Part shown: piece after piece, positions 1 through 64,000 of the stretch
How positions within the stretch are numbered: position 1 is the first letter of the stretch
Layout: every line of letters begins with the position of its first letter
Source: Bifidobacterium sp. ESL0690
GTDB taxonomy: Bacteria > Actinomycetota > Actinomycetes > Actinomycetales > Bifidobacteriaceae
Assembly (NCBI RefSeq): GCF_029392315.1
Contig: NZ_CP113939.1
Coordinates: 248,001 to 312,000, forward strand
Direction: 5' to 3'
DNA length: 64,000 bases
Notes under the pieces: generated by a model
Told to the model about the DNA's origin: nothing
The model's database searches: none
Seen by the model: the letters and a program-made list of their open reading frames with translations, nothing else
Translations under genes and position numbers: made by a program

Positions 1-252
1 GAAGGCCCGTACCTGCGCACCCACGAAGGCTTCACCGAATACAAGACCACCGCGGTTCCGGTCATCGACCGCCCGGGCGCCGGCGATTCGTTCGTCGCGG
101 CCACGCTGCACGGCTACCTTTCCGGTGACATTGCCGAAGGCGTCAAGTGGGGCCAGCGTGCTTCCAAGTTCGCCATCACCCACAAGGGCGATCTGACCCG
201 CATCCGTCCCGACGAGCTGGACATCCCGCTGGGTACTGACATCGATCGATAG
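1..252 (+). CDS. PfkB/ribokinase-family sugar kinase, C-terminal fragment
   Basis: The frame is open from the window edge to a TAG stop, so only the last 83 residues are present. The fragment carries the PfkB signature 2 motif DRPGAGDSFVAA, where the Asp of GAGD is the catalytic base that activates the sugar hydroxyl and the Gly residues form the anion hole. The C-terminal helices that follow are typical of ribokinase-like folds. It lies 41 bp upstream of an MFS transporter and one gene before an AraD-like protein, so a role in phosphorylating an imported sugar or ketose is plausible. The substrate cannot be read from this fragment, because the lid and sugar-binding parts lie outside the window. 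Confidence 0.85.
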   Translation, partial: EGPYLRTHEGFTEYKTTAVPVIDRPGAGDSFVAATLHGYLSGDIAEGVKWGQRASKFAITHKGDLTRIRPDELDIPLGTDIDR

Positions 253-293
253 TATTTATTGTCAAATATTAAAGAGAAACAAGGAATAAGAAT

Positions 294-1670
294 ATGAGCA
301 CAACTACAAACGCTCCGGCTTCACCCGCCGCATCGTCGGCACCGCTGAAAGCCTATGAGCAAATGGATTCCCGGCCGCTGACCGGTCACCAGAAAAGCAT
401 CATCTCCCTGGTGATTCTCGGCAACGTCTCCGAATTCTTCGACATGTTCCTCATCGGCTTCGTGGTCTCGCTGCTGACCACCGCATGGAAGCTGACAGGC
501 TTCGAAGCCGGCGTCATTCTGGCCTGCTCGGGTCTCGGCACCGTCATCGGCTCCATTCTCTGGGGACGCTTGGCCGATAAGTTCGGCCGCAAGCACGCCT
601 TCCAGTGGTGCGTGATCTGCTTCGTCACCTTCACCGTGCTTTCGGTGTTCCTGCCCGACCGCGCCTGGGCGCTGCTCGCCTTCCTGCGCATCGGCGTAGG
701 CGTTGGCGTCGGCGGCCTCAACATCACCTCCATCCCTTACGTTCAGGAGTTCGTCCCGAGCAAGAACCGCGGCATGCTTTCCGGCCTCGCGTCGGTCTTC
801 ATCCCGCTTGGTCTGCTGCTCGGCTCCGTCTCCCAGAGCATCGTCGGCGACAACTGGCGTATCCTCATCGCCATCGGCGCCCTGCCGGTGCTCCTGCTCA
901 TCTGGTTGCACTATGTTCCTGAATCCCCTCGTTTCTATCAGACCAAGGGTCAGGACGACAAGGCTCGCGAGGCTCTCGCTTGGGCCATGGAACTCCCGCT
1001 TGATCAGGTCGGCGAGCTTCCTGACGTCGAGGTCGAGAAGAAGGTCGGCTACAAGGAGCTCTTCAGCAAGCACATGCGTCCGCTGGTCATCATCACTATC
1101 GGCTCGTTCTGCTTCATGATGGGCAGCTTCGCCATCCAGTCCTGGGGCCAGACGTTGCTCAAGGACGCGTTCCACTTCACCCCGCAGATGGTCGCCTACC
1201 TGTTCATGGGCGTTTCGGTGGCCGACTGCATCGGCCGCTTCGGCTCCGCTTGGCTCGCTGACGTCATCGGCCGTCGCTGGACGATGTTCATCTTCGGCAT
1301 CGTCGGTGCTCTGGGTTGCTTCTACGCCGCGTTCTTCCACAGCTCCGGCTGGGCATTCTACATCGCGGTTCTCATCATCATGACCTTCGCCGATGGTGCG
1401 TTCGGCATCCTCAACGCCTTCGGTGGCGAGCAGTTCCCGAACGACGTGCGTTCCACCGGTCTCGGCTTGGGCTACGGCCTCGGCGCCATCGCCAAGGTCA
1501 TTGGCCCGGCTCTCATGGGCGTGCTCGTCGGCGGCAGCTTCGTCGCCCAGCACATCGACATCTCCGTGATTACCAAGGCGTTCAGCTTCTTCGGTATCTG
1601 CCTGGTCATCGGCGCGATTACTTACCTCTTCGCGCAGGAGACCCGTGGCAAGGACCTCGAGAGCCTGTAA
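294..1670 (+). CDS. MFS transporter, sugar or organic acid:H+ symporter type
   Basis: A 458-residue polytopic membrane protein with about 12 hydrophobic segments. After TM2 it shows the MFS motif GRLADKFGRK, repeated in the second half as ADVIGRRWT, and PESPRFY follows TM6. That last motif is characteristic of the sugar porter and metabolite:H+ symporter branches. The N-terminus is a hydrophilic Ala/Ser/Pro-rich tail of about 35 residues. The start is ATG after the AAACAAGGAATAAG spacer. It sits between a PfkB kinase and an AraD-like enzyme, so it probably brings in the substrate of that short pathway by proton symport. A strong rho-independent terminator follows, so it is likely the last gene of the kinase transcript. 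The substrate is unknown; a pentose, a ketose or a sugar acid would fit. Confidence 0.85.
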   Translation: MSTTTNAPASPAASSAPLKAYEQMDSRPLTGHQKSIISLVILGNVSEFFDMFLIGFVVSLLTTAWKLTGFEAGVILACSGLGTVIGSILWGRLADKFGRKHAFQWCVICFVTFTVLSVFLPDRAWALLAFLRIGVGVGVGGLNITSIPYVQEFVPSKNRGMLSGLASVFIPLGLLLGSVSQSIVGDNWRILIAIGALPVLLLIWLHYVPESPRFYQTKGQDDKAREALAWAMELPLDQVGELPDVEVEKKVGYKELFSKHMRPLVIITIGSFCFMMGSFAIQSWGQTLLKDAFHFTPQMVAYLFMGVSVADCIGRFGSAWLADVIGRRWTMFIFGIVGALGCFYAAFFHSSGWAFYIAVLIIMTFADGAFGILNAFGGEQFPNDVRSTGLGLGYGLGAIAKVIGPALMGVLVGGSFVAQHIDISVITKAFSFFGICLVIGAITYLFAQETRGKDLESL

Positions 1671-1692
1671 GCTTTCGTGAAGTCGTGTTAGG

Positions 1693-1750
1693 TTCCGCCA
1701 TATTCGCACTACTTGCAGCAAGCGGGTGGTGCGGTATGGCGGAATTTTTT
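1693..1750 (+). terminator. Rho-independent terminator after the MFS gene
   Basis: A 10-bp perfect stem, TTCCGCCATA with TATGGCGGAA, is extended by an inner CGCAC/GTGCG stem and followed directly by six T residues. It ends the kinase/MFS transcript 23 bp after the MFS stop codon. Confidence 0.9.
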
Positions 1751-1897
1751 ATCATGACATTCTTGGGGCTTCGGTTTGCGGCCGCGCTTATGTGAGCGGT
1801 AACGTAGATGTTGTAAATTTGGAATATCAATAAATATGAATGATTGCCAGTGACGTGGAAGTCGCGTTTGCGGTAATCGTGATTGAAAGGAATAAAT

Positions 1898-2590
1898 ATG
1901 ACTACTTTGGATGATTTCGGACCTGAAGTCCGCGCCGAGGTCAAGCAGGTGCGCGAGGTCGTCGCCTCGCTGCACGAGCAGCTGATCAAGTGGAACCTCG
2001 TCGTGTGGACCGCCGGCAACGTTTCGCAGCGTCTGCGCACGGCCGATCTGATGGTCATCAAGCCTTCTGGAATGCGCTACGAGAGCCTGACGCCGGAGTC
2101 GATGGTGGTCTGCGACCTCAACGGTGATCCGGTCGACGGCTTGGCCGGCCCCAGTTCCGACACCAAGTCCCATGCGTATATCTATCGCAATATGCCGGAT
2201 GTCTACGGCGTTGTGCACACCCATTCCACCTACGCCACGGCTTGGGCGGCCACCGGCCAGAACATTCCTTGCGGCTTGACGATGATGGGCGACGAGTTTG
2301 GTGGCCCGGTTCCGGTCGGTCCGTTTGAGCTCATTGGTTCTGAGGCTATTGGCAAGGGCGTCGTGGATACGCTGAAGAAGTACCCTCATTCCCCGGCCGT
2401 CCTGATGCAGAACCATGGCCCGTTCACCATCGGCAAGGACGGCGAGGCTGCCGTCAAGGCCGCTGCGATGACTGAGGAGGTGGCGCACACGATGTGGGCC
2501 GCCCGCCAGATCGGCGACATCATCCCGATTGCGCAGGAAGACATCGATAAGTTGAATGATCGCTACCAGAATGTGTATGGACAGCACTGA
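1898..2590 (+). CDS. araD: L-ribulose-5-phosphate 4-epimerase-like class II aldolase
   Basis: A 230-residue class II aldolase/epimerase, close to the usual AraD length of about 230. Visible motifs are WTAGNVSQR (phosphate-binding loop), IKPSGMRYESL, PSSDTKSHAYIYR with the acidic metal-site region, VVHTHSTYATAWA (two zinc-ligand His) and QNHGPFTIG (third zinc-ligand His). The HTHSTYATAWA block resembles AraD more than L-fuculose-1-phosphate aldolase. It would interconvert L-ribulose 5-phosphate and D-xylulose 5-phosphate, feeding the phosphoketolase route. I chose the ATG at 1898 because GAAAGGA lies 6 bp upstream; a TTG at 1883 would put that Shine-Dalgarno inside the gene. It stands alone between two terminators, with araA and araB not in view. 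FucA or another epimerase of the family remains possible. Confidence 0.8.
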   Translation: MTTLDDFGPEVRAEVKQVREVVASLHEQLIKWNLVVWTAGNVSQRLRTADLMVIKPSGMRYESLTPESMVVCDLNGDPVDGLAGPSSDTKSHAYIYRNMPDVYGVVHTHSTYATAWAATGQNIPCGLTMMGDEFGGPVPVGPFELIGSEAIGKGVVDTLKKYPHSPAVLMQNHGPFTIGKDGEAAVKAAAMTEEVAHTMWAARQIGDIIPIAQEDIDKLNDRYQNVYGQH

Positions 2591-2604
2591 AAAATATGGA
2601 GCGT

Positions 2605-2665
2605 CATCGCGCCGCCGACGACTTCGACATACCTTAAGTATGCCTTCGTCGACGGCGACACGATG
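2605..2665. repeat. Long imperfect hairpin downstream of araD
   Basis: Two 28-nt arms flank a 5-nt CTTAA loop and match at about 20 of 28 positions. The matching blocks are CATCG at the outside, CGCCG and CGAC in the middle and CATAC next to the loop. It lies between the araD stop and the terminator at 2721. No T-tract follows, so it looks like an RNA structure or a degenerate palindromic repeat rather than a terminator. Confidence 0.5.
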
Positions 2666-2720
2666 CCGCACACATATTTCGGTTTTGATGTTAATGGACC
2701 GCTAAGTCCCAATAGATAGC

Positions 2721-2760
2721 AATTGGGCACTCCCCGGAATTCGTGAGGAGTGCCCAATTT
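2721..2760 (+). terminator. Terminator between araD and the convergent lut operon
   Basis: A 13-bp perfect stem (AATTGGGCACTCC with its complement) encloses a 13-nt loop and is followed by TTATTATTT. On the plus strand it ends the araD transcript. The minus-strand side has no T-tract, so lut termination would rely on something else, perhaps the 7-bp TCGCCTG/CAGGCGA stem at 2781-2802. Confidence 0.8.
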
Positions 2761-2825
2761 ATTATTTCAACGGTAATCTATCGCCTGTGACTAGTCAGGC
2801 GACAGACGCAGTAAGTCAGCGGCAA

Positions 2826-3527
2826 TCACATATCTTCGACGACCAGATAGGTCATATCCAACGGACCGTGGACGCCGACGACCAGAACCATCTCGATATC
2901 GCCGGTGGATGAGGTGCCGGTGATGAAGTTGATGTTCGAGGTCTTGAGCTCGCCCGACTTCAAAGCCGGCTCGTAGTAGTCCATCGCCTGACGGGTGCGC
3001 GCGACAATCTTCGACTTGCGGATGATGCTCAGGTAGTGCACTGGCAGGAAGTGGAAGGCACGGCCCTGGCCGGGTGTGGTCGGAGCGGTGATGGTGCAGG
3101 ATTCCGCACACAGGAAGTCGGCGAAACCGATGGCCGCCTCCGAGTGGTTCGCAGTGTCGATGTTGACCTCGCGGCCGGCGCCCGGCACCCAGAAGGAAGG
3201 CTTCGGGTCGAGCCCGTCGCGCCACTCTTCAAGCCCGAAGGCCTGATAGTTCTCGTCGTAGGTCGGCAGCAGCAGTTTGCCGTCGGCCTTCGCCGCGATG
3301 AACTTGTTGAGCGCCGTGGGGAGCTCCGCCTTGGTGGTGGTCTGGAAATCGACGTGCACGGCAGGCGCGTTCTGGCGCGCGATCTCAAGCAGCTCATCCT
3401 GGCTATGCCCGGAAAGCGTGCTCTCCGGAAGGTCGTTGACCGGGGTCATCGGATGATTCTGGAGCTGATGGCGCGGACGCCCGCTCTTCGCCGCTAGATA
3501 ATCAAGGAATACCTCGCGATCGGTCAT
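2826..3527 (-). CDS. lutC: LutC-type lactate utilisation protein (LUD domain)
   Basis: A 233-residue protein of the LUD (DUF162) family. The C-terminal half has the family pattern: AIGFADFLCAESCTITAPT, then RAFHFLPVHYLSIIRKSKIV and finally NINFITGTSSTGDIEMVLVVGVHGP, the glycine-rich conserved end. LutC is the small non-Fe-S subunit of the LutABC complex, which oxidises L-lactate to pyruvate in the cytoplasm. It is the last gene of lutA-lutB-lutC and starts 3 bp after the lutB stop, so it is probably translationally coupled. The length fits the usual LutC size of about 240. There is nothing in it to indicate a different substrate. Confidence 0.88.
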   Translation of the reverse strand: MTDREVFLDYLAAKSGRPRHQLQNHPMTPVNDLPESTLSGHSQDELLEIARQNAPAVHVDFQTTTKAELPTALNKFIAAKADGKLLLPTYDENYQAFGLEEWRDGLDPKPSFWVPGAGREVNIDTANHSEAAIGFADFLCAESCTITAPTTPGQGRAFHFLPVHYLSIIRKSKIVARTRQAMDYYEPALKSGELKTSNINFITGTSSTGDIEMVLVVGVHGPLDMTYLVVEDM

Positions 3528-3530
3528 TGC

Positions 3531-5447
3531 TCAGTCCTTCTTTCCATCTGTTGCGGCATCGCTCGGCGCGGCCGGATTCGTCGGGTTGTTCGCTACTGCT
3601 TGTTTCAGCACCGGGTTGGCGGCAGCCGCAGCAGCAGCCTCCGGGGTGACGACAGGGGTAGGCAGAGGAACGGGGGAGACGGCCTTCTTGCCGTAGTTGC
3701 CGGTTCCGGCTTCCTCGATCGATCCCAAAGCCACTGGCACGGTTGCGTCGCTCAATGGTGCCCGCTCCAGGAGGCCGTCCTTCGCGGCTTTGCGCGCTGA
3801 AACGCTGTTGTCATACGAGCCGAAGTCCGGGGTGTTCGGGTTTTGCGCCAGAATCTCGCGCTGTGCCTTGTTGAACTCCTCGTTGTTGCCCGCAGCCTTG
3901 TACTGCTCCTTCTTACGCTTGTTGAACCACGTGCGGAAGTTCTTGGAATGGGCCGGCGGTTCGGGCAGGTCGCGGACCTTGGTCCACCCGCCGAAGACGA
4001 ACGGCATCCATTCCTCGTGCTTGCCGTTTTCGTTGAGGTTCTTGGCCGTGTCGGGAACACGCTTGCCGGAAGGCGTCTTGATACCCTTCTTGGCAATCGT
4101 GTTCATCGCGACGTGGTCGAAGGTGAGCGCGGTGCGGAAGAGCGAGGAATGGCCGGTGCCAATACCGACGACCTTCATCACGGTGTCGGCGATCAGGTCG
4201 CCCATGTGCTTGTCGTTCATCTCGATCTCGCGGTGCTTCAGAATCATCTCGTGCAGCGGAATCTTGACCGGGCAGGTCGCGGTGCAGGCCGAACACAGCG
4301 AGCACGCATACGGCAGGTCGTGGAACTCGTCATAGTCGCCTTGCAGCAACGGGGAGAGCACGACGCCGATGGGCCCCGGATAGATGGAGCCATAGCCCTT
4401 GCCGCCGATGTTGCGGTAGATCGGGCAGACGTTCAGGCAGGAAGCGCAGCGGATGCACTGCAGGATTGGCTCGAACTCAGTGCCGAGCGCATTGGAACGC
4501 CCGTTGTCGACGATGACCACGTAGAAGTCCTCGGGTCCGTCGGCCTCGTCGGGGAGCTTCGGAGATACGAAGCTGCAGTAGGAGGTGAGCTTGGAACCGA
4601 CGGCGGAACGGACCAGCATATTGTCCATTGTCTCTGCCTCGCGCAGTGTCGGCACGATACGTTCCATGCCCATGACGACCACCTGCGTAGGCGCAATGGA
4701 CATCGAAAGATCGGCGTTGCCTTCGTTGGTGACGATGTTGACCATGCCTTGGTCGGCGACGGCGAAGTTGCAGCCGGTGATTGACATGTCGGCCTCAAGG
4801 AACCGTTCACGCAGTACCTTGCGGGAGAAACGTGCCTCGTGCTGCGGGTCGTTGTCGCCGGTGTAGCCGATCTTGCGGAAGAGCTCGAGCACCTGGTCGC
4901 GGTTCTTGTGCAATGCCGGGAAGACCAAGTGGGAGGGCTCATCCCAGTTGTCGAGCTCCAAGATAAACTCGGCCAGATCCGTTTCGGTGACCTTGACATC
5001 CGGTATCTTCAGCAAGGCCTTGTCGAGCCCGATTTCGGAGGTGACCATGGACTTCGGCTTGACGATCTTGTGCGCCTGCTTCTTCTTCACCAGGTCGGTG
5101 ATGAAATCACGCGCTTCGACATCGGTCTGCGCGAAGAAGACGTGCCCGCCGCGCTTTTCGACGTTGTCGGAGAATTCCTCCAAGTAGTCGGGCAGGTAGC
5201 GCACGCACTGCTGGCGAATCTGCTCGCCGAGGTCACGCCAGCCTTCCCAGTTGCCGAGCTCGGCACGTGCGGTCTCGCGCTTGACCCACTGCGCGTCCTG
5301 CGCGTTGGAAATGGCCTTGTGCGCGAACTTGTCCTTTTCGTTGATCTTCACGCGGGTGACGAAATTGGGGTCGCCGTATTGCAGCATCGTACCGGTCTTC
5401 TTGCCGGTGCGCTTGAACAGGGTATCGTCCATCTGGGTGTCGCTCAT
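3531..5447 (-). CDS. lutB: LutB-type Fe-S protein of lactate oxidation
   Basis: A 638-residue iron-sulfur protein. Residues from about 60 to 320 form a LUD domain (for example NFAVADQGMVNIVTNEGN). Two [4Fe-4S] ferredoxin motifs follow, CIRCASCLNVCP near residue 335 and CSLCSACTATCP near 385, then the LutB C-terminal domain. LutB is usually about 470-500 residues, so this one has roughly 140 extra. The last 80 or so are a Pro/Ala-rich low-complexity tail unlikely to be catalytic. It overlaps lutA by the ATGA quartet, and its Shine-Dalgarno (GAGGAGG) lies inside lutA, which points to coupled translation. It would pass electrons from lactate oxidation between LutA and LutC. Confidence 0.9.
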   Translation of the reverse strand: MSDTQMDDTLFKRTGKKTGTMLQYGDPNFVTRVKINEKDKFAHKAISNAQDAQWVKRETARAELGNWEGWRDLGEQIRQQCVRYLPDYLEEFSDNVEKRGGHVFFAQTDVEARDFITDLVKKKQAHKIVKPKSMVTSEIGLDKALLKIPDVKVTETDLAEFILELDNWDEPSHLVFPALHKNRDQVLELFRKIGYTGDNDPQHEARFSRKVLRERFLEADMSITGCNFAVADQGMVNIVTNEGNADLSMSIAPTQVVVMGMERIVPTLREAETMDNMLVRSAVGSKLTSYCSFVSPKLPDEADGPEDFYVVIVDNGRSNALGTEFEPILQCIRCASCLNVCPIYRNIGGKGYGSIYPGPIGVVLSPLLQGDYDEFHDLPYACSLCSACTATCPVKIPLHEMILKHREIEMNDKHMGDLIADTVMKVVGIGTGHSSLFRTALTFDHVAMNTIAKKGIKTPSGKRVPDTAKNLNENGKHEEWMPFVFGGWTKVRDLPEPPAHSKNFRTWFNKRKKEQYKAAGNNEEFNKAQREILAQNPNTPDFGSYDNSVSARKAAKDGLLERAPLSDATVPVALGSIEEAGTGNYGKKAVSPVPLPTPVVTPEAAAAAAANPVLKQAVANNPTNPAAPSDAATDGKKD

Positions 5448-6268
5448 ACCAAGGCCTCCTCGTGCGCGTTGGAATGTTCCAAAGTCTGTTGGTCGATGGC
5501 CCTGCGTTGCGTGGCGTCGACGTACTTCACGCGGCTCATGTCGACATTGCTGTTGAGCACTTCCGCCAGATGCATGATGGTGATCTTCTTGCCCAGGCGG
5601 TTGAAACGCCCGCCGATGTTCATCAGGCAGCCGGGGTCGCAGGAAATCAAGACCTGTGCGCCGGTGCTTTCGACGTCCGAGACCTTCTCGTTGACCATTT
5701 CCTGGGAGACCTCGGGCATCTTCATGGAGAACATGCCGCCGAAACCGCAGCAGTTTTCGATATGCGGCAGTTCCTTGACCGTAAGGCCCTTGACGTGGTC
5801 CATAAGAATATAAGGACTTTCGCGCTCGCCGAGCAGGCGCGTCATATGACAGGAACGGTGGTAAGTGGCCACGGCGTCCAGTTCCGCCCCGGCATCGAGC
5901 ACGCCGAGCACGCGGTAGAGGAACTGCGAGAACTCGTAGGTCTTGTTGGCCATCTCGTGGGCCTTGGCCTTGTACGCGTCATCGCCCTTGGGCAGGTGGA
6001 ACTGCAGTTCCTTCAACATATTGACGCAGGAACCGGCAGGGCCGACGATGTAATCGGCGTCGACGCTCATCAGGGCATCGATCTCGTTGTGCATCACCTT
6101 TGTGGATTCCTTGACGTATCCGCTATTGAATGTAATCTGTCCGCAGCAGATCTGTTGCATCGGCATGTAAGTTTCGCAGCCGAATCTTTCCAGAACTTCA
6201 ACCATGGCTTTCCCAACATTGGGAAATATCAGGTCGACCAGGCAGGTGGAGAAAATCACTACCTTCAT
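5444..6268 (-). CDS. lutA: LutA-type Fe-S oxidoreductase with two CCG domains
   Basis: A 274-residue protein with two cysteine-rich CCG domains: ICCGQ near residue 42 with GSCVNM near 103, and SCHMTR near 163 with NCCGFGGMFS near 197. This is the heterodisulfide-reductase D-like architecture that binds an unusual Fe-S cluster. LutA is the predicted catalytic and electron-transfer subunit of LutABC and replaces a flavin or quinone lactate dehydrogenase. The start is supported by AAGGAG six bases upstream. It is the first gene of the operon, and the 470-bp AT-rich region before it carries two perfect palindromes. No GntR-type lutR regulator lies nearby, so control must come from elsewhere. GlpC-like homologues exist, but the lutABC order makes LutA the best reading. 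Confidence 0.9.
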   Translation of the reverse strand: MKVVIFSTCLVDLIFPNVGKAMVEVLERFGCETYMPMQQICCGQITFNSGYVKESTKVMHNEIDALMSVDADYIVGPAGSCVNMLKELQFHLPKGDDAYKAKAHEMANKTYEFSQFLYRVLGVLDAGAELDAVATYHRSCHMTRLLGERESPYILMDHVKGLTVKELPHIENCCGFGGMFSMKMPEVSQEMVNEKVSDVESTGAQVLISCDPGCLMNIGGRFNRLGKKITIMHLAEVLNSNVDMSRVKYVDATQRRAIDQQTLEHSNAHEEALV

Positions 6269-6435
6269 CTTGACTCCTTCGAGTTGGCCTTAGATGTTAT
6301 TGCTTTAGGCTTCTATCGATGCTTCCTTGCACGTGAATTCAACGTTCAATGTCCCATCAAAAACAACCTTTAACATATAACGATATACGGCGAGAATTAA
6401 AAAAAGCCGCAATTTACCATAAATTCAAGATTGTC

Positions 6436-6455
6436 AATGTGAGCTTGCTCACATT
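6436..6455. promoter_or_regulatory. Perfect CRP-like palindrome upstream of lutA
   Basis: Two 9-bp arms, AATGTGAGC and GCTCACATT, flank a TT centre. The core reads TGTGA-N6-TCACA, the textbook CRP/FNR-family operator layout. It lies about 170-190 bp upstream of the lutA start codon. Which regulator reads it is inference; a GntR-type or CRP/FNR-family protein encoded outside this window would fit. Confidence 0.6.
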
Positions 6456-6484
6456 TAATGGTTAAACTGGGGTCTAATAACATC

Positions 6485-6498
6485 TTTGTTGCAACAAA
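6485..6498. promoter_or_regulatory. 14-bp perfect palindrome upstream of lutA
   Basis: TTTGTTGCAACAAA is perfectly self-complementary and lies 30 bp upstream of the CRP-like site in the sense of lut transcription. It could be a second operator (MarR- or LacI-sized) or chance in AT-rich DNA. Confidence 0.4.
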
Positions 6499-6745
6499 TT
6501 GATTGAAAATGTTGATAAAACAAATGAATTACCGTTTTCGATAACTATATTCCAAGTCTGTATATTATTGCGACACGTCGTGCTGTAAAGTTGCGAAATG
6601 AGCCGTTTGCGCCATTTTGCTTATATTCATTGATGATTTTTCGCATTGCCGGTTAACAGGTGATTGGCTGTTGTTGGGACGATAATAACGTTTGACATCT
6701 ATTTTTGCAATACAATATTACTCCAATCGTGGAGTTTTCAAAAGC

Positions 6746-7462
6746 TCAGTCGGCGATTTCGCTTTCTTCGACCGCTGAGGTTTCCTCCACGCTCTCCGCG
6801 GTTTTCTTCTTGCCGAACTTGGCCTTCAAGAGGCCGATGATGGTGGGCAGCAGTGAGATGACGAGGATGGCGACGATGACCAACTCGAAGTTCTCCTGCA
6901 CGATGGGAATGCCACCGAAGAAGTAGCCGAGCAAAGTAAACAAAGTGGACCAAGTGAGTCCGCCAAGCATCGAGAACGGCGTAAACCGCCGCCAGCGCAT
7001 GCCCGAAAGCCCGGAGATGAACGGCATGAACGTGCGGATGAACGGGAAGAAACGGCCGAGGAAGACGGCGAGCGGGCCCCACTTGTCGATCATGGCCTCG
7101 GTTTTGGCGAGGCGTTCGGGGGTCATGGCCTTGACCTTGCCGCTTTCGATGATCTTGCGGCCGAAGAAATGGCCTATGAAGTAGTTGCATTGGTCACCGA
7201 TGATCGGGGCGAGCCACACAATCGGCAACAGCGCGATCAGGGGGAGCGCGGATTTGCCGGTCACTGCGTCGGGTGCGGCGAAGAAGCCGGCTGCGAACAG
7301 CAGCGAGTCACCGGGCAGGAATGGGAAGAAAACGACGCCGGTCTCGATGAAGACGATGAGGAAGATGAAGCCGAGCGTCGGCGCCACCCCCATCGAGATC
7401 CAGCCGGCGATGATGGTGCGCGGGTCTTTCAGAAGCTCAATGAGGAAGTGAATGAAACCCAT
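6746..7462 (-). CDS. DedA family membrane protein
   Basis: A 238-residue integral membrane protein of the DedA/VTT family. Family features in order are FIETGVVFFPFLPGDSLLFAAG near residues 39-60, FLGRFFPFIRTFMPFISGLSGM near 140-160 (the conserved arginine-bearing re-entrant region), and late hydrophobic segments. Members help translocate lipid carriers such as undecaprenyl phosphate and maintain proton-motive force. The C-terminus is a charged, Glu-rich cytosolic tail (about residues 215-238). It stands alone, on the same strand as lut but separated from it by about 480 bp. No pathway can be read from the context. Confidence 0.88.
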   Translation of the reverse strand: MGFIHFLIELLKDPRTIIAGWISMGVAPTLGFIFLIVFIETGVVFFPFLPGDSLLFAAGFFAAPDAVTGKSALPLIALLPIVWLAPIIGDQCNYFIGHFFGRKIIESGKVKAMTPERLAKTEAMIDKWGPLAVFLGRFFPFIRTFMPFISGLSGMRWRRFTPFSMLGGLTWSTLFTLLGYFFGGIPIVQENFELVIVAILVISLLPTIIGLLKAKFGKKKTAESVEETSAVEESEIAD

Positions 7463-8289
7463 GGTGTCCCGTCTATAGTCCTATTAATTGCAGTGTTCGC
7501 GTTCGTGGTCGCAAGCCCGTTGGCTGCTATATGTTGGTGAGCGGCTTGGCGGCTTGGCCGTGTGGGCAGTCGGCTGGTCTGCAGACGCCATGAACGGATG
7601 CGGCGTGCAGGTGGCAGCTGATTTGGTCCAACTTCGCCACTTTACCAGCAACATTCTGGCAATTGGCTGCCAAATGCCTGACCCCCATATGAATCTCACA
7701 AATCGTCTTGCGGCAAAGCTGGGGAATGGCGCTCCGCTTCTGCCGGGTTCGGGAGGCTTTCACGGGTTACTTGAGGCTTGCTGGGCAATGAGCCCACGCT
7801 CACTTCCTATATATTGTTTCGCGTCATCGCCGACGTGAATCTGTTCGGCGGGGGTCTTGGGAATCGACAACCAGTGTCTTATGTAAAGAAAATGTGAAAA
7901 TTGTCAAACAAGTAAAAATGGCAAAATCTTGAAAGAGATAGTTAATATCACAATATGATTATTTTGAAGTTCTATAAAACGTTTGATTAAATTTTTGTAA
8001 GACCAACTGCGAGAAGCGGTTTAACATAATTAATATTTAAAATTATCGGAATTGACTATTTAGGAAAACTTCCAAAAAACCTTGTAACTGGTCAAATAAA
8101 GCCGTTTTGTTACCTCGATTATTAGGCTCTCGGCAATCTTTCTTTCTGTAATATGAAAAGCGAAGTCAAATTGAAATACATAGAAAATAGAAAATTAGAC
8201 AATATTTAACGTTTGTACGTCAAACGTTATTTATTATATATATTTTATTTTTTTGCCTAAGGAGTTATGGGCAGACTGGGGAGTGCTTT
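7463..8289. other. Long gene-poor region upstream of the pilus genes
   Basis: About 830 bp without a convincing gene. The first 400 bp is of mixed composition, with overlapping short frames on both strands that lack Shine-Dalgarno sequences or family motifs. From about 7870 to 8260 the DNA is extremely AT-rich. That suits a promoter region bound by a nucleoid silencer of the Lsr2 type (inference). A perfect inverted repeat lies at 8207-8229. No long poly-G or poly-C tract of the kind linked to pilus phase variation is visible. Confidence 0.5.
8207..8229. promoter_or_regulatory. Inverted repeat upstream of the pilin operon
   Basis: Nine-base arms TAACGTTTG and CAAACGTTA flank a 5-nt TACGT spacer, 61 bp upstream of the first pilin start. 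The size and position suit a repressor or activator site for the pilus operon. The regulator is unknown. Confidence 0.5.
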
Positions 8290-11208
8290 TTGAAACGTGT
8301 AGTGCTCAGGAAGAAACTGCTATGTGCGCTTGCGGTCATCGCAATCGCGCTCATAGGCGCGTTGCCTGCGAATTTCGTTATCGCGGACGCTGAGGGGAGT
8401 GCTGCCTCCAACCCACTTTTGCGCGGCGGCGAAAGTTCGTCTTCGTCCTTGACCCGCGATTTCACGCAATCCGATTTCCCTGCGGCATGTATTCAAAGTT
8501 CCTCTACCGCCGTCCCGACCGACCAGAAGGTCGACTGCAAGCCCAAACTTTTCCAGTTCCTGGGCGAGAACAACAAAATGCAGGGCAACAACATCGCCGA
8601 CGAGTTACGCATGGATTTCGTGGTGCGTCTGCCTCACGGCATGGTAAACCCCAATTGCGTGTCTTTGGGGAGCTCTTCGGATTATACGGGCAATATGGGG
8701 CAGAGCAACGGCCACGATTGTGGCATGCAGGTCATCTTCTCCCGTACCAATTCCGACGGGAAGGCGTCCGGTGGGACTCGAGATCTGCGCGCCGCGAAAT
8801 ATCTCAATACCTATGGCGGCGATGGTTCGAGCGTCAATGAAACCACGGGTCGAAGGGCGGCAGCGGCTTGGGCTTCCAACCGTGATGAGTTTTATACCAT
8901 CCACAATGTGATGGTTTCCGGTGATTACGACTTCATCACCATGTCGCTGGAAGGTGACATTGCCTATAGTGTGGGCAATCAAATCGCCAACGGCGACGTC
9001 GGCGGCGTGAAGTTTCTGCCGCAATACGTCTATATCCTCGCTTCGACCGGCAGAGGGTCACGAAATTCTTGGGATTATCAGTTTGGTGATTTTGGCGCCA
9101 TCAGTTATATCACCAATATCGCGGCGGAACGGCCTGCTTATATGTATGCCAACGGCGTGAACAGCCCTTCCGTGAACAGTGTGGCCGATGCCAATGCCAA
9201 ATTGCCCTATGCCAACAACGGGCCGATTTCCTATATTGGCTGGGACAACAACACCAATCTATGGAGCGGCGGCCAGGCCAACTGGGGATTGGTCACCGAT
9301 TACGGATTCACCGGGCAATCGTCGGGGAGCACTATGGTGGCTCCGGCCAACTCCTTCTTCGTCGAGTGGTACAACAGGGCGCTGGGCAATACTTATACCT
9401 ATAGGGATTCGAGCGGAAACACCCAGAGGATGCCCTATCCGTGTTCGCAGAACACGTCGTTCTACTACCAATGGTTCGGGCTTGACGGGCATAATTGGCT
9501 ACCGGTGACTTCGCTGACCCCAGACCCCGTGAAGTTTACCGGGGCGCCTGCCCTCAGTTACTATGATGGGAGCAAGCCTGCATTCAATGCCACCAACAGG
9601 GGTTATGGGTGGGGCAACAGCACCCCCAACGGCAAGTTGATCGTTCCCAATGCTGGCACTGCCAACATTGCGCAGAATGCCGATGGAAGCATCGACTTCG
9701 GCAAGGCAAGGGCGATCCAGCCTAAGCTTGACGGTTATTTCAAGCTGGTCACCTGGCCGATCACCACCACGCCGACCACGAGCGACCCGAACGGACCTCA
9801 GTCCTATGACGGCTGCATCTCAACGGCCGCGCCGACGGGCGATTCCTCGTTCAGCGTCCGTGACGCCTACAATCCGCTTTATAACGATGCTGATCCCAGC
9901 AATCCCGTCGATATCAACATCAATACGTCGCAAGCCGAGATCAACGATGCCATTGCCAAGGGCTGGACTATCGACACTGCTTATGCCAAGTATGCGATTG
10001 ATCGGCCTGATCCGCCTTTCATTAATCAGTCGCCTTTACCGTACGCCGATCCTGACAGCAGAACCATCACCGGTACCGGTACCCCGGGCTACAAGGTGAC
10101 GCTCTACCGCGAAGATCCTAACTCTCTGATTAGCGACAGCGATCCGGACAACAGTTCGACCAGAGGCGACCGTGTCGGCACCGCCATAGTGGGAGAAGAC
10201 CACACCTGGAGCATCGATGACAACACCTCAATCAATCCGCTGCTTCAGAATCACGTCCGCTATCACGCTTGGCAGACGGAAGAGACCAGTGGTTACGAGC
10301 TCAGCTCCTTGTTCTCGAATATCGTACGGGAAGACTTTCGGGCGAGGCTAAACTCAAATCCGCAGATTTCGTCCATCATAGTGCCGCATACCGGCTCTTC
10401 TGGAACCCTTTCAACGCCCGCCCAAGTGACGATTCCTCTCAGCTACCACGGCTCTAGCCACTCGACTTTGCGAGTCTACGCGATACCGCAAAACGACGCG
10501 CAGACATCTTCGCCAGTTCCGGCAGGCACCATTCCCGATGACAAGTGGAAGGTGTGCGACGAGGGCCAGATCGGCTCCTCGATCGGCTGGAACTGCGTTA
10601 TCGATGCAAGCAAGTTCAGTGATGCCAATCATACGAAGGGCGACGGCACTCCATATATCTGGTACACGGTTATCGCTGTACTCACCGCTCCTGGTGGTTC
10701 TTCGAACTACGGTGAGGTTAACAACCAAGTCATCGACATGTATCCGCCCGTTGTCACCATCAGTTCGGTCGATCGCGCAACAGGTCTGGCCCAAGGCACT
10801 GTGACCAAGCCGAAAACCGGCGAAACCATGAGCAGCGTCAAGGTGTTGGTCACTTGGCCTGACGCCAGCACCAAAACCGTCACTACCGACAGTTCGGGCA
10901 ACTGGCAGGCCGATATACCTGCCACCATGACGTCCGGCACGGTCAGCGTATCCGCTACCGATAACGCTAGCGCTCGTGAGATAGACCATAACTTCGACGC
11001 GGCCCCGACAGATCAGGGCAACCAGTCGGCAACCGTTACGGCTCAGCTCACCGGCTATCCCCTTCTTAGCAATCTGCCGTTCACAGGCAGGCGCCCATGG
11101 CTGGCCTTCCTGTTGGCATTCATTGTGGCGGTGGCAGCCATCGGCGGTTACTTCGCTTTCCGGCGTCTTCGTTCCAACTTGATACATAAGGGGGCGCATG
11201 CGAAATGA
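8290..11208 (+). CDS. Large LPxTG surface protein, probable pilus tip or ancillary subunit
   Basis: A 972-residue secreted protein. It has a Sec signal peptide (residues 1-32: KRVVLRKK, hydrophobic core, then a cleavage region near ADAEG) and a complete sorting signal at the C-terminus: LPFTG near residue 929, a hydrophobic span and a basic tail ending KGAHAK. Between them lies a large extracellular region rich in Asn, Ser and Tyr, followed near residues 580-900 by repeated Ig-like or bacterial Ig segments (TITGTGTPGYKVTLYRED and TGLAQGTVTKPKTGE are alike). The start is TTG, with GGGGAG six bases upstream; no ATG is in frame upstream. Position before an E-box pilin and a class C sortase makes it the likely tip adhesin or minor subunit. 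The ligand is unknown. Confidence 0.85.
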   Translation: MKRVVLRKKLLCALAVIAIALIGALPANFVIADAEGSAASNPLLRGGESSSSSLTRDFTQSDFPAACIQSSSTAVPTDQKVDCKPKLFQFLGENNKMQGNNIADELRMDFVVRLPHGMVNPNCVSLGSSSDYTGNMGQSNGHDCGMQVIFSRTNSDGKASGGTRDLRAAKYLNTYGGDGSSVNETTGRRAAAAWASNRDEFYTIHNVMVSGDYDFITMSLEGDIAYSVGNQIANGDVGGVKFLPQYVYILASTGRGSRNSWDYQFGDFGAISYITNIAAERPAYMYANGVNSPSVNSVADANAKLPYANNGPISYIGWDNNTNLWSGGQANWGLVTDYGFTGQSSGSTMVAPANSFFVEWYNRALGNTYTYRDSSGNTQRMPYPCSQNTSFYYQWFGLDGHNWLPVTSLTPDPVKFTGAPALSYYDGSKPAFNATNRGYGWGNSTPNGKLIVPNAGTANIAQNADGSIDFGKARAIQPKLDGYFKLVTWPITTTPTTSDPNGPQSYDGCISTAAPTGDSSFSVRDAYNPLYNDADPSNPVDININTSQAEINDAIAKGWTIDTAYAKYAIDRPDPPFINQSPLPYADPDSRTITGTGTPGYKVTLYREDPNSLISDSDPDNSSTRGDRVGTAIVGEDHTWSIDDNTSINPLLQNHVRYHAWQTEETSGYELSSLFSNIVREDFRARLNSNPQISSIIVPHTGSSGTLSTPAQVTIPLSYHGSSHSTLRVYAIPQNDAQTSSPVPAGTIPDDKWKVCDEGQIGSSIGWNCVIDASKFSDANHTKGDGTPYIWYTVIAVLTAPGGSSNYGEVNNQVIDMYPPVVTISSVDRATGLAQGTVTKPKTGETMSSVKVLVTWPDASTKTVTTDSSGNWQADIPATMTSGTVSVSATDNASAREIDHNFDAAPTDQGNQSATVTAQLTGYPLLSNLPFTGRRPWLAFLLAFIVAVAAIGGYFAFRRLRSNLIHKGAHAK

Positions 11209-11370
11209 CGTATAGCACTCCAGGTTCCAAAGGGGTGATGCTTGTGGTACCGCGTTGCAGACCGAGCCCGAAAGGCTACGGAACATAGGATTTCATAACT
11301 TAACCGAACAAAAAGCAGTATTTCAATCTTGTAAAGGGGATTGAACAAGAAAGAAAGGGCTAACCCAATT

Positions 11371-13362
11371 ATGAGTAGCAAAAAACTTCGTGCGCTGGCA
11401 GCAGGCGCGATTGCGGCGGCCACGTTGTTGGCGTTCTCGCCGTTAAGCGGTGTCGCCAATGCGGCGACACAGACCATGAACATGTCCGGTGTCACAGCGC
11501 CCAATATCGTCATCAACGGTACTGATGCGACCATGAAGGACCACACGTTCGTCGCCGTGAAAATCGGCGATTATCTCACCGCCCAGTATGACGACACCAC
11601 TCCCAGTGGTTCCACGCCCGGCACGTTGACCTCGGTTTCCGTGGGTACCACCGCCGACGCCAAGGCTGCCGCCACCGACGCTTTGACAACCGCAAAGGGC
11701 AGCAGTGCTGCGGATACCGGCTATGATGGCAACCCGGTCGGTGAAGTCGCTTCGAAGTGGCTCGGCTATGCCGCCACCGGTTCCTCTGATACCACATCGA
11801 ACAGTGCCAACTCGGCTTGGAGCGGCAAACTGCGTGACTTCGTCACCGCTTTGATGAAGAGCACTGTCGAGAATGGCTCGCATCAGACGTTCAGCCAAAT
11901 GGTGGGGGCCGGCACTCCGACCACTGCATCTCTGGTCAGCGGCACTACGTACCAGGCAAGTATTCCGGTGAGTTCTCCGGGTATCTATGTCGTCGTCGAT
12001 ACGACGACGCAGCCGCTTCATACTGGCAGCACAGCTTTCAAGGACGCCATCCCGATGCTTGTGAGCACCGGAATCACTTCCGGCTCCACCAGCTACACCC
12101 AGCTTGGAGCCATCGCTTTGGGCACAGTGAATATGAAGGGCGATGCTCCTTCGGTGAGGAAGGCTCTTGACACTTCGCAGGATAATTCGGATACCTCGGT
12201 CGGCGGCAAACTGCATTACGTGCTGACGAGTGCGGTTCCTCTGACCACTGGCTATGACCACTATATCTTCACGATGAGTGATCACCCAGGTACTGGTCTG
12301 ACTTTTGACGACACCGTCACGCCTGTAGTAAAGGTCGATACCACTACACTGACCGCAACAACTCCCCATGCGTCCGGCGATTATACCTTCACCCATAATG
12401 AAGATGCCAACGGCAATACGACGTATATGGTCTTCGATCTGTCTCCTTCCATCCGCAGCCAAACCTATGGCAAGCCGATCACGATCACCTATGCCATGAA
12501 GATCAACGACAACGCGGTTAGCGGACAGCCTCTGAAGAACGGTGTGACCGTCTCGTATTCGAACGACACCACCAAGCAGCCGAGCGCCGATGCGGCGCAA
12601 ACGGATAGCAACGGTAATGTCGTCAACTGCGTTCCGGCTCCGTCCTCTCCGAATCCCTGCACCAACGGCGACGTCACCAAAGACGATAGCCAGGATGGCT
12701 CCAACAGCCCGACCGCTCTCGAGACCTACTTCCATCATTTCGATGTGATGAAGGTGAAGAAGAGTGATGGCACTGGTCTGAAGGGTGCTACTTTCCAGCT
12801 GACCAAGAAGGGCGAAACCACTCCGATCACGTTCCTGAAGCAGTCGAACGGCGTTTACAAGAAGGCCGCCAACCAAAGCGAAAACGGGGCAACTGCCAAT
12901 CTGGCCGTGTTCGATGGCACTCCATCGACCTCGACTGCGGATACCCCTCACGATCTCGGTCAACTGCAGATTGATGGCCTTGCCGACGGTGTGTATACGC
13001 TCAAGGAAACCGTTGCTCCTAGCGGTTATTCCTCCACGTTCATGCCTTCCACTGATGTTCAGGTCGGCGGCGGCAGCGGAACCAACGCGGCGGATTCGAA
13101 GTTCGCCAATACGAAGGACGCTGTCTTCGGCCTCATCGACGCAAACGGAACGGTCGCTTCCGGTTCCACTCCTGCGGCCTTGGGTGCAGTATCCATGGCC
13201 AGCGGCGGCGCTGTTCTGGTCAACAACGTCAACTCGATCTCGCAGCTGCCTTTGACCGGCGGCGTGGGCATCCTGATGATGCTTCTGTTGATCGTGGTGC
13301 TCGCCATGATCGTCGCGGCTCTCGTGATCGCCCGTCGCAAGCTCAACAAGTCAAGCGAATGA
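11371..13362 (+). CDS. Major pilin with fimbrial D2 and SpaA-type domains
   Basis: A 663-residue secreted pilin. The signal peptide ends near the VANAA cleavage site. A fimbrial isopeptide-forming D2-like domain lies near residues 270-390 (VGGKLHYVLTSAVP). A SpaA/CnaB-type domain near 455-570 contains the E-box YTLKETVAPSGY, whose Glu promotes the intramolecular isopeptide bond. LPLTG lies near residue 626, followed by a long hydrophobic span and a basic tail. These are the features of a sortase-polymerised shaft subunit such as bifidobacterial FimA. I chose ATG 11371 with AGAAAGGGC upstream; an in-frame TTG at 11341 would give ten more residues before the signal peptide. The polymerising lysine motif could not be placed with confidence. 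Confidence 0.88.
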   Translation: MSSKKLRALAAGAIAAATLLAFSPLSGVANAATQTMNMSGVTAPNIVINGTDATMKDHTFVAVKIGDYLTAQYDDTTPSGSTPGTLTSVSVGTTADAKAAATDALTTAKGSSAADTGYDGNPVGEVASKWLGYAATGSSDTTSNSANSAWSGKLRDFVTALMKSTVENGSHQTFSQMVGAGTPTTASLVSGTTYQASIPVSSPGIYVVVDTTTQPLHTGSTAFKDAIPMLVSTGITSGSTSYTQLGAIALGTVNMKGDAPSVRKALDTSQDNSDTSVGGKLHYVLTSAVPLTTGYDHYIFTMSDHPGTGLTFDDTVTPVVKVDTTTLTATTPHASGDYTFTHNEDANGNTTYMVFDLSPSIRSQTYGKPITITYAMKINDNAVSGQPLKNGVTVSYSNDTTKQPSADAAQTDSNGNVVNCVPAPSSPNPCTNGDVTKDDSQDGSNSPTALETYFHHFDVMKVKKSDGTGLKGATFQLTKKGETTPITFLKQSNGVYKKAANQSENGATANLAVFDGTPSTSTADTPHDLGQLQIDGLADGVYTLKETVAPSGYSSTFMPSTDVQVGGGSGTNAADSKFANTKDAVFGLIDANGTVASGSTPAALGAVSMASGGAVLVNNVNSISQLPLTGGVGILMMLLLIVVLAMIVAALVIARRKLNKSSE

Positions 13363-13462
13363 GGCGAGCAGCCAAGTGAAGAACCGCTTTCACGGCTTGG
13401 TTTCATGAATCGTTGAAATTACTTTTCATCGAAACCTGATCGAAAGCGATGATTCGCTTCAG

Positions 13463-13514
13463 GTAATGGCAAGAAGGGCGTGACCCGATGTGGTTGCGCT
13501 TTTCTTGCCATTAC
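13463..13514 (+). terminator. 23-bp hairpin between major pilin and sortase genes
   Basis: The outer 13 bp are perfect (GTAATGGCAAGAA with its complement) and continue inward with G-U pairs to about 23 bp around a 6-nt loop. It sits 100 bp after the pilin stop and 205 bp before the sortase start. There is no strict T-tract, so it may act as a partial terminator or as a 3' stabiliser for pilin mRNA. The rest of the 356-bp gap holds no credible gene. Confidence 0.7.
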
Positions 13515-13718
13515 TATGTTTTGGTTCACGGCATTATGTCTGGGCTCGCTGCGTCGTTCCGCTGATTCAGGTTCGCGTGGGCCTGCCGGTAATAATGTCG
13601 GTAATGTTATCGGTATTCCTGCCGGTAATTCTTTCAACAATACTGTCGTTACGTCAGTCGTTGAGCCCTCTTGTGGCTCATCAACCCTGCGTTACCCGTG
13701 CCTAAAAGGAGGTTATAT

Positions 13719-14765
13719 ATGGTGTCGTCGAACGGGGAGGAAGCCGGCCAATCGCGGCTGTCGGATGCTTCTTTCGCTGCCGTTCTGAACGAGCCGGAAG
13801 AGCAGAAAGACGGGTTTCGTCGCGGTGTGATTCTTACCGTCGACGCTCTCATCGCCATTTTCGTCGTGGCGCTTCTTGTGGCCCTGGCCTGGTTTCCGGT
13901 GCGCTGGCTTTCCGACATGAACCTCGAACGTGAGATGACGCAGAGCAACAGCGCGCGTTTCAATTCCTGGCCGCAAGGCAAGATCGCCGACGAATATGCC
14001 AAGGCGCAGGCCTATAACCGCAAGATCGCCGCGGGCGGGCAGGCCACGCTCGGCGAATACGTCGATCCCTTCGCCAAAGGCGCGGACCTCGACAAGCCGC
14101 TAAGCGAGAGGGACACCAACTACAAATCCCTGCTCAACGACGGCACCGGGATGATGGGCACCGTGCGCATCCCCAAGATTTCGGTGCGCATGCCGATTTT
14201 CCACGGCACCTCCGAGACGGTTCTGCGCCACGGGGCCGGCCACCTTTACGGCACCAGCCTTCCGGTCGGCGGTGCTTCGACCAACGCCGTGTTGAGCGGG
14301 CACAGCGGCCTGCCGGGGGCGCTGCTGTTCACTCGGCTCGACGAGCTTAAAAAAGGTGATTTCTTTTATATCCAGACTTTGAACCGCACGATGGGCTACC
14401 TGGTCACCGGCATCCATATCATCCAACCGACCGACACCCACCTCTACAAAATCGTGCCGGGGCAGGACCTGGTGACGCTTATGACCTGCACGCCGTATGG
14501 CATCAATACCGAGCGCCTGATCATCACCGGAAGCCGGCGCTCCATTCCTGAGCCGATTCCCGACCTCGACCATTCCCAGAACGACGGCATTTTGAACGGT
14601 ATCGTCACCGGCCTGACCATATTCCTCATCGGGGTGACCGTGACGAGAGTGCGTCACAAGAAGCCGCGCCCGATTCGCCACGCGCTTATCGCCGGCCAAC
14701 CGCCGCGCTTCTGGCAACGTCGTCGCCGCGCCGCTTTGCATCCGACGGAGCCTCACGGCGATTGA
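13719..14765 (+). CDS. srtC: Class C (pilin-polymerising) sortase
   Basis: A 348-residue membrane-anchored transpeptidase. It has an N-terminal cytosolic segment, a TM helix near residues 38-58, and a linker. The sortase domain starts at GTVRIPKISVRMPIFHGT. The catalytic His is in SGHSGL (near residue 194), the Cys in TLMTCTPYG (near 257) and the Arg in NTERL (near 266). A second hydrophobic segment near 300 and a basic tail are typical of class C enzymes, which join pilin subunits through isopeptide bonds. ATG 13719 has AAAAGGAGG eight bases upstream; the earlier in-frame GTG at 13671 has no such site. It is the last gene of the pilus locus and would act on the LPFTG and LPLTG proteins upstream. 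No lid motif was identified with certainty. Confidence 0.92.
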   Translation: MVSSNGEEAGQSRLSDASFAAVLNEPEEQKDGFRRGVILTVDALIAIFVVALLVALAWFPVRWLSDMNLEREMTQSNSARFNSWPQGKIADEYAKAQAYNRKIAAGGQATLGEYVDPFAKGADLDKPLSERDTNYKSLLNDGTGMMGTVRIPKISVRMPIFHGTSETVLRHGAGHLYGTSLPVGGASTNAVLSGHSGLPGALLFTRLDELKKGDFFYIQTLNRTMGYLVTGIHIIQPTDTHLYKIVPGQDLVTLMTCTPYGINTERLIITGSRRSIPEPIPDLDHSQNDGILNGIVTGLTIFLIGVTVTRVRHKKPRPIRHALIAGQPPRFWQRRRRAALHPTEPHGD

Positions 14766-14858
14766 TGTCGGCTCTTGAAATTGGATAGAACGGCGAGAAA
14801 CGTTCAAGCGGCCAAAATTGACATCATGATGGACTTTGTTCTAAACTAGCGAGTAGTT

Positions 14859-14872
14859 TCGAAACGTTTCGA
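14859..14872. promoter_or_regulatory. LacI-type operator upstream of the regulator gene
   Basis: TCGAAACGTTTCGA is a perfect 14-bp palindrome with a central CG, the normal LacI-family operator form. It lies about 80 bp before the regulator gene at 14953. The same sequence is found, extended to 18 bp, before the binding-protein gene, implying autoregulation and operon control by one repressor. Confidence 0.8.
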
Positions 14873-14952
14873 TGAAAGTTATCCGAAATCAAGAACGTTG
14901 GAACATAGCCGGGTAAAGCCCGACGCTACGTGCACGGTAAAGGAGGCGGCGC

Positions 14953-16047
14953 ATGGCTGGTATCAAGGAAGTTGCGAAAGCCGCGGGAGTATCCGTTTCC
15001 ACCGTTTCCTACGTGCTTTCCGGCAAACGCTCCATCTCCTCGAAAACCACCGACAAGGTCCTGAAGGCCATCGACGAACTCGGCTATATTCCCGATGCCA
15101 GCGCGCAGAAGATGCGCGGGCAGTTGAACCATATCATCGCCATCAGCGAGCCGATGCACGAGGGCATGAACCAGATGCAATATAATGCATACTTCATGCA
15201 GTCCGCGTGGCAGGCCAGGGCCGCAGGGTATGACGTGCTGCTGCTCACCGGCGCCGATGCCGTGGCCGACATCGAACGCGTGACGCACAGCAATCTCGTC
15301 GACGGAGTGCTTCTGCTCGACGTTGAGGAACGCGACGCGCGCGTGGCGCAGGCCGCTCGCTACCACAAGCCGTGCGTGGCCATCGGGCTGCCCGAGAACC
15401 ACAAGGATTGTGCCTGCATCGACATCGATTTCGCCAAGATGGGCCGTCGCAGCGCCGACAGGCTTTTCGCGTTGGGCCATCGTCAGGTCGCGTTTTTGCG
15501 GGCCCAGGAAATCGACTATGCGCGTCACGCCGGTTATGTGCTGCTCTTCCGCAACGCGTTCCTCGCCCGCGCCGAAGAAATCGGCCTCAAGGTCTTCGAA
15601 TCCGGTCCGGTCGATAACGCGACGTTCGATGCCAGAACATTCGTGACTGATATGCTTGCTCAAAGCCCGCGCCCGACGGCTTTGGTCAGTCAGTCCGGTG
15701 TCAATATCCTGAACCTCGCGGTCACCGCTTTGATGGCCGCCGGTTTCAAGATTCCCGACGATATTTCCGTGCTTTCCTGCGGCACGTTCCTGCGCGACGA
15801 ACCGATGCGTCGGCCGGTGAGCGAAGAGCCGTTCGAACCGGAACGACTTTGCTCGATAGCCATGGGCTCGCTGATTTCCGCCATCGAGCACCGTCAGGGA
15901 ATCGCCGGGGAAGTGACGCTGATCGATCCGAAATTTATCGATCGCGGCTCGCTCGCCGCGGCACCGAAGGTTGCCGAAATTTCAACTTCGAGACCAATCG
16001 CTTCTGCTCGCAAAAGCAGGGACATGGAAGGGGAACTTATGGATTGA
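14953..16047 (+). CDS. LacI-family transcriptional regulator of the GH172/GH65 locus
   Basis: A 364-residue repressor. An N-terminal helix-turn-helix (IKEVAKAAGVSVSTVSYVL, residues 4-22) and hinge helix precede a periplasmic-binding-protein-like sensor domain. AAAGGAGG lies just before the ATG. The recognition helix SVSTVSYVL is standard for the family. It is encoded directly upstream of a CUT1 importer, and the palindrome TCGAAACGTTTCGA occurs before both its own gene and the binding-protein gene. It therefore probably represses the whole locus until the imported oligosaccharide, or a product of the GH172 or GH65 enzyme, binds. The effector cannot be read from the sequence. Confidence 0.9.
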   Translation: MAGIKEVAKAAGVSVSTVSYVLSGKRSISSKTTDKVLKAIDELGYIPDASAQKMRGQLNHIIAISEPMHEGMNQMQYNAYFMQSAWQARAAGYDVLLLTGADAVADIERVTHSNLVDGVLLLDVEERDARVAQAARYHKPCVAIGLPENHKDCACIDIDFAKMGRRSADRLFALGHRQVAFLRAQEIDYARHAGYVLLFRNAFLARAEEIGLKVFESGPVDNATFDARTFVTDMLAQSPRPTALVSQSGVNILNLAVTALMAAGFKIPDDISVLSCGTFLRDEPMRRPVSEEPFEPERLCSIAMGSLISAIEHRQGIAGEVTLIDPKFIDRGSLAAAPKVAEISTSRPIASARKSRDMEGELMD

Positions 16048-16198
16048 ATCGACACCAAACGTTGGGGTGAGTGAAGAACCGGCGCTCGGCCGGCCAGCTT
16101 TTCAGTGATGAGGGCTTGGCGCGGCTGCGAGCTTTGATTCTGCCTTTCAATGGAGCAAGGAATTACGTAAAAAAATAAAGTGCGTTCATTGTCCCATG

Positions 16199-16216
16199 AA
16201 TCGAAACGTTTCGATT
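16199..16216. promoter_or_regulatory. LacI-type operator upstream of the sugar-binding protein
   Basis: An 18-bp perfect palindrome, AATCGAAACGTTTCGATT, lies 47-64 bp before the start of the binding-protein gene. It contains the whole 14-bp operator found at 14859. The position fits repression of a promoter in the 215-bp gap after the regulator gene. Confidence 0.85.
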
Positions 16217-16262
16217 ATTAGTTACATAATTCCATCCATCTATAAATTTTCAAGGAGGAAAG

Positions 16263-17570
16263 ATGAAGATAAGGAAGATTGTCGCGACAGCGCTCGCGGC
16301 GGTGCTCTCGTTGACGGCGCTTTCGGCCTGCGGGTCGAGCAACGCCCAGGATGACGCGCATCCGCAAAGCATTTCGTTCTGGTATTATGACCTGCCCACC
16401 GCGGCCCAGACCGAGGCATGGAAGAAGGCGGCCGACCAGTTCACTAGGCAGACCGGCGTCAAGGTGAGGTTCGAGGTCAAGTCCTTCACCCAGATCGCGC
16501 AGAACTCCAGCCAGTTCCTCGACTCGAACCAGGCCCCCGACATCATGGAATCCAACCGCGGCAACGGTTCTGCGGGCATGCTTTCCTCGATGGAGCTTTT
16601 GAGTGATTTGAAGCCGTACGTCAAGAAATACGGCTGGGACAAGAAGATCACCAAGGCCGACGCCTCGATCGCCAAATACGATGCGATGGGCATTATGGAC
16701 GGCACCAAGTGGGTCGGTCTGCCGAGCTACGCCGAATACCAGCGTGTGTATTACAACAAGACGATGTTCGACAAATACGGTATCAAGATCCCCACCACGA
16801 TGGCCGAATTCGAGCAGGCGTGCAAAGAGTTCAAGTCTCGCGGCATCACCCCGATCGCCGCCGACGCGCAGGAATACGGCGTGATGTGGCTCTGGTGGTC
16901 GCTGGTGGGCACGAAGGCCGACAAGCGGTTCATCGACGATTGGCAGATGTACAAGCATGATGTCAACTGGAACGCCGAACCGCTGACCTACGCCACCAAC
17001 ACCATCAACGACTGGGTCAAGAAAGGCTATATCTCGCGCAGCGCCACCGGTCTCAAGGCCGAAGACACCACGAACTCCTTCATCAAAGGCAACGAATACC
17101 CGATCTACCAGACCGGCACGTGGAACCAAAGCCGTTTTATCGACCAGGTCAAGAACTTCGAATGGACCGCGGCCGCGCTGCCGGGCACCAAGATGCTGCA
17201 GGGCTGCACGGGCAACCTTTTGACCATCCCCACCAAATCGCATCATAAGGACCTCGCCGCGAAGCTCTTGAACAACGTGCTCTCTGCGGAGAATCAGGAC
17301 GGCATCGGCAACGCCGGCGGCATCCCGCTGGCCGCCGACATGAGCAAGATCACCAACGTGAAGAACCAGGAGATGATCAAGGAATATTCGCAATATTCCA
17401 AGAAAGGCGCCCTTTCCTACTACCCGGATTATCCGGCCTCGAACCTGACTGACGACATCTCCTCGCAGTTCCAAGAGCTCGTCAATGGCACCGAAACGCC
17501 AAAGCAGGTGCTCGACTCGCTTCACAAGTCCTACGACACCGGCGTGGTCGACATGGGCTTCAAGGACTGA
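16263..17570 (+). CDS. Sugar ABC transporter substrate-binding lipoprotein (CUT1)
   Basis: A 435-residue extracellular solute-binding protein of family 1. The lipobox is LSAC at about residues 20-23, after a basic start and hydrophobic core, so Cys would be lipidated. The mature protein has the family pattern ISFWYYDLPTAAQTEAWKK, then APDIMESNRG and MGIMDGTKWVGLP, in which aromatic residues line the sugar cleft. AAGGAGG lies upstream. It is the first structural gene after the LacI operator and is followed by two permeases but no ATPase, as is usual for CUT1 systems that share an MsiK-type ATPase. The likely cargo is an oligosaccharide later cut by the GH172 and GH65 enzymes. Exact specificity is unknown. 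Confidence 0.88.
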   Translation: MKIRKIVATALAAVLSLTALSACGSSNAQDDAHPQSISFWYYDLPTAAQTEAWKKAADQFTRQTGVKVRFEVKSFTQIAQNSSQFLDSNQAPDIMESNRGNGSAGMLSSMELLSDLKPYVKKYGWDKKITKADASIAKYDAMGIMDGTKWVGLPSYAEYQRVYYNKTMFDKYGIKIPTTMAEFEQACKEFKSRGITPIAADAQEYGVMWLWWSLVGTKADKRFIDDWQMYKHDVNWNAEPLTYATNTINDWVKKGYISRSATGLKAEDTTNSFIKGNEYPIYQTGTWNQSRFIDQVKNFEWTAAALPGTKMLQGCTGNLLTIPTKSHHKDLAAKLLNNVLSAENQDGIGNAGGIPLAADMSKITNVKNQEMIKEYSQYSKKGALSYYPDYPASNLTDDISSQFQELVNGTETPKQVLDSLHKSYDTGVVDMGFKD

Positions 17571-17581
17571 GCGGGGGTTGT

Positions 17582-17653
17582 CGTTTCGATTCGGTCCGGT
17601 TCGTTTCGAGTCGGTTCAGCCCATCCCGTTTCGTCCCGATCGTCTCGTTTCGA
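17582..17653. repeat. Array of four CGTTTCGA half-operator sequences
   Basis: CGTTTCGA or CGTTTCGT occurs at 17582, 17602, 17627 and 17646, all in one orientation, spaced 20, 25 and 19 bp. The octamer is one half of the TCGAAACGTTTCGA operator. The array fills the 150-bp gap between the binding-protein and permease genes. It may be weak repressor sites or only a degenerate low-complexity spacer. Confidence 0.5.
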
Positions 17654-17720
17654 TTCACCCGATGAGTTCCCGCCATCGCAATCATCAATTTCGTAGTTCA
17701 TTACTTCCAAGGAGGTTGTA

Positions 17721-18659
17721 ATGCAAAAAGACAAAGCCAAGAGGCCCGCGATGTCGCGCCTTCCCGGCAATAAATCCTCAAAATTCATTCCCTACCTCAT
17801 CCCCGGTGTGCTGGGGCTTGCGGTCATCATCATCGTCCCGTTCCTGTGGAACGTATGCCTGAGCTTCACACGTTGGCGCGGGGTCGGGCCGATGAAATTC
17901 GTCGGGCCCAAGAACTGGATCAGGCTGATGGGCGACGCCACGTTCTGGAAATCGTTCCTTAATTCGTTCTGGATCATCGTGGCCATCGTGGTCATCCCGA
18001 CCATCCTCGGTCTCCTTATTTCCTCGGTGCTGACCGACGTCATCCAGAAGAAGTTCGGCTCCAAGACGGCCTCGTTCATCCGCGCGCTCTATTATCTTCC
18101 GCAGCTGCTGCCGGTCGCCGTGGCCGCAATCATCATGGGCTGGATCTTCCGCCCGGACGACGGTGCGATCAACGCGCTCATCGCCAAGTTCACCAGCGGC
18201 CCGGTGGCCATCAACTGGCTCGGCAACCCGAAACTCGCCCTGCCGAGCCTGATGTTCATCCTGATCTGGATTCAGCTGGGTTATCCGATTGTGATCTTCA
18301 TGTCCGGTCTGCAGCGCGTGGACCCTGAGCTTTACGAGGCCGCGGGGCTTGACGGCGCGAACTGGTGGCAGAAGTTCCGCGTGGTCACGCTGCCGTCGAT
18401 CATGCCGGAACTGATGGTCGTCATCCTCACCGCCACCATCGGCGCGTTGAAGACCTTCGGTCCAGTTTACCTGCTGACTAAAGGTGGCCCCGGTACTACA
18501 ACAATCGTGCCGTCCTACTATTCCTACAACCAATTCTTCCAAATCCATCAGGTCGGCTACGGCGCCGCCATCTCGACTTCGCTGACCTTGGTCATCATCG
18601 TGTTCTCCGTGGTGTTCACGATTTTCCAGGGCCGTGTCGAGAAGAATATGGACGACTGA
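17721..18659 (+). CDS. Sugar ABC transporter permease (MalF type)
   Basis: A 312-residue inner-membrane permease with six predicted TM segments. The EAA loop reads YEAAGLDGANWWQKFRVVTLPSI near residues 205-230 and docks on the ATPase. It has a short basic N-terminus and none of the long periplasmic insert of enterobacterial MalF. AAGGAGG precedes the ATG. It is the second gene of the CUT1 operon and would pair with the MalG-type permease 12 bp downstream. Confidence 0.9.
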   Translation: MQKDKAKRPAMSRLPGNKSSKFIPYLIPGVLGLAVIIIVPFLWNVCLSFTRWRGVGPMKFVGPKNWIRLMGDATFWKSFLNSFWIIVAIVVIPTILGLLISSVLTDVIQKKFGSKTASFIRALYYLPQLLPVAVAAIIMGWIFRPDDGAINALIAKFTSGPVAINWLGNPKLALPSLMFILIWIQLGYPIVIFMSGLQRVDPELYEAAGLDGANWWQKFRVVTLPSIMPELMVVILTATIGALKTFGPVYLLTKGGPGTTTIVPSYYSYNQFFQIHQVGYGAAISTSLTLVIIVFSVVFTIFQGRVEKNMDD

Positions 18660-18671
18660 GGGGAGTGCAAC

Positions 18672-19736
18672 ATGTCTGAAGCAACAATATCGGCGGCCGC
18701 TATGGGCTCCGCCAAAGCAAATGCAAAGTCAGCTGTCAAGTCCAGGGCCATCAAAACGGTGCGACGCAACGCGCGCGGTCTGCGCTACGTACGCAACGCA
18801 AGCATGGCGCAAGCCAGCGCTTCTGCCGCTCAAAGTAATACGAAAACCGCTGTAACCGTCTCGCAAGAGCAGAGCCAAGGCAGGAGCGCTGAAGTCAGTC
18901 ATAAGGCCAAGCACATCCGGTCATGGGGTGATTGGATGGCGCTGATTCTGCTGATCGTCGGCGCCCTCATCATGCTTTTCCCGATCATCATCCTGACGAT
19001 GAACGCCTTCAAGACCATCGGCGACTACAACGCCACCGGTCCGCTTTCCCTGCCGGCGCACCCCACGATGAGCGGCATCGTCGGCTTCTGGAAGATGAGC
19101 GACTTCCCGGTGAAACTCGGCAACTCCCTGCTGATCTCCCTGATTGTCGCAGTGCTGGGCGTGGTGCTTTCCGTGCTCAACTCATTCGCGCTGGGCATCG
19201 GCAAGGTCAAGGGCAATCGCTGGATCATCCTGGCCATCATGCTCGCCAACATGATGCCGCAGGAAGCGCTGCTCTTCCCGCTCTACACCATGTTCAAGCA
19301 CATCGGCCTCTACAACACGCAATGGGCGATCGTCGTCATCTTCACCATCATCCAAAGTGCGTACGGCACCTACCTGCTTTCGTCGGTGTACGGCACATTC
19401 CCGGAGGCCATTCTCGAGGCGGCCACGCTTGACGGCGCCAGCCGTTGGGAGACGCTTCTGAAGGTCGTGCTGCCGATTTCGTGGTCGACCATCAGCGTGC
19501 TGTTCGTCTTCTTCTTCGTGTGGACATGGAACGAATACATGATTCCGATGGCCTTCCTGATGGACGACAACGTGCAGACCGTACCGCTGGCGCTCGCCAC
19601 CCTGCAGGGCCAGCACACGATGGACGCGACCACCCTGGCCGCGGCGTCGCTCTTAAGCATCATCCCGACCATCATCTTCTTCATCATCTTCCAGCGCAAG
19701 CTCAATCAAGGCATTGTCGCTGGTGCGGTGAAGTGA
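18672..19736 (+). CDS. Sugar ABC transporter permease (MalG type) with long N-terminal extension
   Basis: A 354-residue permease. The MalG-like core begins near residue 85 (SWGDWMALILLIVGALIMLFP). Its EAA loop is LEAATLDGASRWETLLKVVLP near residues 245-265, and the family ending LNQGIVAGAVK is present. Family members usually have about 280 residues. The extra 80 or so at the N-terminus are Ala, Ser, Gln and Arg rich, hydrophilic and probably disordered in the cytoplasm. The ATG has GGGGAGTG upstream, and no internal in-frame start near the core has a better site, so the extension seems genuine. It completes the translocation pore; the ATPase must be encoded elsewhere. Confidence 0.88.
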   Translation: MSEATISAAAMGSAKANAKSAVKSRAIKTVRRNARGLRYVRNASMAQASASAAQSNTKTAVTVSQEQSQGRSAEVSHKAKHIRSWGDWMALILLIVGALIMLFPIIILTMNAFKTIGDYNATGPLSLPAHPTMSGIVGFWKMSDFPVKLGNSLLISLIVAVLGVVLSVLNSFALGIGKVKGNRWIILAIMLANMMPQEALLFPLYTMFKHIGLYNTQWAIVVIFTIIQSAYGTYLLSSVYGTFPEAILEAATLDGASRWETLLKVVLPISWSTISVLFVFFFVWTWNEYMIPMAFLMDDNVQTVPLALATLQGQHTMDATTLAAASLLSIIPTIIFFIIFQRKLNQGIVAGAVK

Positions 19737-19757
19737 AAGTGAAGTGAGATTGCCGCT

Positions 19758-19934
19758 AAACGATTGCCTGTTCCGCGCATGTGCCGTTGGTGTCGGCAAT
19801 CGTTTGGGGAGCTCCTGCTGGCAAACGGACTCCGGGAAAGTTTTATGGTCCGTTTCCCAGCAGTACTGTGTGGATTTATGCGTTTGATGCAGGTAAACGG
19901 ACTCTGAGTTCAGGTACTGGTCCGTTTACCGGCA
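19758..19934 (+). repeat. Three successive intergenic hairpins, two of them related copies
   Basis: Hairpin 1 (19758-19805) has an 11-bp perfect stem, AAACGATTGCC. Hairpin 2 (19815-19863) has a 16-bp stem with one mismatch containing AAACGGAC. Hairpin 3 (19888-19934) has a 16-bp stem with one mismatch, also containing AAACGGACT. Hairpins 2 and 3 share stem sequence and the trailing TACTGTGT, so they look like a diverged tandem copy. They fill the gap between the permease and GH172 genes. None has a T-tract, so simple termination is doubtful. Confidence 0.7.
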
Positions 19935-20047
19935 CCATACTGTGTACGAGTCAATGACAGGAATAAGGTGCGATAGAGTGTCGTATTGATAAAGCGGCCT
20001 AATCAATTGAGCGCCAATGAGAATAGCGGAATCGGAAAGGTTTAAAG

Positions 20048-21199
20048 ATGAATGGAATGTCGGTAAATCCGGGCGCAGGATTAAGCGTGTGCGGGAATTT
20101 CGGCGGCGGCATGCTTGACGGGTTGGCGACGGCCTCGCGCGGGCGCTCACGCTGCGTCAACGCGGAAAACCCGACTGGCGGCAAAGGCGTGGCGGCGATG
20201 AGTGCCGGCAAGCTCGGCCCTTCGCGCAAAGGAACGCCCTGCCTCGGCACTGTTCCGGCCGGCGAATCCGTGACGCTGATGGACGTCGACGGCCCCGGCG
20301 TCATCCGCCATATCTGGATGACCGTCACCGACAAGACCTCACCCACCGGCCCGAACGTTTTGCGCAACCTGATCCTCGAGTTCTATTGGGACGGCGAGGA
20401 AAGTCCGTCCGTCGTCTGCCCGATTGGCGACTTCTTCTGCTGCGGCCACGCCCAGGATTGCCCCGTCAACTCCATGCCTATCGTCGTAGCCCCCAACCGC
20501 GGTTTCAACTGCTACTTCGCCATGCCCTTCGAGCATGCCAAAATCGTCCTGCGCAACGACCACAACGAGGACGTTCCGGCGTTCTTTTATCAAATCGATT
20601 ACACGGAATACGACGCGCTGCCGGTCGATGCGATGCGCTTCCACGCCCAGTGGCGTCGTGAGCGGGTCACTAAGGAGCAGCAGGATTACACGATTCTCGA
20701 CGGCGTTCGTGGCCAAGGCACCTACGTCGGCACCTACCTCGCGCTGACGGCGTTGGAAAGCCGTTGGTGGGGCGAAGGCGAGGTCAAGTTCTACCTCGAC
20801 GGCGACATCGATTACCCGACCGTCACCAGCACCGGCACCGAGGATTATTTCGGTGGGGCTTGGAGTTTCGCGACTTTTGATGAAAATCATCATATGCGAG
20901 AGCAGACCTATTGCGCCCCGTTCGTCGGTTTCCCGTTCCGTTCGCAAAGCCTCGGCAACCGCGAAAGCGAGTATTGGGACAAGTCCACGCCCGTGATGCG
21001 CGGGATGTATCGCTGGCACATTCCCGATCCGATTTATTTCGAACGCGATTTGCGCGTGACCGTCCAACAGATCGGCAGCCAGGAAGCCGGCCTTTTCGAG
21101 CGCTCGGACGACGTGGCCAGCGTCGCCTACTGGTACCAGCGCGAGCCGCACACCCCGTTTCCGCCGCTCGGCGATCGTCACTTCCGTCAGCCGCGGTGA
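20048..21199 (+). CDS. GH172 (DUF2961) family glycoside hydrolase
   Basis: A 383-residue cytoplasmic protein with no signal peptide. Family features are GVIRHIWMTVTD near residues 84-95, LEFYWDGEESPSVVCPIGDFF near 110-130, WWGEGEVKFYLDGD near 240-252 and STGTEDYFGGAWSF near 261-274. GH172 was founded on a Bifidobacterium dentium enzyme acting on difructose dianhydride I (alpha-D-fructofuranosidase), and other members release alpha-D-arabinofuranose. The Glu residues of the WGEGE and GTEDY motifs are the likely catalytic pair (inference from family conservation). GGAAAGG lies before the ATG. With the upstream importer it probably splits an imported furanoside in the cytoplasm. Fructofuranoside versus arabinofuranoside specificity is not decided by the sequence. 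Confidence 0.85.
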   Translation: MNGMSVNPGAGLSVCGNFGGGMLDGLATASRGRSRCVNAENPTGGKGVAAMSAGKLGPSRKGTPCLGTVPAGESVTLMDVDGPGVIRHIWMTVTDKTSPTGPNVLRNLILEFYWDGEESPSVVCPIGDFFCCGHAQDCPVNSMPIVVAPNRGFNCYFAMPFEHAKIVLRNDHNEDVPAFFYQIDYTEYDALPVDAMRFHAQWRRERVTKEQQDYTILDGVRGQGTYVGTYLALTALESRWWGEGEVKFYLDGDIDYPTVTSTGTEDYFGGAWSFATFDENHHMREQTYCAPFVGFPFRSQSLGNRESEYWDKSTPVMRGMYRWHIPDPIYFERDLRVTVQQIGSQEAGLFERSDDVASVAYWYQREPHTPFPPLGDRHFRQPR

Positions 21200-21279
21200 G
21201 TGACGGGGAGGGTTCGGTTCTTCAGGTTCGGCCCCCTGCTTTAGCCGCTAATCCGCAAATTCGGACTTTTGCAATCGCT

Positions 21280-21432
21280 AAAGTGTACGTTTTTTACGTC
21301 ACTGTGCAGGAAGTACGTTTTGAAAGCGCTAACTTGCACTTTTGGTACGCTGGCGTGGCAAAAGTACGTTTTGCGGGTGCCAAAGTGCACTTTCGTGACG
21401 GTGGCGTCAGAATAATGCACCTTGATAATGGT
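21280..21432. repeat. Three 51-bp degenerate tandem repeats
   Basis: Units at 21280-21330, 21331-21381 and 21382-21432 are each exactly 51 bp. Each begins with AAAGTG or AACTTG and the first two share AAGTACGTTTTG near position 32. A partial unit ending GCAATCGCT precedes the first. The units also contain inverted sub-motifs such as AAAGTGCACTTT. They occupy the roughly 480-bp gap between the GH172 and GH65 genes, where no credible ORF exists. Confidence 0.75.
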
Positions 21433-21678
21433 CGGAAGTTGACGGATCGAAGTGACGGCGGCAAAGCCCCAATTCTGCCAAAGGTTTTGCGTTAACGTTC
21501 TCATGGTGTTTCGTGGGCCGGTAATATTACAAGGTTCGGGGTATGCTTGCCAACAGTGAACGATGCGCTGGCTGCCCATGCAACGCTGAGATTGCGGGCA
21601 ACCAAGCGCGGGGGAACCTGCCGGCTGTGAGCAATGTCGTCAGACGGTACCGGGAAGACAGCATTATGTTGGAGGAAA

Positions 21679-23994
21679 GTGTTGGACAGTAACGAGATTC
21701 GGCAATTGGACTTGCAAGACGACCCGCTGGATGCGGAGCGTTATCCCATTGATCCGTGGAAATTCACCGAATACGGCAAGCCGACCGCCGAGAGTGCGAC
21801 GCTTTTTTCGCTTTCCAACGGCACCATCGGCGTGCGTGGCGAGGCCAGTGCGCCCCGAAATCTCGGTGCGGGCACGTTCCTGAGCGGTTTCCACGAGACC
21901 TTCGCCATCCGTCACGCCGAGGAAGCCTATGGTTTCGCTCGCGTGGGCCAGGTGGTGCAAGGCGTGCCGGATACTGTGGATTTCCGATTTTCCGTAAACG
22001 GCAAGCAGCTCACGGATCCGCAACAAGTCTGCCAGAGCCTTGATTTCAAAGAGGGCACCGCCACCCGCTCCTACACATACGAGGTCGGCGACGGGGCAAG
22101 TCTTGAGGTCAGTATCGTCACGATGGTCTGCCTTTTCCGTGCGGATTTGATGGCCACAACCTTGACGTTCAGAGCCCACGGACGTGCCATGAACGTTCAC
22201 GTTGAAGGCAAGATGAACACCGATCACCCCGTGGTTTCCCGCGATGTCGACCCGCGTAAGGCCGACCTGATCGCCGACGGCGGACTGCGCAAGCTCGAGG
22301 TCGATGCCATTTCCCGTGGCGTGGCCGATGAAAGTTTCGGCGCCTTCCACTGCCTGCATTCGGGGCTCACGATGGGCGTTGGCTTCTGCCAGCAGGTCGA
22401 CGGCGAAATGATTCCCGACGTCTTCGACGTCAAAGTGCCGGATGGCGGCGAGAAGCAAGTGCTGCGTTACGCCGCATATAACACATATCGCATCAATCCT
22501 ATCGGTGTCGATAAAGGCCTTGAGGTCTCCACTATCGGTACCCAGAATTCCGCCGAGCTTATCAGGCTTTGCGCGGAAACCCTGAACTGGGCCGTCGCAC
22601 AGGGGCTCGAACGCCTGCAGGATCAGCAGCGCGCGTGGCTGGAGCGTTTCTGGCAGGAATCGGACGTCGCTATCGACGATGGCGGCGACGGAAGGCTCCA
22701 GCAGACGATGCATTGGGAGCTTTTCGAGCTCGCGCAGGCCACCGCGACCGTCGCCAACGGCGTGTCGGCCAAGGGCCTGAGCGGCACCGGTTATTCCGGC
22801 CACTACTTCTGGGATACGGAAACGTATATCGTTCCGTTCCTTATCTATACGAACCCCGCGCGCGCCCGCGACATCCTTTCCTACCGCTTCCGCATGCTGC
22901 CGGCGGCTCGCAAGCGCGCTCGGATGATGAGTGTGGAGGGGGCACTCTTCCCGTGGCGCGGCATCAACGGCGAGGAGGCTTCGGCGTTCTTCGAAGCCGG
23001 CACCGCGCAATGCCATATCGACGCGGACATCGCCTACGCCGTCAACCAGTACGTTTCGGTGACCGGCGACCACGAGTTCCTGGCAACCGAGGGCATTGAC
23101 ATTCTCGTCGAAACCGCGCGGATGTGGGCGAGCCTCGGCTACATGGGCTGGGACGGCACCTTCCATATCAACACCGTCACCGGCCCAGACGAATACACCG
23201 CCTTGGTGGACGACAATTATTACACCAACGTCATGGCCCAATTCAACCTGCGCAAGGCCGCGGACGCTTTGGAATCGCTCGACGGCGAAGAGCTCAATGC
23301 CGTGGTCCAGCGTCTCGGCGTCAAGCCCGGCGAATCGATGCATTGGCGCGAGGTCGCCGAGCTGATGAAGCTTCCGTATGACAAAAAGCTCGGCGTCCAT
23401 CTCCAGGACGACGACATCTTGCGTCGTGAGCCTTGGGATTTCGAGCATGACACGCAGCGGCCGCTGCTGCTCCATTACCATCCGATCGTGATTTATCGCC
23501 GTCGCGTCTTGAAGCAGACGGACACGGTCTTGGCGCTTTATCTGCTTTCCTCGAACTTCGGTTTGGACGTCAAGCGCCGTGATTTCGATTTCTACGACCC
23601 GTTGACCACCGGAGATTCCTCGCTGTCCGCGGCCTCGCAGTGCATCCTCGCGGCCGAGGTAGGCTATGGTGATCTGGCCATGCAGTATTTCCTGGAGTCT
23701 TTGTACGCCGACGTCGCCAACCTTCACAGCAACACCTCCGACGGCATCCATCTGGCTTCGGCCGGTGGGGTGTGGATGTCGGTGGTCGCCGGTTTCGGCG
23801 GCCTGCGCGATTCGGGGGGCGAAGAACTTTCGATCGACCCGCACCTTCCCAATGAGTGGGAGAGCCTCACCTACCGGCTCACCATCCACGGTTCGCGCTT
23901 GGTCATCACCGTCACCCACGGCGACGTCACGGTCCGCCGCGTCTCCGGCGACCCGGTAACGCTCCAGGTCAAAGGCGAGCTCCGCACCGTCTGA
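21679..23994 (+). CDS. GH65 family glycoside phosphorylase or hydrolase
   Basis: A protein of about 771 residues with the GH65 layout: N-terminal beta-sandwich (YPIDPWKFTEYG), linker, (alpha/alpha)6 barrel and small C-terminal sheet. Motifs are GYSGHYFWDTETYIVPF near residue 372, TGPDEYT near 503 with the general-acid Glu, KQTDTVLALYL near 612, and LTTGDSSLSA near 642. Known maltose, kojibiose and trehalose phosphorylases usually have His in the last motif (TTHDSSLS) as part of the phosphate site; here it is Gly. Phosphorolysis is therefore not assured. The start is GTG 21679 or TTG 21682 after GGAGGA; an ATG at 21634 lacks a Shine-Dalgarno. It is probably co-regulated with the GH172 gene and acts on an alpha-glucoside. 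No beta-phosphoglucomutase gene is adjacent. Confidence 0.85.
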   Translation: MLDSNEIRQLDLQDDPLDAERYPIDPWKFTEYGKPTAESATLFSLSNGTIGVRGEASAPRNLGAGTFLSGFHETFAIRHAEEAYGFARVGQVVQGVPDTVDFRFSVNGKQLTDPQQVCQSLDFKEGTATRSYTYEVGDGASLEVSIVTMVCLFRADLMATTLTFRAHGRAMNVHVEGKMNTDHPVVSRDVDPRKADLIADGGLRKLEVDAISRGVADESFGAFHCLHSGLTMGVGFCQQVDGEMIPDVFDVKVPDGGEKQVLRYAAYNTYRINPIGVDKGLEVSTIGTQNSAELIRLCAETLNWAVAQGLERLQDQQRAWLERFWQESDVAIDDGGDGRLQQTMHWELFELAQATATVANGVSAKGLSGTGYSGHYFWDTETYIVPFLIYTNPARARDILSYRFRMLPAARKRARMMSVEGALFPWRGINGEEASAFFEAGTAQCHIDADIAYAVNQYVSVTGDHEFLATEGIDILVETARMWASLGYMGWDGTFHINTVTGPDEYTALVDDNYYTNVMAQFNLRKAADALESLDGEELNAVVQRLGVKPGESMHWREVAELMKLPYDKKLGVHLQDDDILRREPWDFEHDTQRPLLLHYHPIVIYRRRVLKQTDTVLALYLLSSNFGLDVKRRDFDFYDPLTTGDSSLSAASQCILAAEVGYGDLAMQYFLESLYADVANLHSNTSDGIHLASAGGVWMSVVAGFGGLRDSGGEELSIDPHLPNEWESLTYRLTIHGSRLVITVTHGDVTVRRVSGDPVTLQVKGELRTV

Positions 23995-24104
23995 AGTGTT
24001 CGGGTCTGTGCGTTGAGCCTTGTCTGGGCAAGCCTTTGGGTCGCTGCTTCATTGCTGGGATGTCTAAGGGCACATGACTATAGCTTTAACGACGTTTTGA
24101 TAAT

Positions 24105-24191
24105 TGGTAATTTTATGCTATCAATTTATGAGAAAGTGGCAATTTTATTTTGCCATTTTTTAAATAATTGGTAAGATTACTTTACCGGTTG
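24105..24191. repeat. 32-bp iterons upstream of the first DUF4143 ATPase
   Basis: Repeats begin at 24105, 24137 and 24169, exactly 32 bp apart, each starting TGGTAA or TGGCAA. Each also contains an inverted partner: TGGTA with TATCA, TGGCAA with TTGCCA, and GGTAA with TTACC. The third copy ends at the Shine-Dalgarno GGAGGA. The layout resembles autoregulatory operators. Confidence 0.75.
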
Positions 24192-24199
24192 GAGGAATT

Positions 24200-25579
24200 A
24201 TGGATACGGTCATTGCACAGAAGATACAGGACTTTTCGTTGGATGATTTTCGCCCCATCGTCCCGCGTGACCTTGATTTGGGTAAACCTCTGACGCCTAA
24301 AGTTGGCAACCTTGTCAAAGTCGTTATCGGTATGAGACGCAGCGGTAAAAGCTACCGTCTTTTTCAGGAGATGGACAGGCTCCTTGTCTCAGGTGTTGAG
24401 ACCGAACGTATCTGTTATTTCAATTTTGAGGATGACAGGCTCGGTAAGGTCACTTCGGCCACCGGCGACGCGGTGCTTGATACCTTCTTCTTGTTGCACC
24501 CGCAAGCGCAGGATGGAGGAGTGTACCTGTTTTTCGACGAGCTTCAGGAGATGGAGAATTGGGGCAAATGGCTGCGTCGCGTGGTGGATACCATGAAAGC
24601 GACCATCTATGTCAGCGGGTCATCTTCAAAGATGCTTTCCAGCGAGGTTTCCACAGAGTTCCGTGGCCGTGCGCTTGATTTTGAGTTGCTGCCATACTCC
24701 TTTCGTGAATTTGTGCGGGCGTATGGCGGACTTGAAGGTGACTCAGGTGAAGTTGGGAAAACCATTGGCAAAGCCGGTTTCTATTCCACTCAGGAACAGA
24801 TTTATCTGCGACGAGCCTTCGCCGAATATCTCGACCGTGGAGGTTTCCCTGCAGCGCAAAGTCTTCCGATGCCGCAGGCCATTGCTCTTCTGCAGGGCTA
24901 TGTGCAGCGCGTGGTGGCCGGGGATGTTGTAGAGCGTCACAACATCGGTCGTCCGCAAGTGGTGGTGGCGTTCGCCCGGAGGGTACTTGGTTCCAATGGT
25001 AAAAGCATCTCTTTGCGTAAAATTGAGAACGATTTGCGCAGTGCCGGGCTTGATTCGAGCCGTGCGTTGCTCAGCGACGTTCTGAAATATTTCGAGGAGG
25101 CCTATCTGCTGTTCGCATTGAAGGAATTCTCGGTGTCGTTAAGTGCCAACACAACGGCTCGGCCCAAGATTTATGCCGTCGATCCCGGGCTGGCGCTCGC
25201 GTATTCTCGGGCGAGTGTAAGCGATGTGGGGCAGCGGCTTGAGCAATCTGTCTATCTTGAATTGCGTCGGCGAAACGTTGGTTTACGCCGTGATGGTATT
25301 TCGTCGTATCGTACAAAAAAGCAAGGTTATGAAGTTGATTTCGTGGTCGGTGATGTACTGGGGCACGAGGCCTACGAGCTCTATCAGGTCACCGTTTCGA
25401 TGGACGATGAGCAGACCGCGCGGCGCGAGCTGCGTGCCCTTTGGGAGGTCATGGATGAGCAGGGAATGAGAGAGGCCACGCTCATCGTCCTTGATGGTGA
25501 AGCGAAAGATTATCGCGATGGTTCGCATATTGTCCATCAAGTCCCGGCTTGGCTTTGGTTCGCTGACACAGCTGCGTAG
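24200..25579 (+). CDS. AAA-type ATPase with DUF4143 domain
   Basis: A 459-residue protein. Walker A is VIGMRRSGKSYRLF near residues 46-57 and Walker B is VYLFFDELQEMENW near 110-123. SGSSSKMLSSEVSTEFRGR, the sensor region, follows, then the DUF4143 part with a C-terminal nuclease-like fold containing the EVDFVVGD motif near 380. Such proteins are very common in gut bacteria and archaea, often in variable regions; their role is not settled (defence, transcription control or mobile-element functions have been suggested). It is a single-gene unit preceded by 32-bp iterons. A second, divergent member lies at 38156, also behind iterons. Composition is less GC-rich than the neighbours, consistent with acquisition. 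Confidence 0.85.
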   Translation: MDTVIAQKIQDFSLDDFRPIVPRDLDLGKPLTPKVGNLVKVVIGMRRSGKSYRLFQEMDRLLVSGVETERICYFNFEDDRLGKVTSATGDAVLDTFFLLHPQAQDGGVYLFFDELQEMENWGKWLRRVVDTMKATIYVSGSSSKMLSSEVSTEFRGRALDFELLPYSFREFVRAYGGLEGDSGEVGKTIGKAGFYSTQEQIYLRRAFAEYLDRGGFPAAQSLPMPQAIALLQGYVQRVVAGDVVERHNIGRPQVVVAFARRVLGSNGKSISLRKIENDLRSAGLDSSRALLSDVLKYFEEAYLLFALKEFSVSLSANTTARPKIYAVDPGLALAYSRASVSDVGQRLEQSVYLELRRRNVGLRRDGISSYRTKKQGYEVDFVVGDVLGHEAYELYQVTVSMDDEQTARRELRALWEVMDEQGMREATLIVLDGEAKDYRDGSHIVHQVPAWLWFADTAA

Positions 25580-25885
25580 CCCGAGATTTGACGGCTGAGG
25601 GATTTGTATTCTGAAACCACTGACGCTCCCAAACCTCTCTATCGATTAATCAACGACGGCCGTCGCGAGTTTGCTTTTTGATTTATTGATTAACTTTGCT
25701 TTATAGTAATCCATTACCAAATTTAGCGGTTTCTATTTGATGGAGACCAGGAAACAGGCGGTTCGCAGAGCGCCACTATCAATATCGAACGTAGCGGTGA
25801 TCCTGACATTGGGGGAAAACGCTGTTGCGTTCCGGCGGCATTGAAGGCTAACGGAGGCAATCAAATATCTAACAGGGGATGAAAT

Positions 25886-25928
25886 CCGCCGCTTGCAAGG
25901 GTGATTGCAAGTGGCGGGTTTTGTTTTG
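25886..25928 (+). terminator. Rho-independent terminator with no obvious gene
   Basis: CCGCCGCTTGCAA pairs with TTGCAAGTGGCGG (13 bp, one G-U) around a 6-nt loop, extended by A-T pairs and followed by TTTTGTTTTG. It lies more than 300 bp after the ATPase stop and about 190 bp before xylA. It may end the ATPase transcript, a small RNA, or a xylA leader. Confidence 0.75.
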
Positions 25929-26019
25929 CCGGCGGGTACGGGGATAGCTGAATATGAAGATAATTTTTTGAAAATAATGTTTCGAATAGAGGAAAATCGC
26001 ATTATTTCAATAATTAAAT

Positions 26020-26051
26020 GATTTGACATATTGAACAAATCGTCATATTGT
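26020..26051 (+). promoter_or_regulatory. Likely xylA promoter with overlapping inverted repeat
   Basis: TTGACA at 26023-26028 and TATTGT at 26046-26051 are 17 bp apart, about 60-90 bp before the xylA start. GATTTG (26020) and CAAATC (26036) form an inverted repeat with a 10-bp spacer over the -35 box, a suitable place for a repressor. Confidence 0.6.
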
Positions 26052-26113
26052 GTTAGTGAAACGAATTAACCAATGTCGTCAGCAACGACGGCACGTGTGC
26101 AAAGGAGCAACCT

Positions 26114-27457
26114 ATGGGGTTGTGGGATGTTGACAAGATTCAATATGTCGGACACGACAAGGGAGTCAAGGAAGAGCTTGGTTTCCATTACTATGATGCC
26201 GACCGCGTGGTTGCCGGCAAACCGATGAAGGACTGGCTGCGCTTCGCCGTGGCTTGGTGGCACACCTTCGACCAGCAGCTCGTCGATCCGTTCGGCGACG
26301 GTACCGCACATCGTCCTTATTACAAGTACACCGATCCGATGGATCAGTCGCTTGCCAAGGTCGACTATGCCTTTGAGCTTTTCCAGAAGCTCGGCGTGCA
26401 GTACTTCTGCTTCCATGATCGCGACCTGGCGCCGGAAGGCGACACCCTGCGCGAGACCAACGCCAACCTCGACAAGGTGGTTGACAAGATCGAGGAGAAC
26501 ATGAAGTCCACCGGCATCAAGCTGCTGTGGAACACCTCCTCGCTCTTCACCAACCCTCGCTTCGTCGATGGCGCTTCCACCTCACCGTTCGCTGACATCT
26601 TCGCCTATTCGGGCGCGCAGCTGAAGCACAGCCTGGAGATCGGCAAGCGTCTCGGCGGCGAGAACTACGTCTTCTGGGGTGGCCGTGAAGGCTATGAAAA
26701 CCTCTGGAACACCGACATGGCCCGTGAAAAGGACCATATGGCCGAGTTCTTCCACATGTGCGTGGACTATGCCAAGGAAATCGGCATGAACGCGCAGTTC
26801 CTGATCGAGCCGAAGGCCAAGGAGCCCTGCAGCCTGCAGTATGACTTCGACGCCTCCACCGCCATCTCGTTCCTGCAGAAGTACGACCTGATGGGCACCT
26901 TCAAGCTCAACCTCGAAGGCAACCACGCCAACCTGGCCACCCACACCTACCAGCACGAGATCCGCATCGCGCGCGACGCCGGCGAGCTCGGTTCGCTCGA
27001 CGCCAACCAGGGCGACAAGCTCATCGGCTGGGATATGGACGAGTTCCCGACCGACCTTTACGAGACCACCGCAGTGATGTGGGAAGTTCTCGCCGAAGGC
27101 CAGATCGGCCCTCACGGTGGCCTGAACTTCGACGCCAAGCCGCGCCGTAGCTCCTTCGAAGCCGAAGACCTCTTCCGCACCCACATCGCAGGTATGGATT
27201 CCTTCGCCGCCGGCCTGTTGGTCGCCGCCAAGATGCACGAGGACAAGTACATCGAAGATCTCGTCTCTAAGCGTTACAGCTCCTACGACTCCGGCATCGG
27301 CAAGACCGTTGAGGATGGCACCGCCACGCTGGCCACGCTCGAGGACTATGTGATCGACAAGCCGCAGAGCGAGCTCATCGCTTCCACGCACTCCGATCAC
27401 CTCGAGAGCGTCAAGGCCACGATCAACAACTACATGATCGAGGCTCTGAGCGAGTAA
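26114..27457 (+). CDS. xylA: Xylose isomerase (group II)
   Basis: A 447-residue cytoplasmic enzyme that isomerises D-xylose to D-xylulose. Family signatures are [13 protein letters not shown] near residue 100 (catalytic His-Asp pair), [16 protein letters not shown] near 187, [11 protein letters not shown] near 230 (metal-binding Glu and Lys), [15 protein letters not shown] near 266, and [22 protein letters not shown] near 297 with the aspartate ligands. The length (about 440) and N-terminal insert mark group II, the type used in bifidobacteria. AAAGGAGC precedes the ATG. Its own promoter and terminator flank it, and a xylose-type importer follows on the same strand. Xylulokinase is not in this window. 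D-xylulose 5-phosphate would enter the phosphoketolase pathway. Confidence 0.97.
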
Positions 27458-27471
27458 TCGTTCGATTTCAA

Positions 27472-27513
27472 GGAATCCGCCGCACAATGTTGCGAGCGGC
27501 GGATTCCCTATTT
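27472..27513 (+). terminator. Terminator after xylA
   Basis: A 12-bp perfect stem, GGAATCCGCCGC with its complement, surrounds a 12-nt loop and is followed by CTATTT. It begins 15 bp after the xylA stop. The T-tract is weak, so some read-through into the importer genes is possible. Confidence 0.75.
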
Positions 27514-27750
27514 GAAGTCCAATCCGATTGTCATTGTCGAAATCGCTTTTGGATTATCGAAAATTTCTTAACTTAAATTTTGTACTTGGGAAACGAAGTT
27601 GATTTCCGGGTATAAAAGTGGTCATAAATAGACTAAATCATATAAAATGTAGCATAAATATTGTTACATTGAAAAGTTTTCGCAAAGTTGCGTCTTGCTT
27701 TGTGTAAAAGAAGAAGTTCAAATCCCCGATTAATGAGGAAAGGGAAGTAT

Positions 27751-28860
27751 ATGAAGAAACTGATTAAAGGTATTGCGCTTGCAGCAGCAGCTGCCATGAT
27801 CGTTCCTCTTGCCGCTTGCGGTGGTGCAAGAGGCAGCAACGGCGCGGCCGGCGGTAAGAGCTCGGGCCCGGTGAGCATCGGCATCTCCATGCCGGAGCAG
27901 CAGCTCGAGCGTTGGCAAATCGATGGCACGAATCTGAAGAAACAGCTGGAAAGCTACGGATATAAGGTGACTTTGCAGTATGCGGACGGCAAGACCGATC
28001 TGCAGTCCTCGCAGATTCAGAACATGGCCAACCAGGGTGCCAAGTATATTGTCATCGCCTCCATCGATGGCACGGCAACCGGTGCCGCGGCCGAGCAGGC
28101 CGCTTCCAACGGCGCCAAGATTATCGCCTATGATCGCCTCATCATGAACACTGATGCGGTTGATTACTACACGACGTTCTCGCTGACGGAAGTCGGCAAG
28201 CTGCAGGGCCAGTACATCGAAAAGAAACTCGGTTTGAAGGAAGGCAAGAAGGGCCCGTTCAACGTCGAGCTCATGTCCGGCTCTCCGACCGACAACAACG
28301 CGAAGTATTACTATGAGGGCGCTTGGTCGGTGCTCGGACCCTACTTCAAGTCCGGCGTGCTGCAGTCCAAGTCCGGCAAGGTCCCGAAGTCCCCTGCCGA
28401 TTACCAGTCCATCGGTATCGATAACTGGGATCGCCAGAAGGGCCAGGCCGAGATGGAGAACCGCATCAACTCGTTCTATAACAACGGAACGAAGCTGGAT
28501 GCCGTGCTCGCCCCGAACGATGCCATCGCGCTGGGAACCGTGAATGCGGTCGAAGGTGCCGGCTGGAACTATTACCCGGTCATCACCGGCCAGGACGCCG
28601 AAAAGGCCAACGTGCGCGCCATCTTCCAAGGCAAGCAGTCCATGACCGTCTATAAGGACACCCGCAAGCTCGCGAAGACCACCGCGTTGCTCATCAAGGA
28701 TCTGGTCGACGGCAAGAAGCCGAAGGCCAAGGACACCTTCGATAACGGCAAGAAGAAGGTTCCCTCTTCGCTGCTGACTCCTATCTCGGTCGATAAGGAC
28801 AACGCCAAGCAGGAATTGGTGGATTCCGGTTATATCTCCGCCAAGGACGCAGGAATCTGA
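27751..28860 (+). CDS. Xylose-type sugar-binding lipoprotein (CUT2)
   Basis: A 369-residue periplasmic-binding-protein type 1 lipoprotein. The lipobox LAAC lies near residues 18-21 of the predicted product. The mature part has the XylF/ChvE pattern: VSIGISMPEQQLERWQIDG, NMANQGAKYIVIASIDGTA, KIIAYDRLIMNTDAVDYYTTF (sugar-contacting Asp and Arg) and YPVITGQDAEKANVRAIF. I chose ATG 27751, with GGAAAGGGA upstream; the frame opens at 27688, but that adds a non-signal leader. Next to xylA and followed by a double ATPase and a CUT2 permease, it is most likely the D-xylose receptor (inference). The promoter region 27514-27750 is very AT-rich. Confidence 0.9.
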   Translation: MKKLIKGIALAAAAAMIVPLAACGGARGSNGAAGGKSSGPVSIGISMPEQQLERWQIDGTNLKKQLESYGYKVTLQYADGKTDLQSSQIQNMANQGAKYIVIASIDGTATGAAAEQAASNGAKIIAYDRLIMNTDAVDYYTTFSLTEVGKLQGQYIEKKLGLKEGKKGPFNVELMSGSPTDNNAKYYYEGAWSVLGPYFKSGVLQSKSGKVPKSPADYQSIGIDNWDRQKGQAEMENRINSFYNNGTKLDAVLAPNDAIALGTVNAVEGAGWNYYPVITGQDAEKANVRAIFQGKQSMTVYKDTRKLAKTTALLIKDLVDGKKPKAKDTFDNGKKKVPSSLLTPISVDKDNAKQELVDSGYISAKDAGI

Positions 28861-28878
28861 ACCGAAAAGTGAATGGAA

Positions 28879-28929
28879 GAAAGGTGCCGTGCTGTTGCTG
28901 TTTGAGTGTTGTGCGGCGCGGCACCTTTC
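28879..28929 (+). terminator. Intra-operon hairpin after the CUT2 binding-protein gene
   Basis: An 11-bp perfect stem, GAAAGGTGCCG with CGGCACCTTTC, encloses 29 nt and ends 30 bp before the ATPase start. No T-tract follows. This suits partial termination or protection of the upstream binding-protein mRNA. Confidence 0.65.
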
Positions 28930-28959
28930 CCGTCCGTATTGGTTTATGAAGGAGTAATT

Positions 28960-30528
28960 GTGCCTAATCAGCAAGATGTGATTCTTGAAATGAAACACAT
29001 CACCAAGCGTTTCGGCCCGGTAACAGCGTTGAGCGATGTCAATATCAGCGTTAAACGAGGTGAGATATTCTCTGTTTGCGGTGAAAACGGTGCCGGGAAA
29101 TCCACGTTGATGAATGTGTTGTCGGGTGTATACCCGTATGGATCATATGAAGGGGACATTGTCTACGACGGACAGACCTGCGAGTTCAAGAGTATCCGTG
29201 ATTCGGAGAAGCTTGGCATCGTGATTATCCATCAGGAACTGGCTCTGGTTCCCTATATGACGATCGCTCAGAACATATTCCTGGGCAACCCCATTAAAAA
29301 GGGAATCTTCGTCGACGATTCCCAGCAGCGCAAAATCGCCAGAGAGGTGATGCAGACGGTTGGGTTGGATGAAGATCCCGACACGTTGATTGCCAATATC
29401 GGTGTCGGCAAGCAGCAGCTGGTCGAAATCGCCAAGGCGCTGACAAAGAACGTCAAGCTTCTGATTCTCGACGAGCCCACCGCGGCGTTGAACGATGAGG
29501 AATCGACGAAGCTGCTCAAGCTTATCGACCGGTTGCGCGTCGAACGCGGCATCACCGCGATTATCATCTCGCACAAGCTCAATGAGATTGCGGCTTCGGC
29601 CGACAGCGTGCAGGTTATTCGAGACGGTCAGACGATTTCACATTTCGTCATCGACAAGGAGCACCCGCTCGACCAGGATGCGCTGATACGAGATATGGTC
29701 GGCCGTTCGCTCACCAATCGCTATCCGGAGCACACCTCGAAAATCGGTAAGGAGATTTTCCGCGTGGAGCATTGGAAGGTCCATCACCCGCTCGACGAGC
29801 AGAGGCTCATCGCCAATGATGTCAGCTTCAACGTTCGCGCCGGAGAAATCGTCGGGATGGCCGGACTGGTGGGTGCGGGCAGAACCGAAACCGCCATGAG
29901 CATTTTCGGCCGTCAATATGGCACCGGGGCGACGGGCAAGATTTTTGTGGAAAACAAGGAGGTTAAGTTCCCCAACGTCAGCGCCGCCATCGATCACGGC
30001 GTGGCATATGCCACTGAAGACAGGAAGGTCTACGGGCTCAATCTGCTTTCGACCATCAAGGAGAACACCTCGATGGCGAATTTCAAGGCTTTGAGCAAGC
30101 ACGGGGTCATCAATCGTGACCGCGAGGTTGCAATCGCGGAGAAATATCGCCGTGAATTTCATACCAAGGCCCCTTCCATCGATATGCCCGCTGGCAACCT
30201 TTCCGGCGGCAACCAGCAGAAGGTCGTGCTCGCCAAGTGGGTTTCGGCCAATCCTAAGGTCCTGATTCTTGATGAACCTACCCGTGGCATCGACGTCGGC
30301 GCCAAATACGAGATCTACGAGATCATCGACGAATTGGCGGATAGCGGAAGTGCCGTAATCGTCATTTCCTCCGAATTGCCTGAGCTTCTGGGCATTTGCG
30401 ACCGCATTTACACGATGAGTCAAGGAGTGATCACGGCTTGCCGCAACGCTTCCGAGACCAACCAGGAAGAGCTTATGCATTACATGACTGACGCTAAGCG
30501 CATGGATTTCGACAAGGCTTTCGCCTGA
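28960..30528 (+). CDS. Xylose-type sugar ABC transporter, double ATPase
   Basis: A 522-residue protein with two ABC domains in tandem, as in XylG, MglA and GguA. The N-terminal domain has Walker A GENGAGKST near residue 38, signature VGKQQLVEIAKAL and Walker B LLILDEPTAAL. The C-terminal domain has a degenerate Walker A (GLVGAGRTE) as is normal for this family, signature LSGGNQQKVVLAKW and Walker B VLILDEPTRGIDVG. I chose GTG 28960, which has GAAGGAG six bases upstream; the frame extends to 28906 but through the preceding hairpin. It powers uptake through the permease gene 42 bp downstream. Confidence 0.92.
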   Translation: MPNQQDVILEMKHITKRFGPVTALSDVNISVKRGEIFSVCGENGAGKSTLMNVLSGVYPYGSYEGDIVYDGQTCEFKSIRDSEKLGIVIIHQELALVPYMTIAQNIFLGNPIKKGIFVDDSQQRKIAREVMQTVGLDEDPDTLIANIGVGKQQLVEIAKALTKNVKLLILDEPTAALNDEESTKLLKLIDRLRVERGITAIIISHKLNEIAASADSVQVIRDGQTISHFVIDKEHPLDQDALIRDMVGRSLTNRYPEHTSKIGKEIFRVEHWKVHHPLDEQRLIANDVSFNVRAGEIVGMAGLVGAGRTETAMSIFGRQYGTGATGKIFVENKEVKFPNVSAAIDHGVAYATEDRKVYGLNLLSTIKENTSMANFKALSKHGVINRDREVAIAEKYRREFHTKAPSIDMPAGNLSGGNQQKVVLAKWVSANPKVLILDEPTRGIDVGAKYEIYEIIDELADSGSAVIVISSELPELLGICDRIYTMSQGVITACRNASETNQEELMHYMTDAKRMDFDKAFA

Positions 30529-30570
30529 TCGGAACCCAAGGATCGTTATTAAGAAAGGAAACTTTAGATT

Positions 30571-31806
30571 ATGGCTTCAGCAGAAGTAAAAGGCGCTCCG
30601 CAAAGCGCCGAAACGAAGACGGTGAAAACCGCTTCGATCAAGGATTTGCTGTTCGGCAATATCCGCTCATACGGCATCTATCTGGCGTTGGTTCTGGTAA
30701 TCATCATCTTCCAGATCCTCACCGGCGGCAGGCTGCTCTATCCGAACAACGTCGTCGCGCTGTTCCAGCAGAACGCTTACGTGCTCATCACCGCGATCGG
30801 CATGCTTATGCTGATCATCGCCACCCACATCGATCTCTCTGTTGGCTCGGTCGTGGCGTTCATCGGCGGCGTCGGCGCGTTCGCCATGAAGAACTGGAAC
30901 ATGAATTGGATGCTCGCCATCGTCTTCATGATCGTCATCGGCCTGTTGATCGGTGTCTGGCAGGGCTTCTGGGTTGCGTTCGTCGGTGTTCCCGCCTTCG
31001 TGACCACACTGGGCGGCATGTTGATCTTCCGTGGTCTTGCAACCGTTGTCGCAGGTGAATCCATCCCGCTGCAATCCACTCAGTTCCGTGCCATCGCAAA
31101 GGACTATCTGCCCAATATCCTGGGGTTCTGGGGCGGTTTCGACGGTCTGACCATCGTGGTCGGCCTGGTCGCTATCGTGCTGGTCATCTGGTCGCAGATC
31201 AAGAAGCGCAACAAGGCGCTGAAGAATGGCGGCACCATTGAGCCGATGTCTTGGGTGATTCTCAAGTGCGTCGTCGAGGTGGTCGTTATCGGTTACGTGA
31301 CCTATCTGTTCGCCAGCTCCGGCAACGAAACCTCCGGCGGTATCCCGATTGTGCTGCTCATCATCGGCATCCTCGTCGCGGTCTACTGGTTCGTACTCAA
31401 CCGCATGGTCTTCGGCCGCGATATCTACGCTGTCGGCGGCAACCGCAAGGCGGCAACGCTTTCCGGCATCAATACCAGAATGGTTGATTTCAAGATCTTC
31501 CTGAACATGGGCTTCCTGACCGCCGTCGCGGCCATCATCACGCTTTCGCGTTTGGCTTCGGCAACCGCCCAGACCGGCATGGAGTTCGAGATGGACGCCA
31601 TCGCGGCCTGCTTCATCGGCGGCGCTGCTGTCGCCGGCGGCGTCGGCACGATTCCTGGCGCTATGGTCGGCGCTCTGATCATGGGCGTCTTGAACCAGGG
31701 CCTGTCGATTATGGGCGCGGACGCGGCAATCGTCAAGACCATCAAGGGCCTTGTCGTCATCGCGGCTGTTGCTTACGATCTGGTCAGCAAGAAGAAGAAG
31801 GCCTGA
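30571..31806 (+). CDS. Xylose-type sugar ABC transporter permease (CUT2)
   Basis: A 411-residue permease of the BPD-transporter type 2 family (XylH/GguB-like). It has about ten hydrophobic segments and the conserved stretches GMLMLIIATHIDLSVGSVVAFIGG near residues 70-93 and DIYAVGGNRKAATLSGI near 285. The middle part (about 215-265) is a longer hydrophilic-hydrophobic insert, typical of XylH relative to RbsC. AAAGGAAA precedes the ATG. It is the last gene of the importer operon, which ends with the inverted repeat at 31889. Confidence 0.92.
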   Translation: MASAEVKGAPQSAETKTVKTASIKDLLFGNIRSYGIYLALVLVIIIFQILTGGRLLYPNNVVALFQQNAYVLITAIGMLMLIIATHIDLSVGSVVAFIGGVGAFAMKNWNMNWMLAIVFMIVIGLLIGVWQGFWVAFVGVPAFVTTLGGMLIFRGLATVVAGESIPLQSTQFRAIAKDYLPNILGFWGGFDGLTIVVGLVAIVLVIWSQIKKRNKALKNGGTIEPMSWVILKCVVEVVVIGYVTYLFASSGNETSGGIPIVLLIIGILVAVYWFVLNRMVFGRDIYAVGGNRKAATLSGINTRMVDFKIFLNMGFLTAVAAIITLSRLASATAQTGMEFEMDAIAACFIGGAAVAGGVGTIPGAMVGALIMGVLNQGLSIMGADAAIVKTIKGLVVIAAVAYDLVSKKKKA

Positions 31807-31888
31807 CCGGGACTGTGATTTGACGATAATTGCATTGCGGCTTTTCTGAAAAATATCTGGGAAAGTTGCAACGCAATCGTAAAAAGAT

Positions 31889-31927
31889 ATGTCGAGAATT
31901 TGGCTATTTCGGTCAGATTCTCGACAT
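31889..31927. terminator. Inverted repeat after the importer operon
   Basis: ATGTCGAGAAT pairs perfectly with ATTCTCGACAT and extends by three more pairs with one wobble, leaving an 11-nt loop. It lies 80 bp after the permease stop. The T-rich side is on the minus strand (ATCTTTTTA), so it may be bidirectional or a non-terminator structure. Confidence 0.5.
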
Positions 31928-32079
31928 GTTATTTCCGTTTCGAAAGTGAATGTTTCTGGCGATATCGCGACGAACGTACCAGAAGCGGAATTGGTGTCGA
32001 TGAAGACGATGGTTTACTGGCTTCATCGGCATATGAATATCTGCAATGAGTTTCGCAGGGAACAATTGGGGGATGGGCA

Positions 32080-32319
32080 ATGAGCGACAAGACGCGTTTG
32101 TGGTTTTATGCACTGGGCAGTGTGGCGGCGTTTATCTGGTTGGGCGTTTCCGTCGTTCAATCCATGCAGGATGGCTCCTTGCTGAAAGCATCCAATATTG
32201 TTTTTCTTCTTTGCCTGCTGGTCGCCGCCGTTTATTTTCTGGTTGAGGCGATTCAGCTATGGCGTAGCCTTCACCGTGCCGCTGCCGATGAAAAGAATGC
32301 GAGCGGGGATGAAGGCTAA
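32080..32319 (+). CDS. Small two-helix membrane protein, unknown
   Basis: A 79-residue product with two hydrophobic stretches near residues 8-25 and 38-58 and a charged C-terminus. GGGGGA lies 9 bp before the ATG. It belongs to no family I recognise. It sits between the importer operon and a bidirectional terminator, so it may be its own short transcript. The coding call rests on the ribosome-binding site, the clean membrane topology and normal codon use. Confidence 0.6.
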   Translation: MSDKTRLWFYALGSVAAFIWLGVSVVQSMQDGSLLKASNIVFLLCLLVAAVYFLVEAIQLWRSLHRAAADEKNASGDEG

Positions 32320-32324
32320 ATTAT

Positions 32325-32353
32325 CCGGCCGTCAAAGGTGACTTGGCGGCCGG
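32325..32353. terminator. Bidirectional terminator between convergent genes
   Basis: CCGGCCG and CGGCCGG form a 7-bp perfect stem that continues inward for four further pairs. It separates the plus-strand small membrane protein from the minus-strand esterase gene, starting 6 bp after the former's stop. Confidence 0.7.
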
Positions 32354-32376
32354 TTTCCTGCGGTTGAAGTCCGCGC

Positions 32377-33201
32377 TTACTTCACGAAGTTGCGCTTGAT
32401 CCAAGCGGCCCAGAGGCTCGGCCAGACCTGCGCGCTCGGCTCGATTTGCGCGGCGTTGCCGGCGGCCGCGGTTTCGGCGGTGGCCAGCGCGAGGCTGTGA
32501 GGGCCGTGCGGGAAGATGTGCGCCTCGACGGGCACGCCGGCGTCGACGCAGGCGTTGATGAAGAGCAGTGAATTCTGCACCGGCACCACGGCATCGGTGA
32601 CGGTCTGCCAGATGAAGGTGGTCGGCGTCTTGGCGTCCACATGCTTTTCGCAGGAGATTTCATCGAGCATCTTCTGGTCGGTTTTCTTCTCGCCGAGCAG
32701 CTTGTCGACTGTACCGGCGTGCGTGTACTTGCCGGCGGTAAGCACAGAGTAGCCAAGTGCCAGGCCGTTGGCGCGAATCTCATCAGGATCGTAACCGTTT
32801 TCGCGCATCACATCGTCACCGGTCGTGGTGGCCATCGAAGCGGCGAGCTGGCCGCCACAGGAGAAGCCGATGACCGTGACGGCCTTGGGATCGATATGCC
32901 AAGCTTCGGCGTTTTCGCGGATGAGCTTCATGGCTTCGGCGCCTTCCAGCATCTGCACCGGGTAGCGCGAAGGAGCGATGGAATAGCGCAGCACGAATGC
33001 CTGCACGCCCGCGCCTACGGCCATCATCGCGATGGGCTCGGCCTCGCGATCGGTCACCTTGTTGAACCCGCCACCGGGAAAAATGAGAACGGCCGGACGC
33101 CTACGGTCCGGGTCGATTTCCTTGGAATTGTCGATGATATAGCCGGTGAGCGTCGCCTCGCTGCCGTCGATGCCTTTGATGGTCTTAGTAATGTATTGCA
33201 T
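32377..33201 (-). CDS. Alpha/beta-hydrolase, acetyl-esterase type
   Basis: A 274-residue serine hydrolase. The oxyanion-hole loop is FPGGGF near residues 41-46, the nucleophile elbow is GFSCGG with Ser near 114, and FIWQTVTDAVVPV near 200 carries the likely Asp. PHGPHSLALA near 242 has the catalytic His. There is no signal peptide, so it is cytoplasmic. The family includes acetyl-xylan and acetyl-sugar esterases. Its place beside the xylose genes suggests deacetylation of imported xylo-oligosaccharides, but this is inference. AAAGGGG lies before the start. A 10-bp repeat tract lies 41-70 bp upstream. Confidence 0.82.
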   Translation of the reverse strand: MQYITKTIKGIDGSEATLTGYIIDNSKEIDPDRRRPAVLIFPGGGFNKVTDREAEPIAMMAVGAGVQAFVLRYSIAPSRYPVQMLEGAEAMKLIRENAEAWHIDPKAVTVIGFSCGGQLAASMATTTGDDVMRENGYDPDEIRANGLALGYSVLTAGKYTHAGTVDKLLGEKKTDQKMLDEISCEKHVDAKTPTTFIWQTVTDAVVPVQNSLLFINACVDAGVPVEAHIFPHGPHSLALATAETAAAGNAAQIEPSAQVWPSLWAAWIKRNFVK

Positions 33202-33241
33202 TTTGTGCCCCTTTCGCAGTCAGCGGTCTTTTCCCTGTCTT

Positions 33242-33271
33242 ATCAATGATGATCAATGATGATCAATGATG
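33242..33271. repeat. Three perfect 10-bp tandem repeats
   Basis: ATCAATGATG is repeated three times without change. The tract lies 41-70 bp upstream of the minus-strand esterase start, in the 300-bp gap before rsmI. The unit length equals about one DNA helical turn. Nothing else is seen in this gap. Confidence 0.8.
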
Positions 33272-33503
33272 CTGTCGAACCAACTGATTCCTACTTCAGG
33301 ATTCTAAGAAGGTTGCCCGACGGTGTTCACTGCGAATAATCCTTCTTCCTCTAACCGGTCAATCCTGCATCTATACACGTAGGCTTCCTGTGTTAGAAAT
33401 CTGCGTTTGCGGACAGGATTGAGCGGATAGGGGCACTAAGGTTCAGAAGTTTCGTTTGTTTGGTGGAATTCTGTGCGTCATTGTGGTGATGGATACTTGA
33501 AGT

Positions 33504-34523
33504 ATGGATACAGGTGATATGAAATCTGCGGGAAACGAGACTGATGGACGCGAGGTGCCAGAAGACGCGATTGATGAACGAAATGGTCGCGGAGACCGTG
33601 AACGAAAGGTGCCGAAAGATGGCGTGATGGTCGAGATTCCGCGGGGAACGGTGGTGTTGGCAGCAACCCCGATTGGCAATGTCGGGGATGCTTCGGCCAG
33701 ACTTCGGGCGTTGCTGGAACGTGCGGATATCGTTGCGGCGGAGGATACGCGGCGACTTTACGATTTGGCGAACCGACTCGGCGTGCATGTCAGCGGGCGC
33801 GTCGTCGCCAATCATGACCACAATGAGCGCGCGAAGGCCGACGGTCTGCTCGACGAAGTCGAGCGTGGTGCGACCGTGCTGGTGGTTTCGGACGCGGGCA
33901 TGCCCACCGTCAACGATCCGGGCGTGGCCATCGTCCGTCGTGCCATCGAGCGCGATTTGCCGGTGACCTGTGCTCCTGGCCCCTCCGCTGTGCTTGATGC
34001 GCTTGCGCTTTCTGGCCTGCCGACCGACCGCTTCTGCTACGAGGGCTTCGTGCCGCGCAAGCACAACGAACGCATCCAGCGCTTCCGCTCGTTGCTGGGC
34101 GAGCGGCGCACCATCGTTTTTTATGAAACGCTGCATCGCATCGCCGAAACCATGGACGATCTGCTTGAGATGTTCGGCCCAGACCGTCCGATGGCCCTGT
34201 GCCGCGAACTGACGAAAGATTACGAGCAGATTCGCCGCGGAACTATCGGCGAAATCCATCAGTCCGTCATCGATGACCCGCCGCGCGGCGAAATCGTCTT
34301 GGTCATCGCCGGCGCGAGCGAGGATGAAGCCCTCAAAGCCAGCGAGGCCACAGCAGCGGTCCTGAGCGTCGATGATTTGGCAGCGCTCGCCGTCGAACGT
34401 GCCGCCAAAACCAACGAGCGCATCAAGGACGCCATCGCCGAAGTCGTCAAAGCCCATCCGCTCCCCGACGGCTCCCTCCCCAATCGCAAGGCCGTCTACA
34501 CCGCCGCGCTCAAGCTGAAGTAA
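33504..34523 (+). CDS. rsmI: 16S rRNA (cytidine 1402-2'-O)-methyltransferase
   Basis: A 339-residue SAM-dependent tetrapyrrole-methylase-fold enzyme. Signature stretches are GTVVLAATPIGNVGDASARLR near residue 48, ADIVAAEDTRRL near 76, VLVVSDAGMPTVNDPG near 130, and GPSAVLDALALSGLP near 160. RsmI methylates C1402 in the ribosomal P site. The first 40 or so residues are a charged, low-complexity stretch with no family match, so the true start may be the later Met at 33627 (MVEIPRG). The upstream ATG has only a weak Shine-Dalgarno. This core gene marks the left border of an accessory insert ending at tatD. Confidence 0.93.
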   Translation: MDTGDMKSAGNETDGREVPEDAIDERNGRGDRERKVPKDGVMVEIPRGTVVLAATPIGNVGDASARLRALLERADIVAAEDTRRLYDLANRLGVHVSGRVVANHDHNERAKADGLLDEVERGATVLVVSDAGMPTVNDPGVAIVRRAIERDLPVTCAPGPSAVLDALALSGLPTDRFCYEGFVPRKHNERIQRFRSLLGERRTIVFYETLHRIAETMDDLLEMFGPDRPMALCRELTKDYEQIRRGTIGEIHQSVIDDPPRGEIVLVIAGASEDEALKASEATAAVLSVDDLAALAVERAAKTNERIKDAIAEVVKAHPLPDGSLPNRKAVYTAALKLK

Positions 34524-34599
34524 AGGTAGCGAGTATAGGCGAGGTCGTTTCATCATGCATATTGCAATACGATAAAACGTAAGTAATGGATAGTGGAAC

Positions 34600-35526
34600 T
34601 TACCTTTGTACGTCGATTTTGTGGTACGCCGGCAGTAGTACCTGCTCGTATCGCTGGGTCAAGATGCGCTTGTGATATTCGCGGTATTCGTCGTCAGCCA
34701 CATGCACGCCTGCGTACTCGCTTGGCAAGCTGTCAAACAGTGCGTCGAGCTGAGCTTGATCATAGCTAGATATGAACCGTGCCAGCGCCTTGTTGCATTC
34801 CTCGTCCTGTCCGGAGGCAATGTATTTCAGCGGCGCGATATGGTGTCCCCTGTCGTCGAGATAGCAGGAACGCACGTCTAGGACGTCTTGATTGAGTAGT
34901 TTTTCGTCATGCAAATGTTGGTGAATTTGTTTCGGTGTGCGCTTGTTATAAAGCGAGCTGCCATTGTCGTAGACGGGGGCGAGTTCTGTGTGCTCGCCGT
35001 CGATGAGAATGCCCCAGTTTGTGTTGTTGCGGTCGACGTTGCGTATAAACGAATCGACGATGAACATATCCCAGAACCGTTCGATAGTGCCGGGAATTCG
35101 GTTAAGCCAAGGGTGGCGGTAAATAGTGGCCCTCACGTCGGCGAGTACGACGTTGCGCCCGTCTGAAGGGGAGCCGGAGAAGCCGGTCTCATCGTCCGAC
35201 ATGGAGTTCTTGAGTTCACGGAATTCGACGAGTCTGCCATGGCCTGCTTCGAAATCCTTGCAGGCGCAGACCAGTTTCCCCTCGCGTATGCCGAGTTTCG
35301 TCTCGTGTACGTCAATGCCGTGCATCGCATATATCTGGGAACCTAGGAATTCGGAAAGCGGGGCTGACGTATAAGATGGCACGGAGCCGGCTAGCTCTTT
35401 TGTGGGGCCGGGGAATTTGAGCATCCAGTCTTCGCCCTCCCAGTTCACGCCCACCTTGCGCCCCGCGTCGCCGCCGTAGAACCGTCCGGAATCGGGGCAT
35501 GGCTCAAAATTCACCAGTTTCAGCAT
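34600..35526 (-). CDS. Stand-alone HipA-like kinase
   Basis: A 308-residue protein with the HipA/CtkA-type kinase core: the ATP-binding Lys in WMLKFPG near residue 37, the catalytic loop VDSFIRNVDRNNTNWG near 157-172, and the metal-binding APVYDNGSS near 183-191. HipA is usually about 430 residues and follows a HipB antitoxin gene; this protein is shorter and has no HipB-like gene next to it. GGAGG lies upstream of the start. CtkA-like stand-alone kinases phosphorylate Ser or Thr. It points toward the rsmI end of the insert. Its target is unknown; a toxin, an immune sensor or a regulatory kinase are all possible. Confidence 0.78.
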   Translation of the reverse strand: MLKLVNFEPCPDSGRFYGGDAGRKVGVNWEGEDWMLKFPGPTKELAGSVPSYTSAPLSEFLGSQIYAMHGIDVHETKLGIREGKLVCACKDFEAGHGRLVEFRELKNSMSDDETGFSGSPSDGRNVVLADVRATIYRHPWLNRIPGTIERFWDMFIVDSFIRNVDRNNTNWGILIDGEHTELAPVYDNGSSLYNKRTPKQIHQHLHDEKLLNQDVLDVRSCYLDDRGHHIAPLKYIASGQDEECNKALARFISSYDQAQLDALFDSLPSEYAGVHVADDEYREYHKRILTQRYEQVLLPAYHKIDVQR

Positions 35527-35714
35527 GTGTGCCTCCGTTCATTGCGTTTATTGAGGTTTTGGGTGGCTTACTTTTTTATTATCTCATTCTAATGGTCAAG
35601 AATATTGACAATGAGCGAAGAGCGTTGTTCATATTGCTTTTGTTGTTCGCTGCATTGAAATACGACTATTGATAATGTTAGAAATGGCTGGGAAGGAACA
35701 AGGAGGGAACAAAT

Positions 35715-36104
35715 ATGGGTTTTATATATCAAATAGTTGTAGTGACTTTCCTTGTGGCGTTCATTTTTCTTGCTGTCGAGGTAGTTGCCACTTTGTGCCA
35801 TATTGGAATCCGAGACTTTGTAAAAGCTGTTGAAGATAAAATCGTTTACTACCCTCGAGCAGCTTCGGTTCTGGCGTTCTTTAAAATTCCTGATTTTCTA
35901 TTGGCTCTCCTAACAGTTTTTGCGGTCTGGTTTCTTCAAGAAAATAAACTATCGGGTTTTATACGGTTTCATGATGATACTTCCGTCGAGAAATCGTTAT
36001 TTACACTGGCAATTTCAGCAGATATCGGATTAACGGCATTACTGTCTTTGGCTATTACTTTTTTGCATTCTTTCCGGTCTGCAGATGAAAGCAGCATGTA
36101 TTGA
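35715..36104 (+). CDS. Membrane protein of unknown family, gene 1 of a two-gene module
   Basis: A 129-residue protein with hydrophobic segments near residues 5-28, 55-75 and 98-118, so three membrane spans are likely. A strong Shine-Dalgarno (AAGGAGGGAAC) precedes the ATG. I recognise no family. It overlaps the next gene by 20 bp, which indicates coupled expression of the two products. The base composition is clearly more AT-rich than that of rsmI or tatD, suggesting recent acquisition. Confidence 0.72.
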   Translation: MGFIYQIVVVTFLVAFIFLAVEVVATLCHIGIRDFVKAVEDKIVYYPRAASVLAFFKIPDFLLALLTVFAVWFLQENKLSGFIRFHDDTSVEKSLFTLAISADIGLTALLSLAITFLHSFRSADESSMY

Positions 36105-37836
36105 GAACCCATATAGCCAATATTTACAGAAACAATGGCCTTTTAAACTGGTAACGAGCCAGATTTTTGGTTTGTATGTGATTGGTTTGTATGCGCTTCC
36201 GCTTGTTTCTGCTGCACTTCGTGCCTTCTACGGAAATACCAAACAATGGTTTACTCAATTTTCTGAAGATTCCATTTTATTCGATATATGGCTTTCAGTT
36301 TACTGTGCTGCGTTATTGATTTTGGCTTTTACTGTTTATGCCGCTTTGCGTTTCAATCATTCATCTCAGTGGATAGAGGAGCAGGGGAAAAATATTATTA
36401 AGCAGAATATCACTCATAGATTTCATGGCTATCTCAATGCGGATATTAAGGATGGGCATTATGCCGAATCAATTAGACAACTTAAATCTGAAATTGGTGA
36501 ATTAGATGGCGACCGGTCCAAGATCACCTATATTAAATACGCTTTTGGTGACTGGTGGGGATTAGATGTTGAGGAGCCTATTTATGCGGCGTTGCATCTT
36601 ACACACAGTGGGGAACGCAATAGATTCAATGATCTTACTCGCAATACAGTGGATCTTGATAAGCGAGTATTCGAAGTAGCGGTGTATTTAGAACTAAAGT
36701 GGAGATTTCTGTACAATTCTGGCTTGGGAAATTCATCTGGTTTTATTGAGCTGCTTGCTCAGCAAAGACGGGAAGATGAAGAGCTCCTTGACAAGATATC
36801 AGCTTTATGGCCTGGTTGGTATGCAAATTATTTTAACGGTACTCGTGTGGGTGTGTCGGAATTAATGAACCATTGGCCTGAAGATAACGGCGAGCCAAAA
36901 CTTGATGTGGTACGAGCGATGATTGAGCAGTGTTACGGTAATTTAGTTTGTCGTACTGAGGATGAAGAAGGTTCCGAGGCATGGCTGTCCGAAATGTTGC
37001 AGGGGCATATCGGGGAAGAGGCATCTACTGACAAGTCTTCACAGCGTGATGTGCAAAAAAATACCGAAGATTATCTTTTTAAGCTGGCTGTGGCATTTCT
37101 TGTGCAAACGCTCGGGGACTCTAAGACTCAAGAGCGATGGGATAATCAGCGTCAAGAGGAACGTTGGCTTAGAAATGTGTGTCTTGATTCAGTATTCAAC
37201 CAATCGAAAAGCCAGGCCGTGCTTGACGAGCTGTGGTCTTTTATCTCTGCTCCCAATCTGACGGCGATTTCTGAATGGTCGTTGAAAAGTGTTTACGATA
37301 TATTGCCGTTTGAGAAAAGAGTCAGTCATTTGATATGGCTTGGTGCATATGATTATTCCGATGACCGGTTGAAGCTAGTAGCTGCTCAACATTACGAGTT
37401 GTATGAAGGCGGATTGCAGAAAGATAGTCCGCTGATTAATGGTGAGGTCTGTGAGTTGCAAGGTGGCAGAACAATCAATAAAGATGCTTTAAAGGCAGCG
37501 GTCTGGGATGACTTGGATAGTGCTTCATACCCCATTGACTCATGGTGTTCTCAGGAGAAAATAGACGAGGTCATTGATACCTTATTTGATTCTTCGATTA
37601 GCATGGACCTTTTTGGCGATGATCGGAACGAACAATTTGATCCGCTCTATCTGTTGATGTTGAAATGTTGTATGTGCAGCGAGTGGGAAGTCTGTAAGGA
37701 GCTGAATACGATTATTGATATGGGTGAATCAGTATGCGTTGATGTCAAGATGCAAAAGGAAATTGAATTGTATAAGGAAAGGTATCCTCAAGCTATGCCG
37801 AGAGTAATAGAAAAGCTTGAGTCCCTCGAAAAATGA
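36085..37836 (+). CDS. Large membrane-anchored protein of unknown family, gene 2 of the module
   Basis: A 583-residue protein. Two hydrophobic segments near residues 22-46 and 68-92 form an N-terminal membrane hairpin, followed by about 480 hydrophilic residues presumably in the cytoplasm. That domain is rich in Glu, Trp and Tyr, has a Cys cluster (LKCCMCSEWEVCKEL) near residue 530, and looks helical. I see no Walker, nuclease, kinase or protease motif. The start overlaps the previous gene, with no strong Shine-Dalgarno of its own, so coupling is likely. Codon use is AT-rich. A membrane-bound effector or sensor paired with the small membrane protein is an inference from the layout only. Confidence 0.72.
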   Translation: MKAACIENPYSQYLQKQWPFKLVTSQIFGLYVIGLYALPLVSAALRAFYGNTKQWFTQFSEDSILFDIWLSVYCAALLILAFTVYAALRFNHSSQWIEEQGKNIIKQNITHRFHGYLNADIKDGHYAESIRQLKSEIGELDGDRSKITYIKYAFGDWWGLDVEEPIYAALHLTHSGERNRFNDLTRNTVDLDKRVFEVAVYLELKWRFLYNSGLGNSSGFIELLAQQRREDEELLDKISALWPGWYANYFNGTRVGVSELMNHWPEDNGEPKLDVVRAMIEQCYGNLVCRTEDEEGSEAWLSEMLQGHIGEEASTDKSSQRDVQKNTEDYLFKLAVAFLVQTLGDSKTQERWDNQRQEERWLRNVCLDSVFNQSKSQAVLDELWSFISAPNLTAISEWSLKSVYDILPFEKRVSHLIWLGAYDYSDDRLKLVAAQHYELYEGGLQKDSPLINGEVCELQGGRTINKDALKAAVWDDLDSASYPIDSWCSQEKIDEVIDTLFDSSISMDLFGDDRNEQFDPLYLLMLKCCMCSEWEVCKELNTIIDMGESVCVDVKMQKEIELYKERYPQAMPRVIEKLESLEK

Positions 37837-38041
37837 AGAACTTATAGATATTTCTAGTACCATCCTTTGTTATCGGTTATCTTGACAGATGCAGGTTTTG
37901 CAAATACATATGTGTATTGATGATTATCGTTAGGAGTAAGGCCGTTGATATCTTGCCCACGTGTTGTTGGCAAGATGCGTCAATTATATAGAAATTTTCA
38001 AGAGAGAACTAGTAAAGTTTCCGCCCTCAACTATATAAAAT

Positions 38042-38140
38042 TGGCAATAGCGCTAAATTTACCTATGGTAAAACTGGCGGAAATGCAGAATTTTCCTATG
38101 GTAAAATTGGCAAATCATAAGAAATTTCCTAGGGTAAAAC
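38042..38140. repeat. Three 33-bp iterons upstream of the second DUF4143 ATPase
   Basis: Units at 38042, 38075 and 38108 are each exactly 33 bp. They share a TGGC start, CCTATGG or CCTAGGG near position 21, and GTAAAA at the end; a fourth TGGC follows at 38141. The first unit contains the palindrome TTTACC-TAT-GGTAAA. The array ends 5 bp before the Shine-Dalgarno AGGA of the ATPase. A short frame reading through the array (37945-38211) is an artefact of the repeat. Confidence 0.82.
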
Positions 38141-38155
38141 TGGCAGGATGTGGTT

Positions 38156-39484
38156 ATGAAGCGTTTGATTATGGCTCAATTGAAGCGTTGGAAAGACTCG
38201 AAAGATCATGACCCTCTGGTGTTGTGCGGGGCGCGGCAGGTAGGCAAGACGTATGTTTTGAAAGAGTTCGGGCGGCAGGAATATGAATCTTGCGTGTATA
38301 TCAACCTGATGAATGATGAAGCCAAAAGGGTGTTCGACGCCGGATATGATGCCAAACAGGTGCTGGCCAATATCGGAATCTATGCGAGGCAGAATGTCGT
38401 GCCTGGCAAAACGCTGGTAATCATCGATGAGATTCAGGAAGTCCCGTCGGCCATGACCCTGATGAAGGCGTTCAAGGAAGATACGCCCGAACAGGATATC
38501 GTCGCTGCCGGCTCTTATCTGGGAATCACTTTACACGCGGGCATTTCGTTTCCGGTCGGGAAAGTCGAGATGCTCGATATGTACCCGATGACGTTCATCG
38601 AATTCCTGTGGGCGAACGGTGAGGAACCTCTAGCCAAGGTCATTGAGCGTTTGGATTTCAAAACGGCTTCAGCGTTTTCGGAACGTCTGGAACGTTACTT
38701 GCGCGAATACTACTATGTCGGTGGCATGCCGGAAGCGGTCAAGATGTTCATCGAGGGGGAGGGCCACGAGGATTATGCTGCAGCCCGTTCGGTGCAACGC
38801 AGATTGCTGCGCGACTACAACGCCGATTTCTCCAAACATATTCCTGATGGCGTTGAAGCGGAGCGCGTTCGTTTGACGTTCGATTCTATTCCAGCGCATC
38901 TTGGCCGGGAGAATCACAAGTTCGTCTTCGGCCATATCGCCAAAGGTGCTCGGGCGCGGCAATTTGAGACAGCCATCCAGTGGATTGTCGATTCGGGCCT
39001 GGCCAACCGTGTCTATCGCGTCGATAAAGTGGCGAAACCGCTGAAGTTCTACCGGGACTTGTCGGCTTTCAAACTCTATCTCCATGATGTCGGCTTGCTG
39101 GGCGCGACGATGGGAATCGAAGCCAAGGACGTTTTGCTTTCTGACAAGGCGTTGACTGAATATAAAGGCGCGATGACTGAACAATATGTTTGCCAGCAGC
39201 TGGTCGCCGGCGGCAACGTTTCATATTACTGGACGGCGGGTGAGAGCCGCCCGGCCGAAGTGGATTTCGTAGTCGAGCACGCAGGTACGGTCGCGCCTTT
39301 GGAAGCGAAAGCCGAGGAAAATCTGCAGGCGAAAAGCCTCAGGTCGCTTTGCACGAAAACCGGTCTGCACGGCTATCGCACCTCTATGTCTGGCTATCGC
39401 GAGCAGGACTGGATGACGAACGTCCCGCTGTGGGCAGTAGGTCCGTATTTTGCGGTTGAGGATTTTGTGGACTTTGCGGAATAG
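38156..39484 (+). CDS. AAA-type ATPase with DUF4143 domain (second copy type)
   Basis: A 442-residue ATPase. Walker A is LCGARQVGKTYVLKEF near residues 21-36 and Walker B is TLVIIDEIQEVPSA near 85-98. A typical sensor stretch, AGSYLGITLHAGISFPVGKVEMLDMYPMTF (quoted here in part by position, about 119-148), follows, and the C-terminal domain has the nuclease-like EVDFVVEHAG motif near 365 with EAKAEENLQAKS after it. The chosen ATG at 38156 has AGGA seven bases upstream; GTG 38150 is an alternative. It differs clearly from the member at 24200, so the two are not recent duplicates. It is the last gene of the insert, 10 bp before tatD. Confidence 0.86.
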   Translation: MKRLIMAQLKRWKDSKDHDPLVLCGARQVGKTYVLKEFGRQEYESCVYINLMNDEAKRVFDAGYDAKQVLANIGIYARQNVVPGKTLVIIDEIQEVPSAMTLMKAFKEDTPEQDIVAAGSYLGITLHAGISFPVGKVEMLDMYPMTFIEFLWANGEEPLAKVIERLDFKTASAFSERLERYLREYYYVGGMPEAVKMFIEGEGHEDYAAARSVQRRLLRDYNADFSKHIPDGVEAERVRLTFDSIPAHLGRENHKFVFGHIAKGARARQFETAIQWIVDSGLANRVYRVDKVAKPLKFYRDLSAFKLYLHDVGLLGATMGIEAKDVLLSDKALTEYKGAMTEQYVCQQLVAGGNVSYYWTAGESRPAEVDFVVEHAGTVAPLEAKAEENLQAKSLRSLCTKTGLHGYRTSMSGYREQDWMTNVPLWAVGPYFAVEDFVDFAE

Positions 39485-39494
39485 ACTGGACGGC

Positions 39495-40451
39495 ATGAGC
39501 AAGAAACATCGGGATCGAAGCTGGGCGCCGGCGCCGGAGGCGTTGCCGGACGGGGTGCACGTGGTCGACGACCATACGCATGTGGCGAGCGTGGTGCCGT
39601 TCGCGCGCGAGATGAACCGGCAGGCCATCGAGCGCGACCAGCCGCCGGTGCCGGTCTACAGCGTCGACGAGATTTTGGATCAAGCCAAAGCCGTCGGCGT
39701 CGAAGGCGTTATCGATGTGGGCTGCGAGCTGCCAAACCTCAAAGTCGCCGTCCAGATGGCGTTCGATCATCCCAAAACTGTCCACGCAGGTCTTGCGATT
39801 CATCCGAACGAAGCCGTTTTGCACGGCCATCGGGGAGTGCCTGGACCGGATGGCTTGCCGTTGAAATACCAGCCGTGGCACGATGTGAGTTTCGAGGACG
39901 CGCTTGCGGAAGTCCACCGGTTGGCCACGAAATACCCTGAGCAGGTGGTTGCTATCGGCGAGACCGGTATGGACCTGTTCCGTACCGGCGAGGCTGCGAT
40001 GGAAATCCAGCGCGACGCCTTCCGCGCCCATATCGCGCTGGCCAAGGAATTGAATCTGCCCATGCAGATTCACGACCGCGATGCCCACAAAGAGGTCATC
40101 GAAACGCTGCTCAAAGACGGCAGCCCGGAACGCACCGTCTTTCATAGCTGGTCCGGCGACACCGAACTTGCCCAGATCGCAAAGCAGCAGGGCTGGTATC
40201 TGAGTTTCTCCGGCGCATCCAGTTTCAAAAGCAACGAGGAGATCCGCAAGTCCGCGGCCATCGTGGGCCTGGACCACATCATGGTCGAAACCGACGCTCC
40301 TTATTTGACTCCGATGCCGTATCGCGGACGACCGAACGCCCCGTATATGATTCCTTACACCTTGAAGGCGCTCGCAGACACCCTTGATTTGCCGATAGGT
40401 GAAGTCGCGAGAGCGACGCGCGAAACGACGAGGGCTGTGTACGGCGTATAA
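39495..40451 (+). CDS. tatD: TatD family metal-dependent DNase
   Basis: A 318-residue TIM-barrel amidohydrolase. Motifs are VVDDHTHVAS near residue 26 (metal-binding His-x-His), VVAIGETGMDLF near 153 (Glu ligand), LPMQIHDRDAH near 190 (His ligand), TVFHSWSG near 215 (His ligand) and MVETDAPYLTPMPYRG near 262 (Asp ligand). TatD enzymes are 3'-5' exonucleases linked to DNA repair and quality control. ATG 39495 has GGACGG upstream; the frame opens 45 bp earlier but overlaps the ATPase gene. It is commonly near rsmI in bacterial genomes, which is why the genes between them look inserted. Confidence 0.9.
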   Translation: MSKKHRDRSWAPAPEALPDGVHVVDDHTHVASVVPFAREMNRQAIERDQPPVPVYSVDEILDQAKAVGVEGVIDVGCELPNLKVAVQMAFDHPKTVHAGLAIHPNEAVLHGHRGVPGPDGLPLKYQPWHDVSFEDALAEVHRLATKYPEQVVAIGETGMDLFRTGEAAMEIQRDAFRAHIALAKELNLPMQIHDRDAHKEVIETLLKDGSPERTVFHSWSGDTELAQIAKQQGWYLSFSGASSFKSNEEIRKSAAIVGLDHIMVETDAPYLTPMPYRGRPNAPYMIPYTLKALADTLDLPIGEVARATRETTRAVYGV

Positions 40452-40595
40452 AGCTCAGCTATGGCGATTTTTGCGGTTCTTTGGTGAAAAACGTACAATT
40501 TTCAATATTTATATGAATTTAGCCGGATTTTGAAAGTTTCCATATATTCGGCCATCGCGGCTCATTTTGGTTTATTGAGTTTGCGACGCTAAACT

Positions 40596-40635
40596 GGCGC
40601 TTTGGTTGATAAACGAGAGCGCCCGGTAGCCGGGC
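40596..40635 (+). promoter_or_regulatory. Structured leader of the first kup gene
   Basis: GGCGCT (40596) pairs with AGCGCC (40618), followed directly by a GCCCGG-TAG-CCGGGC hairpin. The loop holds TTGGT and TAAACGAG, which recur in the leader of the second kup gene. It lies about 60-100 bp before the start codon. It may be a conserved regulatory RNA, or only a remnant of the gene duplication. Confidence 0.5.
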
Positions 40636-40692
40636 CATGAGAAGAAAGTATGTACGGGGAAGTCTCGTCTTTTCCGTTTTGGAGGGCAGGTC

Positions 40693-43455
40693 ATGGCGCA
40701 ATCGCAGGATCGCGAGTCGAAGCAGCCTCAAAATCAAAGAAATCGGCGTCACAATGAGCGCGAAACCGAAAATAGAAGCGAAAGCAAGCACGAAGGTAAA
40801 CAGCCGGCAGAGAAGAAAGCGGTTCGCAAGCTCGTTCGGGAAACCGACAAGGCGACCAAGGTTGCGTCAAAGGCACAAAAACAGGCGGTCAGCGCCGAAG
40901 AGAAGGCACTGAGGGCCGAAAAGCGTGCGGTAAATGCCGAAAAGAAAGCGTTGCTGCGGGCCGACACCTTCACCAATGCTCCCAAGGTCTCGCGTGACAC
41001 GTTGACTCGCGAGGAGCGTAAGGTCATCGCCCAGCACGAGCAGGAGGAAAAGGAGGAGGCCAAGAAGCTGACCCAGGCCTCCGCGCACGGCCCGATTGGC
41101 CGCTGGTGGCGCAAGATGCAGTCCAGCCAGGACAAGGTCACCCTCGGCATGGCTATCGTTGCGCTCGGCGTGGTTTACGGCGACATCGGTACGTCCCCGC
41201 TATACACCTCGCAGACCTTCATTGCCGGTCAGGGTGGGCTCGGCAACATCGATCGCCCAGCGGTTCTCGGCCTGCTTTCGTTGGTATTCTGGTCAATCAC
41301 GCTGATTACGACTGTCAAGTATGTGCTCGTGGCCATGCGCATTGATAACAAGGGCGAAGGCGGCATTTTCGCGCTGTTCTCCCTGATTCGTCACCACGGC
41401 AAATGGCTGGTGATTCCCGCGATGCTCGGCGGCGCGGCGTTTCTTGCGGATTCCGTGTTGACCCCGGCCGTCTCGATTTCCTCGGCAGTGGAAGGCCTCA
41501 AGACCATTCCGCTCTTCGAACCGGTGTTCCATGAGAACACCAGCCTGACGCTCGTGATTACCGTTGTGATTATCGTCATCCTCTTCTGTGTGCAGTCGCG
41601 CGGCACCGAGCGTATCGGCAAGGTCTTTGGCTCGGTCGTGATGGTCTGGTTCGCGTTCCTCGCAATCACCGGTATCGTCAACATCAGTGGCGACTGGAGC
41701 ATCTTCGCGGCCATCAACCCGGTTTATGGCATTGAATTCCTCTTCAGCAAACATAATCTTGCAGGCCTGGCCATCATGGGCACGGTCTTCCTTTCGACCA
41801 CCGGCGCCGAGGCCCTTTACTCCGACATGGGTCACGTCGGCCGTGGCAACATCTACTTCACCTGGCCGTTCATTTTCGTCGCGTTGGTCTTCAACTACTT
41901 CGGACAGGGCGCGTGGATGCTGCGCAACCAAGGCAACACCGCGCTCGGCAACGTCAACCCGTTCTTCGAGATGATGAGCCCGAACGTTCGTTACGTCGGC
42001 GTCATTCTTTCCGTGGCTGCTGGTGTCATCGCCTCGCAGGCCTTGATTACCGGCGCGTTCACGATGGTCTCCGAGGCCACCGGCTTGAACTGGATGCCGC
42101 ATCTTCAGGTGCGCTACCCGGCCCGTACCCGCGGCCAGCTCTATATCCCTGTGGTCAACGTCGTGCTGTGCGTGGCGACGCTTTCCGTGCTGGCCCTCTT
42201 CAAGGATTCCGAGCATATTTCCGCTGCATACGGTCTGGCGCTTACCATCACGATGATCACGACGACGATTTTGCTCACCGTCTATCTTTGGTATAAACGC
42301 CATCGTGTGTTTGCAATCGTCTTCTTCGTGGTATTCATCGCCATCCAGACGCTGTTCTTCATAGCTTCCATGGCGAAGTTCCTGCATGGTGGCTGGTTCA
42401 CCATGCTGCTCACGGCATTGATTCTGCTGATTATGATTACATGGAACGACGCGACCAAGATCGAGCGCAGTCAGCGTCGTCATATGAAGCCGCGCGATTT
42501 CAAGCCCGCGCTTGCCAAGTTGCATGACGATTTCCGCATTCCGTATTTCGCCGACAACATCGTTTACTTGACCTCCGATTGGGAAATGCATCGGCTAGAC
42601 ACCGATATCTTCTTCTCGATTTTCGCCGACCACCCGAAGCGTGCGCGCGCCTGGTGGGCCGTCTCCGTGGTGACCACGGATGAGCCGTTTACTCGCGAGT
42701 ATTCGGTGGAGGACTTCGGCACGGACTATATCTTCCGTGTGCGGATCAAGCTTGGTTTCAAGGTTTCTCAGTCCATCCCGGCTTACATCCATCAGGTGAT
42801 GCACGATCTCTCCGCTTCCGGAGAGCTGCCGGAGCAGAAGTCGGTCTACCCGAAGGTGGACGCCGACCCCGATATCGGCACTGTCCGCTACGTCCTTGTT
42901 CACAAGGCTCTGATGCCGGAATCGAAACTGACGGCCCGCGAGTCGCTGTCGCTCAAGATGAAGTACTCGATTCGCCACGTGGCCGGTTCGCCGGTCAAGT
43001 GGTTCGGTTTGGCCCCCTATAACCCAGTGGTTGAGGTGCAGCCGCTCTTCGTTTCCACCCGTCGTCCTCCGCGCCTGAAACGCGTTGCGCTGCGTGCCGC
43101 CACCGGCAAACGCCGCGTCGAATCCCACGAGCCGAAGGCAGCCGGTGCTGCCCGCAAGTCAGCCACGGAACATGCGCATTCCAAGGCGGCTGCAGCCGGC
43201 ACCGCAACGGCTGTCAAGAAGTCCGGCAGCGGCATTGGAGTCGCGGAACTGGCCAAGGGTCGCAAGGGTCTCGGCAATCTTGCCAAGTCCGTCAAATTGC
43301 AGAAAATGCAGGATGCCGAAGGCAAGACTGGCACTTCCGCTGAAGATACCGGGCAGAGCACCGTGGCCGAAGGCAAGAAGGCCGATACCGGCGAGCAGAC
43401 CAAGGTTATGCCGCGTCCCGATACTGCCAGCGGAAAAGCTGGAAAGGTGTCATAA
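40693..43455 (+). CDS. kup: KUP/HAK potassium uptake transporter with charged extensions
   Basis: A 920-residue K+ uptake protein. The KUP core starts near residue 147 with VTLGMAIVALGVVYGDIGTSPLYT, has about 12 hydrophobic segments to residue 590, and continues with a cytosolic domain. The first 146 residues are very charged, with Ala-Glu-Lys-rich coiled-coil repeats (AEEKALRAEKRAVNAEKKAL). The last 130 or so form a basic, Lys/Ala-rich tail. Typical KUP proteins have about 620-700 residues, so both ends are unusual. GGAGGG precedes the ATG. A closely similar paralogue follows 434 bp downstream. Import of K+ with H+ is expected; the extensions may bind nucleic acid or other proteins (inference). 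Confidence 0.93.
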   Translation: MAQSQDRESKQPQNQRNRRHNERETENRSESKHEGKQPAEKKAVRKLVRETDKATKVASKAQKQAVSAEEKALRAEKRAVNAEKKALLRADTFTNAPKVSRDTLTREERKVIAQHEQEEKEEAKKLTQASAHGPIGRWWRKMQSSQDKVTLGMAIVALGVVYGDIGTSPLYTSQTFIAGQGGLGNIDRPAVLGLLSLVFWSITLITTVKYVLVAMRIDNKGEGGIFALFSLIRHHGKWLVIPAMLGGAAFLADSVLTPAVSISSAVEGLKTIPLFEPVFHENTSLTLVITVVIIVILFCVQSRGTERIGKVFGSVVMVWFAFLAITGIVNISGDWSIFAAINPVYGIEFLFSKHNLAGLAIMGTVFLSTTGAEALYSDMGHVGRGNIYFTWPFIFVALVFNYFGQGAWMLRNQGNTALGNVNPFFEMMSPNVRYVGVILSVAAGVIASQALITGAFTMVSEATGLNWMPHLQVRYPARTRGQLYIPVVNVVLCVATLSVLALFKDSEHISAAYGLALTITMITTTILLTVYLWYKRHRVFAIVFFVVFIAIQTLFFIASMAKFLHGGWFTMLLTALILLIMITWNDATKIERSQRRHMKPRDFKPALAKLHDDFRIPYFADNIVYLTSDWEMHRLDTDIFFSIFADHPKRARAWWAVSVVTTDEPFTREYSVEDFGTDYIFRVRIKLGFKVSQSIPAYIHQVMHDLSASGELPEQKSVYPKVDADPDIGTVRYVLVHKALMPESKLTARESLSLKMKYSIRHVAGSPVKWFGLAPYNPVVEVQPLFVSTRRPPRLKRVALRAATGKRRVESHEPKAAGAARKSATEHAHSKAAAAGTATAVKKSGSGIGVAELAKGRKGLGNLAKSVKLQKMQDAEGKTGTSAEDTGQSTVAEGKKADTGEQTKVMPRPDTASGKAGKVS

Positions 43456-43531
43456 CCCGGTAATTCGATAACTCAATAATCAAATAATCAGGTAATTGGA
43501 TAGTCGGATACTTAACCGAATATCAGTGTTG

Positions 43532-43568
43532 AAGTGCGTCAGCCGTCAGGTACGGTGGCGCACTTTTC
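43532..43568 (+). terminator. Terminator after the first kup gene
   Basis: AAGTGCG and CGCACTT pair outside an inner GCCGT/ACGGT stem, followed by TTTTCG. It lies about 80 bp after the first kup stop, so the second kup gene probably has its own promoter in the rest of this 434-bp gap. The 50 bp after the kup stop is a run of AATAATCA-like low-complexity sequence. Confidence 0.75.
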
Positions 43569-43799
43569 GTATGCCTTGGTTCCAACAAAAGGGGAGATGG
43601 CGGTAAATGACGTGTTCTCACGGCATAATTTCAGTGTTGAAATCTTGAATAATGAAGCATGCTGGTGTTGCTGTTTTTGCCTCAAAACGGCGTAAAACCG
43701 CCTATTTTCTGTTGATTTCCGAAGCCATTATCTAGTAAAAAATATATTTGTATGAAGATATCTAACTTCGATTTTGGTTTTCACAAATAGATGGCTAGA

Positions 43800-43836
43800 C
43801 TTGCCCGTTGGTCTGTAAACGAGCGTGCTCGGCAAG
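43800..43836 (+). promoter_or_regulatory. Structured leader of the second kup gene
   Basis: CTTGCC (43800) pairs with GGCAAG (43831). The loop holds GTTGGT, GTAAACGAG and GCTCGG, aligning with the leader at 40596. It ends about 53 bp before the start codon. The stem sequences differ between the two leaders while the pairing is kept, which favours RNA structure over simple sequence identity. Confidence 0.5.
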
Positions 43837-43889
43837 TGGATTTGACAAGAAGACAAGCGCGTAAAGTTTCCGTTTCTGGAGGACAAATC

Positions 43890-46874
43890 ATGGCGCAATC
43901 GCAACATCATGGGTCAAGTGAACCTCAAAATCGTCAGCAGGAGCAGAATCCACAAAATCAGGAAGTTCGCAGGCGCGTTCGTGGCCGTAAAAAAACCGAG
44001 GACACCGGTGCGGTTGACAAGGCTGCTGACGAACGTAAGGTTGCCGGTGGTGTTGACGAGATGACCGGTGAGGCCGGCAAGGTTGTCGGTGATGCAGGCA
44101 AGGTCGGCAATGCTGGCAATGTAGGCAAGTCCGACAAGGTTGGCAAGGCTGCTGATGGCGTCAACAATGCAGTCAAAGCCGTCAAAGCTGCCGATAATGC
44201 CGGCAAAACAACGCGGGCCAAAACTCCGTTGGAAGTGGCCGCCAAAGCAAAAGCGGTAAACGCTGCCGACGAAGTAACTTCTCACGCGCGCAAGGGCGCA
44301 GCTAAAGTTGCTGGCAAAGCGAAAGCCAAGGCTGAGGCGGCAGAAGACGTCGCCGAAACGTCACTGCAAACGCGCAAGGCTTCCACCAAAGCGACTAAAG
44401 CCAAGAAAACCGCCGTCCACGCGGAAAAGAAGGCGGCTGGAGCCGAAAAGAAGGTCGCCAATGTCGAGCGCAAGGCCAAAGCCGCCGAACGCAAGGTGGC
44501 CAGCGCGGAAAAGAAGGCACTGACTGCCGAGCAACGGGCCGCGGCGGCCGAGAAGAAGGCCCTGCTGCGTGCCGACACGTTCACCAACGCGCCCAAGGTC
44601 TCGCGCGATACGTTGACCCGTGAAGAGCGCGAAGAGATTGCCAAGCACGCCAAGGAGGAACGTGAGGAAGCCGAGAAGCTGACCAAGACCTCGCGCAGCC
44701 CGATCGGCCGCTGGTGGCGCAAGGTGCAGGCCAGCCCCGACAAGGTGACGCTCGCGATGGCCATCGTCACCCTCGGCGTGGTCTACGGCGACATCGGCAC
44801 CTCCCCGCTCTACACCGTCCAGACGTTCCTGGCAGGGCAGGGCGGGCTCGCGAAAATTGACCGGCCTGCGGTTCTCGGTATGCTTTCGCTGATTTTCTGG
44901 ACTCTGCTGCTCATTACCACCGTCAAATATGTGCTGGTCGCCATGCATGCCGACAACAAAGGTGAGGGCGGCATTTTTGCGCTGTTCTCGCTGGTGCGGC
45001 ACTATGGCAAATGGCTGGTCGTGCCTGCGATGATTGGCGGCGCGGCCTTCCTGGCCGATTCCGTGCTGACTCCGGCCGTTTCGATTTCCTCGGCAGTGGA
45101 GGGCCTCAAAACCATTCCCGCTTTCACTCACGCGTTCGAAGAAAACACCAACCTCACCTTGATGATCACCATCATCATTATTGTGGTGCTTTTCTCCGTC
45201 CAGGCGCGCGGCACCGAAAGCATCGGCAAGGTCTTCGGCTCGGTCGTGCTGGTCTGGTTCGCGTTCCTCGCGCTGGTTGGCATCGTGAACCTGAGTGGTG
45301 ATTGGACCATTTTCGAGGCCATTAACCCGGTCTACGGCGTTGAATTCCTCTTCAGCTCGCATAACGTCGCGGGTCTTTCGCTCATGGGCACGGTGTTCCT
45401 CGCGACCACCGGTGCCGAGGCGCTTTACTCCGACATGGGTCACGTTGGCCGTGGCAATATCTACTTCACCTGGCCCTTCATCAACGTCGCGCTCGTCCTC
45501 AACTACTTCGGCCAGGGCGCGTGGATGCTCAACAACCGCGGCGATAAGTCGCTGGCCGGCATGACTGTCAACCCGTTCTTCCAGATGATGAGTCCCAATG
45601 TGCGCTACGTTGGCGTTATCCTCTCGGTGGCTGCGGGTGTGATCGCCTCCCAGGCCTTGATTACCGGTGCGTTCACGATGGTTTCGGAAGCCACCGGCCT
45701 CAACTGGATGCCCCATCTTCAGGTGCGCTACCCCTCGCGTACCCGTGGCCAGCTCTATATCCCGACCGTCAATGTCGTGCTATGTATAGCGACCCTTACG
45801 GTGCTGGCTATTTTCAAGGATTCCGAGCACATTTCCGCCGCGTACGGTTTGGCATTGACCATCACCATGTTGGCGACGACGATTTTGTTGACCACCTACG
45901 TTTGGCATCACCATCATCGCGTGGGCGCCGTATGTTTCTTCGCGTTGTTCGTCACCACCGATTCGCTTTTCTTCATCTCCTCGATGTCGAAGTTCCTGCG
46001 CGGCGGCTGGTTCACGATGCTGCTTACGGCCGTAATCTTGCTGATTATGATTACGTGGAACGACGGCACCAAGATCGAACGTTCGCAGCGTCGCCATATG
46101 AAGCCGCGCGATTTCAAACCGACGCTTGCGAAATTGCATGACGATTTCCGTATTCCTTACTTCGCCGACAATATCGTCTACCTCACTTCCGACTCCGAGT
46201 TGCGCCGGCTTGACACTGATATCTTCTTCTCGATTTTCGCTGACCATCCCAAGCGTGCCCGCGCCTGGTGGGCCGTCTCGGTGGTCACGACCGACGAGCC
46301 GTTCACGCGCGAATATTCCGTCGAGGACTTCGGTACGGACTACATTTTCCGTGTTCGGATCAAGCTCGGTTTCAAGGTTTCGCAATCGATTCCTGCCTAT
46401 ATTCACCAGATTATGCACGACCTGTCCGCTTCCGGAGAGCTGCCGGAGCAGAAGTCGGTCTACCCGAAGGTGGATGCGGATCCCGATATCGGCACGGTGC
46501 GTTACGTCCTCGTGCACAAGGCCCTGATGCCGGAATCCAAGATTACCGGCCGCGAGGCGCTGAGCCTCAAGATGAAGTACGCTATCCGCCGCGTGGCCGG
46601 TTCGCCGGTCAAGTGGTTCGGCCTGGCCCCCTACAATCCGGTGGTCGAGGTCCAGCCGCTCTTCCTTTCCACTCGCCGCCCCCCGCGCCTGAAGCGCGTT
46701 GCGTTCCGTAAGCCTCGCCGATCGGAATCGCATAATGATTCTGCGGCGCAGTCATCCGCAACTCAAGGCGTTTCTGGGACGAGCATGATGGTAAAGTCAA
46801 AAACCGAAGCTGAGGCCGACAAGGGTGAACGAAAGAGTCCTTCCGTTGTCGACAAACGTTCAAGGACTGAGTGA
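43890..46874 (+). CDS. kup: KUP/HAK potassium uptake transporter, second tandem copy
   Basis: A 994-residue paralogue of the preceding gene, nearly identical through the membrane core (GVVYGDIGTSPLYT near residue 297) and the cytosolic domain. Its N-terminal extension is about 285 residues. Residues 50-130 are repeats of Val/Gly/Ala/Asp/Lys such as GKVGNAGNVGKSDKVGKA, and residues 165-260 are Ala-Lys-Glu coiled-coil repeats. The C-terminal tail is short and unlike that of the first copy. ATG 43890 has TGGAGG upstream and starts MAQSQ exactly as the first copy does; the frame opens further back at 43791 without a site. Two copies with diverged tails suggest different regulation or partners. 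Confidence 0.93.
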   Translation: MAQSQHHGSSEPQNRQQEQNPQNQEVRRRVRGRKKTEDTGAVDKAADERKVAGGVDEMTGEAGKVVGDAGKVGNAGNVGKSDKVGKAADGVNNAVKAVKAADNAGKTTRAKTPLEVAAKAKAVNAADEVTSHARKGAAKVAGKAKAKAEAAEDVAETSLQTRKASTKATKAKKTAVHAEKKAAGAEKKVANVERKAKAAERKVASAEKKALTAEQRAAAAEKKALLRADTFTNAPKVSRDTLTREEREEIAKHAKEEREEAEKLTKTSRSPIGRWWRKVQASPDKVTLAMAIVTLGVVYGDIGTSPLYTVQTFLAGQGGLAKIDRPAVLGMLSLIFWTLLLITTVKYVLVAMHADNKGEGGIFALFSLVRHYGKWLVVPAMIGGAAFLADSVLTPAVSISSAVEGLKTIPAFTHAFEENTNLTLMITIIIIVVLFSVQARGTESIGKVFGSVVLVWFAFLALVGIVNLSGDWTIFEAINPVYGVEFLFSSHNVAGLSLMGTVFLATTGAEALYSDMGHVGRGNIYFTWPFINVALVLNYFGQGAWMLNNRGDKSLAGMTVNPFFQMMSPNVRYVGVILSVAAGVIASQALITGAFTMVSEATGLNWMPHLQVRYPSRTRGQLYIPTVNVVLCIATLTVLAIFKDSEHISAAYGLALTITMLATTILLTTYVWHHHHRVGAVCFFALFVTTDSLFFISSMSKFLRGGWFTMLLTAVILLIMITWNDGTKIERSQRRHMKPRDFKPTLAKLHDDFRIPYFADNIVYLTSDSELRRLDTDIFFSIFADHPKRARAWWAVSVVTTDEPFTREYSVEDFGTDYIFRVRIKLGFKVSQSIPAYIHQIMHDLSASGELPEQKSVYPKVDADPDIGTVRYVLVHKALMPESKITGREALSLKMKYAIRRVAGSPVKWFGLAPYNPVVEVQPLFLSTRRPPRLKRVAFRKPRRSESHNDSAAQSSATQGVSGTSMMVKSKTEAEADKGERKSPSVVDKRSRTE

Positions 46875-47022
46875 AGCTGATTGATGGCCCGCTTCGACAA
46901 ATAAGCGAACATCATTTTTGTGAGGTTAAGGGCGATATGCTGAACAGACTGAAAATCCTTCTTGTTCACAATGAAAGATCCCATAAGTTTTTCGGCGTGT
47001 CGCCTTTTGGCAGAACCTTTTC

Positions 47023-47152
47023 AGTACAACCTTGTACTTATAGGGTTTGCGAGTATTTCTGAAAAGGTGTAATTTAACAATTAGAACCGATACAAGGTTG
47101 TATTAATTATCAATTAGTCGCCATGTGGTTAGTTATAAAATACAACGTTGTA
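47023..47152. promoter_or_regulatory. Three TACAANNTTGTA operators before the arabinofuranosidase gene
   Basis: Perfect palindromes lie at 47023-47038 (AGTACAACCTTGTACT), 47090-47103 (ATACAAGGTTGTAT) and 47141-47152 (TACAACGTTGTA). They stand 66 and 50 bp apart, and the third is 25 bp before the start codon, next to a TATAAAA stretch that may be the -10 region. A LacI-family regulator is encoded at the end of this locus and is the natural candidate, but the link is inferred. Confidence 0.8.
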
Positions 47153-47176
47153 GTTGAAAAAATATAAAGGAGCAAC

Positions 47177-48721
47177 ATGTCAAAAACATCATCCATTAAT
47201 TCGGCCAGGTTGGTCGTTGACGATGATTTTGAGGTGGCGAAGGTCAATCAACGGTTGTTCGGTTCCTTTGTCGAGCATCTTGGACGTTGTGTGTACACGG
47301 GTATTTATGAGCCGGGGCACCCCACGGCCGATGCCGATGGGTTCCGGCAGGATGTCATCGATTTGGTGCATGAACTGGGGGCGACCACCATTCGCTATCC
47401 AGGTGGCAATTTCGTCTCCGGCTATCGCTGGGAGGATGGCGTAGGCCCGAAGGACCAGCGTCCACGTCGCCTCGATATGGCTTGGCATTCCACTGAAACC
47501 AACCAATTCGGCCTGCATGAGATGGCCAAGTGGCTTCAAAAGGTTGGTGGCAACGAGCTGATGGAAGCGGTGAACCTCGGTACCCGCGGTCTTGAAGACG
47601 CGATGGATCTGCTCGAGTACGCCAACATTCCCGGTGGTACGAAACTTTCCGAAGAACGCCGCGCCAATGGCGCCGACAAGCCGTTCGACATCCGTATGTG
47701 GTGCTTGGGCAACGAGATGGACGGGCCGTGGCAGCTTGGCCACAAGTCGGCCGAGGACTACGGCACGTTGGCCGCATCAGTGGCACGTGGCATGCGGCAG
47801 ATGGACCCGGATCTCGAATTGGTGGTCTGTGGTTCCTCGGCGCACAATATGCCCACGTTCGGTGCGTGGGAAGAAACGGTGCTTTCCAAGGCTTATGACT
47901 TGGTCGATTTTGTTTCCTGCCATGCCTACTACCAGCCCCACGATGGTGATATGGTCAGCTTCTTGGCTTCCGGTGTCGATATGGATGGCTTCATCAAGGA
48001 TGTCGCCGCCGCTATCGATGCCACCAAGGCAAGGCTCAAGAGCAAGCATGATGTGTTCATCTCCTTCGACGAATGGAACGTCTGGTATCAGGACGCCGAA
48101 GCGAGTAAGAACCCTGAAGGTATCGGCAATTGGCCGGTCGCCCCACATCTGCTTGAAGACATTTATTCGGTGGCGGACGCCGTGGTCTTCGGCGATCTGA
48201 TGATTACCCTTTTGAAGAACGCGGATCGTGTGCACGCGGCGAGCTTGGCACAGCTGGTCAACGTTATTGCGCCGATCATGACCGAGCCCGGTGGGCCGGC
48301 TTGGCGGCAGACCACGTTCTATCCGTTCTCGATTACCGCAAAGTTTGCGAAGGGCGGCACAGTGCTGGAACCAAAGCTTGACTCCTCGCAGATCTCCACT
48401 CCGAAGTACGGCGACGTCGACGGTGTCAACGCGGTGGCGGTGCGCGGTGCGGACGGTTCGGTGTCGGTCTTCGCGGTCAACAGGTCTTTGGATACGCCGG
48501 CCGAGTTCGAAGTGAAGCTTCCGGATGAGGTGTGTGCCCAATCCGGTTTGAATGTCACGGCGCAGACCCTGCATGACGATGATATCAACGCCAAAAACAC
48601 GCGGGAAGATCAGAATCGTGTGGCTCTGGAAGAAAACAAGACGGTTTCATTCAACGTTGATACCGAAACCGTGAAAGTCACATTGCCTGCAGTCTCCTGG
48701 ACTGCAATCCATGTGAAATGA
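47177..48721 (+). CDS. abfA: GH51 alpha-L-arabinofuranosidase
   Basis: A 514-residue cytoplasmic enzyme with the GH51 layout: a TIM barrel followed by a C-terminal beta-sandwich. Motifs are NQRLFGSFVEHLGRCVYTGI near residue 23, ATTIRYPGGNFVSGYRWEDG near 69, MWCLGNEMDGPWQ near 174 with the acid/base Glu, and ISFDEWNVWY near 295 with the nucleophile Glu. It has no signal peptide, so it works on imported arabino-oligosaccharides. AAAGGAGC lies before the ATG. It heads a locus with a CUT1 importer and a LacI regulator and is preceded by three palindromic operators. The released L-arabinose would go through AraA, AraB and AraD, the last being encoded at 1898. Confidence 0.96.
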   Translation: MSKTSSINSARLVVDDDFEVAKVNQRLFGSFVEHLGRCVYTGIYEPGHPTADADGFRQDVIDLVHELGATTIRYPGGNFVSGYRWEDGVGPKDQRPRRLDMAWHSTETNQFGLHEMAKWLQKVGGNELMEAVNLGTRGLEDAMDLLEYANIPGGTKLSEERRANGADKPFDIRMWCLGNEMDGPWQLGHKSAEDYGTLAASVARGMRQMDPDLELVVCGSSAHNMPTFGAWEETVLSKAYDLVDFVSCHAYYQPHDGDMVSFLASGVDMDGFIKDVAAAIDATKARLKSKHDVFISFDEWNVWYQDAEASKNPEGIGNWPVAPHLLEDIYSVADAVVFGDLMITLLKNADRVHAASLAQLVNVIAPIMTEPGGPAWRQTTFYPFSITAKFAKGGTVLEPKLDSSQISTPKYGDVDGVNAVAVRGADGSVSVFAVNRSLDTPAEFEVKLPDEVCAQSGLNVTAQTLHDDDINAKNTREDQNRVALEENKTVSFNVDTETVKVTLPAVSWTAIHVK

Positions 48722-48728
48722 TTAATTT

Positions 48729-48760
48729 TTTGCCGGGGATGTCGGTTTGTCCCCGGCAAA
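48729..48760 (+). terminator. Hairpin between the arabinofuranosidase and importer genes
   Basis: An 11-bp perfect stem, TTTGCCGGGGA with its complement, has a 10-nt loop and begins 8 bp after the GH51 stop. It is flanked by A-rich rather than T-rich DNA on the downstream side (AAATAAACC). It is probably a partial terminator or mRNA 3' stabiliser. Confidence 0.7.
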
Positions 48761-48813
48761 TAAACCATAACTGAAAAAATATCTATCCTATCGAGATTCA
48801 AAGGAGAAAAAAG

Positions 48814-50187
48814 ATGAGGAAGGCATACAAGATTGTAGCTGCCTTGGCAGCTGGAATCATGGCGCTTGGTATGGGTGCCTGTGGCGGCTCGAATGGGAGT
48901 TCCAAGGCAGCCGGAACCGACAAGAAGGCCAATGACAACGTACAATGCCAGAACAAGGTCAAAAAGACGGGAGTAGAGAAAGTAACCGTTTGGGCTTGGT
49001 ATCCGGCAATCGAAAAGATCGTTGACAATTTCAACGAAACCCACAACGATGTTCAGGCTTGCTGGGTCAACGCGGGCCAGGGACTTCCTGAATACACCAA
49101 GTTCCAAAACGCCATTAAGGCCAAGAAAGGCGCTCCGGACATCATCCAGCTCGAGTACGAGGCAATGCCGCAGTTCGTATCGGGTGCGGAGAAGCATCTG
49201 GTCGATCTTGGTCAGTACGGGATGAATAAATACAAGTCCGATTACACCAAAGGTGCTTGGAACAGCGTGAGCATGGGCACGAGCAAGTCCGTTTATGGCG
49301 TTCCTGTCGACTTGGGCCCGTTCGTCATGTTCGTGCGTCAGGATGTTTTCGACAAGTACAATGTGAAGGTTCCGACCACCTGGGCCGAATTCGCTCAGGC
49401 CGGTCGTCAGCTCAAGGCCGCCGGATATGACGGTTACCTGAGTGATTGGGCCCCCAACGGCACCGGCGTGAACCCTGCGCTCTTCGCCCAGAAAAATGAG
49501 AGGATCTACAAGTATTCCGCTTCCAAGCCTGACAAGGTGAAGGTGGATCTCAACGGCAAGGGTGTCAAGGAAGTCATGGACTATTGGAAGGGCCTCGTCA
49601 AGGAAGGCCTTGTCGACACCACTGACGCGACGACCACCGATTGGAATACGAATATGATGGGTGGCAAGTATGCCGCCTACGTACAGGCTTCCTGGCAGAC
49701 CGGCTACATCAAGGGACTGAGCAAGGGTGACAACGGTAAGTTCCGCATCTACAAGGCTCCTGTTTGGGACAGCAGCACTCCTATGGTCAATCAGGGCGGC
49801 TCCGCTTGGGCTGTGACCGATCAGGCCAAGGACACCGCAGCTGCTGCAAAGGTTGCCCGTGAACTCTTCGCTTCCGATGCCGCTCAGAAGATCGGCGTCA
49901 CCGATGGCGGTCTCTTCCCCTCCTGGACCAAGGAACTGAACTCCGACTTCTTCAAGAATATGCAGGAGCCGTTCCTCGGCGGCCAGAAGCTCAACGACAT
50001 CAACATTCCGACGGCTGAAGGCTGGAAGGGCTACGATTTCCTTCCGTTCCAGACCTACGCGTATGACGAGCAGATCAAGTCCTTCACCAAGATTGTCAAG
50101 GACGGTGCGGATACCTCATCCACGCTCAGCGCTTTGACCACCAAGTTGAATGATTATGCCAAGCAACAAGGTTTCACTATCGAGTAA
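48814..50187 (+). CDS. Arabino-oligosaccharide-type ABC binding lipoprotein (CUT1)
   Basis: A 457-residue extracellular solute-binding protein of family 1. The lipobox MGAC lies near residues 20-23. The mature domain has VTVWAWYPAIEKIVDNFNETH, APDIIQLEYEAMPQFVSGA and VYGVPVDLGPFVMFVR, with many Trp and Tyr residues suited to sugar stacking. AAAGGAG precedes the ATG. Placement right after a GH51 arabinofuranosidase suggests arabino-oligosaccharides or arabinoxylan fragments as cargo (inference). Two permease genes follow and no ATPase, as for the other CUT1 system here. Confidence 0.88.
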   Translation: MRKAYKIVAALAAGIMALGMGACGGSNGSSKAAGTDKKANDNVQCQNKVKKTGVEKVTVWAWYPAIEKIVDNFNETHNDVQACWVNAGQGLPEYTKFQNAIKAKKGAPDIIQLEYEAMPQFVSGAEKHLVDLGQYGMNKYKSDYTKGAWNSVSMGTSKSVYGVPVDLGPFVMFVRQDVFDKYNVKVPTTWAEFAQAGRQLKAAGYDGYLSDWAPNGTGVNPALFAQKNERIYKYSASKPDKVKVDLNGKGVKEVMDYWKGLVKEGLVDTTDATTTDWNTNMMGGKYAAYVQASWQTGYIKGLSKGDNGKFRIYKAPVWDSSTPMVNQGGSAWAVTDQAKDTAAAAKVARELFASDAAQKIGVTDGGLFPSWTKELNSDFFKNMQEPFLGGQKLNDINIPTAEGWKGYDFLPFQTYAYDEQIKSFTKIVKDGADTSSTLSALTTKLNDYAKQQGFTIE

Positions 50188-50201
50188 TCGATAAACGATA
50201 A

Positions 50202-50234
50202 CAGGAGGGAACGCAGTGGTATGGTTCCCTCCTG
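50202..50234 (+). terminator. Intra-operon hairpin after the binding-protein gene
   Basis: An 11-bp perfect stem, CAGGAGGGAAC with GTTCCCTCCTG, has an 11-nt loop and starts 14 bp after the binding-protein stop. The left arm contains a Shine-Dalgarno-like AGGAGG that would be sequestered. The permease start follows 22 bp later, after its own GGGGAGG. Confidence 0.75.
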
Positions 50235-50255
50235 CTGCTTGGGGAGGTTTATTCA

Positions 50256-51179
50256 ATGAAAAAAACGACTAATAAGAAACAAGGCGCCTCAGCTTCGGCA
50301 GTGGAGAAGAAGAGGGCCCGTTGGGGATGGTTCTTCACCGCCCCCTTCGGTATTGTGTTCCTAATTTTCCTGGTTATCCCGCTGGCATACGCTTTCTATG
50401 TTTCTCTGTTCACTTACACGCAGGTACGTGGCAACGCCTTTACTGGTCTGGCCAATTACAAGCGCGTGATTACCGATCCGATTTTCATGCAGGGCATGGG
50501 AAGGGTCATTCTCTACACCATCGTCATGGTCCCTATTCAGCTTGGCCTGGCGCTTATTTTCGCGCTTCTTCTTGACTCGTTCAAGAACAAGTTCGCTTCG
50601 GTTTCCCGCCTGGTCATTTTCCTCCCTTATGCCATTCCTGGTGTTATCGGAGCATTGATGTGGGGCTTCATGTATTCGAAGAACATGGGTCCGTTCACCA
50701 CGGTTTTCCAGCTTTTCGGTTTGGGAACGCCCGCTTTCCTCACTTCGAAGGGCATCTTTGGGGCGTTGGTCAACGTGGTCACATGGCAATGGACAGGCTA
50801 TTACATGGTCATCCTTTACTCGGCCCTTCAATCCATTTCGCCTGATTTGTATGAATCCGCAAGGCTTGACGGAGCCAACGAGTTCAAGATTGCGACGAAG
50901 ATCAAGATACCGATGGTATCGAGCTCTTTGGTCATGGTGACGATTTTCTCGCTTATCGGCACCTTGCAGTTCTATACCGAGCCGACGATTCTGCGTAACC
51001 AGGCGCCGACCGCGATACCTATTGAATATACACCTAATATGTACGCCCAAGCCTTGGCCTTCGACTATAACCAAACGAACTATTCGGCTACCGTCTCGTT
51101 CGCGCTTGGCCTTGTCGTCGTGATTTTCAGTGTGATATTCATGAAGCTGACCAAGAAGCAGTCTGGATTGGGGGATTGA
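50256..51179 (+). CDS. Sugar ABC transporter permease (MalF type), arabinoside locus
   Basis: A 307-residue permease with a basic N-terminus and six predicted TM segments. The EAA loop is YESARLDGANEFKIATKIKIPMV near residues 199-221. GGGGAGG precedes the ATG. The stop is separated from the next permease start by one base, so the two are surely coupled. The unusual sequence QFYTEPTILRNQAPTAIPIEYTPNMYAQALAF (by position about 243-274) corresponds to the loop before the last TM segments. Confidence 0.9.
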   Translation: MKKTTNKKQGASASAVEKKRARWGWFFTAPFGIVFLIFLVIPLAYAFYVSLFTYTQVRGNAFTGLANYKRVITDPIFMQGMGRVILYTIVMVPIQLGLALIFALLLDSFKNKFASVSRLVIFLPYAIPGVIGALMWGFMYSKNMGPFTTVFQLFGLGTPAFLTSKGIFGALVNVVTWQWTGYYMVILYSALQSISPDLYESARLDGANEFKIATKIKIPMVSSSLVMVTIFSLIGTLQFYTEPTILRNQAPTAIPIEYTPNMYAQALAFDYNQTNYSATVSFALGLVVVIFSVIFMKLTKKQSGLGD

Positions 51180-51180
51180 G

Positions 51181-52086
51181 ATGAGCACGAAGAACGGAAA
51201 ACAATCCGCAAATTCAGAAACAATCAATCACATCAAGGGCAACCCGAGGATATTCACCTGCGTCGTGCTGGTGCTGGCCATACTCTATTTCCTGTTGCCC
51301 ATCTGGTGGTTGATTGTGGCCTCCACAAAGACGAACTCAGGCTTGTTCTTTGGATCCCACGGTTCGTTGTGGTTTGACGACAAGTTCAACTTCTTCGAGA
51401 ACATCAAGCAGCTGACCACTTATCAGGACGGTATCTACTGGCGTTGGATCGCCAACTCCTTCCTCTACGCTTTGGTCGGCGGCTTCGGCGCGACGGCCAT
51501 TGCGGTGATGGCTGGTTACGGCTTCTCCAAGTTCAGGTTCCGCGGCAAGAACTTCTATTTCAACATCGTGCTGGGCGCGTTGATGATTCCGTCGACCGCT
51601 CTTGTCATCCCGACGTTCCTTTTGATGAGCAACATTGGCATGACCAACACGATTTGGGCCGTGCTGCTTCCTTCACTGCTCAACCCGATGGGCGTCTATC
51701 TGATGCGTATCTATTGTGCGCAATCGCTGCCGGACGAGATGATCGAGGCGGCCAGGGTAGATGGTGCCGGTGAGCTGAGAACGTTCTTCCAGGTGTCATT
51801 GCCGATTATGACGCCGGCAATCACCACGGTTTTCCTGCTTTCCGTGGTCGGTGCCTGGAACAACTTCTTCCTGCCGCAGGTAGTGTTGTCCAATCCGAAG
51901 CTCTTCCCGATCACAGTCGGTTTGACGCAGTGGCAGATGAAGTCCCAGGCCGGGGCAGCTTCCGAGCAGGTCTGGAATCTGGTTACTTCAGGTGCGTTCA
52001 TTTCCATCATTCCGATGGTTCTGGCATTCCTCTTCCTGCAGCGTTACTGGGTCGGTGGACTCACCGCAGGGTCTGTGAAATCCTGA
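51181..52086 (+). CDS. Sugar ABC transporter permease (MalG type), arabinoside locus
   Basis: A 301-residue permease with six TM segments. The EAA loop is IEAARVDGAGELRTFFQVSLPIM near residues 187-209, and the typical ending YWVGGLTAGSVK is present. Its Shine-Dalgarno (GGGGGAT) overlaps the end of the preceding gene. It completes the importer. No ATPase gene is present, so a shared MsiK-like ATPase is expected elsewhere in the genome. Confidence 0.9.
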   Translation: MSTKNGKQSANSETINHIKGNPRIFTCVVLVLAILYFLLPIWWLIVASTKTNSGLFFGSHGSLWFDDKFNFFENIKQLTTYQDGIYWRWIANSFLYALVGGFGATAIAVMAGYGFSKFRFRGKNFYFNIVLGALMIPSTALVIPTFLLMSNIGMTNTIWAVLLPSLLNPMGVYLMRIYCAQSLPDEMIEAARVDGAGELRTFFQVSLPIMTPAITTVFLLSVVGAWNNFFLPQVVLSNPKLFPITVGLTQWQMKSQAGAASEQVWNLVTSGAFISIIPMVLAFLFLQRYWVGGLTAGSVKS

Positions 52087-52106
52087 TACTGCATTCACGA
52101 ATTTAG

Positions 52107-52148
52107 ACAATGGGTTTCTGCTTTTTCTTAAAGGTGGAAGCCCATTGT
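52107..52148 (+). terminator. Terminator after the arabinoside importer
   Basis: ACAATGGGTTTC pairs with GAAGCCCATTGT (12 bp, one G-U) 21 bp after the permease stop. The tail is TATATAGG, only moderately T-rich. The LacI gene downstream therefore probably has its own promoter. Confidence 0.65.
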
Positions 52149-52272
52149 TATATAGGCGTGTCGGGGTAATATAAACGGATTAATGAATGTTTGATTTGGA
52201 TATGGGAGCGGCGGGATTCTGGTTTAAATGTTGAGTGAATTATCTGCGTTATTGGTGTTTAAGGAGTAGTCG

Positions 52273-53316
52273 ATGGGGTCGGGCGAGCATATAACCATCA
52301 AAGATGTTGCAAAATATGCTGGAGTATCGTTCAAAACTGTTTCCAATGTCCTTAACGATACCGGCAGTATGCGTCCTGAAACGCGCAGACGTGTGGAAGA
52401 GGCAATAAGGTCTCTGGGTTATACCGTCAATGTGTCCGCTCGTTCCTTGCGTAAAGGAGGGAGCAAGCTCATTGGCGTCGGTATTTTTGATTTCTCCCAG
52501 CCTTTCGGTCCGTATTTTGTCGATAAGGTCATCGAAGTCGCCCGTGAGTCCGGGTACGGGACGATTATCGATACCTATGGGTCGGGCGGCAAAGGATTGT
52601 CGCTGATTGTTAATGAACTTTCGCAGTTGGGGGCTGACGGGTGGATTCTCTTTGCTGATCAGCCCGTAGGCAAAGGTGGCAAATTGCTTCAGCAGCCGTT
52701 TCCGATTGTGCTTACCGGAGACTATCTTCCCTATGGCAACACTGATTGGGTGACGATGCCTAATACAGAAGCTCTGCGCTATGTGACGGGGCAATTGCTT
52801 GATTCCGGTTGTACTTCCATCGCGGTTGTGGGGGCCAAAGAAAAGCCGGAGACGCGCGATTACTATATGTCGGCCTTGCAAGGTACCCAGGATTTGCGCA
52901 TCAAAGGATATATCGAGGCTTTCGAGGAGCGTGGTCTCAAAGTTGACTCGAATATGTTGATTCCGCGAGACTGGATGATTCGCGAAGGTGGTATGCATGC
53001 GGTTGATATCATGCTGGAACGGGATGTGCATCCTGATGCGATTGTTTGTCTGACCGACGCTGTGGCACTTGGTGTTCTTCATGGTTTGCAGGCTCATGGC
53101 ATACGTGTGCCTGAAGATGTCCAAGTTGTAGGATTCGACAATGTCCCCGAATCGACTTATTCCACTCCTGCACTCACAACAATTGATACTTCCTTGGATG
53201 ACTATGTTCGTACGGGGGTCAAAATGTTGATTGAACGTATCAATGGTTATGATGGGCCGGTTCGTAAACATGTAACACGTTTCAAACTGGTCAAACGCGA
53301 TTCCACGCTGTTTTAG
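52273..53316 (+). CDS. LacI-family regulator of the arabinoside locus
   Basis: A 347-residue regulator. The N-terminal HTH is ITIKDVAKYAGVSFKTVSNVL near residues 7-27, followed by the hinge (NVSARSLRKG) and a PBP1-like sensor domain to the end. AAGGAG precedes the ATG. It lies directly after the importer genes. It is the best candidate to read the three TACAANNTTGTA palindromes before abfA. The recognition residues FKTV differ from the SSTV or VSTV of the regulator at 14953, consistent with the different operator of that locus. The effector would be arabinose or an arabino-oligosaccharide (inference). Confidence 0.9.
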   Translation: MGSGEHITIKDVAKYAGVSFKTVSNVLNDTGSMRPETRRRVEEAIRSLGYTVNVSARSLRKGGSKLIGVGIFDFSQPFGPYFVDKVIEVARESGYGTIIDTYGSGGKGLSLIVNELSQLGADGWILFADQPVGKGGKLLQQPFPIVLTGDYLPYGNTDWVTMPNTEALRYVTGQLLDSGCTSIAVVGAKEKPETRDYYMSALQGTQDLRIKGYIEAFEERGLKVDSNMLIPRDWMIREGGMHAVDIMLERDVHPDAIVCLTDAVALGVLHGLQAHGIRVPEDVQVVGFDNVPESTYSTPALTTIDTSLDDYVRTGVKMLIERINGYDGPVRKHVTRFKLVKRDSTLF

Positions 53317-53336
53317 CGGCCTCTACAATAGGAAGC

Positions 53337-54188
53337 ATGACCGGATATATTCCTACACTGGCACAGGCGGACGAGCTGCATCATAAGATCGCACCTTCGC
53401 AGGCCGCCTACGACCTTATTCACACGCATTGCGTCATTATCGCGACGATTACCCGCCAGCTGGTGCGTCGACAGAATGCGCTGTTCGTGCGGCGCTGCAC
53501 CTTGCCCAAGGATGCGCCCGAGCTTACGGGGAAGTATGGAGATGCCGGTTCTTCCGTTAAAGGCGATACCCATGCCGACAGCGGTTTCCCTCAGGGTGTC
53601 ACGCCTGCTGTGTTGGCGCAGAAACGTAATAATTTCAATGTGCTAGATGGTATCAACGCAACGGTTTCCCCGACCGACGGCGTGGTTGGCGGTATGGTGC
53701 CTCCGCGTCTGCTCGACGAAAACCTGGCGGTGGTGGGGGCGATGCTCCACGACATAGGCACGTACCTCGTCTTGAAGCACGACGGGTCGGACGGCGAAAA
53801 GTTGCAATTCGACGGACCGAACTATATCCTGCACGGTCTGCGCGGCTACGACTGGCTGCTTTCGCAGGGAGTGGATGAGTCTATTGCGCAATTTGCACGT
53901 AACCATACGGGAGTAGGGCTGACCCATGAGCAGGTCGTGGCGCAGGGATTGCCTCTGCCGCCGGCCGACTACGTGCCGATGAACCTGGAGCAGGAAGTGG
54001 TGATGGTGGCCGATAAATACAACAGCAAGTCCATCCCACCGCGGTTCCTCACGGCCGAGGCTTACGCTCGCAAGGCCCGCCGTTTCGGGGCAGACAACGA
54101 ACGGCAGTGGCTCGATCTGGTCAAGAAATACGGCGTCCCCGATATCCCCGCGCTCGCCAAGAAGTTCGATATGAAACTGGACGAGTAG
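53337..54188 (+). CDS. HD domain phosphohydrolase
   Basis: A 283-residue protein with an HD-type metal-dependent phosphohydrolase domain. MLHDIGTY near residue 136 gives the His-Asp metal pair, a later His in FARNHTGVGLTHE near 197 and DKYNSKSIPPRF near 232 fit the rest of the fold. The N-terminus has another His-rich helix (IHTHCVIIATITRQL). Proteins of this type in bifidobacteria are annotated only as HD superfamily. AGGAAG precedes the ATG. It follows the LacI gene by 20 bp, so it may be co-transcribed, but a functional link to arabinose use is not apparent. The substrate, a nucleotide or phospho-metabolite, is unknown. Confidence 0.8.
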   Translation: MTGYIPTLAQADELHHKIAPSQAAYDLIHTHCVIIATITRQLVRRQNALFVRRCTLPKDAPELTGKYGDAGSSVKGDTHADSGFPQGVTPAVLAQKRNNFNVLDGINATVSPTDGVVGGMVPPRLLDENLAVVGAMLHDIGTYLVLKHDGSDGEKLQFDGPNYILHGLRGYDWLLSQGVDESIAQFARNHTGVGLTHEQVVAQGLPLPPADYVPMNLEQEVVMVADKYNSKSIPPRFLTAEAYARKARRFGADNERQWLDLVKKYGVPDIPALAKKFDMKLDE

Positions 54189-54261
54189 GCGGCATCGTTC
54201 GGCTCTTCCTTGTTCAGGTATCATCCGGTCGAGGGATTGTGAGTCGGCCAAGTGAGAAATA

Positions 54262-54365
54262 GGAATTTAAGCACAAAAACGGCAAGATTTTATGCTTAAA
54301 TTCCTGCTGCAAGCTTTCGGCAGCATTGTAAGCGCAAAAATAGCCTTGAAATGTGCTTAAATTCC
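54262..54365. repeat. Two tandem copies of a 43-bp palindromic repeat
   Basis: Copy 1 (54262-54304) is GGAATTTAAGCA, a 19-nt centre, then TGCTTAAATTCC, with perfect 12-bp arms. Copy 2 (54323-54365) keeps the right arm exactly and a degenerate left arm (GCATTGTAAGCG), with matching CAAAAA in its centre. The period is 61 bp. A GCTGC/GCAGC hairpin lies between them. The third copy in the window is at 63240. They fill the gap between two convergent genes and may act as terminators for both. Confidence 0.85.
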
Positions 54366-54416
54366 TAAGTATGGCTCGCGGACGTATCCTGGCAAGGCAG
54401 GTGTTCACAACGTCAG

Positions 54417-55742
54417 TCAGAACGAATAAATCTTATCGGCTTTGGCCTCGTAATCGGTTGCGCTGTTGTATTCGTCCGAATCCGTGGCGGTATCAGTTTC
54501 GGATTCGGCATCGCTGGCACCGCTGTCTGTCGAATTGTTTGCATCTGTATTCGCTGCAAAATCCGGAACCAGAACGATGACGCAGCGCTTCGGATCCTGG
54601 GCGTGCGCGATGCGTGAGAGCAAGTCGAGGATGGTTTTACGGTCGTCGGCATCGAGTCCGCCAACCGGGTCATCGGCGAGAATGACGGTCGCCTCGCAGC
54701 AGATGGCCCGTGCGATGGCCAGACGACGCTGATTCAACGGTTTGAGGTCCGACGCCTTCACGCCGGTGGCGGCTTCGTCAAAATCGACATGTTTCAGCAC
54801 GTCGCGAGCGGCAACGGGTATCGGCTTCAGGAATGTGCGGCCGGAAGCGCGCATGGTGAAGGTCAGATTGGTCAGTGCGTCCAAGTCGTTGCGCAGGCTG
54901 TAACGCTGCGTGATCAGGCCGATGCGATGGCCGCGGATTTCGTTGGTTTCAAGCTCCAGAAGGCTCTGGCTTTTCACCATCACCTGACCGCTGTCGGGCC
55001 GATAGAAGCCTGAAGCCACAGCAAGCAGCGCGCGGCGTTGTTCGTCGTCGGCGCCGGTGATGGCGTATAGCGATCCGGCGAAGAATCCCCAGTCGATATT
55101 GTCCAGCACGTTGCGCCCGGATTTGCGATTGGTGAAGGTGACATGGTCGAGCGCGAAGGTCGGGTTCGGCTTCAGCAGGATGTCAGCTTCGGCGACGGTC
55201 TCCTTGTCGAGACGCGTCGAAACGGCGGTGGCTGGTTCGATAACGGGGGATTTCGCCTCATGGGCGCTTAGCTCGTCCTCTTCCTCTACCGCTAGTCCCA
55301 ACGTTTCGTTGACGCGTTTCGCATTCGAGGCCGCTACATTGTCAGGGCTTGCTTTGTCGCCGGTCTCGTCGGTATCGCTGATATCGTCAATATCTTTGCT
55401 ATCGGCGGTTTCCTCGGATTTCTCCGTTTTAGTACCGGCTTTATTCCCGGTTTTCGCCTTGGAAGCTTTCTTTGAATCTTTGGTGCCAGTGTTTTCAATA
55501 GATTCCTCAGATTTCTCGTCCGAATTTTCGGCTTTGTCGTCATCAGCCGAGCTATCATCAGCCAAACTGTCATATGGTACTTGACCGGAAGCCGCAAGAC
55601 TGAGATCCAGGGCATCGTCGTCATCGTCGAAGACGACATCATACTTCACCGCCGAGGTGTCTTCCGTGTTTTCGCCCTTGTTGTCAAGGTTATCGGGCTC
55701 GTAGCTTTTGACTTGATCTTTCGAATCGGTGTTCTTGCTCAT
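54417..55742 (-). CDS. ABC transporter ATPase-like protein with degenerate nucleotide site
   Basis: A 441-residue protein. Residues 1-170 are acidic low-complexity (Asp, Glu, Ser, Lys). Residues about 195-400 form an ABC ATPase domain: FALDHVTFTNRKSGRNVLDNIDWGF, a P-loop position reading ITGADDEQRRALLA without the GxxGxGK(S/T) pattern, a Q-loop GLITQRYSLRNDL, a signature reading LKPLNQRRLAIARAI instead of LSGGQ, and Walker B VILADDPVGGLDADD. A short acidic tail follows. The start overlaps the permease stop by ATGA. It pairs with the FtsX-type permease. ATP hydrolysis is doubtful given the missing Lys, so it may be a regulatory or structural partner. Confidence 0.8.
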   Translation of the reverse strand: MSKNTDSKDQVKSYEPDNLDNKGENTEDTSAVKYDVVFDDDDDALDLSLAASGQVPYDSLADDSSADDDKAENSDEKSEESIENTGTKDSKKASKAKTGNKAGTKTEKSEETADSKDIDDISDTDETGDKASPDNVAASNAKRVNETLGLAVEEEDELSAHEAKSPVIEPATAVSTRLDKETVAEADILLKPNPTFALDHVTFTNRKSGRNVLDNIDWGFFAGSLYAITGADDEQRRALLAVASGFYRPDSGQVMVKSQSLLELETNEIRGHRIGLITQRYSLRNDLDALTNLTFTMRASGRTFLKPIPVAARDVLKHVDFDEAATGVKASDLKPLNQRRLAIARAICCEATVILADDPVGGLDADDRKTILDLLSRIAHAQDPKRCVIVLVPDFAANTDANNSTDSGASDAESETDTATDSDEYNSATDYEAKADKIYSF

Positions 55743-57193
55743 GCTTGAGCCTCCGTATCGTCTTCGGATGCGTTGTTATCTGTGGCTTTACCATTATCTG
55801 TGGCATCGGCATTATCGTCGTCATTCGTGTTTGTCGCCTTTTGCTCAGACACGTCTGCGAACAGGGATTGAGCCGCTTCGAGACCACCTCCGCGTTCGTC
55901 GAAGAGTCGCGGAATTCCAGCGAACAGAGGCCTGAAGAACGCGATGACGGCCAAAGCTACCACGATGGCGATGGAATACCACATCGGCATCCAGCAAGCG
56001 GATACGACCGGCGTGGCGATTCCTCCGGCAAGTGCCTTGCCCAATGGCCTGGCAGACAGCGCTCCGGCGATACCGCCGATAAGAAGTCCCGGAATGGTCG
56101 GTATCAACGTCTCCAAAGAGAACTGCCAGCCGACACGGGAACGCGTGACGCCGATGATCATATCCATCGAAATCTCATCGCTGCGTCGACGCAGCGCAAG
56201 CCCCAAGAGCAGCAGCAGAATGACCCCGCCGCCCGCGTAGAGACCGATACGCACTTTGGTCATGACGGAATTAAGCGAATCCAACGGCTTGAGCGAAGCG
56301 TTGTAACGCTCGAGCGTCGGCGAGCTGACCTCGTAGCCTTTCGGCAGCTTCATTGCCTTGGCCGCCTGCACGAAGGCGTTATATTGGTCGGTGCCTTGCA
56401 GTTTGAAACCGACGTCAAAACGTGGGTTCAGCCAGCCTTGGGGGCTGTCGCTCAGTAGTTTGTTTTTGGTGAGAACCATCGGTTCGGCATAAATCGCGTT
56501 GTTGCGGTTTTCCTTGGCCAGTTTGGCGTCGTTGCTGTGTCCGGCGGGGGCAGGATCGGTGTAAGTGTAAATGCCGCGCACTTTAAGCTGGTAGGTATCC
56601 GTAGTCATCGGATTGCCGAGCTTGAATGTGCTGCCCACCTTCAGGTTGTTCTTGCGGGCGAAGGCCTCGGAGACCAGTACGTTCTTGCCGTCCTTACCTT
56701 GGTAATCCAAGGATTTGCCTTGGGCTATCTTGTAGGCGCCCCAAGGGTTGATGTCGATGCCGTCTTTGTCGTAGTAGCTGTAGAGCGTGGTCTCGCCGCC
56801 GGTTTTCTTGCTGCTTTCGTCGCTTTTACCGGCGATGGCCTTGGTCGCCCCGGTTTGACGCATCGGCAGGGAGATGCCGATCGAGAATTGCGGCTGCTGT
56901 ACGCCGATCTGTTGCAGCGACATGGCGTACGTGCCGTACTGATCGAAGGTCATATACTTTTTCACGCTTGAAACGTCATCGCCCTTGAGCGTTTTTTCGG
57001 TTGCGGCGTTCGGCCGGATGACGGCGATCGGTGACTGCACCTGGTAGGTCTCGCCATGTGCTTTGTCGCTTGCGCTGGACACCGCGGTGGCGAAGACGAC
57101 ACCGAATATCATGACTCCGGCGACAAGGAGCATCATGATGCTGCGCCATTTATGACGTATCACCGTAGACCAGGCATTGGTTAGCACGAACAT
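55739..57193 (-). CDS. FtsX/MacB-type ABC permease
   Basis: A 484-residue membrane protein. The first TM is near residues 17-38 (SIMMLLVAGVMIFGVVFATAV), followed by a large extracellular domain (about 40-310) and three TM segments near 322-340, 368-386 and 400-425, the usual FtsX-type topology. A disordered Asn/Asp-rich tail ends the protein (DDNADATDNGKATDNNAS). AGGAGAAA precedes the ATG. It is coupled with the degenerate ATPase gene downstream. Such pairs act in mechanotransmission across the membrane rather than transport, for example controlling cell-wall hydrolases or exporting lipoproteins or peptides. The target is unknown. Confidence 0.85.
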   Translation of the reverse strand: MFVLTNAWSTVIRHKWRSIMMLLVAGVMIFGVVFATAVSSASDKAHGETYQVQSPIAVIRPNAATEKTLKGDDVSSVKKYMTFDQYGTYAMSLQQIGVQQPQFSIGISLPMRQTGATKAIAGKSDESSKKTGGETTLYSYYDKDGIDINPWGAYKIAQGKSLDYQGKDGKNVLVSEAFARKNNLKVGSTFKLGNPMTTDTYQLKVRGIYTYTDPAPAGHSNDAKLAKENRNNAIYAEPMVLTKNKLLSDSPQGWLNPRFDVGFKLQGTDQYNAFVQAAKAMKLPKGYEVSSPTLERYNASLKPLDSLNSVMTKVRIGLYAGGGVILLLLLGLALRRRSDEISMDMIIGVTRSRVGWQFSLETLIPTIPGLLIGGIAGALSARPLGKALAGGIATPVVSACWMPMWYSIAIVVALAVIAFFRPLFAGIPRLFDERGGGLEAAQSLFADVSEQKATNTNDDDNADATDNGKATDNNASEDDTEAQA

Positions 57194-57488
57194 CTGTTTC
57201 TCCTGCTGTCCAGGCCTGTAGTTTGCCTCGTTGAAAACTTTTCGTCGAGCGGACTACAGGCATCACATGTTTCCCGCCGTTTAGGCTTGCACCTTTTCGA
57301 TGCTAGGCCGCAGCATAGGCAACAGATTCAAGTATATGTGCCCCAGCTGGAATGAGACGAACAAAACCTCAGGAAATGTTGAAAGTTTTCTGAGAATTTT
57401 CGTTTTTATCGTCAATATGAGGGAATTATTTGACGGTATCGTAGAATATGACGGTAAATTGCTCACATGGCAGGTAGAATTATCGATA

Positions 57489-59936
57489 ATGAATATAAAA
57501 TGGAAACAACGGATAGGTCATGCCGCATTGCCGATTTGCTCGGTTCTTGGCGTCTTGGCAGCATTCGGCATCGTTTTGGCGTGGTTCCCGAAGACGTGGG
57601 ACGCCTGGAATCTGCCATTACAAGAGATTGATGCGCCGGCTCATTACTATTTCATTCGCAAGTTGCTGCGGCAGGGGGTTGGCGCCGCCACGAAGCTGTG
57701 GCCCAATGACGCCTACTACCCGCCGCTGTTCCATATCCTCGCGGCTGCGGTTATTTCCTTCTGCAATGTTATTCATGTCAAAATCAATATCTACGCGGCC
57801 TTCAATATCGTCTGGTTGGTGACTTCCGGACTTGTCTGGCCGGCCGGGGTGTCGCTCTGGGCCAGCTATTTCACGCGCAAGATCGATGGCAAATTCATTG
57901 AAGGATGGCGTGGCCTCGAATCCGCGGTGCATGTCGCTTTGAGCGAGCAGAAACGCAAGGCGAAATTAAACAGACGGCGGTCGCGTAACATGCCTTCGTC
58001 TGCGGGTGCCAAAGATGGATCCGCCAAGACCCAAGAAAAAAAGGAAGGGAATTGGGACGCGATCGTCGATTCCAATTCGCTGTTCTGGCGGCCCTTCTCG
58101 TGCGCGATGATGCTGATTGTGCCGTTGCTTTCGGTCGCTTCGGCCAGCCATCCCTTCCAGATGCTCGCTTCCGGTCCGCTGATTGCGTTCGGCCTGGCCA
58201 CCAGTATTCTGCCGTTCTGGCTTTACGTCACGCTACGCCTTTTCGACGCGATTGCCGACCGTTACCAAATTCTGCGTTGGCTGATTCTGACGGTGTTGCT
58301 CGCGCTGCTCTGCGTTTTCGCGCACCCGCGCATCGCCTTCACCTGGTTGCTGCTGATGGCGCCGTTCATGCTCATGCGCCTGCCATGGAAAGCCATTCTC
58401 GGCGTGCTCGTGGCAGTGGTGGTCTGCGCCGTCGCCTTCTTCTTCTACATGACCGGGCACTATCATTCGTCCCGCTACGGCGACCCGTCCAGCTGGTTCC
58501 ATACCTACAAGCCCAACCGCACCGTCCCGCAGGCGCTGCAAATATTCTTCAGTGATAATATCAGCGGTGCTTTCAGTGGGTTCATGAGCGTCGTCGTCAT
58601 TGTCGCGTTGGTGGTTGCGGTTGCGGTGGTGTTCGGGTATGTGAAATCGAGACTGGTGATTATCAGGCTCGGCGGGCGCTCTGGTAATAAAGGTGGCAAA
58701 GCCGGCAAAGGTGGTAAAGACGCCAAAGCCGTTTCGGTAGAATCCACGGACTCTGTTGTGGTTTCGGACGATAGCCGTCTTGCGGATTCCGAAGTATCGG
58801 ACGGTTCACAACCTCAGAGCGACGAAGGAAGCGCGTCGGCTTCGGTTGCTACTGACGCTACTGATACCACTGAGGCTTCGGTTGCGTCGGGTGTGGCAGG
58901 CACGTCGAACACGTCGGCCGCCTCCGCCGCTGGCTCCAAACGCGGTCATAATTCCGCTCATCGCGCTGCTCACCGTTCTGCGAAGAGGTCACGATTCGCC
59001 ACGGCGACGCCTACGATGGCCCAGGACGCCATGTCTCTGCTGCTCGCGTTTGCGCTGGTATGCCTGGTCTATGTCTGCTCGACCTCGTTGACCGGCTGGT
59101 TCCCGAATATCGTGACAGCCGCTTGGTATCGCGCCGAGATCCGGCCGTTGACGATGATTCCATTCGCCATCATCCCGTTGCTGGTCTTTGCGGCCTGCGC
59201 GGTGGTCTATTCCTTCGATGGCGTCGACGAATCCTACGTCCGCTATTTGCAGCAGCGTGCCCACCTCGGCACCCCGCACAGCTCCGGACGGCATGCGATG
59301 GCGCCGAAGCATCCGGCGGGCAGCGCTATCGGCGACTGGTTCTCGCGTAACGGCGGCAAGGCCGTCTCGATCGTCGTCCTGGCCGCGCTCGCGGTTTCCT
59401 GCCAGTTTGGCAATGTGAACCGTCAGGATTTGGGAACGATGATTGCTTCCAACGTTGTGTTAGACGGCAAGCCGGAAAACGAGCAGCTTACCGTGGCAAA
59501 GGTTGACGTATTGCGGGAAACCGTCAAGATGGTAGGCAACGGCCCGGTGATTATTTCCGACCCGCTCAACGGCTCCATGTACGGTTCCGCTATGTTCGAC
59601 GCCAATATGTTGTATCCGGTTTATAATCCCATGCACGAAAAGAACGGCGCGATCTTCGGGCAGACCGAGAACGCATTTGCCTCCGGTGACCCCGCGAAAC
59701 TGACTGGGACCACTTGCCCGATCGAAGGCAATGTGCCGAAGTACTTCCTTTCGATGGGTCCGCAGGCGCCGAGCTTGCAGATGTTCTCGTTCCGCCAGCA
59801 GTACGACGTGTTCCACCGTCAGGACTTGATTGATGGCTATGTGCGCGCCGGCGTCCTGGTCAAGATTGCCGATTTCAGCTATTTGGGCCCGTACGCCAAG
59901 GACTGGGCGCTCTACAGCATCAAGTGCGGGCAGTAA
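57489..59936 (+). CDS. Large polytopic membrane protein, glycosyltransferase-like
   Basis: About 815 residues with a dozen or more hydrophobic segments in two blocks. Block 1 (about residues 10-345) begins with FGIVLAWFPKTWDAWNLPLQEIDAPAHYYF; the Asp of this early acidic loop recalls GT-C glycosyltransferases and the DUF6541 family. A Lys/Arg/Ser/Ala-rich cytosolic linker (about 390-510) separates it from block 2, and the C-terminal 190 residues are extracellular (NGSMYGSAMFDANMLYPVYNP). The frame opens at 57300, but the early part lacks a good Shine-Dalgarno and has no family signal; 57489 is chosen with moderate certainty. It is divergent from the FtsX-type gene. A role in cell-surface polysaccharide or arabinan assembly is an inference only. 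Confidence 0.75.
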   Translation: MNIKWKQRIGHAALPICSVLGVLAAFGIVLAWFPKTWDAWNLPLQEIDAPAHYYFIRKLLRQGVGAATKLWPNDAYYPPLFHILAAAVISFCNVIHVKINIYAAFNIVWLVTSGLVWPAGVSLWASYFTRKIDGKFIEGWRGLESAVHVALSEQKRKAKLNRRRSRNMPSSAGAKDGSAKTQEKKEGNWDAIVDSNSLFWRPFSCAMMLIVPLLSVASASHPFQMLASGPLIAFGLATSILPFWLYVTLRLFDAIADRYQILRWLILTVLLALLCVFAHPRIAFTWLLLMAPFMLMRLPWKAILGVLVAVVVCAVAFFFYMTGHYHSSRYGDPSSWFHTYKPNRTVPQALQIFFSDNISGAFSGFMSVVVIVALVVAVAVVFGYVKSRLVIIRLGGRSGNKGGKAGKGGKDAKAVSVESTDSVVVSDDSRLADSEVSDGSQPQSDEGSASASVATDATDTTEASVASGVAGTSNTSAASAAGSKRGHNSAHRAAHRSAKRSRFATATPTMAQDAMSLLLAFALVCLVYVCSTSLTGWFPNIVTAAWYRAEIRPLTMIPFAIIPLLVFAACAVVYSFDGVDESYVRYLQQRAHLGTPHSSGRHAMAPKHPAGSAIGDWFSRNGGKAVSIVVLAALAVSCQFGNVNRQDLGTMIASNVVLDGKPENEQLTVAKVDVLRETVKMVGNGPVIISDPLNGSMYGSAMFDANMLYPVYNPMHEKNGAIFGQTENAFASGDPAKLTGTTCPIEGNVPKYFLSMGPQAPSLQMFSFRQQYDVFHRQDLIDGYVRAGVLVKIADFSYLGPYAKDWALYSIKCGQ

Positions 59937-60057
59937 CGCGAGGCTTGCGCAATGTGTGGCAGGTAACGAGCCAGCTCGGGTTGCGCGGTTCAGGTTCACG
60001 GCTCTCTTATATACAATGAAGGTGTTTGATATTCGGTATATAAAAGGAGACGGCATT

Positions 60058-60615
60058 ATGGCTACATCGGTGAGCAACGCGAAAGTGCTTATTATCGTAC
60101 GCAACTGGGGTATTGAAGAGACGGAGATGACCCGGCCGCTGCGCGATTTACGGGCCGCGGGGGCTTCTGTGACGCTGGCTGCGGCGGAACTCGCGCCTAT
60201 CGAGACGGTGCGGCACGACCGCTATGTCGGTGAAATCGTCGAGCCGGACACCGTCTATTCCGAGGTTTCCGCCGATGATTTCGACATGCTCGTCGTGCCT
60301 GGTGGCACCTGCAACGTCGATCGTCTGCGCGTCGATCCGGCCGCACAAAAGCTTGCCAAGGACTTTGCCGCCGAGGGCAAGCCGGTTGCTTCGATTTGCC
60401 ATGGCGCATGGCTGTTGGTCAACTCCGACCTGCTCAAGGGCAAGACGCTGACCGCTTGCCGCTATATCGCCGCGGATATTGAGAACGCCGGCGGCAAGTA
60501 CGTCGATGAGGAAGTCCATATCGACGACGCCAATGGGTTCAAGCTCATCACTTCCCGCAAGCCCGCCGATCTTGACGCGTTCGTCGGTGCCATCAAGGAC
60601 GCGCTCGGGAAGTGA
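60058..60615 (+). CDS. DJ-1/PfpI family protein
   Basis: A 185-residue single-domain protein with the flavodoxin-like DJ-1 fold. The nucleophile-elbow Cys lies in SICHGAW near residue 114, the upstream Glu in IVRNWGIEETEM near 19, and LVVPGG near 80. Family members act as deglycases, chaperones or proteases; the closest functional class cannot be told here. AAAAGGAGA precedes the ATG by about 8 bp. It lies in its own short transcript and ends at a bidirectional terminator. A role in stress protection is the usual expectation for the family. Confidence 0.9.
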   Translation: MATSVSNAKVLIIVRNWGIEETEMTRPLRDLRAAGASVTLAAAELAPIETVRHDRYVGEIVEPDTVYSEVSADDFDMLVVPGGTCNVDRLRVDPAAQKLAKDFAAEGKPVASICHGAWLLVNSDLLKGKTLTACRYIAADIENAGGKYVDEEVHIDDANGFKLITSRKPADLDAFVGAIKDALGK

Positions 60616-61005
60616 TCGGTTCGTTTGCAGCACGCAATGCGAAACGTGGCTGATTGAGGTAAGAGTGCTGTGAAGACGTAGCACCGAAGCGTTTTAGGAG
60701 TGGTAATGGGCTTCAGTGCTGGCAAATCGTGATTCCCAAATACTGGAATGGCACTATTCCAGTGATATGGATCGGCTATCTCAACGGTTTCACAGCACGG
60801 AGGATTAATAATCAATGATTATTGATTCCGTACTGTACGATCAATCGGTTTTGGTGCTTTCGCTGATATAGCGGATCGATTTATGCGCATATGCTATCGG
60901 TCGATTTTGGTAAAAGGCATAGAAAACGGCTGTGAGGACGAATAGGCGCCATCACAGCCGTTATTTTTCTATTGGGGCTGATTTCAGCCGGTTGTTTTGT
61001 ATCCT
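60616..61005. other. Gap between the DJ-1 and MFS efflux genes
   Basis: About 390 bp between convergent genes. Apart from the bidirectional terminator at 60925-60967, it holds a stretch around 60710-60850 in which short frames lack ribosome-binding sites. No gene is supported. Confidence 0.5.
60925..60967. terminator. Bidirectional terminator
   Basis: AACGGCTGTGA pairs perfectly with TCACAGCCGTT (11 bp) around a 16-nt loop. ATTTTTCT follows on the plus strand and TTTTCT on the minus strand, so it can end both the DJ-1 and the MFS transcripts. Confidence 0.85.
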
Positions 61006-62424
61006 TTAGAAGAGCGAGCGAAGGATATCGGCGAACTCGATGATGAGGGCGACAAGCAACACTCCGAAGGCCATGGTCGCTCCGTTCGCCGTGCCTAGGG
61101 CGATGTTGGAGGTGGCGGCCTGGCCGGCGGCGAGGGTGGCGGCGGCGACCGAAGTGCCGACCGCACCCGCGAACTGCTGGGCGGTGTTGAAGATGGCGTT
61201 GCCCATGCTCTGCTCGTGCGCATTCAGGTGCGAGAGGCCGGTGGTCATGATGTTGCCGGAACTCAGACCGATGCCGAACATGTAGAGCACATAGATGGCT
61301 GCTGCCGCACCGCTCGAGAGATGATGACCGAAACCGAAGAAGCAGGTCATGGCGATGACGGCGCAAAGACCTCCGAGAATGAGCGGGGGCTTCGGGCCGA
61401 CGGCATCATAGACGCGTCCGCCGAGCAGTGCGAGGACGGCGCCGAGCGCAGCCCCCGGCAATACGGTCAGCCCCGCGACGAGCGCAGAACGGTGATCGGT
61501 GAGCTGCAGATAATTCGGCAGTACGAACGACAACGCCAGCGAAATGGCCTGCAACAGGAAGAACGCAATAACGAAACCCGAGAAGCGCAGATTCTTCAAT
61601 GTGCGGATGTCGATAATCGGGGATTCGATCTTGAGCTGACGCATGCAGAAGATGACGAGAGCGATGATGCCGACGACGATGGTTCCGCCGACCTGGATGC
61701 TCAGGATCGGCTTGGTGGTCATGGAGCTGAAGCCGAAAATGAGGCCGGCGAAGGTGATGGCAATGAGGGCGATACTCAGGATGTCGAAGTTGACGTTGCG
61801 GATCTTGCTCTTCTGCTCGATGCAGGCGATGCCGAGCCCTAGCGAAATGAGGACGACCGGCAGCAGGCAGGCGAAGATGACGCGCCAGCTGGTGTTAGAG
61901 ACGACGATGCCGCCGAAGGTCGGGCCGATGGCGGGAGCGACCGCGGTGAGCAATGTGCCGAAGCCCATCATCAGGCCGATGCGCTGCGGTGGTACGGTTT
62001 CGAGAATGATGTTGAACATCAGAGGCAGCGCGATGCCTGCGCCGATGCCCTGGATGACGCGACCGGTGACCAACAGCGGGAAGTTCGGCGTGACGATTTC
62101 AAGAATCAAGCCGGCCAGGAACGAAAGGTTTGCCACGATAAAGAGCGACTTGGTGCGGAAACGGGCCTTGAGCATCGCGCTCAGCGGCACGACGATGGCG
62201 ATGGTGAGCAGGTTGGCCGTCGTCACCCACTGCACGGTTTCGGTGTTGATGCCGAACTCTTTCATCAGCGTCGGGAAGGTGACGTTCATGGCGGTTTCGA
62301 CGGTCACGCCGCTCAGCGAGAGCAGGCCGGCCGCGATAATGGCGCCGAATACTTTGCCCGGGATTTTCGCCGGCTGCGGTTGCGATTGCGTGGCAGCCGT
62401 CGGTTGTGTTGTTTGCGAGGTCAT
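61006..62424 (-). CDS. MFS multidrug efflux transporter (EmrB/QacA type)
   Basis: A 472-residue polytopic protein, probably with 14 TM segments (DHA2 type). It shows TVETAMNVTFPTLMKEF near residue 41, where the DHA2 motif LDxTIVNVALP is altered (TVETAMNVTFP). VTGRVIQGIGAGIALPL near 113 and ILGGLCAVIAMTCF near 345 are further family features. Proton-driven export of drugs or toxic compounds is expected. It lies 197 bp after a MarR-family gene on the same strand, and the pair resembles standard MarR/MFS resistance modules. The gap between them contains overlapping inverted repeats. Substrates cannot be inferred. Confidence 0.9.
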   Translation of the reverse strand: MTSQTTQPTAATQSQPQPAKIPGKVFGAIIAAGLLSLSGVTVETAMNVTFPTLMKEFGINTETVQWVTTANLLTIAIVVPLSAMLKARFRTKSLFIVANLSFLAGLILEIVTPNFPLLVTGRVIQGIGAGIALPLMFNIILETVPPQRIGLMMGFGTLLTAVAPAIGPTFGGIVVSNTSWRVIFACLLPVVLISLGLGIACIEQKSKIRNVNFDILSIALIAITFAGLIFGFSSMTTKPILSIQVGGTIVVGIIALVIFCMRQLKIESPIIDIRTLKNLRFSGFVIAFFLLQAISLALSFVLPNYLQLTDHRSALVAGLTVLPGAALGAVLALLGGRVYDAVGPKPPLILGGLCAVIAMTCFFGFGHHLSSGAAAAIYVLYMFGIGLSSGNIMTTGLSHLNAHEQSMGNAIFNTAQQFAGAVGTSVAAATLAAGQAATSNIALGTANGATMAFGVLLVALIIEFADILRSLF

Positions 62425-62550
62425 TACTTGTTTTGATCCTTTAATTATTGTGTTTACAGCTTGTTGATGTTAATTTCAGTCTTAGGCGGTGTTTGGCTAT
62501 ATATGCAGCCGTCTCAGCGTTTCAACGTATCTTTTGGCCCGTTTCCGAGT

Positions 62551-62598
62551 AGCGCCGAAAGTTTAGAAAGGATAATCGAAGTTTTGATTATCGGCGCT
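62551..62598. repeat. Nested inverted repeats between marR and the efflux gene
   Basis: AGCGCCGA (62551) pairs with TCGGCGCT (62591), and inside it GATAATC (62571) pairs with GATTATC (62586). The two stems share two bases (62591-62592), so they compete or stack. It lies in the 197-bp gap and could attenuate transcription between the regulator and transporter genes. Confidence 0.5.
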
Positions 62599-62621
62599 GC
62601 CGTTAGCGATACGCATTTTGA

Positions 62622-63095
62622 TTATCGCGGCGGTTGCTGCTCGATGCCGGGATCATCATCGTGATCGCGACCGAAGAACGCCAGCATCTCTTTGAATTCG
62701 ATGATTTGCGCGGGGGAGAAGCGACGCTCGAACTCACGTTGCTCGTTGTCGATATAACCGTGAATGGCTTCGACGCTCTGCTTGGCACGCGAGGTGAGTT
62801 TCACCTTCTTGCACCGTGCGTCATCCGCTGCCTGTTCGCGGGTGAGCAAACCGCGGGCTTCCATGCGTTGCAGAGTGACGGTGACGGTGGAGCGCTGAAT
62901 GTGGAATTCCTCTTCAATCGCGTGCTGGGCCACTTCGCCGCCTGGCTGTGAGCTCATAAAGTTGATGACGGACATCTGCACTTCGGTGAGCCCGTAGCGT
63001 GCCGCGAACCGCCCGAGCTGTTGCGACATCGCGCTCGAGGACTGCTGCAGCAGGCGCCCGTAGTTCTCCGGCCGCCCGTCCGGCGTATCGGTCAT
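62622..63095 (-). CDS. MarR-family transcriptional regulator
   Basis: A 157-residue winged-helix regulator. The HTH spans about residues 55-85 (VAQHAIEEEFHIQRSTVTVTLQRMEARGLLTRE), followed by the wing with the conserved DARCKKVKLT near 93, and dimerisation helices to the end. ATG 63095 is chosen with AGGGCAAGAAG upstream; an earlier in-frame Met at 63143 has no site. It is the first gene before the MFS pump and probably represses both from the GTTAGCTAAC palindrome 58 bp upstream. The effector is probably a phenolic or drug-like ligand, as for the family. Confidence 0.9.
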   Translation of the reverse strand: MTDTPDGRPENYGRLLQQSSSAMSQQLGRFAARYGLTEVQMSVINFMSSQPGGEVAQHAIEEEFHIQRSTVTVTLQRMEARGLLTREQAADDARCKKVKLTSRAKQSVEAIHGYIDNEQREFERRFSPAQIIEFKEMLAFFGRDHDDDPGIEQQPPR

Positions 63096-63152
63096 ATTCT
63101 TCTTGCCCTCTCGACAGTCGAGCCGATGAAATCGACCCGACAAAATTAATTC

Positions 63153-63166
63153 GTTAGCTAACTAAC
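63153..63166. promoter_or_regulatory. Likely MarR operator
   Basis: GTTAGCTAAC (63153-63162) is a perfect palindrome, and GTTAG/CTAAC also form a second, wider inverted repeat to 63166. It lies 58 bp upstream of the marR start codon, where the promoter should be. Confidence 0.7.
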
Positions 63167-63239
63167 AAATAATATCGCAGGTACGGACATTCGTTTCGGA
63201 TTGACGGGTCTTGGTCTGATTTTCGTATTGCGTCAAATA

Positions 63240-63282
63240 GGAATTTAAGCATGTTTTCCGCTCGAAAATGTGCTTAAATTCC
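63240..63282. repeat. Third copy of the 43-bp palindromic repeat
   Basis: Perfect 12-bp arms GGAATTTAAGCA and TGCTTAAATTCC enclose 19 nt, with a further TTTTC/GAAAA stem inside. Length and arms match copy 1 at 54262 exactly, and the five bases before it (AAATA) match as well. It lies between the MATE stop and the marR promoter. Confidence 0.88.
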
Positions 63283-63347
63283 TTCATCGTGGTTCAGATT
63301 AAGCACCTCACCGTTTCTGATTGAGATACGTGCTGTTTCTGGGTTTG

Positions 63348-64000
63348 TCAGTTCTTCAACCACTTATCGCCACGGGCGCGCAGGCCGTTGAAAATCGAGC
63401 GGCCGCCGATGAAGATGACGTTGAAGACGGCCCAAAGCAGGATCATACGGACGGTGGAGCTGGGGTTGTAAGCGCCGTCGATGAAGTTGAGCGCGAGGAC
63501 GAGCGGTAGGTAGACGATGGTGACGATCGAGCAGGTGACGGCGAGGTATTTGTAGTCGCCGGCACCGATGAGGATGCCGTCGAGCGCCCACATCCAACCC
63601 GCGAGCGGCATGAAAACGGCTGCAACAATCATGCCGACGGTGGTGAGGTGTTGGATATTTGTATTCGTGCTGAATAGAGGCGCGGCGACAAAGCTTACGG
63701 CGATGAGCGCAACCCCGATGCCGATGCCGCCGTACAGTCCCGCACGTGCCGAGATTCGAGTCATCTCGCGTGCGCGGCCGTAACGTTTCGCGCCGATTTC
63801 GGTGGCGACCAACGCCTGACCGGAGATGCCGATGGCATCGAGGATGTTCAGTACGAAATTCCAGCTGGAATTGACGGCCTGATAGGCGGCAAGCACCTGC
63901 GTGCCCATGTGTGTGGCGAGCACGACGGTGGCCACTAGGCAGATACGCAGGGCGAGCGTGCGGATGAAGAGCGGCAGTCCGTCGGCGGCGGTAGCGGTGA
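63348..64000 (-). CDS. MATE family efflux transporter, C-terminal part
   Basis: The frame runs open to the window edge, so about 217 C-terminal residues are present and the start lies outside. Several hydrophobic segments are seen, with the DinF-like MATE motifs TNTNIQHLTTVG, GWMWALDGILIGAGDYKYLA and the IGISGQALVATEIGAKRYGRA stretch, which is the family pattern for the second half of the pore. It exports organic cations or drugs using an H+ or Na+ gradient. The stop is 65 bp from the third 43-bp palindromic repeat. It runs in the same direction as the marR/MFS pair but is probably a separate transcript. Confidence 0.88.
   Translation of the reverse strand, partial: TATAADGLPLFIRTLALRICLVATVVLATHMGTQVLAAYQAVNSSWNFVLNILDAIGISGQALVATEIGAKRYGRAREMTRISARAGLYGGIGIGVALIAVSFVAAPLFSTNTNIQHLTTVGMIVAAVFMPLAGWMWALDGILIGAGDYKYLAVTCSIVTIVYLPLVLALNFIDGAYNPSSTVRMILLWAVFNVIFIGGRSIFNGLRARGDKWLKN

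Follow-up and report, generated by a model that had tools for sequence, protein, structure and literature searches.

Iteron-binding Rep proteins and the archaeal Cdc6/Orc1 proteins bind repeats or origin boxes that adjoin their own genes. A series of 9-bp direct repeats is likewise bound in its own promoter by RptR, which the available text of PMC12255303 describes as a distinct repressor, 9 kDa in size, for a defence island. According to the available text of PMC12988326, the ATPases of family PDC-S01 are the fourth most common defence in prokaryotes, detected 29,494 times in bacteria and 9,986 times in archaea, and belong to the PD-(D/E)XK nuclease superfamily; most PDC families are described there as still awaiting validation. 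Repeats upstream of DUF4143 or PDC-S01 genes are not described in the literature searched, which included the available text of PMC4406477, PMC12988326, PMC13356809 and PMC12255303 and did not extend to bioRxiv preprints or to the greater part of the subscription literature.

The locus described here lies in a stretch of 64,000 nucleotides of Bifidobacterium sp. ESL0690 DNA (the window) and encodes an ATPase that is like the PDC-S01/DUF4143 AAA_14 ATPases in its domain order, its PADLOC score and its multi-copy, patchy distribution. Directly in front of its gene is a tandem array. RptR is similar in being a defence-linked regulator with a short direct-repeat series in its own promoter, as far as the available text of PMC12255303 describes it, but here the repeats recur in steps of 22–46 bp, and it is the ATPase itself that stays constant. 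The likeness to Cdc6/Orc1 with its origin boxes, and to plasmid iterons, would be that of an AAA–winged-helix (here putative) or Rep protein with repeats beside its own gene; the ATPase differs in having a C-terminal nuclease-like domain, and its array is known from sequence and not as an origin.

The rsmI–tatD interval and its cargo

The features of the locus, and of a second DUF4143 locus in the window, are as follows.

24104..24199, + strand: second array, 32-bp repeats before the second DUF4143 gene (L007), at the shuffle floor
24200..25579, + strand: second DUF4143 ATPase gene (L007; 61.1 bits, over cut-off)
33504..34523, + strand: rsmI, left flank (TP_methylase, PF00590, 6.9e-32)
34600..35526, − strand: stand-alone HipA_C kinase (PF07804, 35.1 bits, cut-off 30.5)
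35715..36104, + strand: N-terminal part of a multi-TM membrane gene that is broken (match to G086 and G089 ORFs)
36085..37836, + strand: C-terminal piece of the same gene (match to G086 and G089)
38026..38145, + strand: tandem array, 33-bp units starting near 38059, 38092 and 38125, with a degenerate copy at about 38026 (by eye)
38156..39484, + strand: AAA_14–putative winged helix–DUF4143 ATPase, PDC-S01 candidate
39482..39487, + strand: TAGACT, possible −10 element of tatD, overlapping the ATPase stop codon
39495..40451, + strand: tatD, right flank (TatD_DNase, PF01026, 3.4e-61)

A first-pass annotation had proposed an accessory insert of four genes between the core genes rsmI and tatD, and profile matches bear out both flanks, with rsmI ending at 34523 and tatD starting at 39495; the start codon of rsmI is uncertain, the match beginning 20–48 codons later in many relatives. 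Each flank was matched in 111 of the 112 genomes of the genus. In the 14 genomes where rsmI matched best (our own, G000, and 13 relatives) the gap between the two genes ranges from 175 to 22,860 bp (175, 589, 1188, 1317, 3744, 4194, 4749, 4926, 4974 in G000, 14235, 19213, 19854, 21276 and 22860), and the cargo differs. The interval is almost empty in G092, and in G089 it holds the cargo of the window in the same order. In G088 the kinase and the ATPase are accompanied by an unrelated membrane gene, whereas G086 has the kinase and the membrane gene with the ATPase absent there, and G082 has a DUF234 ATPase; other relatives hold ORFs that resemble sugar uptake or hydrolysis genes, on a reading of their translations only. 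Since gap length and cargo both differ among relatives, this is a variable site at which modules combine differently. Comparison of the interval across relatives, the check proposed by the annotation, thus returns near-empty, different and shared cargo, and the cargo of the window is missing from several relatives rather than identical and syntenic in all of them. The idea of a defence island survives to the extent that the ATPase and the kinase match PADLOC candidate families, PDC-S01 and PDC-M03A, which are themselves candidate defence families only; a dedicated defence hotspot was considered and is too strong a description, because several relatives hold sugar-like ORFs there. The shift in composition likewise applies to part of the insert: the two ORFs of the broken gene (G+C fraction 0.39 and 0.42), the array (0.35) and the spacers with the array (0.35–0.38) are AT-rich, but the kinase (0.552) and the ATPase (0.535) are near the value of the window (0.552). 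The TAGACT hexamer lies directly 5′ of tatD in the relatives compared, both with and without the ATPase.

The HipA_C kinase of the annotated gene list stands, as does the AAA_14/DUF4143 ATPase. The kinase scores 81.5 bits against the PADLOC candidate PDC-M03A, its closest solved structure is CtkA (3akj, E 5.9e-29), and copies 91–98 % identical occupy the same site in G086, G088 and G089. It contains two catalytic-looking stretches, DRNNTNWG and LAPVYDNGSSL, that we take to fit HipA-type motifs. The HipA_C domain and the CtkA sequence match are shared with the CtkA/HipA-type kinases, from which it differs in that no HTH antitoxin gene was recognised by eye beside it at the locus; we infer that it is a separate CtkA-like module.

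What had been listed as two membrane genes is one broken gene. It is intact in G086 as a single 719-codon frame, to which the N-terminal piece is 44 % and the C-terminal piece 60 % identical. Identity to the G089 copy, which is also broken but at a different place, is 76–93 % (N-terminal piece 93 %, in a 220-codon ORF; C-terminal piece 79 %), and in a DNA alignment G000 shows a small length difference from both G086 and G089 near the junction of its two ORFs. The C-terminal piece was matched in four of the 112 genomes of the genus, our own included, and a distant relative (30 % over about 100 residues) is found in G097 beside an overlapping ORF. Pfam and other profile searches gave no family above cut-off for the membrane gene, and no relatives of it were confirmed in the genome_contigs collection. 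The different membrane gene beside the kinase of G088 has a weak, below-cut-off match to STING_TM. The broken gene is presumably a decaying third module of the insert.

The ATPase matches AAA_14 (88.6 bits) and DUF4143 (108.9 bits), both above the curated cut-offs, and scores 545 bits against the PADLOC PDC-S01 profile. Its C-terminal domain has a nuclease-like D-x(n)-E-x-K motif, and D370, E383 and K385 are invariant in alignments of 18 and 55 sequences. PD-(D/E)XK nucleases are absent among the structural matches listed, which span mainly residues 1–354. Residues 1–320 fold close to the archaeal ATPases PABY2304 and SSO1545, from which, as from STAND/NLR proteins, the ATPase differs in sequence (12–13 % identity), and the top Foldseek matches include ORC/Cdc6 chains, with TM-scores of 0.22–0.33. 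In a DUF234 ATPase, the residues that match HTH_IclR also fit positions 20–75 of the DUF4143 model weakly (E 0.0078, below cut-off). A phage origin was considered and set aside: relatives are scarce in viral sequence, and this is hence not a typical phage gene. Among 2.9 million viral contigs there were 19 relatives in the group of about 440 residues and five in that of about 390, and relatives occur in 13 of 50,697 phage records, all 13 being unannotated faecal contigs.

Tandem arrays in front of DUF4143 genes

The earlier description of the insert missed the three to four tandem 33-bp repeats that stop about 10 bases 5′ of the ATPase start. A unit pattern, composed after viewing the sequence, matches three times in 38056–38145 against a shuffle mean of 0.08, and has no match at 0–1 mismatch elsewhere in the genome. 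For the array test, the best period of 18–60 bp in the 300 bases upstream of a gene was compared with 100 dinucleotide shuffles, so that the floor is 1/101; the array of the window (L002) is at this floor with period 33. Each of the nine DUF4143 genes in the genome is preceded by an array, eight at the floor and the ninth judged from its period score alone, without shuffles. The arrays of the other eight genes have periods of 32, 33, 34, 40 or 46 bp and units unlike that described here, and at one of them (L001) the 46-bp period resolves into 23.

The same test was applied to two sets of loci from our own genome and the genus. In set one 34 of the 35 analysed loci are at the floor upstream and 4 of 35 downstream (three of 38 loci were dropped, the gene not being found by the script), with a period of 22, 23 or 46 in 29 of 35. 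In set two the figures are 27 of 31 upstream and 2 of 31 downstream (nine of 40 dropped, likewise), with a period of 32 or 33 in 26 of the 27 floor loci. A broad set was made up of the best 80 of at least 354 confirmed relatives in genome_contigs, and comes from Bacillota groups, Bacteroidota, Fibrobacter, Spirochaetes, Chlamydiae, Akkermansia/Verrucomicrobia, Elusimicrobia, Cloacimonadota, Alpha- and Gammaproteobacteria, Anaerolineaceae, Cyanobacteria, WOR-3 and Propionibacteriaceae. Two of these 80 were dropped, their upstream DNA being short; among the rest of these best 80 of at least 354, 48 of 78 loci are at the floor upstream (45 of them with period 32 or 33) and 30 are not, against 4 of 75 downstream. 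When 250 bases and a range of 15–70 bp were used on the best 80, the best upstream period was 33 in 30 and 32 in 21 of 78 loci; downstream, 33 was best in 4 of 77 and 32 fell outside the eight commonest. The mean period score in the best 80 is highest at 32 and 33, and this only on the upstream side. At the viral loci the best period is 33 in 8 of 12 inspected of the 19, scored without shuffles. A copy on a Vibrio plasmid has no array, and two other plasmid or record copies have weak ones.

Control families behave differently. None of 30 HipA genes is at the floor upstream. Seven of 30 rsmI genes are, with periods 20, 21, 24, 27, 43, 57 and 60 and none at 32 or 33, cases that we think reflect repetitive N-terminal coding sequence and uncertain starts; the sister DUF234 ATPases give 4 of 30 upstream (periods 26, 36, 36 and 51) and 3 of 30 downstream. 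These low or mixed controls make the trait specific to DUF4143 among the families tested. The loci share common ancestry and hence are not independent in these counts; the link between array and gene is firm, and DUF4143 (PDC-S01) genes often lie directly behind a tandem array.

Both the period and the unit vary with protein subfamily: most proteins of about 430–460 residues have periods of 32–34 bp, and most of about 390 residues have 22–23 or 46 bp. In those 72 of the 111 loci where a 31–34-bp unit was clear (the 39 without one being dropped), unit similarity grows with protein identity, from 0.41 below 40 % identity to 0.64 above 80 % (Mantel r 0.35, p 0.001). In G087 an orthologue of the ATPase (79 % identical), at another chromosomal site, has in front of it three near-identical units, each with two mismatches to the search pattern. 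At those loci whose surroundings were inspected, neighbour genes vary and the ATPase is constant, so that the ATPase would be the natural reader of the array.

The units have a common core. In the best 80 of at least 354, AAAAATGT is found upstream in 36 loci and downstream in two, and the unit of the window is a variant, AAAACTGGC. Pairs of AAAARTGT-type cores 30–35 bp apart number 68 in 23,285 nt of upstream DNA (37 loci) against one in the other 332,447 nt of these loci of the best 80, and successive cores on one strand are most often spaced by 33 (24 times), 32 (22), 34 (10) or 31 bp (7). For 78 of the best 80, chains of cores run on the gene strand only in 29 loci, on the other strand only in seven and on both in one, with none in 41. 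In 6 of 20 Bacteroidota loci the core lies 5–8 nt 5′ of TAnnTTTG, which we take to be the −7 promoter element of Bacteroidota (random placement gave a mean of 0.4 and a maximum of 3), and possible overlap of arrays with a promoter was observed in this subset only. The units are mostly direct repeats. An initial impression of a general palindromic operator failed, the mean dyad score being barely above that of shuffles (5.80 against 5.66), and dyads of at least seven of eight pairs occur in 9 of 44 units against 11 % of shuffles. Single units that look palindromic were seen in the window, at a Verrucomicrobia locus, at a Chlamydiae locus and on an Acinetobacter plasmid. At one locus a 20-bp unit pattern recurs 17 times without mismatch, in 23-bp steps.

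Arrays without a gene

In five relatives (G082, G083, G085, G091 and G092) the rsmI–tatD interval contains one to four units with the ATPase gene absent there, and the best ATPase homologue anywhere in these genomes is at most 41 % identical. The 25 matches to the window unit in the 14 genomes (up to three mismatches) all fall at two sites, rsmI–tatD and the G087 site, and at the latter site G083 and G093 have units without a gene. A 23-bp unit was sought in the 112 genomes (up to two mismatches), and for ten of its array places, spread over nine genomes, the DNA within some 1.5 kb was inspected: five have the gene, one (G017) has a gene missing its middle and four have none. G001 has kept the array and a stretch like a ribosome site but the gene is gone, and G025 has a 3′ relic. 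We read the gene-less arrays as cases in which the gene was lost and the array left behind. A tree of rsmI and tatD, with several low supports, did not separate gain from loss of the ATPase gene. Core identity among the five gene-less alleles is 89 % against 73 % for the spacer, a difference that could come from repeat homogenisation; retention under selection is possible, and the orphan arrays may simply be slow-decaying relics.

Possible roles of the array

The best reading of these sequences is that the array is a self-recognised operator or docking array of the PDC-S01 ATPase. The ATPase would bind the array in front of its gene by means of a putative winged helix that lies between the AAA and C-terminal nuclease-like domains, and such binding we regard as likely; with the array beside or over the promoter, the bound ATPase would repress its own gene and stay held there, which is plausible; and invasion by foreign DNA would cause binding to be lost, raising expression and freeing the ATPase/nuclease to act, which is a guess. 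The explanation as a whole we judge somewhat probable. Counting against it, 41 of 78 broad loci (from the best 80 of at least 354) are without a chain of two cores. Arrays outlive the gene, which is more than a pure self-operator needs, and the units are direct rather than palindromic, unlike usual dimer operators. In a rival reading the array would be a docking or loading platform rather than an operator, the ATPase forming an oriented oligomer on it, in the manner of Rep on iterons or Cdc6/Orc1 on origin boxes, and acting on DNA from there; the direct, oriented repeats (gene strand only at 29 loci of the best 80 of at least 354), the locus with 17 units in 23-bp steps and the ORC/Cdc6 chains among the top Foldseek matches (TM-scores 0.22–0.33) would all fit. 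We nevertheless think such a platform rather unlikely, given that arrays adjoin a promoter-like element in a subset of loci, that nuclease-like residues are kept in the C-terminal domain and that we know of no replication function for DUF4143 ATPases. It is very unlikely that the array is instead an insertion target into which the ATPase gene homes, with gene-less arrays as unfilled sites. The five relatives with an array at rsmI–tatD and no gene, the two gene-less arrays at the second site and the alignable spacer to tatD among the five gene-less alleles could be so explained, but few loci have a periodic array on the downstream side (4 of 75 in the best 80 of at least 354), and the array with its stretch like a ribosome site in G001, the gene missing its middle in G017 and the 3′ relic in G025 point to loss.

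The position of the array 5′ of tatD at gene-less rsmI–tatD sites might suggest that it regulates the downstream neighbour, or it might be a chance low-complexity stretch; the differing neighbours and constant ATPase at inspected loci, the shuffle, downstream and family controls and the association of array and ATPase across phyla contradict this, and make it extremely improbable. We also find it highly improbable that the kinase, membrane protein and ATPase form one defence system. Their order is the same in G000 and G089, and kinase and ATPase occur together in G088, but there they stand beside an unrelated membrane gene; G086 has the kinase and membrane gene without the ATPase at the site, the G087 ATPase lies elsewhere with no HipA_C match nearby, and the membrane gene is broken in both G000 and G089. 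A last possibility, in our view quite doubtful, is that the ATPase and its array make up a unit of two parts, with the DNA, and not a protein, as the restraining one: it would keep a potentially harmful nuclease-ATPase inactive, each paralogue having its own matching array, and gene-less cells would keep the array as protection. As with orphan antitoxins, an array in such cells would still guard against the same ATPase re-arriving.

The ATPase belongs to a family of candidate bacterial defences that is very common and as yet unexplained. The upstream array, which many such genes have, would give a testable entry to PDC-S01, to what the ATPase binds, how it is silenced and how paralogues avoid cross-talk, and because arrays can outlast genes, they may also help to locate former members of the family.

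Repeat arrays upstream of DUF4143 ATPase genes

Tandem repeats lie directly upstream of DUF4143 ATPase genes elsewhere in the genus, and at the G070 locus L369 (G070:C6:42906-43293) a 20 bp unit pattern is matched without mismatch 17 times at a step of 23 bp, 5′ of a DUF4143 gene, which is far more units than an ordinary operator contains. At G056:C13:42725-44646 a single 23 bp unit forms both arrays of a pair (L367 and L374) with a HipA_C match (43699-44241) between them, and the DUF4143 gene follows the second array only. The window itself has a second such gene:

24104-25579: DUF4143 ATPase gene with its own repeats

These have a period of 32 bp, are limited at their 3′ side by the ribosome site, and look palindromic, of the type TTGGTAA...TTTACC.

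The membrane gene and its replacement

The loci compared for the membrane gene are window 35715-37836, L049 and L283. It is disrupted at differing positions in the window genome (G000) and in G089, and a distant relative in G097 may likewise be split over two ORFs. In G088 the place of this gene is taken by another:

L048:5171-6895, minus strand: 575-residue protein with about 10 predicted transmembrane helices, in the membrane-gene position beside the HipA_C kinase

Its match to STING_TM is weak (E-value 0.003) and under the cut-off.

The rsmI and tatD boundaries

Upstream of rsmI, the window carries three perfect copies of the 10 bp repeat ATCAATGATG (33242-33271). In G025, the C-terminal end of the ATPase is present as a short relic directly 3′ of rsmI (L357, G025:C2:329961-330044; 64 % over a 28-residue stretch). 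At the other boundary, the hexamer TAGACT (window 39482-39487) appears to contain the ATPase stop codon and may serve as a −10 element for tatD.
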